IMG/VR virus record: IMGVR_UViG_3300034018_000529
Coordinates: 1 to 22,121 of that record
From: a virus
Length of the DNA: 22,121 bases
Strand: one strand, 5' to 3'
Below the pieces are notes generated by a model. It was not told where the DNA came from. It ran no database searches and was given only the letters and a program-made list of their open reading frames with translations. The translations under genes were made by a program, and so were the position numbers. Numbering within the stretch: the stretch's first letter is position 1; every line of letters begins with the position of its first letter. Shown here one piece after another: positions 1 to 22,121 of this stretch.

Positions 1-545
1 ACTGCGAGATACGTGTTAATGCCCACGCGATAATAGGCAACGTGATACCAAGTTGCTGCCGCAGCGTTTCCTGAGGGCGCAATCGTTACAGGCACAGCGC
101 CTACGCATCTTTCCGCACGCCATCCATAACCAGTGCCCGTATACCCCAGATACATCCTAAAAGAAGTATCGATGTCCGCTTGGTCAAATGGTCCCTGCCC
201 ACAGAAGAAGCCCTGCAGATTCCCAAAACCAGCATCGGTTGGGCGATACCACGTCTCAATACAAAACTCACCAGACCCCAAAGCAAATCTAGAGGAGTCG
301 TTAAATTGCACGCCAGAGTTATTTGAACCGTTTAGAGCGAATGTCGTGTTTCCAAATAATGTTTGAGATGAGGAAAGCGCAGAGGTTCCTACGCATACAC
401 CTGAGGTATCGGCGTAGGAACTTTGATCAACAATGGTCTGTGAACCATTGGCCCCATTGAAGTTCAGAAGCAGCACCACCTGTCCAAAGTACGGGTCAGG
501 CGCGGGACCTGAAGCCCCGCGATACGGCACATAAATCGTACCCAT
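1..545 (-). CDS. LamG/concanavalin A-like tail protein, 3' end cut by window edge
   Basis: Open frame from ATG at 545 to the window edge with no stop (181 codons). The start overlaps the TAA of the preceding fibre gene (TAATG). After an N-terminal VVLLLNFNG strand, residues near 75-180 follow the LamG/jelly-roll lectin pattern: FALGSGEFCIETWYRP, then later WYHVAYYRVG. This fold often binds carbohydrate, so a tail-tip or receptor-binding role is inferred, and the position directly after a fibre gene agrees. GC is about 51% over the first 540 bases and near 43% at 241-360, against about 60-65% in sampled neighbouring genes, which suggests recent acquisition or exchange of a host-range module. 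The C-terminus is not visible, so further domains may follow. Family confidence is good; exact function is unknown. Confidence 0.75.
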   Translation of the reverse strand, partial: MGTIYVPYRGASGPAPDPYFGQVVLLLNFNGANGSQTIVDQSSYADTSGVCVGTSALSSSQTLFGNTTFALNGSNNSGVQFNDSSRFALGSGEFCIETWYRPTDAGFGNLQGFFCGQGPFDQADIDTSFRMYLGYTGTGYGWRAERCVGAVPVTIAPSGNAAAATWYHVAYYRVGINTYLA

Positions 546-1465
546 TAGGTGCGAGTCCCGTTGATCGTTACCTTCAGCCCTTTCGCGGTGCCATCCCCGA
601 CCTGATCGATGTCGATGGTGATCTCTGCATCTGAGGCCAGCGATGTGTCGCTCAGCACGGCTGCCGTAGCCGCCGTCGCACTGGTCTTCTCGGTGTTGTC
701 GATGGTCAGCTTGGTGGACAGGATCGATGCGCCGCCTTCGTTGATATCGACCGTAAAGATCGCGCCGGCCGTCTGAGCCGTGGACAGGCTGGCCTTCACG
801 CCGCTCACGGTCATGGCGTAGGGCATGCGAAAGGTGACTTTCGCCGTACCAGTCGCGAGCGCAGTAGTCTCGTCGGAGCAGGCAATGATGATCGATTCTG
901 CCAACTTGGTCTCAACCGTCTTGGTGCGGCCGGCAAGCTGGTTCAGAGCGCCGCCAGTGCTGCCCGGGTCGGCTGAGCCGTTCCAGTCCGTCAGGGTGCT
1001 TGGCGTGTACGTGACGTCATTTGCATCGACCGTTACAGAGGTCGTTTCAATGGTCTTTACGCGCAGGGCAAGCTGGTTGAACGCATCGTCTGCATCGCCC
1101 GGGTCGGCAGAGCCGGTCCAGTTTGCCAGCGTGCTGGGAGTGAACGTGACGTTGGCGGCGTCGATTGACGCGATGGCTGATGCCGACTGGTTGATCCAGT
1201 TCGTTCCGTTGAACGTCAGAACCTGATTGGCTGTGGGAGACGTCAGGACAACGTCGGTGTGCGAGTCCAGTACGTGGTTGCCGGTGGCAACCGTCAGCGC
1301 GTACTGCTGCGACCACAGCGCCCATTGCTTGCTGCTGTAGTCATCATCATCCACCGTCGTGGACGGGGTCGTGACTTGAATCGCCCAAGCGCGGGCAAGC
1401 GCGATGGCGTCATCGATCTCGTCTTTGGATGGCCCGTCGATGAAAAAACTGGGACCACTCACCAT
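545..1465 (-). CDS. Tail fibre-like protein with duplicated internal module
   Basis: 306 residues. ATG at 1465 overlaps the adaptor gene's stop (ATGGTGA). The N-terminal 50 residues contain an alanine-rich helix and a YSSKQWALWSQQYA stretch of a type common in tail-fibre proteins. Next comes a VLTFNGTNWINQ segment, then two copies of a roughly 35-residue unit that begins TPSTLxxWxGSADPG and ends in a QLAxRxKTxE helix. The C-terminal 130 residues are a serine/threonine/alanine-rich beta domain with VDINEGG and ITIDIDQVGDG, typical of fibre shafts or tips. It sits between the neck adaptor and the LamG protein and is probably part of the adsorption apparatus. The two repeats differ at the DNA level, so the duplication is old. 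Fibre class fairly sure; receptor unknown. Confidence 0.7.
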   Translation of the reverse strand: MVSGPSFFIDGPSKDEIDDAIALARAWAIQVTTPSTTVDDDDYSSKQWALWSQQYALTVATGNHVLDSHTDVVLTSPTANQVLTFNGTNWINQSASAIASIDAANVTFTPSTLANWTGSADPGDADDAFNQLALRVKTIETTSVTVDANDVTYTPSTLTDWNGSADPGSTGGALNQLAGRTKTVETKLAESIIIACSDETTALATGTAKVTFRMPYAMTVSGVKASLSTAQTAGAIFTVDINEGGASILSTKLTIDNTEKTSATAATAAVLSDTSLASDAEITIDIDQVGDGTAKGLKVTINGTRT

Positions 1466-2097
1466 CCACCCCCTATCTGCGTAACAACTACCGTCGAGCC
1501 GGCAGCTTCGTTGTCGTAGGCCTGCGCGTTCATGGACTGAATCTCGGCCTCAAAGCGCTGATCCCACATCTGAGTCTCCTCCGGGTCGCGGGTGTAGCGA
1601 GCGCCCTCTGACAAAGCGCCGTACAGGTACGCGAACGGGGCGATCTGCAGCATGCGCGTCCACGTTGTCAGGGCGCTCAGAGGCCCCTGCGATTCGTAGT
1701 ACACCACGCGCACATCGTCGTTGACGTCAGCCTGCGGGTAGAACACCAACTGGTCGTTTACACGCGCAAAATACTGCGGCGTGCCCACGTCAGGCGTGTC
1801 GTACATCATCTCGGAGATGCGCTGATCACTGATCCGCTCAAGCGGTTTTGCGCCGTAATAGACCAGCTTGGCTTCCAGATAATCAGACGGAATCTGGACG
1901 GCGATGGTGTTGTCGTAGGCCGACGCCAACCACAAGCCAACCTTCTCATTCCCCGGGCAGCGCAAGTGCCGGAACAGTCGAAGCTCGGCCTGCTGAATGA
2001 ACAACGGCACAGCATCGATGTAGGCCGCGTCATTGCGGTTTGCCCAGTCGGGAATGGCCGCCAACAAAGTGGCGTAGTTAGTGATCGGAGACGGCAT
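1459..2097 (-). CDS. Head-to-tail adaptor (neck) protein, SU10 adaptor family
   Basis: 212 residues, ATG at 2097 with GAGGACT upstream, overlapping the previous gene by 20 bases. It resembles the phiSU10/P22 gp4-type adaptor family that docks beneath the portal and prepares it for the tail. Recognisable family features are an N-terminal helical segment (ITNYATLLAAIPDWANR), a helix with FIQQAELRLFRHLRCPG, a beta middle region with DYLEAKLVYYG and PQYFARVNDQLVFYP, and a C-terminal helical part with PFAYLYGALSEGARY followed by DPEETQMWDQRFEAEI. Its length is typical. Its place in the head-gene run, after capsid and before the fibre gene, supports the role. Assignment is from motif memory, not a search. 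Confidence 0.8.
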   Translation of the reverse strand: MPSPITNYATLLAAIPDWANRNDAAYIDAVPLFIQQAELRLFRHLRCPGNEKVGLWLASAYDNTIAVQIPSDYLEAKLVYYGAKPLERISDQRISEMMYDTPDVGTPQYFARVNDQLVFYPQADVNDDVRVVYYESQGPLSALTTWTRMLQIAPFAYLYGALSEGARYTRDPEETQMWDQRFEAEIQSMNAQAYDNEAAGSTVVVTQIGGGW

Positions 2098-2479
2098 CTT
2101 GAGTCCTCACGCGGTAGGTCTGCGGGACCACGATGGAGGGCCGCGCTGACGCGCCCTGCGTGGGCATCATCTTGGAGAACTCGCTTTTGTACCAGCGCAG
2201 GAACTGGTCTTTGATGCCGCCTTCATTGCGCGCCCACTGGTCGAACGTGCAGCCCGTGCGGCGGCACCAGTCGATGACGGTGGCAATCGCCACAGAGCCC
2301 GCGTACTGCCAGCCGTTGGGGTTGCCAATGGCCGGCGCACTGTTGACGATGTCACTCGTCCTCTTGGCGTGCTCCAGTAGCGGCTTTGCGGCCTGATAGA
2401 AGCCACGGTAGTGCTTCCCGTCCTCCGACCCAAAATAGTGGGTCAGGTCGGACCCATGCTGGGCAACTATCCGTTTCAC
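2078..2479 (-). CDS. Conserved phage protein of unknown function next to the adaptor
   Basis: 133 residues, GTG start at 2479 overlapping the stop of the 47-residue gene (GTGA). No family is recognised with confidence. The sequence is mixed alpha with many aromatics: HYFGSEDGKHYRGFYQAA near the N-terminus and DQFLRWYKSEFSKMM near residue 100, followed by a basic, flexible C-terminal tail (PSIVVPQTYRVRTQDAV). No signal peptide or membrane segment is evident. Position between capsid and adaptor genes suggests a head-completion or virion-associated protein, which is inference from order only. Confidence 0.6.
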   Translation of the reverse strand: MKRIVAQHGSDLTHYFGSEDGKHYRGFYQAAKPLLEHAKRTSDIVNSAPAIGNPNGWQYAGSVAIATVIDWCRRTGCTFDQWARNEGGIKDQFLRWYKSEFSKMMPTQGASARPSIVVPQTYRVRTQDAVSDH

Positions 2480-2619
2480 TTCTTCTTCCCCTTTCCTCCA
2501 CGCATCTCTGCGCGCTCTTCACGGGCGTTCCCGGTGTACTTTCCACCCTTCATCTCCGCACGCTCTTCGCGAGCCCCGTGGCCAGTGCCAGCACCTGATT
2601 TCTTCGCGGGCTTCTTCAT
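2476..2619 (-). CDS. Small basic 47-residue protein with tandem AREERAEM repeat
   Basis: ATG at 2619, stop TGA at 2478-2476 overlapping the next gene's GTG. An AGGTG sequence 4 bases before the ATG can serve as ribosome binding site. The protein starts MKKPAKKSG and contains two copies of AREERAEM followed by K/R-G-G-K, ending in GKGKKK. The repeat is also visible in the DNA, 2492-2575, with mainly synonymous differences, which supports coding. Net charge is strongly positive, so nucleic acid or capsid-interior binding is possible but unproven. It follows the capsid terminator directly. A second, out-of-frame ATG lies 14 bases upstream at 2633, but its frame looks less protein-like. Confidence 0.6.
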   Translation of the reverse strand: MKKPAKKSGAGTGHGAREERAEMKGGKYTGNAREERAEMRGGKGKKK

Positions 2620-2642
2620 GCGTCACCTGTTTCATGTGGAAC

Positions 2643-2679
2643 AAAAAAAAGGGGGCGGGCAGTCACCCGCCGGCCCCCT
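2643..2679 (-). terminator. Rho-independent terminator after the capsid gene
   Basis: Read on the minus strand, a GC stem is formed by GGCGGG and CCCGCC around the loop TGACTG. It is extended by a GGG/CCC pairing across a CC bulge and followed by eight consecutive T. It begins 13 bases after the major capsid stop codon. This is the only classical terminator seen inside the structural operon. Confidence 0.85.
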
Positions 2680-2692
2680 GTGCTGCACTTCC

Positions 2693-3604
2693 TTAGGTGA
2701 GGGAAGCAGCAATGTTGTCGATCATCGCGTGAGCTTTGCTGTTCAGCACAGCGTAGGTGGACTCGCGGAGAATCTGACGCTTGTCGCTGTCGCCAGCCTT
2801 CGCAATCTCCCAGTCCTGCGTCGGGCGCAGCACGGGCGTTGCGAGATAGTTGAAGTCGAGCAGCAGGTAGCAGTCATCGATGTTGCGGTCCAGAACCACG
2901 TCCAGTTGGCCGTAGTTGGAGACGTACAGGTCGATCACGTTCACGATGCTGGTGACGTTGCCAAACTGCCGCGTGCGGCCTGCGCTGTAGGCCATCGCGG
3001 AGATGTGCCGTGCGCGGGTGCCATCGGTGATCAGGTAGGCGGGGTTGCCGCCAGCGGCCCACGTTGCTTGGTGCGCGTCGAGCAGCATCTTCTCCAAGTT
3101 CACTACCGTCGTGACGGCGGCAGCGTCCTTCGATACGGATGCGTCCAACTGGCTGTGCAGCGACTTGAGTTGGCGAGCAACGCTGGCGGTGCCGGCGTTT
3201 CCGGTCTGACGGGTACCGCCGGGAGCGCCGACAATGGCAAGCTCTTCGTCGTTGGCAAGCTCTTTGTAGCGCTTCTCCAACTGATACGCCATTTCGCTGT
3301 CGCGGCCGTACTTGTCCACAGCCTCAAGCGTGCCGGTGACTTCCGCCACCTTCGTCATGATCTGGCACCAGTTCGACTTCTCGGTGACGGCGGTCGAAGT
3401 GTCAGCGCCAGCGGCAGCGCCTTCCACAACGCGGTTAGCGGCGGCGGCAGCGATAGCGTCCTCCGTCCACTGGTGCAGCTTGCCGGTGGCGCGCATGGTG
3501 CGCGACATCGACGCCACGGGGTTGTCCACCGGGCTGATGTCGTAGATGACGTCTTGGACGTCTTCAGCTTGGCGAAGTTGGGTGTAGGTATCAAATCCAG
3601 CCAT
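2693..3604 (-). CDS. Major capsid protein, SU10/DUF5309 type
   Basis: 303 residues, ATG at 3604 preceded by AGGAGATTGAGCA, a good ribosome binding site. The N-terminal stretch TYTQLRQAEDVQDVIYDISP followed by DNPVASM matches the signature of the DUF5309/SU10 major head protein family, where the early part reads like "ED(L/V)xDVIYxISPxDTPF". Later segments typical of HK97-fold capsids include PAYLITDGTRARHISAMA and DVVLDRNIDDCYLLLDFNYL. Length is usual for the family. It follows the scaffold gene by 11 bases and is followed by a strong terminator, which would favour high capsid output. No cleavage or fusion sign was seen. Confidence 0.88.
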   Translation of the reverse strand: MAGFDTYTQLRQAEDVQDVIYDISPVDNPVASMSRTMRATGKLHQWTEDAIAAAAANRVVEGAAAGADTSTAVTEKSNWCQIMTKVAEVTGTLEAVDKYGRDSEMAYQLEKRYKELANDEELAIVGAPGGTRQTGNAGTASVARQLKSLHSQLDASVSKDAAAVTTVVNLEKMLLDAHQATWAAGGNPAYLITDGTRARHISAMAYSAGRTRQFGNVTSIVNVIDLYVSNYGQLDVVLDRNIDDCYLLLDFNYLATPVLRPTQDWEIAKAGDSDKRQILRESTYAVLNSKAHAMIDNIAASLT

Positions 3605-3615
3605 TGCTCAATCTC

Positions 3616-4578
3616 CTATCGGTTTTGGTTTCGCTCGGCGGCCAGCTTTTGCTGAAACATCTGCCGGGCAACATCACGGTTTCCCCTGTTCTCGGACAGC
3701 GCCTGCCGGGCATTTGCAAACTGGCCGCCTGCTGATCGCATCTGCGGTTTGTTTTGCGCTGCCGGGGCGCTCTTGGAAGCCTCTCGCTTGACGGACTTGA
3801 CCGTGGTCGCCGCTCGTTCGGCGCGGTATGCCCTGTGCAGTGCGAGAACAAGCCTGTAATCGGTGTTTTTGTCGAACTCCTGCGGCTGGTAGCCCAGAGA
3901 TTCGGCGTAACCGCGCAGCTCCAGATAGGTCTCGTTGGACCAGTTCGGGATTGAAGCCCTCAGGATGTCTTTGGAGAGTTCAGCTTCGCGCTGCCGGTTC
4001 TCCTCAAGAAGTCTTTCCTGTTCAGCCTCTGCTGCCGCAATGCTCTGCAAGAAGTTGTTTCTTGCCATCACCGTCTGCTCGTACTGAGCGCGAATCGTTT
4101 GATACTTCGCGGGGTCTTGCGTCTGAAGCTCGGCCCACGGGACGTTCTCAAACTGACGCACGGGAGCATCAATTACGCTGGCTACTTGGCGGGCGGTGTT
4201 CCGCACGATCTCGGAGTCCTGTTCGATCTGCCTGCGCGTCTCAGCGATTTTCTGAGTCTTGCGGGTGTAGTCGGCAGTCAACTCTCGTTCACGATTGGAA
4301 AGGCGCTCGATTTCGGCTCGCAGCGTTGTGACTTCATCGCCTTCCGCCTCTTCGGGTTCTGGCGACGGCTCCTCTGCAACGGTCTGCCGGGCTTCGGCTT
4401 GGGCGTCCTCCTCTTGCTCAGGCTCAGAGGGAGAAGGTTGCCGGGTAGGCGCGGTAGGGGTTGTTCCTGCCTTCTCGGCTGCCAGCTTGGCCAGCATTCG
4501 GTCTCGGAACGACTCCCCGGTCGGTTCGGGGGCGGCTGCCTGAGGGGCAGTCCCCGATTGGGGTTGTGTCGTGATCAT
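3616..4578 (-). CDS. Capsid scaffolding protein
   Basis: 320 residues, ATG at 4578 with GGAGC five bases before it. Composition is typical of phage scaffolds. A disordered N-terminal third is rich in P, E, T and A (runs such as PSPSEPEQEEDAQAEARQ). A long coiled coil spans about residues 85-215 (TLRAEIERLSNRERELTADY, then EQERLLEENRQREAELSK). A basic C-terminal part (about 255-320) ends in FQQKLAAERNQNR, the kind of tail that binds capsid protein. It lies immediately upstream of the capsid gene, the standard place. Assignment rests on architecture and position more than on a specific sequence signature. Confidence 0.8.
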   Translation of the reverse strand: MITTQPQSGTAPQAAAPEPTGESFRDRMLAKLAAEKAGTTPTAPTRQPSPSEPEQEEDAQAEARQTVAEEPSPEPEEAEGDEVTTLRAEIERLSNRERELTADYTRKTQKIAETRRQIEQDSEIVRNTARQVASVIDAPVRQFENVPWAELQTQDPAKYQTIRAQYEQTVMARNNFLQSIAAAEAEQERLLEENRQREAELSKDILRASIPNWSNETYLELRGYAESLGYQPQEFDKNTDYRLVLALHRAYRAERAATTVKSVKREASKSAPAAQNKPQMRSAGGQFANARQALSENRGNRDVARQMFQQKLAAERNQNR

Positions 4579-4608
4579 ATTAAGCTCCGTTTACACAGTT
4601 TGCAACGC

Positions 4609-4971
4609 TTACTGGACAGGAGCAGAAAGGCTGCGAGTCCATGCCGCATCTGCGGAAAACTCGTCAGCCAATTCTTCTTCGGTCATGGCCCGGGCAGCGT
4701 TGATAAAACCCGGGAATTCACTGAGAACATCGTTTAACGCTCTCATGCGGAAGTACATCGACTCCCGCAACTCCGTCTCATGCGGCTGGCTTGTCAGAAT
4801 TTGATCCGACCATGACTCGATTGCGTCCCTCACCGCGACGTTGAATACGGGCGAGAGCAAGAGTCTGGAGGCTTGCTCCCCCAGCAACATCAATTCTTCC
4901 CGGTTCGGGGGCAAGCGCGGGGATTGCCGGGGCTTGCGCGGGGGCTTCTGAGTCGAGTCGCTGTCGTTCAA
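4609..4971 (-). CDS. Conserved small head-region protein, TTG start inside the upstream gene
   Basis: 120 residues. The start is TTG at 4971, preceded by AGGAG and AAAGGACT, so a ribosome binding site is present within the coding region of the preceding gene. The frame overlaps that gene by 194 bases. From residue 20 onward it reads as a folded helical protein: REELMLLGEQASRLLLSPVF, DAIESWSDQILTSQPHE, and a C-terminal acidic stretch TEEELADEFSADAAW. The N-terminal 20 residues are proline and basic-rich. No family is named with confidence. Its position between portal and scaffold suggests a virion or assembly role. An alternative is that it is expressed as a frameshift fusion with the upstream gene. 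Confidence 0.6.
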   Translation of the reverse strand: MNDSDSTQKPPRKPRQSPRLPPNREELMLLGEQASRLLLSPVFNVAVRDAIESWSDQILTSQPHETELRESMYFRMRALNDVLSEFPGFINAARAMTEEELADEFSADAAWTRSLSAPVQ

Positions 4972-5098
4972 AGTCCTTTCTCCTGTTGCGAACGTAGTCG
5001 GGGTCTGAGTCGCGAATGCGCCTCAGGAATTGCTGGCGAATCTCGGGCGGGAAGTTGGCGACTTCCAGCGGGCTTGGTACGTTTCCCTTCTTCCTCAT
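4778..5098 (-). CDS. Small hypothetical protein between portal and scaffold
   Basis: 106 residues, ATG at 5098 overlapping the portal stop (ATGA). The first 50 residues look genuinely protein-like and helical, including SPLEVANFPPEIRQQFLRRI and DPDYVRNRRKDFERQR. The second half (about 49-106) is alanine/proline-rich and low in structure, and it is exactly the part that overlaps the 120-residue gene in another frame. Either both frames are translated, or the biological product is the N-terminal half joined to the next frame. Function unknown; likely a head-associated accessory protein by position. Confidence 0.55.
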   Translation of the reverse strand: MRKKGNVPSPLEVANFPPEIRQQFLRRIRDSDPDYVRNRRKDFERQRLDSEAPAQAPAIPALAPEPGRIDVAGGASLQTLALARIQRRGEGRNRVMVGSNSDKPAA

Positions 5099-7194
5099 TG
5101 CGGCTCCCGCTTGATATCGAATTCACCGATCTTCACGGCCCGTTGCTGGTCGTTCTCAAGCGAAAGCTCAGCCACGTTTGTCAGGCGCTCCCACTCAAAC
5201 TGCTTGTCCTGACGCATGTTGTCTGCCGCCTTATCCGCAGCCTCAAGCTGGAACCGGCGCTCGTCCAGTCGGGCCTTCTCCATCTTGGCCGCAGCGTCAG
5301 CTTCAGCCCACTGGGCCTCTTTCGCTTTCTTCTGCATTTCAAGCTGCATGGCCTGCATCTGCATCTGCATCATCATCTGCTGCTGCTGCGCCTGCTGCTG
5401 GGCCTGCTGCATGAATCGCGGGTCATCCGGGCGCATCAGGAAGCGCGTGCTGTCGGTGTGGCCCAACGCATCGAACACCTCATCAATCAGCGCGTGCTTC
5501 TGCGGAAGCTGGTAGAGCTGCGAGAGCTGCTGGTCTTGGGAGATGAGGCTGTGCAGCATCAGGAGGCTCTGCGCGGCCTGCTGGCCAGCCTGAGCGGTAA
5601 GGGCGACCTTCACCTCACACTCCGACTCCCGCTCGCGCCACTGCTGCGGCTGCACGGGCACGGGGTAGCCGCTGATCTGCAGAACGTGCATGCGCTTGTC
5701 GTAGCGCTTGCCCAGCTTCACGATGTGCTTCACCAGCGGGATCAGCATGACCTCTGCGAAGTCCCGTGCGGCCTTCATCACGCGCCGGTTGCCGGCATTG
5801 GTGAGTCGGTCGATCATGTCGGCCGCGTTCTGGTAGCGGATCGCGTCGGTGTTCATGCCTTTGGCCAAGTCGGTGACGCCGGAGCGGCTCTCCGCGTCGG
5901 ACTTGAGCATCTGCAGGACGGGCAGGATGAGCGGGGAAAGCTCGGGCGTTTCCAGTGGTTTAACCGCATCCTGACGGTTCGTCCAGACCACGCCGCCGAT
6001 CTTGTTGTCCATCAGGTCGCGGGGGTTCTTCACGGCCCCGTACAGCGCTTGGTAGCGGCTGGTGTTACGCATCTGCTGGTTGTCGAGAATCAGGCGCTTC
6101 AGAATTGAGTTGACGCGCTGCGTGTGCGACAGGACGTCAGCATCTGACATGCCATTCTCGGCGTGAGCGATCTTGTACTCCGTCCACTCAAAAAACGGCA
6201 TCTCGTTCACGATGCTGATCGCGGGCTCGCCGTTTGCCCACTTCAAAATCTGGCCGCCAGCCCAGTGAATCTCGTACAGGTCTATGCCGCTCACCGGCTC
6301 TCGCGGGTCAGCGTCCTCCGACACGGTGGCGGCGTCCAGCCACGCGAAGGTCTTGTAGATCGTCACCAGTTCCTGCTCGCGAGCGCGGTTGGTGCGGCGG
6401 AATTCAGTGCTGGACTGATCGTGCGCTTTGCGCGCCGCGTCTTCGGTGCTGGACTTAAAGCGGTAGTCCTGACGCAACTCGATCACTTGCGCGGGATCGT
6501 AGCCCGCCTCCACCAGTTGGCCACGGCTCATGTCCATGTCCAGCACGCAGTACATCGAGTCTTCGACGTAGCTGGCTTTCGGGTCGCGATAGAAGCGCTC
6601 TGGCTGGATCAGGATAAGCTCGACGCCACTCCGGTCCACTGTGGCGGTGATCTGGCCCTGCACGGTGAGGCCCTGAGGCCCCTGCTGCGGCTCGACCTGA
6701 GAATCGTCCATCCCCAGCACGTTCTCGTACTGCACCGCGTTCTGGACCAGACTCATGGCAACCTCAGCGGGCGTGCCATCAAGCTCGACAGTCACCATTT
6801 CGGTGTCCTGCTTCCACTGGGCCATGATGACCATGCGCTTGGCTACGAAGGCGTCATGCCAGCCATCGCGGAAAAGTTGGAAGTGCTTGTTCCGGCGAAG
6901 CTGCGACATGGCGTAGGCCGTTTTGACTTCGGCCTCCTGCGGCGTGGTGTAGCCGTCAGCAACGAACTTCACTACCTGCCGGCCAGAGAAGAACGTCTCG
7001 GTGAAGATCGCCTTCTTCGCCTCCACGCTGTCCAGAACGTCCGGCGAAATGTACCGGGATCGGCCCGGGCGCTCATTGCCCAGAGGTTGCAGCGTGTAGT
7101 TGCGATGATTCTGCTCGCGTTGAATCCCGACCTCTTGACTGCTCTGCCGGGACTCCATTACCTGCGTTTCGAGAATCTTCACCAACCGCTTCAT
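5095..7194 (-). CDS. Portal protein, P22/SU10-like, with long helical barrel tail
   Basis: 699 residues, ATG at 7194 overlapping the previous stop (TGATG) with GGAGG six bases upstream. The protein forms the dodecameric DNA gateway at the head vertex and docks terminase. Length and layout fit the P22-like portals of podoviruses. A wing/stem region holds SGVELILIQPERFYRDPKAS and AENGMSDADVLSHTQRVNSI. A helical part with QMRNTSRYQALYGAVKNPRD and SGVTDLAKGMNTDAIRYQNA follows. The C-terminal helix, about 590-690, is very rich in Q, M, A and K/E and resembles the barrel helices of P22-type portals. The DNA there (5330-5420) is a CTG/CAT triplet-rich tract, so repeat slippage could change length. 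It heads the head-gene cluster. Confidence 0.9.
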   Translation of the reverse strand: MKRLVKILETQVMESRQSSQEVGIQREQNHRNYTLQPLGNERPGRSRYISPDVLDSVEAKKAIFTETFFSGRQVVKFVADGYTTPQEAEVKTAYAMSQLRRNKHFQLFRDGWHDAFVAKRMVIMAQWKQDTEMVTVELDGTPAEVAMSLVQNAVQYENVLGMDDSQVEPQQGPQGLTVQGQITATVDRSGVELILIQPERFYRDPKASYVEDSMYCVLDMDMSRGQLVEAGYDPAQVIELRQDYRFKSSTEDAARKAHDQSSTEFRRTNRAREQELVTIYKTFAWLDAATVSEDADPREPVSGIDLYEIHWAGGQILKWANGEPAISIVNEMPFFEWTEYKIAHAENGMSDADVLSHTQRVNSILKRLILDNQQMRNTSRYQALYGAVKNPRDLMDNKIGGVVWTNRQDAVKPLETPELSPLILPVLQMLKSDAESRSGVTDLAKGMNTDAIRYQNAADMIDRLTNAGNRRVMKAARDFAEVMLIPLVKHIVKLGKRYDKRMHVLQISGYPVPVQPQQWRERESECEVKVALTAQAGQQAAQSLLMLHSLISQDQQLSQLYQLPQKHALIDEVFDALGHTDSTRFLMRPDDPRFMQQAQQQAQQQQMMMQMQMQAMQLEMQKKAKEAQWAEADAAAKMEKARLDERRFQLEAADKAADNMRQDKQFEWERLTNVAELSLENDQQRAVKIGEFDIKREPQ

Positions 7195-7466
7195 CAGCTA
7201 CCTCCAAACAATGACCTGATCAGGCTGGTGTCGCCCGTCTTAAACAACGCCAGCATGGCGATCACAAACATCCCAAACCAGCGGAACAAGCGGAACCCCA
7301 CAGTGGCATCTCGCAAAGGTGAGGCGATCTCATCGATCTTCTCATCCAGCTTCTTGATAGCCTCTTTCTGATCCCTGACTTCCCACTCAAGAGCGCCCAG
7401 CTTGGCCTCCAGCGCGCCCCTTACGAAGTCGGTGGATCGCCTTTCCCCCCGGCGCTCCTCCACCAT
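7194..7466 (-). CDS. XhlA-like coiled-coil membrane protein, putative lysis accessory
   Basis: 90 residues from ATG at 7466. The frame stays open further upstream, but this ATG has GAGGG eight bases before it and follows the holin stop by 11 bases. The upstream residues are arginine-rich and are only the holin gene in another frame. Residues about 15-50 form a coiled coil (GALEAKLGALEWEVRDQKEA, then IKKLDEKIDEIA). A single membrane helix near residues 60-75 (FRWFGMFVIAMLALF) is followed by a short tail. This order of coiled coil then C-terminal helix resembles the XhlA family associated with holins. A spanin-like role is an alternative, since no Rz/Rz1 pair was found. Confidence 0.6.
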   Translation of the reverse strand: MVEERRGERRSTDFVRGALEAKLGALEWEVRDQKEAIKKLDEKIDEIASPLRDATVGFRLFRWFGMFVIAMLALFKTGDTSLIRSLFGGS

Positions 7467-7477
7467 GTCATCGTCCC

Positions 7478-7678
7478 TCACCGGACGGGCTGGGAGGTGT
7501 AAACGCGCAGGATGGCCTGCAGCGCGCCAATCAGCACCAGACCGGGGCCAGCGCCAAGCTCCGGCATGGCTTCTGGTGCGGCGGTCAGGATGGCTCCTGC
7601 TGCGGCCGTGGCGGCTGCCAGCCACATGGTCTTGCTCTTGCGGATTGCTTTCTTCGGCTTCTCTGCTTGATCACTCAT
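7478..7678 (-). CDS. Holin, two membrane helices
   Basis: 66 residues, ATG at 7678 with AGGAGG five bases upstream, overlapping the endolysin gene's end by 8 bases. A charged N-terminus (MSDQAEKPKKAIRKSK) is followed by two predicted membrane helices: about 18-36 (TMWLAAATAAAGAILTA) and about 44-60 (GPGLVLIGALQAILRVY), with a short polar end TSQPVR. This is the class II holin layout. Holins make the membrane hole that lets a cytoplasmic endolysin reach the wall. The adjacent endolysin has no signal sequence, so a holin is needed, which supports the call. Confidence 0.72.
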   Translation of the reverse strand: MSDQAEKPKKAIRKSKTMWLAAATAAAGAILTAAPEAMPELGAGPGLVLIGALQAILRVYTSQPVR

Positions 7679-8171
7679 GGCTGCCTCCTAAGGCTTCAGT
7701 GGTGATGTCAATGATCCTGTTCATCCAGCCGCGCTCGTAGGTCTCTTCGGTGGCGTTGTTTAGCGCGAGATAGCGGGCGATTCGCGCTTTTGCGAAGCGT
7801 CGAATGAACGACAGGTCGCTCATGGCATTGATGGCTGCGGCTGTCTTCGGCCCCATCACGCCGTCCGTCATCGTGCCAGCCGTCGCCTGCGCCATTCTGA
7901 TTGCTGCAGTGACACCCTGATTAACGGCCGCGTCGAACAGCACCAGCGCGACGGCAGGGGTAAACAGGTCGCACTTCATGCCGTTCCAGTAGTCATCCTG
8001 ATAAATCTCAAACGCGGCCTCTTCCGTCAGCTTGCGTATGTCGAGCTTCGGGTATGCGCGCTGGCTAATACCCCACTTGGTGAGGCCGCCCGGGTCGGCA
8101 GGGTCGTTGGTGATTTTGTCGCCACCCTCCAGACGGATAACGACAAACTCGAAAGCGTGATCGTTTAGCAT
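7671..8171 (-). CDS. Endolysin, glycoside hydrolase family 108 with peptidoglycan-binding domain
   Basis: 166 residues, ATG at 8171 two bases after the previous stop. The N-terminal half carries the GH108 signature with RLEGG at residues 13-17, where E15 is the expected catalytic glutamate, followed by TNDPADPGGLTKWGIS. Residues about 85-150 match the PG_binding_3 domain usually fused to it (FDAAVNQG, DGVMGPKTAAAINA). The enzyme would cut the glycan strands of peptidoglycan. No signal peptide or N-terminal anchor is visible, so release depends on the holin next door. Family assignment is strong from motifs and length. Confidence 0.9.
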   Translation of the reverse strand: MLNDHAFEFVVIRLEGGDKITNDPADPGGLTKWGISQRAYPKLDIRKLTEEAAFEIYQDDYWNGMKCDLFTPAVALVLFDAAVNQGVTAAIRMAQATAGTMTDGVMGPKTAAAINAMSDLSFIRRFAKARIARYLALNNATEETYERGWMNRIIDITTEALGGSHE

Positions 8172-8173
8172 GG

Positions 8174-8428
8174 CTACGGCGTCACCAGCGTAAGCTGGTG
8201 CTCCTCAAGATCAGATTCCAGACGGGCAGCGAAGTCCTCAGGCAGCCACTCGCTGTTCCACTCTTCTGCCGTCAGGAGCGGGTACGTGATGTGGCAGCAG
8301 TAGTCGGCTCCGTCTTCCTGCCACTCGATAACCACCTTTACTTTTTGGCCGACAGAGACGCTCTGCACGGTCGCGGGAAATCCGCGATAGTCGATTACAT
8401 CGCCTGCGTTTAGCTGGTCAGCACGCAC
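8174..8428 (-). CDS. Hypothetical protein between tail and lysis genes
   Basis: 84 residues, GTG start at 8428 with AGGAGG five bases upstream, overlapping the preceding TAG by one base. Sequence is beta-strand rich and small-domain-like: AGDVIDYRGFPATVQSVSVG then KVKVVIEWQEDG, ending in an acidic helix (EDFAARLESDLEEHQLTLV). No family recognised. It could belong to the tail module or the lysis module. The strong ribosome binding site argues that it is translated. Confidence 0.55.
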   Translation of the reverse strand: MRADQLNAGDVIDYRGFPATVQSVSVGQKVKVVIEWQEDGADYCCHITYPLLTAEEWNSEWLPEDFAARLESDLEEHQLTLVTP

Positions 8429-9273
8429 TATCGCCTCCTAAGTTCTCGCGTTACGTTAAAGACGGCGCTTCCTGCTCTCGGGCATCGAGCAAGACCTTTG
8501 CCGATTGCGCCAGCCAGTGAACATTGAGCGCCCGGCTCGCCGGTCAACTGAACCGTGAGCCTCATGGATGGGATGGCGAGCGTGTTGAGCGCAGGAATGG
8601 CATCGAACGCATTTACGATGCAGGTATAGCTACCCTGCGAGATGCTCCATACCGCATCAGGAAACCGCTCACCTTTCCATACAGGCTGCACTATCCGCTG
8701 GAGTACCCTGTCTGCTTCCGCCTGCGTGATCGCGCCGTATGCCGCAGTAGCCAGAGGTCCAAAACTTGCTGTCGCCTGCGCTTGAGCGACGATCATGTTG
8801 TCGCCAATTCCTCCCTGATAAGAGACGGTGCCGCCAGAGCCAAGCTGGCCGAGCAAAATGGTGCCCCCTCCAGTGAATGCCCCGGACGGGGCGGGCGACG
8901 GCGCGCCTACGGTGACTTCTGTTGGAGAGTTTTCATTTGTTCCAACCCACACTCGCCATGCTGCTGCCGACCCTGTGTTAAGGAAGGACATCATAAAGGC
9001 TATGAATCTCCACTCATTAAGAACAATGCCAGCGCCGCTGGTTGTCCAAACGCCGCCCGTCGTGGCGTTTTGCGTGTACAGCGTTATTTCTGATGTTGTG
9101 GCTGCTATGCGGGCGCTATGAGTATTCCCGCTCGACCAGTAGGCTCGCCCTGCTGTCAGGGTTGTCGGCCTATACCATCCGCAAATTAAAGACGTATTGG
9201 TAGTGCCGCCCATCGTTTGGGAGCTTGGTGTCGATATCCTGTTGTTGTTAGCGCCACCAAAGCTCCATGCCAT
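8428..9273 (-). CDS. LamG-like tail-associated protein
   Basis: 281 residues, ATG at 9273 just after the previous stop (TAACATG). Residues 1-210 follow a LamG/concanavalin-like pattern: MAWSFGGANNNRISTPSS, SLICGWYRPTTLTAGRAYW, LNEWRFIAFMMSF, VGTNENSP, TILLGQLG, then GGIGDNMIVAQ. Near residues 180-215 a helix with TQAEADRVLQRI and VWKGERFPDAVWSIS follows the jelly-roll. The extreme C-terminus (about 245-281) is arginine and cysteine-containing and may be another small domain. Likely a receptor-binding or virion-surface lectin, inferred from fold and from its place at the end of the fibre module. It shares the fold type of the partial gene at 1-545 but is not obviously a copy of it. Confidence 0.65.
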   Translation of the reverse strand: MAWSFGGANNNRISTPSSQTMGGTTNTSLICGWYRPTTLTAGRAYWSSGNTHSARIAATTSEITLYTQNATTGGVWTTSGAGIVLNEWRFIAFMMSFLNTGSAAAWRVWVGTNENSPTEVTVGAPSPAPSGAFTGGGTILLGQLGSGGTVSYQGGIGDNMIVAQAQATASFGPLATAAYGAITQAEADRVLQRIVQPVWKGERFPDAVWSISQGSYTCIVNAFDAIPALNTLAIPSMRLTVQLTGEPGAQCSLAGAIGKGLARCPRAGSAVFNVTRELRRR

Positions 9274-9274
9274 G

Positions 9275-9907
9275 TTAGTTGCGCTCGACGTAGACGTTTA
9301 ACTGCGGCAACTGTCCTGTCGTGAAGAACGTATGCCCAGCACGGGTTATCAGTGCGGCGAACAGGCTTGTGCCGCCGGCGCAAACATACGGGATTGCTAA
9401 GTTGTAGGACTGCGCCATGCGGTTGTTTGTCAGGTCGAACGCACCAGCAAGCTGAATCAAAGCGACAATCTTGAGTGAGTCTGCGTCGGTGATGGAGAAG
9501 GCGGCGTTGTCTGTTGCGAGCGTTGCGCTTGAATCGAAGATCACCACATCGTATGCGCCAATGATGTCTGACTGATCGATCAGGGTTGCCCCTACAATTA
9601 CACCACTGCCACCAGACACGCGAGCCGCGTTCGCCAGCGTGATTGGAAGGCCGACCTGATCGCCTGCGACATAGGCAGTGGTCGCCGTGGTGACGCCTGT
9701 GACGCCGACTGCAATGCGGACCAGATCGCGCCGGGCTACGGTCTGCATCTCACCCGTGCTGGATACAGAGACGGCGCTGTAGTCGCCGTCCGTCGTGCTG
9801 CCGCTCAGGTGATTCCTGACGCCCAGCATCATCACGCCCATGTGGCCGTCAGCGTGAGGCGAGTCTTCCTTCTGCGCGAAGACCTCCGGGATCATGTTCT
9901 GGCTCAT
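9275..9907 (-). CDS. Putative virion structural protein
   Basis: 210 residues, ATG at 9907 overlapping the previous stop (ATGA). Two parts are visible. An N-terminal segment of about 60 residues has HADGHMGVMMLGVRNH and DGDYSAVSVSSTGEMQTV. A beta-rich domain then has VGLPITLANAARVSGGSGVI, YDVVIFDSSATLATDNAAFS and a C-terminal AGHTFFTTGQLPQLNVYVER. Similar proteins occur among phage structural genes, but I cannot name a family with certainty. Between fibre and LamG genes, it is most likely a tail or fibre accessory protein. Confidence 0.55.
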   Translation of the reverse strand: MSQNMIPEVFAQKEDSPHADGHMGVMMLGVRNHLSGSTTDGDYSAVSVSSTGEMQTVARRDLVRIAVGVTGVTTATTAYVAGDQVGLPITLANAARVSGGSGVIVGATLIDQSDIIGAYDVVIFDSSATLATDNAAFSITDADSLKIVALIQLAGAFDLTNNRMAQSYNLAIPYVCAGGTSLFAALITRAGHTFFTTGQLPQLNVYVERN

Positions 9908-10230
9908 GTGGTGATGACCCCGCTGATGGTGACGGTGAGCGCGCTGGCCGTGCCCTGCAGCGCCTGCAGAGTGTCAGTCGTGCTGAGATGCAGGAACCCG
10001 CTCCAGTCATAGCTGGAGTTCCCCGGCACGCTGAGGGCGGTCAGCCAGCAATTGGCTGCAGTTGCTGCAGATGCGTTAATGGCCAGACTGATCGTCGCCG
10101 CCGTTGCCGTGGTGTTGCATATGTGGATGTTCCGCACCACTACCGTCGTTGCTGACGGGACGGTGTAAAGCGTTGTGTTGCCTGTGCCCGGCTGGGCCGG
10201 GCCGTAAATCCTTCCAGAAGCGTCTGGCAT
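9904..10230 (-). CDS. Small beta-rich virion-type protein
   Basis: 108 residues, ATG at 10230 overlapping the previous stop (TGATG). Nearly all predicted beta: residues 20-60 hold LYTVPSATTVVVRNIHICN and ATISLAINASAATAANCW, followed by VPGNSSYDWSGFLHLSTTDT. This looks like a single immunoglobulin-like or jelly-roll domain of a decoration or tail protein. No catalytic motif. Function is inferred only from composition and its place in the fibre module. Confidence 0.5.
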   Translation of the reverse strand: MPDASGRIYGPAQPGTGNTTLYTVPSATTVVVRNIHICNTTATAATISLAINASAATAANCWLTALSVPGNSSYDWSGFLHLSTTDTLQALQGTASALTVTISGVITT

Positions 10231-11087
10231 CAGTCAGTCCCCCACTTCGCCATGCTTACAAAACTTGCTGTCCCGCCGCTGCCCGCCAGCGCGTATTTCG
10301 TACTGAGGTTAACTCCTCCCTCCTGCAGCGTTGTGGCGTTCAGAGTGCCGGTTACCGTGTGCGTGCCGTCTGCGGCGATCAGGAGCCGCTCTGTGAGCGT
10401 TCCAGAACTGTTGGCAACCCGGAAGGACAGCGATCCGGGAACAACGCCCGTGGACACCGTGCCATTCACCAGAGCGCGTATGTCCGCCGAGCGCGTGAAC
10501 TGGGTGCCGTCTGCGCCTTCCCAAGTTAGGTAGCCAAGCGTGTCGCCGCTGGTCGTTGTCGTGAACGTGCCAATGGTTGCACCGTCAGACTTCGCCAGCA
10601 CCAGAGCAGGAGCAACGGCCGCCGCAGAGTTCCATGCCGCGTGCAGCTGCGTGGAAAGCTGCGTGGTTGTGGAGTGCGTCTGCAGCTTCGCGCCGTTGCT
10701 AAGCTGGGTTCCTGTCTGCGCGGACGCTGCGCTGAGAGATACCGTGTGACCGGCAATCCTGATGCCAGCCCCGTCAACGATCCACGGTGTCGCGTCAGGG
10801 TTGGTCTCGTCTTCGACAACCAGCGAGTTCCCGGCCCCAAGCTGCGTGATGCGGAGCGCGTCGGACGCTGAGTTGACGCTCACGCTTGTCGCGCCAGTGA
10901 TCGCCCCGCCGGTCAGCGGGAGCTTGTCCGCACTGACCTCCACGATGGACTCGACGCTGGATACGTTCTTCTTGAGGAACAGCTTCCCGTCGTTGGTGTT
11001 GATCGCCAACTCGCCAAGCGAAAGGTCGGTTGTGAGCGGCACCTTAGCGGCGACCGCGCTCTGTTTCATCTTGATCGTGTTTGCCAA
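10230..11087 (-). CDS. Tail fibre protein 3, Mtd_N-like N-terminus
   Basis: 285 residues, TTG start at 11087 with GGGAGG six bases upstream. Residues 1-40 (TIKMKQSAVAAKVPLTTDLS, GELAINTNDGKLFLKK) match the N-terminal virion-attachment domain seen in Mtd-like and many other fibre proteins. The middle is a serine/threonine-rich beta shaft with ALVLAKSDGATIGTF and DTLGYLTWEGADGTQFTRSA. The C-terminus ends in YALAGSGGTASFVSMAKWG. A segment LRITQLGAGNSLVVEDET is a common fibre shaft element. It is the third of three successive fibres. Receptor and assembly partners unknown. Confidence 0.68.
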   Translation of the reverse strand: MANTIKMKQSAVAAKVPLTTDLSLGELAINTNDGKLFLKKNVSSVESIVEVSADKLPLTGGAITGATSVSVNSASDALRITQLGAGNSLVVEDETNPDATPWIVDGAGIRIAGHTVSLSAASAQTGTQLSNGAKLQTHSTTTQLSTQLHAAWNSAAAVAPALVLAKSDGATIGTFTTTTSGDTLGYLTWEGADGTQFTRSADIRALVNGTVSTGVVPGSLSFRVANSSGTLTERLLIAADGTHTVTGTLNATTLQEGGVNLSTKYALAGSGGTASFVSMAKWGTD

Positions 11088-11128
11088 AACTGGCCTCCCT
11101 TACTGCCTAAACAGGCGGGCGTGAGTGA

Positions 11129-12754
11129 TTAGAACGTACCTCCATCAACGACCGAGCCGTCCGACAGCACGATGCCGCTGGTCGGCAGAGTGATGCTGGT
11201 TGCTGCAGTAACCGTGAGCGTGGTGGCGAACGCACCAGACAGCGTCAGAGCGCCGCCAGTGACGATGTTGCCGCCGAGCGTGATCGTGCCGCTGTTCGAC
11301 ACGCCCGTGCCGCCATTGGCCGCTGCGAGCGTTCCTGCCAGCGTGATCGCGCCAGTGGTGCTGGTGTTCGGCGTGAAGCCAGTAGTGCCCGCGCTAAACG
11401 AACTGACACCGCTGCTTGAGCCTGAGAACTGGTTAAACTGCAGGGCCGTACCGGACGCGCCACCAATCACAATCGGGTTGTTCGTCGCCAGCACCCAGCC
11501 GCTGTCGGCGTTGGTCGTGCCCTCTTCAACGAACGCGAACGCGCCGGCCGTCACCTCAGCGTCAGCGTCGAAGTCCGTTGCGCGGTCCCAGACGCCGTTC
11601 GCGCCCGTGCCAAGCGTGGTGACTACCCAGATGCCGTTCTGCGCGCCCGTGGACTGGTTCTTGAGCAGGATGCGGTCATTGGCCGCCAGCGTCACGCCGT
11701 CCAGCGTGTTGGGCGCTGCGGTGATCTGGCCGCGAGCGCTAGTGCCGCCCGTGGCGTTGTAGGTGACGGTAACCGTGGCAGTGCTGGCAGCGCGCACGCT
11801 CTGCTTGACGTCCAGACCAGCGCGAGCCGCGTCCACGTAGGACTTGGTGGCCGCGTCCTGCGGGTTCACCGGGTCGGCAAGTGACGTCAGCTTGAAGCTG
11901 CCCCACGATACATCCGCCGTCGGTGCGCCAACCTGCGAGTGCGTCGGCATGGCGTGAACGTGATCAGCGCGTGCGTACCGGGTGGACGTTCCAACAGCCG
12001 CAGTACCCAGTGCTGAGCCGGTGACGGCAGATGCCTGCCCCAGCACAAAAGCCGTGGTCGCGATCTGCGTGGTGTTGGTATCGACCGCAGCCGTAGTGGA
12101 CAGAGGTGTGCCGGTGAAAGACGGGCTGGCAAGCGGTGCGCGGCTGGTGTCGCTGGCGTGAACGTGGTCAGCGCGGGCGTAGCGCGTACTGGTGCCGATT
12201 GCCACGGTGCCGTTCATCACCGGGTTCGACGCTGACGCCTGTCCCAGTACGAAGGCCGTGGTGGCGATCTGGGTTGTGTTGGTGTCTACGGCCGCCGTGG
12301 TGGACAGTGGCGTGCCTGTGAGGCTTGGGGAAGCCAGAGGGGCGCGTGAGGTGTCGCTGGGGTGTACGTGGTCAGCACGGGCGATCTGGGCGCTTGTGCC
12401 GGCCGCCTGCGCGCCGTTCATCGTGATCGTGCCAGCCGTGTCGTTGCGGACAACGTCATTGGCGATCTCGGCATTCACAAAGGCCGTCGTGGCGATCTGC
12501 GTGGTGTTCGTTCCAACCGCAGCAGTCGGCGCAGTCGGCGTGCCAGTAAAGGCAGGGCCTGCCAACCCAGCGAAAGCGCCTGAGCCGCCAATAGCGATGA
12601 CCGACGTTGCAGAGCCACCAGCGCCGCCAGTGCCGGTGCCGTAGTACAAGACGTTGTCCTGCTCGTTAAACGCCAGTTCGGCGTTCGCCAGCGTGGACGG
12701 GGCTCCGGCTGCACCGCCGGCTGCGCGGCGCTTGATGCGGATGGTGTTCGGCAT
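11129..12754 (-). CDS. Tail fibre protein 2 with roughly 70-residue HVH repeats
   Basis: 541 residues, ATG at 12754 with GGAGAG upstream. N-terminal Mtd_N-like domain (TIRIKRRAAGGAAGAPSTLA, NAELAFNEQDNVLYYGTG). Residues about 65-280 hold three repeats of a unit with FTGTPxxxTAAVxTNTTQIA, TTAFVLGQAS and YARADHVHxSDTSRAPL. The HxH pairs recall metal-binding histidines of known fibre needles. Next comes a VNPQDAATKSYVDA segment typical of phage fibres, a domain with DRILLKNQSTGAQNGIWVV, and a glycine/threonine shaft (TGVSNSGTITLGGNIVTGG). It ends VVDGGTF, like the DGGNF end of the neighbouring fibre. Host recognition or shaft role inferred. Confidence 0.72.
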   Translation of the reverse strand: MPNTIRIKRRAAGGAAGAPSTLANAELAFNEQDNVLYYGTGTGGAGGSATSVIAIGGSGAFAGLAGPAFTGTPTAPTAAVGTNTTQIATTAFVNAEIANDVVRNDTAGTITMNGAQAAGTSAQIARADHVHPSDTSRAPLASPSLTGTPLSTTAAVDTNTTQIATTAFVLGQASASNPVMNGTVAIGTSTRYARADHVHASDTSRAPLASPSFTGTPLSTTAAVDTNTTQIATTAFVLGQASAVTGSALGTAAVGTSTRYARADHVHAMPTHSQVGAPTADVSWGSFKLTSLADPVNPQDAATKSYVDAARAGLDVKQSVRAASTATVTVTYNATGGTSARGQITAAPNTLDGVTLAANDRILLKNQSTGAQNGIWVVTTLGTGANGVWDRATDFDADAEVTAGAFAFVEEGTTNADSGWVLATNNPIVIGGASGTALQFNQFSGSSSGVSSFSAGTTGFTPNTSTTGAITLAGTLAAANGGTGVSNSGTITLGGNIVTGGALTLSGAFATTLTVTAATSITLPTSGIVLSDGSVVDGGTF

Positions 12755-12765
12755 GTCAGTCTCTC

Positions 12766-13830
12766 CTAAAAGTTGCCGCCGTCAGACAGCGTAGTCTTCG
12801 CCACGTTGACCCAGTTGGTGCCTGAGAACTCCAGATGGTCACCAGTTGTCAGGCTGGCTGTAGACACAGGAAACCCGCTCAGGTTCGGTGTTCCGTTCTT
12901 CCACGTTGAGACGGTTCCGTCATAGACCAGCGCCTGTCCCGTGGAGGGCGCGGTGATCAGGACATCGTGGAGTTCATTCAACTCCTGCCCGTTGATCACT
13001 TTGATGTAGGCCGAGCCCGCAGCGCCGTTGCTGGCGTTGACTACCCAGCCCATGAACACGCCGTGCGCAGGCTGAGTCGGGCGGGTTGTGGTCAGCGCGC
13101 CTGACGTCTCAGACAGCCAGAGCGCAGCACCATCGGCGAAGGATGCCGTGGGGAGCGTGCTTAGGCCCGTCAGGAGCCCTGCGACCATCATGTAGCCGTC
13201 AGTGGACCCGGTGATGTTCTCAACCGCCACGCCGAACGTGGGGGCCGCAGTGGACTCCACAGAGGCATCAGCAAGCTCGACGGTCAGGTGCGAGCCGGTC
13301 GAGCCGACAACGTACACCGCTTGCCCTTTGGTGATCGTGCCTGCCGTTGACTTGCGGACGATCCGCATCAGGCTCTCGTTCACGTTGCTGGAGAATGAGC
13401 CCGTGGTGACGGTCAGACCCTGCAGCGTGCCGCCCGTGAGCGCGACGGCGTTGGCGTTCTGCGTGGCCATCGTGCCCAGCCCCAGCGTGGTGCGCTGCGC
13501 TGATGCGTCGATGTCATCGAGCAGTGCTTTGCCGGCCGTGGTGATGTCGCCGCCCAGCTTGGCGTTGTTCACGGCCCCGGCGTCGATGGTCCACGTTGCG
13601 CCGCTACCGCTTACCGTGATGTCGCCCTTATCGCCGTCAGTCAGGGCTCCGCCGCCGCCAGATGACGCGGTATAGGACAGGGCATTCCACGCCGTGGTGC
13701 CGTTGCCCAACTTACTCTTGCGGGTGTCAGTCTCAAAGCCAAGCTGCCCGTCCTCCAGCACCGGATTGGCTGTAGTCCAGTTGGCGGCGGTGTCTCTGCG
13801 ATGACGCAGGATGGCGGGGGTGGAGGTCAT
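12766..13830 (-). CDS. Tail fibre protein 1, Mtd_N-like N-terminus
   Basis: 354 residues, ATG at 13830 overlapping the previous stop (ATGA). Residues 5-55 are a textbook Mtd_N-like (major tropism determinant N-terminal) segment: [20 protein letters not shown] then [27 protein letters not shown] shaft with [20 protein letters not shown] and [20 protein letters not shown] follows. A domain of about 110 residues ([16 protein letters not shown] to [16 protein letters not shown]) is common in phage fibre proteins. The end resembles fibre 2 (LSDGGNF). First fibre downstream of terminase. Not part of a diversity-generating retroelement in this window: no reverse transcriptase or template repeat seen. 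Confidence 0.72.
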
Positions 13831-14045
13831 ACCCCTCCCTCTTCCAGATCAACGGTCCCCACAGTATACACGGCCGTTGCGTTTAATTCATCGAAGTCCC
13901 ATGGGGCACCAGAGCCCGCTGCGGCGATCTCCTCTTCCGTCAGGCGCGACAGGGCGGAGACGCGCTCCAACTCCTGCTGCACCCAGCGGATCAGGTCAGG
14001 CGTGCCCGTCTGCAGGCTTGGCGGCTGCCCGGGGATGTAGATCAC
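13827..14045 (-). CDS. Small hypothetical protein between terminase and fibres
   Basis: 72 residues, GTG start at 14045 overlapping the terminase stop (GTGA), and its own stop overlaps the first fibre start. N-terminal [20 protein letters not shown] leads into a helix ([23 protein letters not shown]), then [19 protein letters not shown]. No family is known to me. The helix followed by a short beta end might be a fibre N-terminal adaptor or chaperone; this is speculation from position. Confidence 0.55.
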
Positions 14046-15535
14046 TCGAAATACCTCCCGTCCGGTGCCCAGCCAGACTCGACCAGATCAGCGGACTCCT
14101 CTGACCAACTGGCGCTAAACGCGGGCTGGCCTTCGCCTGCGCCCAGCAGTGCGTATTGTGCGCTCTCGACGACGTGAGAGGTAGAGTCCTTCACCGGGCG
14201 GTCATGGAACCGATCCTCACCGCTCACCTTCACGCGCCGGAACTGGTACGCCCCGGCCAAGCCCCGGACAAGCGTCGAGCAGGACGGATCGATCAGCATG
14301 GCAGGGCGGCCGTCGATGATCTCGCGCAGCAGCCCGTCGATGGCTTCGCAGCGCTTCTCGAAATCGTTGGACGGCGCGGGCAGGGCTTCGACGCCTTCGG
14401 CCAGCAGCATATCGAAAGGGGTGTGGTCCTCCGTCTGGGCCTGCGCAGAGCCCGCAGGATCGCCCCAGACCGACACACTGAAGCCCGGGTACCGGTCGGA
14501 CAGGAACTTGCGCAGCAGGCGGCCAAAGGTGCGTGCGCTGGTGTTCACAGTGCATAGCTCAGCGAGCCCGTGCCATGCGCCGTTGGGCTGGCGCTGCCAT
14601 ACCGTGGCGGCAGGGGTGCGCCCAAAGTCCACGCCGACCGTCAGCGGTAGCCCGGGGAAGGGGCCGACAGGTGCGACGTGCAGCGATTCGTTGAAGGCGG
14701 GATGGACGGGCCTGCCATCAGCGTGGAAGACAAACTCATTGGCGATGTTGGACCTGATCCATGACTCTGCCCGGCCGGCAATGGCGTTGCGGTAGTAGTC
14801 CGTCGGCAGGTTACTCAGGTTCTCCGCTGCCGGGTTGGGCGTCCACGATCCACCGGAGCGCACCATGGCCCCGGGCTGGATGAAGAACTCCCAGTTGTCG
14901 GGCACGTTGTCCAGCGCGAACTTGGCCAGCCAGTGGTCGCGGTCCGGTGCGTTGGTGTCGCCCAGCACGCCATAGCGCGCACCCCGCACTGACTGCTCCG
15001 GGTAGCGGCCAACACGCGCCATCAACTGGCTCACGTTGGTATGGGACAGTTCCTTCGTTTCGTTTAACCACAGGCCGGTGAGTTGCAGGCCCCGGGCTTT
15101 ACGTTGATCGTCGGCCAGATCGAAAGCGAGAAACAGTAGCTCAGCCTGCACCGTGGTGCCGTCGTAGCGGCGGTATTGGCACGTCCACGTCGGCGGCGTG
15201 CCCATGACCATGCGACCGACCTGCATCTGGTCAGTCCATCGTCGCCAGTCAGCGATGGTGGTGGTCTGGAGGTCCGGGTAGCTGTTGCGCACTGCAGCCC
15301 AGCGTGAGCGCCTGACGCCATTGGCATCCGCTGCCTGCGAGTCCATCTGCGCGAGTATCTCTGCGATGACCGCCTGAGTCTTGCCGCTGCCCAACGGGCC
15401 GATCACCATCCGGACGTGAGCATTGGACTGGTGCATGCGCAGAAGGGTTGGACCCTGCGCGGCGTAGGCAACATGCACTGCCCCATCAGCCTGCACGATG
15501 CGGCTGCGGGTGGCGTCACTCCTGCCCGTCTGCAT
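14042..15535 (-). CDS. terL: Terminase large subunit
   Basis: 497 residues, ATG at 15535, overlapping the small-subunit gene by 20 bases. The packaging motor has an ATPase and a nuclease. Walker A is GPLGSGKT at 46-53, and a Walker B-like GLWLNE sits at 154-159. The C-terminal RNase H-like nuclease is shown by VGVDFGRT with D303, VWGDP with D359, and KDSTSHVVESAQYALLG, where D450 is the likely third acid. Length is normal for the family. It is followed directly by fibre genes rather than by portal, an unusual order. Identification from motifs is strong. Confidence 0.92.
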   Translation of the reverse strand: MQTGRSDATRSRIVQADGAVHVAYAAQGPTLLRMHQSNAHVRMVIGPLGSGKTQAVIAEILAQMDSQAADANGVRRSRWAAVRNSYPDLQTTTIADWRRWTDQMQVGRMVMGTPPTWTCQYRRYDGTTVQAELLFLAFDLADDQRKARGLQLTGLWLNETKELSHTNVSQLMARVGRYPEQSVRGARYGVLGDTNAPDRDHWLAKFALDNVPDNWEFFIQPGAMVRSGGSWTPNPAAENLSNLPTDYYRNAIAGRAESWIRSNIANEFVFHADGRPVHPAFNESLHVAPVGPFPGLPLTVGVDFGRTPAATVWQRQPNGAWHGLAELCTVNTSARTFGRLLRKFLSDRYPGFSVSVWGDPAGSAQAQTEDHTPFDMLLAEGVEALPAPSNDFEKRCEAIDGLLREIIDGRPAMLIDPSCSTLVRGLAGAYQFRRVKVSGEDRFHDRPVKDSTSHVVESAQYALLGAGEGQPAFSASWSEESADLVESGWAPDGRYFE

Positions 15536-15917
15536 CGTGATCCGGCTCCGGTGGCTGGTCGATCACCATGGGTTCCTCACGGGATGCGATGGTGCCCCGG
15601 AAGTCGAGCACCACGGTCCTCAAGCTGTCCGACTCGATCTTCACGTCCTTCGGCAGCAGGCTGGCAATGACCCTGAGGTACGTGCTGGGGTCCTCCTCAC
15701 GCACCCTCTCGACGGCTCCGACACCGTAGGTGGTGAAGTCCTCCAGCAAGATGTTCAACACCTTCTTGGTGAGCCGATCACGGGCTCCCGGGTGCCTACC
15801 CATGCCCGGACTCCATCCCGGCTGCGTATATGGCGCTTGCTGTAGGCCCTCACGCCTTCCTGTAGCCTCTCTGGAGCCCGCTACAGGCACGGGTGCCACT
15901 GGGGTAGCTCTATCCAC
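15516..15917 (-). CDS. terS: Terminase small subunit
   Basis: 133 residues from GTG at 15917, two bases after the preceding stop, with GGAGAGG seven bases upstream. An internal ATG at 15803 (MGRHPGARDRLTKK) also has a GGAG seven bases before it and may be the true or a second start, giving 95 residues. The core LTKKVLNILLEDFTTYGVGA, VERVREEDPSTYLRVIASLL then PKDVKIES matches phage small terminase proteins of the type "LxxDFxxxGxxAIxxVRxExPxxYLxVIASLLPKE". It recognises viral DNA and loads the large subunit. The N-terminal 38 residues are disordered. Confidence 0.8.
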   Translation of the reverse strand: MDRATPVAPVPVAGSREATGRREGLQQAPYTQPGWSPGMGRHPGARDRLTKKVLNILLEDFTTYGVGAVERVREEDPSTYLRVIASLLPKDVKIESDSLRTVVLDFRGTIASREEPMVIDQPPEPDHDADGQE

Positions 15918-15919
15918 GG

Positions 15920-16123
15920 TTAAACCTCTCCTGCGCAGTCTGTGGAGGCTCTGAGGGCATCTGTGATGCTGGTCAGTGTGTGTAGGGTATCACTGACGTG
16001 CTGACGGGCCAGATCGACCCTGCCAGACAGCATCATCCCCAGTGCTGGCACCAGTTGCTGCTCTACCCACTGCACGGTGACTACGGGCTCACCGCTGTCA
16101 GCCAGTCGAAAGGGAAGACTCAT
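15920..16123 (-). CDS. Small hypothetical protein upstream of terminase
   Basis: 67 residues, ATG at 16123 overlapping the nuclease stop (ATGA). It has a short beta start (MSLPFRLADSGEPVVTVQWV) and then mostly helix (EQQLVPALGMMLSGRVDLAR, HVSDTLHTLTSITDALRA). No recognisable family, no membrane segment. It is coupled to its neighbours by overlap and so probably co-translated. Function unknown. Confidence 0.5.
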   Translation of the reverse strand: MSLPFRLADSGEPVVTVQWVEQQLVPALGMMLSGRVDLARQHVSDTLHTLTSITDALRASTDCAGEV

Positions 16124-16455
16124 TGTGTCGGCCTCTGGGCGGCGGCCAGATGGCGCACCATCTCGCAGTAGTGTGACAGAGTCACTGTCACCAGCGGTTC
16201 CTCCCCGTCGGCCTTATGCACCAGCACGGTTGCGCGCCCCAGCCACTTTCGGATGGTGGCCAGTGGCGACTTGTGTGACTTGCACTCAATGAGCACCGGA
16301 CCAACCGACGGCAGCACCGCGTACACGTCGGCCGGGAAGGCGGAGTAGATGCCGCTGCCCGGCTGCTTGCGTGCCTCTGCGCCTGCCTCCTGCAGCGCCA
16401 TCTGCACGGCCTTCTCAAGCCGGGACCCCTTTGCCTTCGCACTGCGCGGCATCAC
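16120..16455 (-). CDS. PD-(D/E)XK nuclease, Holliday junction resolvase-like
   Basis: 111 residues, GTG at 16455 overlapping the NinB stop (GTGA); ATG at 16452 is the alternative. Motifs fit a minimal Hjc/VRR-type nuclease. E14 is in KGSRLEKAVQ, a serine-containing loop QPGSGIYSAFP follows, D43 is in PADVYAVLP, and E57/K59 are in VLIECKSHKS. The C-terminal half is helical (ATIRKWLGRATVLVHKAD). Family members cut branched DNA such as Holliday junctions. Together with NinB just upstream, it could resolve recombination intermediates before packaging. The assignment rests on the catalytic pattern; true substrate untested. Confidence 0.72.
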   Translation of the reverse strand: MMPRSAKAKGSRLEKAVQMALQEAGAEARKQPGSGIYSAFPADVYAVLPSVGPVLIECKSHKSPLATIRKWLGRATVLVHKADGEEPLVTVTLSHYCEMVRHLAAAQRPTQ

Positions 16456-16925
16456 TTGCGCAGGCTCCTGACGGCCTCACGGGCCTGCTGATGGTTCACG
16501 CGCTGGTAGGCCAGACCCATGTCCTCCCGCGTGTCCGGGTGATCGGGCTCTGTGACGACGATGCCCTCACCGGCAGCCCATGCGATCACAGAGTGCAGGA
16601 AGGCCGTCATCTGCTCCCGGGAGTAGCGTTCTGTGCTGATGAGCCGCGCAGTGCGGTCACCAGTCACCAGCGAAGGCTCCACGGTCACGATGCCGAATGC
16701 TGACTTGAGGTCCTCTTTTAGGTCGGCCTCATGCACGCCCCGTGCGAGTGCGATCTGGCGGATCACGGCGTGCAGGTAGCCTCTCTGCCGGCGAGTGCGC
16801 GGCGCGTCGTAGGCTTTGCACTCCACGATCAACGGTCCGTTCTGGATGCGGGCGCTCAGCAGGTTGCTAAAGCGCCGGATCATATCCGGGGTGCGCAGCA
16901 CCCATGCGCTGCCTTCCATGATCAC
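16452..16925 (-). CDS. ninB: NinB-family recombination protein
   Basis: 157 residues from GTG at 16925, overlapping the previous stop (GTGA), with GAAGG seven bases upstream; an internal ATG at 16919 is an alternative. The NinB (lambda Orf/Rap-like recombination mediator) pattern is seen as GPLIVECKAYDAPRTRRQRG, then YLHAVIRQIALARGVHEADL and KEDLKSAFGI. NinB proteins assist phage recombinases by binding single-stranded DNA and modulating SSB. The C-terminal half (STERYSREQMTAFLHSVIAW, DPDTRED-like end) completes the domain. It sits beside a resolvase-like nuclease, a natural partner. Confidence 0.75.
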   Translation of the reverse strand: MIMEGSAWVLRTPDMIRRFSNLLSARIQNGPLIVECKAYDAPRTRRQRGYLHAVIRQIALARGVHEADLKEDLKSAFGIVTVEPSLVTGDRTARLISTERYSREQMTAFLHSVIAWAAGEGIVVTEPDHPDTREDMGLAYQRVNHQQAREAVRSLRK

Positions 16926-17257
16926 TTGCGCACCTTCGCGGGCTTGAGCCCCGCCCTGATTTGCCGCCCCGATAGCTGCGCTCCCAGATAGTCGCGGCCG
17001 TAGCCCGGAGGTGCCCTACGGTTAAACGGCCTGTGCAGGTCTGCCTCTGACTGGCTGGCGACGTCCGCTGCCCAGACCACTCTGGTGCGGGCGTGAGAGT
17101 CGGTGGATTGCACGCAGCGCAGTGTGGTGCTGACGGCCTGCTCGATCTGGCCGCCCCGGGCCAGAAAAGATGCGACGTCGTCATGCAGCATCTCGCGGAG
17201 CGGGGTCTTGTCTTCGACCCGTTCGATGGATGGGAACCAGTCTTTGGTGCGGCTCAT
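16922..17257 (-). CDS. Hypothetical protein upstream of ninB
   Basis: 111 residues, ATG at 17257 overlapping the previous stop (ATGA). N-terminal MSRTKDWFPSIERVEDKTPL and LREMLHDDVASFLARGG suggest a helical start. The second half is basic (FNRRAPPGYGRDYLGAQLSG, KPAKVRK), compatible with nucleic-acid binding. No known family recognised. It also contains one of the window's GGTTAAAC octamers at 17020, here in coding sequence. Confidence 0.5.
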   Translation of the reverse strand: MSRTKDWFPSIERVEDKTPLREMLHDDVASFLARGGQIEQAVSTTLRCVQSTDSHARTRVVWAADVASQSEADLHRPFNRRAPPGYGRDYLGAQLSGRQIRAGLKPAKVRK

Positions 17258-17445
17258 GGCAGCACCCGCGTGAGGATCAGGAACACCGTGCCCAGCGCGC
17301 CCGTGGCGAAACCAGCCAAAAAGGCCAGCACCCGGGGTTCATCCGACAGCAGGTCACCGTCGAACGGGCCAGCGTCGATGCCAGCCTCACGCTGAGAGCG
17401 CGCCGTGCGCAGGTTGCGGTCTGCGTACCAGTCCTGATCATTCAT
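17254..17445 (-). CDS. Small single-pass membrane protein
   Basis: 63 residues, ATG at 17445 overlapping the previous stop (ATGA). The N-terminal 37 residues are hydrophilic and acidic/arginine-containing (DWYADRNLRTARSQREAG). Residues about 38-61 form one hydrophobic helix (VLAFLAGFATGALGTVFLIL) ending TRVLP. A tail-anchored inner membrane protein is likely. It lies far from the lysis cassette, so a role at the membrane such as superinfection exclusion is possible but unsupported. Confidence 0.55.
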   Translation of the reverse strand: MNDQDWYADRNLRTARSQREAGIDAGPFDGDLLSDEPRVLAFLAGFATGALGTVFLILTRVLP

Positions 17446-17639
17446 GCTTCATCCCTCTGCTCGCGGCGAGCGCGGTATGCGCGCACCTTACAGGAATTGC
17501 CACAGTACAGCGCCCGCGCAGGGTCCACGGTCTGGAACTTGCGCAGGCAGATGCTGCACCGCAGCGTGACTTTGGTCTTGGCAGCAGCAAGCGCACGGGC
17601 GGCGTCACTGCTGCTGATGGTCGCCCGGCTGCGGCTCAC
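17442..17639 (-). CDS. Small zinc-finger protein
   Basis: 65 residues, GTG start at 17639 overlapping the previous stop (GTGA). Four cysteines are arranged as C28-x2-C31 (LRCSICLRKF) and C46-x3-C50 (YCGNSCKVRAYRARR), the treble-clef style seen in small phage and bacterial zinc-finger proteins. The basic C-terminal helix could contact nucleic acid. Candidate transcription or replication accessory factor; function unknown. Coupled to the membrane protein gene downstream. Confidence 0.65.
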   Translation of the reverse strand: MSRSRATISSSDAARALAAAKTKVTLRCSICLRKFQTVDPARALYCGNSCKVRAYRARREQRDEA

Positions 17640-18484
17640 GCGGCCTCCCGCATCACAATGGAGGCAATTGCCTGCTTGGCGGCCACTGAGGCGCGCTCAG
17701 GCGTGCCGTACTCGCCAATGTTTCCGCCCAGACGCGGCACCCACAGGTCATAGTCCTCACCGCTCACGTAGTTGGCCTCAACGCTGTTATATCCGCCAGA
17801 TTGGGTGTTGGGGTAGGCCAACGGATCGCGCTCTTTAAGAGCGAACGCCAGCCTGCGGTTGAAAGCGGGATGGGCCAGAGCGAATGCGCACGCGCCGGGT
17901 GACCAATCCTGATCGGCGGACTTCAAGACAACGTCCCAGCGGTAGGGCGCGTAGCGCTCATCCACGGCGAGAATGACCGCGTTCACCTCTACGCGGAAGC
18001 CGTCGTTCTCCAGCGAGTCGACGATGGACATAATCGCAGCGCCACGGTTGGTGACGTGCTTTTGCGTGGCCTGCGCGGAGTAGGACGCGGCCACCCCAAT
18101 GCGGAGAACTTTGCTGCGTGCGCGGGGCGCGTCTTCCGGCTCGCCGTCAGTCCACATTGCCTCTGGCAGCCCGGCGAGATGGCTGGGGATGCAGGGAGCG
18201 TAGCCCGCAACAGAGCGCACGCGCTCCAGCGCCGGGGCGCGGTGCGTCATGCGGTCGATCTCGACGCGGGCCTTCTGCAGGTCGGTAGCGCCCTGAGCCC
18301 AGAACCCGCCGCTGAGGCCCATGGACATTGCGCCGTCCATGCCCATGCCCATATCCCACCCCTTACGCGCGTCACGGGACTGTGAAGAATCGCCTGCGCC
18401 GGGCTGGCGGGGGTTGCTGTCGATCCACTGGGCGAGTTCGCGCACGCCGTCGAACGTGCCCCGGAGCGTCGTCTTGATCATCAT
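17636..18484 (-). CDS. Conserved phage protein, probable partner of the AAA+ ATPase (DUF7192-like)
   Basis: 282 residues, ATG at 18484 with AGGACACC upstream. Residues 1-25 are a short domain (TTLRGTFDGVRELAQWID). A glycine/methionine stretch follows at about 44-57. Then come YAPCIPSHLAGLPEAMW, LRIGVAASYSAQATQK, RGAAIMSIVDSLENDGFRVE and AFALAHPAFNRRLAFALKE. From memory, this order of segments matches a phage family (which I recall as DUF7192) often encoded beside CobS/MoxR-like ATPases. It follows the ATPase gene here across only promoter P4. The middle region is reminiscent of a Rossmann or vWA-like fold, but no MIDAS motif is clear. Molecular function unknown. Confidence 0.6.
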   Translation of the reverse strand: MMIKTTLRGTFDGVRELAQWIDSNPRQPGAGDSSQSRDARKGWDMGMGMDGAMSMGLSGGFWAQGATDLQKARVEIDRMTHRAPALERVRSVAGYAPCIPSHLAGLPEAMWTDGEPEDAPRARSKVLRIGVAASYSAQATQKHVTNRGAAIMSIVDSLENDGFRVEVNAVILAVDERYAPYRWDVVLKSADQDWSPGACAFALAHPAFNRRLAFALKERDPLAYPNTQSGGYNSVEANYVSGEDYDLWVPRLGGNIGEYGTPERASVAAKQAIASIVMREAA

Positions 18485-18522
18485 GGTCGGTGTCCTGTGT
18501 GTGAGTGGTGAAGACAGGGGGG

Positions 18523-18551
18523 AGTGTACACCCCCCCGTCGCAGTGTGCAA
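18523..18551 (-). promoter_or_regulatory. Sigma70-like promoter P4 with G-tract in the spacer
   Basis: Minus strand: -35 TTGCAC (18546-18551), 17-base spacer, -10 TACACT (18523-18528). The -35 starts four bases after the AAA+ stop codon. The spacer contains seven consecutive G (C on plus, 18531-18537). A six-C run follows the -10 (G on plus, 18517-18522), so the -10 lies inside a G-run/C-run inverted repeat around GTGTACAC. It drives the 282-residue gene and possibly the recombination and packaging genes downstream. Confidence 0.6.
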
Positions 18552-18555
18552 GTGG

Positions 18556-19653
18556 TCAGACGGCCGCTTCGATGGCGGCGCGCTGGTCGGCTCCCAGACC
18601 CTTCCAGATGAGGGAGTTGGCTGCGTCCACGGTGCCGCCGCCGGCCGCCAGAAAGCGTGCGCCCATAATGGAGGCGCGGGGGGAGACGACGTGCCGGATT
18701 TTCTGCTTTGCGGCCACGTCGCGCACGCGCTGCACAAAGCGCACCCAGCCGTCGATCACCGACTCTTCGGTGCCGCCCGCCGCCCGGAAGGCGGAGGATG
18801 CCAGACGGCGCTCCAGCCCGGCGTCATAGTCGAACTCGACCACTGCAAACCTATCCAAAGTCGCGGCGTCGAGTTGGCTGCGGCCAACATATTGACGGTC
18901 AGCGCCACGGCCGAACGTGTTGGCTGCCGCCACTGCGCGGAAGTCGGCGTGAGCGCGCACAGGCCCGTCGGGGAAGTCACAGAGACCGTTGGCCAGTGCG
19001 GCGTTAAACGCGACAAGCGCCTCCGCGCTACTCGCGTCGATCTCATCGAACAGGAACAAGCCGCCGTGCTCATAGGCATCGCGGAACGCCGTGCGGTGAT
19101 AGGTGCCGCCGGCGTCGATGAAGCCCAGCAACTTGTGCTCCTGACGCACGGCGCTGGTGAACCGAAAGGCCAGACCCAGATGGCGTGCGACCTGCTCGCA
19201 GGCCGTCGTCTTGCCGCTGCCGGCCGGGCCGACCAGATTCACTGCCACGCCCGCCTGCACCCAGCGAATAATCGCGGGCACGCTGGCGTGGACGTGCTCC
19301 TCAGTGATGATCTCGCCAGTGGTCGGCTCGCGCACTTCCAGCGTGATGCGCGTTTCAATCGTCTGGGTGCCGTACAGCTGGATGAGCTCGATCACCCGCT
19401 GTTCATCCAGCGCGGGGGTGAGCGTGCTCACCAGTGCGGCGATGGCTGCCTCCACGCCGCCCTGCTGGGCCGGTGCGGAGATCGTGGCGGGGACCGCCGT
19501 CTCGCGGATCGTGGCGGGGACCCCCCTGTCAGGGACTGCGCCCGTGTCGCGGAATGCGACCAGCTGCGCTTCGTTCCAGCAGGAGGGGCGGTGCCCGGCT
19601 TTGACAGCCTGCAGGCGGATGGCGGCGATTTCGGAAGTGGTCAGCGCGGTCAT
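18556..19653 (-). CDS. MoxR/CobS-like AAA+ ATPase
   Basis: 365 residues, ATG at 19653 with AGAGGACACC leader. Walker A GPAGSGKT is at 142-149, Walker B LFLFDE at 199-204, sensor 1 NT at 245-246 (AAANTFGRG), and the second arginine region LDAATLDRF at 261-269. C-terminal IRHVVSPRASIMGARFLAAG is a lid segment of the MoxR/CobS group. The N-terminal 120 residues are separate: a short helix (EIAAIRLQAVKAGHRPSCW) and a repeated PATI motif at 46-59 (VPATIRE then VPATISA). Relatives remodel protein complexes, often with a vWA partner. Its substrate in phages is unknown. It is transcribed from its own promoter P2. Confidence 0.82.
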   Translation of the reverse strand: MTALTTSEIAAIRLQAVKAGHRPSCWNEAQLVAFRDTGAVPDRGVPATIRETAVPATISAPAQQGGVEAAIAALVSTLTPALDEQRVIELIQLYGTQTIETRITLEVREPTTGEIITEEHVHASVPAIIRWVQAGVAVNLVGPAGSGKTTACEQVARHLGLAFRFTSAVRQEHKLLGFIDAGGTYHRTAFRDAYEHGGLFLFDEIDASSAEALVAFNAALANGLCDFPDGPVRAHADFRAVAAANTFGRGADRQYVGRSQLDAATLDRFAVVEFDYDAGLERRLASSAFRAAGGTEESVIDGWVRFVQRVRDVAAKQKIRHVVSPRASIMGARFLAAGGGTVDAANSLIWKGLGADQRAAIEAAV

Positions 19654-19673
19654 TTCGGTGTCCTCTGGGTTGG

Positions 19674-19691
19674 GCCAGCAAGTGCGCTGGC
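19674..19691 (-). promoter_or_regulatory. Leader hairpin before the AAA+ gene
   Basis: Perfect 6-base stem GCCAGC/GCTGGC with a 6-base loop, lying between the -10 of P2 and the AGAGGACACC ribosome binding site. Hairpins occupy the same place in the leaders of P1 and P3. May protect or tune the mRNA 5' end. Confidence 0.5.
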
Positions 19692-19701
19692 ATGGGGGGG
19701 G

Positions 19702-19729
19702 AGTGTACGCTCTCCCGGGGCAGTGTCAA
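19702..19729 (-). promoter_or_regulatory. Sigma70-like promoter P2 for the AAA+ gene
   Basis: Minus strand: perfect -35 TTGACA (19724-19729), 16-base spacer, -10 TACACT (19702-19707). Eight C follow the -10 directly (G on plus, 19694-19701), so the transcript probably starts in or next to that tract. The distance to the AAA+ ATG leaves a leader of about 40 bases. Confidence 0.75.
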
Positions 19730-19738
19730 CCCCCCGTG

Positions 19739-19760
19739 ATGCGGTTAAACGTAAATATTT
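19739..19760 (-). promoter_or_regulatory. Conserved 22-base box upstream of P2
   Basis: On the plus strand the box starts ATGCGGTTAAACGT and ends ATTT. It matches a box upstream of P1 at 19 of 22 positions and stands exactly 9 bases upstream of the -35 in both cases. The distal end is AT-rich and overlaps a perfect 12-base palindrome GTAAATATTTAC (19751-19762). Candidate activator/repressor site or UP element. Confidence 0.6.
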
Positions 19761-19944
19761 ACTCTGGGGGCGGCAGCACCTCCACTTCAGTGCTGGGGGG
19801 CAGGGAGATCAGGTCGCCCGTGCGGATGACGTAGAGGACCAGCCTGCGGGACTTGCGCCCCGCGTGCCCGTCCTCATGCGTGACTACGATGCACTCCTCA
19901 GCCTGCCAGCGGACGTATGTGCCGGACGGGGGCATTGGATTCAC
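19759..19944 (-). CDS. Small hypothetical protein, last gene of the P3 unit
   Basis: 61 residues, GTG start at 19944 overlapping the previous stop (GTGA). An SH3-like or small beta domain is suggested: TYVRWQAEECIVVTHEDGHA, RLVLYVIRTGDLISLP, then STEVEVLPPPE. No known family recognised. Its TAA stop overlaps the conserved box upstream of P2. Confidence 0.5.
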   Translation of the reverse strand: MNPMPPSGTYVRWQAEECIVVTHEDGHAGRKSRRLVLYVIRTGDLISLPPSTEVEVLPPPE

Positions 19945-20168
19945 TCTGCGTCCTCCCCCTCATCGTCATCGTCGCCGTCGTCGTCTGGCGTCTCGACCTC
20001 AGCCCATGCGAGCCGGGCCTCAGTCGCGGCCGTGCGGCGGTCTTTCTCAGCCTGCGGCAGCGCGTCCCAAGCCGCCTGCTCGCGGGCGTCTTCGGCTCGC
20101 GCTGCGGCGAGCATCTCCGCTTCCATCTGGGCGAACACGTCACCCAAGCACTGCGCGTCCCGGCTCAT
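19941..20168 (-). CDS. Small acidic protein
   Basis: 75 residues, ATG at 20168 overlapping the previous stop (ATGA), with GGGAGG upstream. Helical body (DVFAQMEAEMLAAARAEDAR, REQAAWDALPQAEKDRR), then a C-terminal tail dominated by D and E (TPDDDGDDDDEGEDAE). Overall strongly acidic. Small acidic phage proteins can mimic DNA or inhibit host enzymes, but nothing here proves that. Unknown function. Confidence 0.5.
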   Translation of the reverse strand: MSRDAQCLGDVFAQMEAEMLAAARAEDAREQAAWDALPQAEKDRRTAATEARLAWAEVETPDDDGDDDDEGEDAE

Positions 20169-20386
20169 GCCGCAGCCTCCCGCGTGAAGAACTGCCCCCG
20201 GCGCTCGATCAGCCTGCGGGGCTTCCAGCCCCGGGATGTGTCGAGCATGAGCGTCCAGCCGTGCGCCAGAGCCTGCCGGGCGAACGCCTGCGGCACCCGC
20301 CGGGCACCCCAGCCGTCTGAGCCGGTGCGGATGAGGCAGAAGGCGACCTCCTGCCCGTCTTCTGAGAGTGCTGCCAGCCTGTTCAT
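20165..20386 (-). CDS. Small hypothetical protein
   Basis: 73 residues from ATG at 20386, chosen because it overlaps the upstream stop (ATGA). The frame is open further upstream, but those residues are only the neighbouring gene read in another frame. Contains EVAFCLIRTGSDGWGARRVP, QAFARQALAHGWTLMLDTSR and a basic GWKPRRLIERRGQF end. Looks like a compact alpha/beta protein; no family recognised. Confidence 0.5.
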   Translation of the reverse strand: MNRLAALSEDGQEVAFCLIRTGSDGWGARRVPQAFARQALAHGWTLMLDTSRGWKPRRLIERRGQFFTREAAA

Positions 20387-20682
20387 GCTACACCCCCGGC
20401 GGCGATCTCTTTTGCGATACGGGCGCGGTGCCGGGCCACTTCGCTGCGCAGCAGGTGCTTGCTGGGCTCGACGGCAGGAGACGCCACGGTGCGGCGGTTG
20501 TACCAATCGCCCGTCTCGCGGTCGGCTGGGAAGAAGTCAAAGTCATCCCCCCGGAGGCTTTCATTCACCTTCGCGGCGGAGGTGCTGAATTCTGCCATCA
20601 GGTCGGAGATGAATGTGTGCCGTCCGGTTTCGATGTATCGGCGCACAACGGCTGCGCGGATTTTTTCGGCTTTGTGTTTCAT
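20383..20682 (-). CDS. Small protein with possible helix-turn-helix, first gene of the P3 unit
   Basis: 99 residues from ATG at 20682 (MKHKAEK), placed by the CTGAGGACACC leader; the open frame continues upstream but through the promoter. Residues about 5-42 (EKIRAAVVRRYIETGRHTFI, SDLMAEFSTSAAKVNESLRG) have the spacing of a winged or plain helix-turn-helix. The rest is basic and helical (HLLRSEVARHRARIAKEIAA). It could be an early regulator acting on the promoters around it, which is inference only. Confidence 0.55.
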   Translation of the reverse strand: MKHKAEKIRAAVVRRYIETGRHTFISDLMAEFSTSAAKVNESLRGDDFDFFPADRETGDWYNRRTVASPAVEPSKHLLRSEVARHRARIAKEIAAGGVA

Positions 20683-20700
20683 GCTGGTGTCCTCAGTGTG

Positions 20701-20719
20701 CCCCGCCGGGATGGCGGGG
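20701..20719 (-). promoter_or_regulatory. Leader hairpin in the P3 transcript
   Basis: Perfect 7-base stem CCCCGCC/GGCGGGG with a 5-base loop, directly followed by GGGCACACTGAGGACACC. The same 18 bases follow a hairpin in the P1 leader. No T-run follows, so it is not a terminator. Confidence 0.55.
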
Positions 20720-20727
20720 GCAGGCGG

Positions 20728-20755
20728 ATTGTACACTGTCGCGGGCAGGCGTCAA
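20728..20755 (-). promoter_or_regulatory. Sigma70-like promoter P3
   Basis: Minus strand: -35 TTGACG (20750-20755), 16-base spacer, -10 TACAAT (20728-20733). The -35 overlaps the TGA stop of the 84-residue gene. It drives the four small genes 20682-19759. It has no copy of the 22-base upstream box. Confidence 0.72.
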
Positions 20756-21006
20756 GCCGCTGCACCCCCGGCGATGCGGGTGAGCAACTCGCGGGCGCGG
20801 TCAAAATCCGCGCTGGTGCCGCGATTGCAGACGCCATTGAGCGCGGCCAGCAATTCGGGGGCTGCAGCCATGAGGGTAGCGGTTTCGTACTGATCGCCGG
20901 GATCGGTGTCGGTGAAGACTTCGGCAACGATGGTGCTGCCGCGCTTTACAAGCGAGCTACGCTCATAGCCACGGGTAACGGCGGAGAGTTTGGGGGCGTG
21001 TTTCAT
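20752..21006 (-). CDS. Small hypothetical protein downstream of the protease gene
   Basis: 84 residues, ATG at 21006 with CCTGAGGACACCAGC directly before it, the same leader as other unit-first genes. N-terminal MKHAPKLSAVTRGYERSSLV, then DQYETATLMAAAPELLAALN and a C-terminal helix DFDRARELLTRIAGG. Proteins with an "AxLMAAAPELLxAL" segment are common in phages, but no function is established that I know of. Probably transcribed from P1 together with the protease. Confidence 0.55.
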   Translation of the reverse strand: MKHAPKLSAVTRGYERSSLVKRGSTIVAEVFTDTDPGDQYETATLMAAAPELLAALNGVCNRGTSADFDRARELLTRIAGGAAA

Positions 21007-21032
21007 GCTGGTGTCCTCAGGTTGTGTGGGAG

Positions 21033-21091
21033 ACGTTCCCGTGCTGCCCGCACGTGGCGGGCAGACCGTGAATGCCTCAGCCCGGGAACGT
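21033..21091 (-). repeat. Nested inverted repeats between the protease gene and the 84-residue gene
   Basis: Outer arms ACGTTCCCG (21033-21041) and CGGGAACGT (21083-21091) are a perfect 9-base pair. Inner arms CTGCCCG (21044-21050) and CGGGCAG (21058-21064) are a perfect 7-base pair with a CACGTGG loop. The outer arm lies in the last codons of the protease gene. No T-run follows, so it looks like an mRNA structure (processing or translation control) rather than a terminator. Confidence 0.6.
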
Positions 21092-21664
21092 GAGATCGCA
21101 CTCGCCGCAGACCGGGCAGACGGGGTCGCCGCCCTGCCAGCGCATGATCTGCATCAGGCTGGTGCGGGCGACAAAACCGCACGCGCCGCAGGACACCTTC
21201 AACTGCCGGGTGCCGGCGATCTTGCGGTGAGAGACGTCCATCTTGGAGTGCGGGAACGCGCCCAGTGCGTCCGCCAGCCCGGCCAGATCGGCAGCGAGCG
21301 CCTTACCGGCGTGCGTGGCCGTCAGCGGGCCCTCCAGCCCACAGGAGCGGGCGTAAACGGCAAAGCGGCCCCGGTGACCGTCTTGGCAGTCCAGCACGGC
21401 GTGGAGAAGCTCATGCACCAAAACGGGCAGGATGACCATGGGATCGTCGATCTCCGGTGAGATGAACACTTCGTTGACGCCGTCGGTGGACGCGGCGCGA
21501 ACAAAGCACTGCCCGATTGCCTTCTGGCCGCCACGGGAGCCTTTCGGCCAGCCGACAGTGATGCGCACGGGCGGCATCTGCGCGCCCGGGCACTTGGGCA
21601 GGATGGTGCCCTCAAGAATGATGCAGGCCGCTTCAGTCAGCCACGCTTCACGGGTGTCGATCAT
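21077..21664 (-). CDS. SprT-like zinc metalloprotease
   Basis: 195 residues from ATG at 21664, placed by the ACTGAGGACACCGAA leader; the frame continues upstream, but into the promoter. The catalytic zinc site is HELLH at 84-88 with a third ligand H97 (DGHRGRF), the SprT/Spartan arrangement. A C-terminal zinc ribbon has C159-x2-C162 and C183-x2-C186. Relatives such as eukaryotic Spartan cleave proteins crosslinked to DNA; bacterial SprT roles are less clear. In a phage it might clear DNA-protein barriers or a host factor, which is inference. It is first in the P1 unit, compatible with early expression. Confidence 0.8.
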   Translation of the reverse strand: MIDTREAWLTEAACIILEGTILPKCPGAQMPPVRITVGWPKGSRGGQKAIGQCFVRAASTDGVNEVFISPEIDDPMVILPVLVHELLHAVLDCQDGHRGRFAVYARSCGLEGPLTATHAGKALAADLAGLADALGAFPHSKMDVSHRKIAGTRQLKVSCGACGFVARTSLMQIMRWQGGDPVCPVCGECDLTFPG

Positions 21665-21682
21665 TTCGGTGTCCTCAGTGTG

Positions 21683-21699
21683 CCCAACGACGTGCTGGG
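21683..21699 (-). promoter_or_regulatory. Leader hairpin in the P1 transcript
   Basis: Arms CCCA and TGGG flank a short loop, with further partial pairing (CACG/CG). It is directly followed by the 18-base GGGCACACTGAGGACACC (plus 21668-21685) that also follows the P3 hairpin. The stem is weaker than in P3. Confidence 0.4.
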
Positions 21700-21708
21700 A
21701 TGAGGCGC

Positions 21709-21736
21709 ATCGTACATGGCTGCGGGACGGAGTCAA
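21709..21736 (-). promoter_or_regulatory. Sigma70-like promoter P1 for the protease unit
   Basis: Minus strand: -35 TTGACT (21731-21736), 16-base spacer, -10 TACGAT (21709-21714). The leader to the protease ATG is about 40 bases. Spacing and -35 quality match P2 and P3. Confidence 0.7.
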
Positions 21737-21745
21737 TACCCCGGC

Positions 21746-21767
21746 ATACGGTTAAACGTGAAAATTT
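21746..21767 (-). promoter_or_regulatory. Conserved 22-base box upstream of P1
   Basis: On the plus strand it starts ATACGGTTAAACGT and ends ATTT, differing from the P2 box at three positions. It stands 9 bases upstream of the -35, as at P2. The two intervening 9-base stretches share only a CGGGG-type core. Confidence 0.6.
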
Positions 21768-22062
21768 GGCACGGCGCGAATCGTGGCGCTTGCCGCCCGG
21801 TTTCGGGGGTGAGACCCCGGGGATGTCACGGGGATATGTAGATGGGGTGCGGCAACTGTACGTGCGTACACTGTTGCGCCTGCGTTTCGGCCGTGCGACG
21901 ATGGGCGCGGAGGCAAGACTGAGTGACGGTTCTCGCAGTTGAGCACGGGGCTTCAACTGACGGCTTTGACCTCCGCCCTGCCGGAGCCGTGGAAAGCACC
22001 CGGCGGCAGGGGAAGGCACTGCGAGATCGCCTGCACCGTCGGGCAGGTCAGAGGGACACCTG
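21768..22062. other. Non-coding region with inverted repeats
   Basis: No convincing gene on either strand. Visible structure: a hairpin with GGCA and GCGC arms at about 21768-21793, which on the minus strand is followed by AAATTTT and may be a weak terminator; GGGGT/ACCCC around GAG near 21805-21817; an imperfect palindrome at 21853-21876; and an 8-base perfect stem CCCTGCCG (21976-21983) with CGGCAGGG (22004-22011). A plus-strand frame from GTG 21923 with GGAGG before it is open to the window end, but its translation looks unnatural. Likely control region and/or structured RNA. Confidence 0.45.
21853..21876. promoter_or_regulatory. Operator-like imperfect palindrome
   Basis: Arms CAACTGTACG and CGTACACTGTTG flank a TG centre. 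The inner six bases on each side (TGTACG/CGTACA) are perfectly symmetric; the outer CAAC/GTTG also pair after a two-base shift. Symmetry of this length suits a dimeric regulator. Position is about 115 bases upstream of the P1 -35. Confidence 0.45.
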
Positions 22063-22121
22063 TCAGCGCCGGGGTCCGGTGATCACTGCGAAGCCTTCCA
22101 GCCTTCCCAGCGCATCAAGTC
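22063..22121 (-). CDS. C-terminal end of a gene that begins beyond the window
   Basis: Two minus-strand frames enter from the window edge and end soon. One reads LDALGRLEGFAVITGPRR and stops at 22063-22065. The other reads DLMRWEGWKASQ and stops at 22083-22085. Either is a believable protein end; only one, or neither, can be the real one. All other genes run the same way, which favours a gene here. Nothing can be said of its function. Confidence 0.3.
   Translation of the reverse strand, partial: LDALGRLEGFAVITGPRR

Follow-up and report, generated by a model that had tools for sequence, protein, structure and literature searches.

The locus described here raises the question of whether an AAA+ ATPase gene of a tailed phage and the gene next to it encode a single machine and, if so, what that machine acts upon. 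The window, by which the whole stretch of DNA analysed is meant, comes from IMG/VR and is a virus contig of 22,121 bases; the genes on its minus strand are ordered as in tailed phages, those for terminase, portal, scaffold, major head protein and endolysin being recognised, and a megablast search for nearby phage genomes found none. Both genes lie within one long minus-strand array, upstream of the terminase and head genes, from which they are separated by genes for a NinB-like recombination mediator and a RusA-like resolvase. Long plus-strand reading frames spanning both genes (e.g. 18505-20187) were interpreted as antisense artefacts of GC-rich sequence. The same pair occurs in lytic phages that have been studied in detail (Kayvirus, Pecentumvirus and cluster L mycobacteriophages), where it is annotated as 'porphyrin biosynthesis' or has no assigned function. 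No published description of DUF7192, the family of the second gene, was found under that name, and expression papers on Kayvirus and Listeria P100-like phages do not mention the pair.

The first of the two genes and its nucleotide-binding motifs are placed as follows.

18556..19653, minus strand: AAA+ ATPase gene, 365 amino acids, MoxR/CobS-type (phrog_249), from sequence profiles and an AlphaFold2 model
19207..19230, minus strand: Walker A, GPAGSGKT, residues 142-149, with G142, G147 and K148 invariant in 43/43 relatives
19036..19056, minus strand: Walker B, FLFDEID, residues 200-206, with D203, E204 and D206 invariant in 43/43 relatives

This gene encodes a complete MoxR/CobS-type AAA+ ATPase. 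Sensor-1 (N245), the Arg finger (R268) and sensor-2 (R326) were also identified, and the motifs were invariant or nearly so across 43 divergent relatives, bearing out the full AAA+ motif set reported for this reading frame in a preliminary description of the window. In the AlphaFold2 model (pLDDT 86.7), a MoxR-type helix-2 insert is formed by a beta-hairpin (178-186) between helices 173-176 and 189-196. The structures nearest to this model were CbbQ (Z 21.7) and NorQ (Z 21.2), each over about 240 residues, followed by McrB, dynein and midasin at Z of about 16. Comparison of the ATPase profile with PDB sequences gave matches that include midasin, CobS, CbbQ and NorQ, with midasin the best of them (E 4e-35). 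PADLOC assigned the pair to no defence family, its matches being limited to weak AAA ones to IetA.

As the DUF7192 protein diverges too fast for single-sequence search (its own search of IMG/VR returned no relative), the ATPase was chosen as bait, and 80 IMG/VR loci were recovered. A DUF7192 reading frame lay directly downstream of the ATPase and on the same strand in 78 of these contigs, and the remaining two end inside the ATPase gene. When reduced to 48 non-redundant viral loci, all with the ATPase, DUF7192 was present in 45 by BLAST and in 48 by HMM, the most shared neighbour after these two being terminase (10/48), and the median distance between the two genes was 52 bases. The linkage in phages is thus near absolute. 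Absence of co-occurrence elsewhere had been named beforehand as refuting a pairing, and the opposite was found, in agreement with the earlier view that the 282-residue product belongs to a family that accompanies such ATPases. The distance matrices of the two families were correlated (r = 0.80 over 64 pairs; 0 of 2000 permutations gave a value as high, and none exceeded 0.32), and partners have therefore not been swapped, although linked inheritance of neighbours would also yield correlated matrices without any interaction. The pair is found in Rhizobium phages P106B, RHph_X2_24 and phiM5, Tunturi_4, Kayvirus Sb-1 (Staphylococcus), mycobacteriophages Aegeus and Gabriela, Gordonia phage Sephiroth, Lactobacillus phage 3-521, Listeria phage LP-125 and the crAss-like phage cr10_1, and in Acinetobacter phage Bestia with one opposite gene in between. 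All annotated isolates with a close ATPase relative that were checked carry DUF7192; CobS of cyanophage P-SSM2, a distant relative of the ATPase, is without it. In the record of Sinorhizobium phage phiM5, a 66-residue reading frame inside the ATPase gene, in another frame (L084:1349-1546), is noted as detected in the particle proteome.

The second gene and the motif position of interest within it are the following.

17636..18484, minus strand: partner gene, 282 amino acids, DUF7192 (PF23822), putative small vWA-like adaptor, from profiles and an AlphaFold2 model
18077..18091, minus strand: residues 132-136, MIDAS remnant AASYS, in the place expected for DxSxS at the end of strand 1, from an alignment census of 82 relatives

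The protein matched the DUF7192 profile with 71.4 bits against a curated cut-off of 27 (E 1e-19) and phrog_1909 with E 4e-22, both families being without assigned function; NCBIfam held nothing for DUF7192, and the DUF7192 profile found nothing among PDB sequences up to E 10. A model built from 44 sequences (pLDDT 86.9, pTM 0.83) was more informative. In a Foldseek search of the PDB, its only matches below 1e-3 were the VWA domains of NorD in NorQD complexes (E 3e-4), and a second aligner returned NorD (Z 8.2 and 7.6) and Rea1-MIDAS (Z 7.4), followed almost only by vWA domains, these scores lying near the level at which the aligner warns of a merely common arrangement. Superposition on NorD gave a TM of 0.25 and an rmsd of 5-6 Å over about 180 residues, with a short C-terminal sheet. 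In a BFVD search, ranks 1-12 were DUF7192-type proteins and ranks 13-24 mostly phage vWA/CobT proteins. A profile comparison of DUF7192 with cyanophage CobT gave no match and was uninformative, the CobT alignment being shallow. The partner is read as vWA-like because the families topping its model matches are the vWA partners of MoxR-clade motors, which were found independently of the neighbouring gene; its model is that of a compact vWA-like protein, with a fit that is moderate by score.

The same model bears on the metal site. The preliminary description had noted that MoxR-type ATPases usually work with a vWA partner and that no clear MIDAS is visible here. The second part stands, as DxSxS was found in 0 of 82 divergent DUF7192 relatives; a reading of the partner as something other than a vWA protein appears not to, its model being vWA-like. 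The window protein has AxSxS at the DxSxS position, the relaxed form Dx[ST]x[ST] occurs in 1 of the 82 relatives, the remnant xx[ST]x[ST] is kept in 34, and the aspartate alone in 16, N or S being commoner there. In the Malacoplasma partner, assigned by profile comparison (probability 91.5, E 9e-7), NISGNM takes the place of the DxSGSM of vWA proteins and is a single step away from this classical form. Judged at this position of the alignment, the MIDAS appears eroded beyond a readable motif, and for this reason none was seen at the outset.

Taken together, we consider it probable, on the strength of single-chain models and analogy, that the pair forms one machine, in which a MoxR-type hexameric ring works with a dedicated, metal-less vWA-like adaptor to remodel a client. 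The ATPase would assemble into the ring, the DUF7192 domain would dock in it as NorD does on NorQ, and ATP hydrolysis would turn or pull the adaptor, so that a protein client held by it is remodelled. In the NorQD mechanism, the VWA domain of NorD reaches into the pore of NorQ with a finger and the C-terminus of NorD contacts the post-sensor-1 loop, partner and target being twisted together as ATP is hydrolysed (PMC13036017, PMC9976466). The MIDAS of NorD is needed for client activation and not for ring binding (PMC9976466); by this analogy, loss of the MIDAS would be compatible with ring binding and implies another way of holding the client. Unlike NorD, CobT and Rea1, the adaptor would lack a metal grip, and since the MIDAS is lost, a metal-independent client contact must be assumed. 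A MIDAS-less adaptor might thus work differently from NorD.

Three sites in the leaders of the two genes bear on their control.

19702..19729, minus strand: promoter-like site TTGACA-16-TACACT before the ATPase gene, about 50 bp before its start, 10/12 matches
19696..19708, minus strand: leader element GTACACTCCCCCC before the ATPase gene, 13 bases
18517..18529, minus strand: leader element GTACACTCCCCCC before the DUF7192 gene, identical to the copy before the ATPase

Sigma-70-like sites numbered 3 in 6.6 kb versus 0.6 expected. The pair had been described as having its own promoters, away from structural genes; the former is plausible given the site before the ATPase, whereas the latter fails, because the long minus-strand array is shared with the structural genes. 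No other exact copy of GTACACTCCCCCC occurs in the window, and its presence before both genes supports joint control of the pair; the element may be a promoter or a regulator site common to both. A small protein encoded at a little distance on the same strand may itself be a transcription modulator of the phage.

16922-17257, minus strand: small protein matching the RNA-polymerase-binding domain of SutA (PF20661) with E 1e-6, slightly short of the cut-off

The pair is not confined to phages. In 84,980 species genomes, a single scan detected 52 bacterial loci, in 40 of which DUF7192 adjoins the ATPase by HMM; seven more belong to Malacoplasma/Mycoplasma and have a divergent DUF7192, recognised for the group by profile comparison. 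As for the rest, two are cut by contig ends, one (L126) has no DUF7192 next door to the ATPase, one (L146) is of the CobT type, and one, in a Turneriella MAG (L139:7791-8828), is a single decayed reading frame in which the ATPase, after its first half, continues as the C-terminal portion of DUF7192, as though what lay between had been deleted. The pair is rare even with seed genomes included (Flavobacteriaceae, 6/199; a Saccharibacteria class, 2/147; two further groups, 1/295 and 4/296). Several copies are surrounded by housekeeping genes and lack adjacent phage genes, as in Flavobacterium swingsii (recQ-fmt-HU-rny) and an alphaproteobacterial MAG (rplK/rplA), the gene names having been read by eye from the sequences; a prophage origin of all bacterial copies was rejected on account of such loci. 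On the ATPase tree, labels must switch between viral and bacterial 4 to 6 times, so that the cassette has repeatedly passed from one to the other of phages and cells. In two of the Malacoplasma/Mycoplasma loci (L134, L135), the pair is retained in genomes of about 1 Mb with a divergent partner. In Flavobacteriaceae, DUF7192 proteins of about 339 residues (L151:973-1977, L152-L156) are accompanied in every case by one recurring set of small genes, a setting that is probably an integrative element.

Some chromosomal copies have neighbours of a distinct kind. In a Bacteroides MAG (L127:1105-3033), the DUF7192 protein beside the ATPase carries a C-terminal DarT-like ADP-ribosyltransferase (28.3 bits versus a cut-off of 22.5), and a second DUF7192-DarT-like fusion adjoins the ATPase in an Acholeplasmatales MAG (L124:8975-10939), scoring 21.8 bits in the protein scan, just below 22.5, and 25.8 in the genome scan. 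Upstream of the ATPase in Flavobacteriales, a response-regulator gene precedes the pair (seven Bacteroidota copies), with receiver and LytTR domains in the two regulators scanned (L110, L115). The response-regulator/McrC loci examined upstream of the ATPase were L110, L115, L107, L109 and L121, and McrC adjoins the pair in L109 and L121, both of Bacteroidota. Single Bacteroidota copies lie near an HsdR-like gene and a YgjP peptidase, or near a TIR protein. No third family was constant, the maximum being 10 of 48 viral and 7 of 52 bacterial loci, and none of VMAP, iSTAND, FtsH or beta-propeller proteins was a constant neighbour across these loci.

The patchy distribution, the defence-type neighbours in some chromosomes and the two DarT-like fusions hint at genetic conflict, and on these grounds we tentatively suggest, as a possibility that falls short of likelihood, that the client belongs to the conflict machinery of the host or of a rival element and not to the virion. 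The fuller proposal is that phages and bacteria share the pair as a mobile conflict module, in which a MoxR-vWA switch working without metal could bear a toxin in cells (the DarT-like DNA ADP-ribosyltransferase fused to the adaptor) and would be reduced in phages to the bare remodeller, serving to disarm host defences or rival elements; in this complete form it seems to us a rather unlikely one. A chaperone for virion assembly, by which the pair would fold or assemble tail or head proteins, has precedents in ATV p618, which with its vWA partner p892 is involved in tail development (PMC4124505), and in the jumbo-phage MoxR and peptidase-vWA pair, for which such a role was proposed (PMC7824862). 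The occurrence of the pair in bacterial chromosomes without adjacent phage genes, the at least four viral/bacterial changes needed by the tree, and the lack of any constant structural gene family (terminase, the commonest, being the one found in 10/48 loci) make this unlikely. If the client were instead a phage or host enzyme into which a NorQD/CoxDE-like factor loads metal, the closest solved relatives, NorQD and CbbQO, would be accounted for; yet no candidate metalloenzyme was a constant neighbour in the 48 loci, and the MIDAS that NorD uses on its target is gone, so that we regard metal insertion as improbable.

A further alternative, an unfolding motor for a protease, draws on another gene of the window, five small genes away from the ATPase.

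21077..21736, minus strand: HExxH (SprT-like) metallopeptidase-type protein with zinc ribbon, phrog_6361, motif HELLH

With this protein, the pair would feed proteins into cleavage or strip them, for example from DNA. In one phage lineage, the window included, the metallopeptidase gene lies just upstream of the ATPase, and its vicinity parallels the peptidase domain that jumbo phages carry in the same chain as a CobT-type vWA (PMC7824862). It is found in 8 of the 48 non-redundant loci, however, and is hence an optional neighbour and not part of the core, which leaves a protease motor with little probability. The least credible reading, and a highly improbable one, is that the two proteins are cobaltochelatase subunits, CobS and a CobT-like partner that with host CobN would raise cobalamin. 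It follows from the phrog_249 label, from CobS being among the PDB matches and from the CobST proposed for haloarchaeal viruses (PMC8651126), but CobN was missing in 9 of 10 bacterial carriers (5 of 14 controls were positive), the ATPase scored 29.2 bits against the CobS equivalog cut-off of 558.55, and the partner has neither the MIDAS nor the size nor the sequence of CobT. The 'porphyrin biosynthesis/CobS' label is therefore misleading. The preliminary description was right in treating the role of the pair in infection as not established. If DUF7192 is read as a probable vWA-like adaptor for the motor encoded beside it, a testable machine, for which tractable host-phage pairs exist, takes the place of a misleading label, and MoxR-vWA pairs may prove able to function without the metal site to which holding of the client is ascribed.

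Among known systems, NorQ-NorD (PDB 9qhd, 9qh6) is the top structural match for both proteins and likewise combines, in one gene cluster, a MoxR AAA+ ring having the helix-2 insert with a vWA partner. NorD differs in its 70 kDa size, intact DxSxS-T-D MIDAS, pore finger and N-terminal domain, whereas the DUF7192 protein has about 31 kDa and no MIDAS; no nor genes occur in the window or as constant neighbours in the 48 viral loci, and a partner of 282 residues is not of NorD size. CobS-CobT, and the cobST of phages and haloarchaeal viruses, share the broad ATPase family (phrog_249; CobS PDB 9ujv) and the two-gene viral cassette, but the viral CobT proteins seen here have about 570-740 residues, an intact MIDAS (DWSGS in cyanophages) and, in cyanophages, an N-terminal HExxH. 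Midasin/Rea1, whose relation to both proteins is seen in the ATPase profile match and the Rea1-MIDAS match of the partner model, places six AAA+ modules and a vWA domain with intact MIDAS in one giant eukaryotic chain. ATV p618-p892, likened to the pair by description, is also a virus-encoded MoxR and vWA couple, but p892 is a recognised vWA protein with a virion-related role. The MoxR-vWA ternary conflict systems (PMC7159879) have a MoxR and vWA core in which some vWA domains are without the MIDAS aspartates, and effectors may be fused to their vWA protein as the DarT-like domain is to DUF7192 in two loci; they differ in having VMAP, iSTAND and others as a third component, for which no constant counterpart was found here. 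The pair had been put forward as the best candidate for an undescribed system, a view that gives way once the partner is modelled as vWA-like: on this reading, ATPase-DUF7192 represents a variant of the MoxR-vWA type already known, with the same motor and a dedicated, metal-less mini-vWA partner.

Follow-up and report, generated by a model that had tools for sequence, protein, structure and literature searches.

A 22-bp box upstream of two predicted phage promoters as a putative regulator site for a SprT-like protease gene and a MoxR-type ATPase gene

A 22-bp box stands at identical spacing upstream of two predicted promoters, P1 and P2, in a 22,121-base virus record, and we read it as a putative binding site through which one sequence-specific regulator of transcription, most likely made by the phage, would serve both promoters. 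We put the probability of this reading at about 0.6. P2 precedes a gene for a SprT-like metallopeptidase, and P1 precedes a gene for a MoxR/CobS-type AAA+ ATPase. The window, by which we mean the whole stretch of DNA analysed, has a GC content of 62.5%, and its probable genes read leftwards, on the minus strand.

On the minus strand the box reads AAATnTTnACGTTTAACCGnAT. The P1 copy occupies positions 19739 to 19760 (AAATATTTACGTTTAACCGCAT; plus strand, ATGCGGTTAAACGTAAATATTT) and the P2 copy positions 21746 to 21767 (AAATTTTCACGTTTAACCGTAT; plus strand, ATACGGTTAAACGTGAAAATTT). As the preliminary description had claimed, the copies are identical at 19 of 22 positions, with the core CGGTTAAACGT exact in both, and 9 nt separate the end of the box from the -35 element at either promoter. 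Each box is predicted to lie at about -65 to -44, a placement that assumes a start site 7 nt past the -10 element. The first two A residues of the P1 box overlap the stop codon of a 61-codon frame (19759 to 19944). The core shows partial dyad symmetry (ACGTTTAACCGT at P2, with 5/6 pairs), although the dyad is weak and the P1 centre reaches 5/7 only. A perfect 12-nt palindrome at P1, GTAAATATTTAC, has no counterpart at P2.

Shuffled sequences did not reproduce this agreement. When the two 100-nt upstream regions were shuffled with dinucleotide content preserved, the best 22-mer identity never exceeded 15 at the same offset (3000 shuffles) or 16 at any offset (200 shuffles), and shuffles of the whole window gave 0 matches. 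A comparison of 25,790 promoter-like site pairs from 175 sources (the gathered loci and the window, some redundant) gave only three pairs that reached 19/22; the other two arose from repeats, one pair lying 62 nt apart in locus L009 and the other belonging to a repeated stretch of L094. In the rest of the window the best 22-mer match to the box carries 8 mismatches. Two further promoter-like sites, P3 and P4, had been described as lacking the box, and they do: their best identities to P1 and P2 at any offset were 13 to 16 (13 and 14 for P4), which is the shuffle range.

The box is a shared conserved island, rather than part of a whole duplicated promoter. With P1 and P2 aligned at the -35 element, the box agrees at 19/22 positions, and the -35 and -10 elements agree at 5/6 and 4/6, respectively; the figures are 15/60 for the upstream flank, 5/9 for the gap, 7/16 for the spacer, and 9/39 for the 39 nt downstream. 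A regulator site is the best reading because the GC-containing words (ACG...CCG) are exact in both boxes while the neighbouring DNA is near random. Retention of G and C in the core argues for a base-specific reading rather than for recognition of AT-richness.

P1 (TTGACA-16-TACACT; 19702 to 19729, with its -35 element at 19729-19724) and P2 (TTGACT-16-TACGAT; 21709 to 21736, -35 element at 21736-21731) are promoter-like by consensus match only, at 10/12 and 9/12 positions, respectively. P3 (TTGACG-16-TACAAT; 20728 to 20755) precedes the gene for a 99-residue protein. The possible P4 (TTGCAC-17-TACACT; 18523 to 18551), which precedes a gene for a DUF7192 protein, matches the -35 consensus at only 3/6 positions; it was missed by the promoter scan and was read from the sequence. 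All four are on the minus strand. The number of consensus promoters between positions 2500 and 22121 is at chance level (3 found versus 2.6 expected from shuffles), and all three that were found sit just upstream of ribosome-binding-site leaders. We infer that P1 and P2 are active as promoters.

Several other features were noted around these promoters. A leader segment, GGACACC ahead of the start codon, recurs at several genes, at 18487, 19655, 20674, 20998, and 21656 (repeat families D1, D7, and D15). Hairpins are predicted at 19651-19695, 20680-20721, and 21004-21075, in the promoter-to-ribosome-binding-site intervals of P1, P3, and the gene for an 84-residue protein; none is predicted in the P4 leader, and that of P2 is weaker. 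The -10 regions also hold TGTAC or CGTAC. Apparently noncoding DNA to the right of P2 contains a near-perfect dyad, TGTACGTGCGTACA, at 21857-21870.

The gene downstream of P2 (21077 to 21664, minus strand, with the start codon placed at 21664 from its leader) encodes a SprT-like metallopeptidase with a C-terminal zinc ribbon that belongs to phrog_6361 and matches annotated SprT-like proteases in phages. The gene downstream of P1 (18556 to 19653, minus strand; phrog_249) encodes an AAA+ ATPase with PDB sequence matches to Midasin and CobS, and its AAA_5 match exceeds the Pfam cut-off, which places it with the MoxR/CobS type. The PHROGs label of this family, "porphyrin biosynthesis," is probably a misnomer. 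The N-terminal part of the gene contains a 27-nt tandem repeat (19469-19529; repeat families D3 and D11).

The DUF7192 protein encoded next (17636 to 18484, minus strand) is probably a VWA-like co-chaperone, as judged from a predicted structure. A model built from 22 sequences (mean pLDDT, 78) was closest to the VWA domain of NorD (Z, 8.0 and 7.9), whose structure was determined together with its partner, the MoxR ATPase NorQ; the next closest match was the MIDAS domain of Rea1 (Z, 7.4). The best Foldseek match was also NorD (E, 0.006), and a PDB sequence search gave no match. These structural scores are middling and not decisive alone for the fold; their rank order agrees with the presence of an AAA+ neighbour that itself matches Midasin and CobS. 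By eye, the MIDAS region appears degenerate.

The preliminary description had called the protease and the ATPase otherwise unrelated, which is wrong. A SprT homologue (34 to 44% identical to that of the window) lies just upstream of the ATPase in 27 of 80 viral ATPase loci (L003-L082), all 27 falling within L019-L053, L071, and L074, although many are near-identical and there are fewer than 27 independent cases. In 26 of these loci the ATPase frame opens ahead of the SprT stop codon or no more than 15 nt past it, the exception being L022. DUF7192 is also present in 26 of the 27, and the remaining locus, L071, ends first. Overall, 47 of the searched loci contained DUF7192; in those measured, its position ranged from a 4-nt overlap with the ATPase gene to 193 nt downstream of it. 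In the window, SprT comes first, then a stretch of about 1.4 kb that holds small genes and P3, and then the ATPase and DUF7192. The intervening genes encode the 84-residue protein (20752 to 21006, minus strand; weak phrog_1273) and the 99-residue protein (20383 to 20682, minus strand). What the window contains thus looks like a split form of a recurring peptidase/AAA+/VWA module, with a box at each of its two halves. Because SprT, ATPase, and DUF7192 recur together and the predicted DUF7192 fold is closest to the NorD VWA domain, the boxes would mark two separated parts of one probable module. The proposal that they co-regulate protease and ATPase is plausible, but the supposed unrelatedness of the two genes does not hold.

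The box was sought in other viruses. Upstream of SprT in the 27 relatives (400 nt each; 154 nt in L040), the best 22-mers carried 8 to 12 mismatches, and sigma-70-like promoters were present there in 8 of the 27, all lacking the box. Because these relatives are distant (SprT, 34 to 44%), the box is evidently not ancient, but this does not show it to be idle. Absence from homologous promoters, which had been named beforehand as evidence against a role for the box, is thus observed only in distant relatives, and no homologous ATPase promoter is expected in them because the ATPase directly follows SprT.

Pattern scans of viral_contigs gave 5 matches to ACGTTTAACCGYAT-gap-TTGAC (by eye, two independent sequences; contigs of 36 to 42% GC), 3 matches to AAATNTTNACGTTTAACCG (contigs of 32 to 42% GC), and 2 matches to the core with -35 and -10 elements, in the near-identical high-GC contigs L203 and L204. 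By a rough estimate these numbers are about those expected by chance. None of the 17 window proteins tested had a relative encoded in the five contigs with the second or third pattern, and the five contigs with the first pattern yielded no relative among the matches listed. The scans yielded no box in related phages, and the known copies of the box are two, both in one phage. Copies of CGTTTAACCG within the relatives' ATPase and DUF7192 genes were rejected as boxes, since by eye they lie in coding DNA. In L204 (positions 1140-1300), an unrelated phage contig, ACGTTTAACCG lies 13 nt before a -35 element with three GTTNAAC words nearby, and the site adjoins a divergent gene for a small protein that is, by eye, a possible ribbon-helix-helix regulator. 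This element was set aside as evidence on the box because it may be a chance occurrence.

The closest terminase to that of the window is in contig L089 (64%), and the closest in a named phage is that of Burkholderia phage BcepC6B (47%). The closest terminases come from Burkholderiales phages and prophages, and these relatives point to Burkholderiales as the host group. Contig L088 represents the same phage (100% identity across 15,825 nt) and ends short of the box region, as does L089; in the additional 9.3 kb of L088 the best match was the core with 1 mismatch. No close relative spanning the box region was found among viral_contigs, where ATPase identity, short matches aside, reached at most about 50% and SprT pattern scans gave no matches. 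Among the matches listed in a protein search of the gathered loci, there was no terminase relative with both SprT and the ATPase. NinB of the window had no phage match. Searches of the window revealed no tRNA and no Rfam family, the sole sub-threshold hit being sR53 (E, 0.55).

Binding of alpha-CTD directly to the AT-rich half of the box, as a displaced UP-type element that strengthens both promoters without a regulator, is an alternative that we regard as unlikely. A UP-type element had been suggested at the outset alongside a regulator acting at fixed spacing; the regulator survives as the best reading, and the canonical element does not, as the normal register (-59..-38) matches at just 6/14 positions at P1 and 5/14 at P2, scored with consensus letters that we take to be the standard ones. 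The AT-rich part does stand out within GC-rich DNA, and the best register, 8 to 9 nt further upstream, reaches 10/14 (P1) and 9/14 (P2). However, this displacement is short of a full helical turn, the 9 nt adjoining the -35 element are G-rich, and the best-kept part of the core is its GC words. The proximal UP subsite of the phage Mu promoter Pm is likewise displaced upstream, to -57..-52, but in the account cited it acts with the activator Mor, not alone (PMC4390567). Because Pm combines an activator site with a displaced alpha-CTD site, a mixed arrangement is conceivable here, and it is possible that AAATnTT serves alpha-CTD while ACGTTTAACCG serves a regulator.

Two further explanations appear improbable. 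P1 might have been copied from P2 when the small genes were inserted, leaving the box as a functionless relic. P1 and P2 do have a 45-nt stretch in common at 78% (repeat family D5), and a ribosome-binding segment of the GAGGACACC type is common to their leaders (D1, D7, and D15), yet a recent copy would match throughout, and the spacer, the downstream DNA, and the upstream flank are near random. Alternatively, the box might be bound by a regulator or nucleoid protein of the host. Borrowing of host factors is frequent in phages, and the closest terminases come from phages and prophages of Burkholderiales. However, ACGTTTAACCGNAT occurred 21 times in 399 Burkholderiales genomes versus 28 times for a reversed-order control, and this lack of excess argues against a common host regulon, at least within Burkholderiales; the true host may lie outside the order, or its regulator may read a looser motif. 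Both boxes also lack TTAA-N7-TTAA, which we take to be CtrA-like, and what is presumably an IHF-like pattern.

The regulator reading has points against it as well: there are only two copies, the dyad is weak, relatives that carry the module lack the box, and the promoter count, by consensus alone, is at chance. In its favour, the same sequence is found at a fixed position at two promoters of one phage, which fits the general kind of phage regulator operator. We infer both that a protein binds the box and that this protein is of phage origin. A regulator encoded outside or inside the fragment would occupy the 22-bp box some 44 to 65 bp before the predicted start, on the same helical face at both promoters. 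Once bound, it would adjust sigma-70 transcription of the SprT-like protease from P2 and of the MoxR-type ATPase and VWA-like protein from P1. Such control would keep expression of the two halves of the protease/AAA+/VWA module in step, split as they are in this phage by the small genes with their own promoter. An activator is slightly favoured over a repressor, at roughly three to two, because the site is upstream of the -35 element and because P1 and P2 each combine a 16-nt spacer with a non-consensus -10 element. The 99-residue protein, which would be expressed from P3, is a candidate regulator with a possible helix-turn-helix recognized by eye; its single-sequence model was poor (pLDDT, 58), and homologue searches, one of which used an extended reading frame of this gene, were empty. 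The true regulator gene may lie beyond the window.

As a means of phage gene control the box itself would be ordinary; what is informative is its target set. If the regulator reading is correct, the box flags genes whose joint expression matters to a phage, and it suggests that a SprT-like protease is functionally linked to a MoxR/VWA chaperone pair that is found repeatedly across many uncultured phages. A more speculative possibility, which we advance tentatively, is that the two sites form a private regulon of a small phage, served by an undescribed phage regulator, through which control of a split SprT-peptidase/MoxR AAA+/VWA module is re-joined; the module would then be a timed machine for protein remodelling and proteolysis, run by the phage.

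Known systems offer partial parallels. At the Mu middle promoter Pm, the activator Mor acts with a partial UP element, and, as here, a phage box precedes a sigma-70 promoter at a set spacing, and a short inverted repeat is preceded by AT-rich DNA; in the cited account, however, the 16-bp Mor site has its centre at -43.5 and takes the place of the -35 element (PMC4390567), whereas the -35 elements TTGACA and TTGACT are retained at P1 and P2. The late promoters of phage P2 resemble the present pair in that one phage activator, Ogr, serves several operons through a common upstream box, but the consensus reported there, TGT-N12-ACA (PMC3931495), is missing from both boxes, and phage P2 controls late operons. 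UP elements of the rrnB P1 type, as summarised in PMC4390567, also place AT-rich DNA upstream of the -35 element; they differ in that their normal register fits poorly here and in that the core of the box holds conserved G and C. For the gene products, the MoxR AAA+/VWA pairs NorQ-NorD, CobS-CobT, and RavA-ViaA join an AAA+ protein to a VWA partner, whose counterpart here would be DUF7192, a predicted VWA-like protein in which the MIDAS region appears, by eye, degenerate. A further parallel is the MoxR-vWA pair of jumbo phages, which, as far as the cited description extends, brings together an AAA+ protein, a VWA-like protein, and a metallopeptidase; the peptidase is fused to the vWA protein there and is a separate SprT-like gene here, and virion assembly and peptide processing have been proposed as the role of the jumbo-phage pair (PMC7824862).
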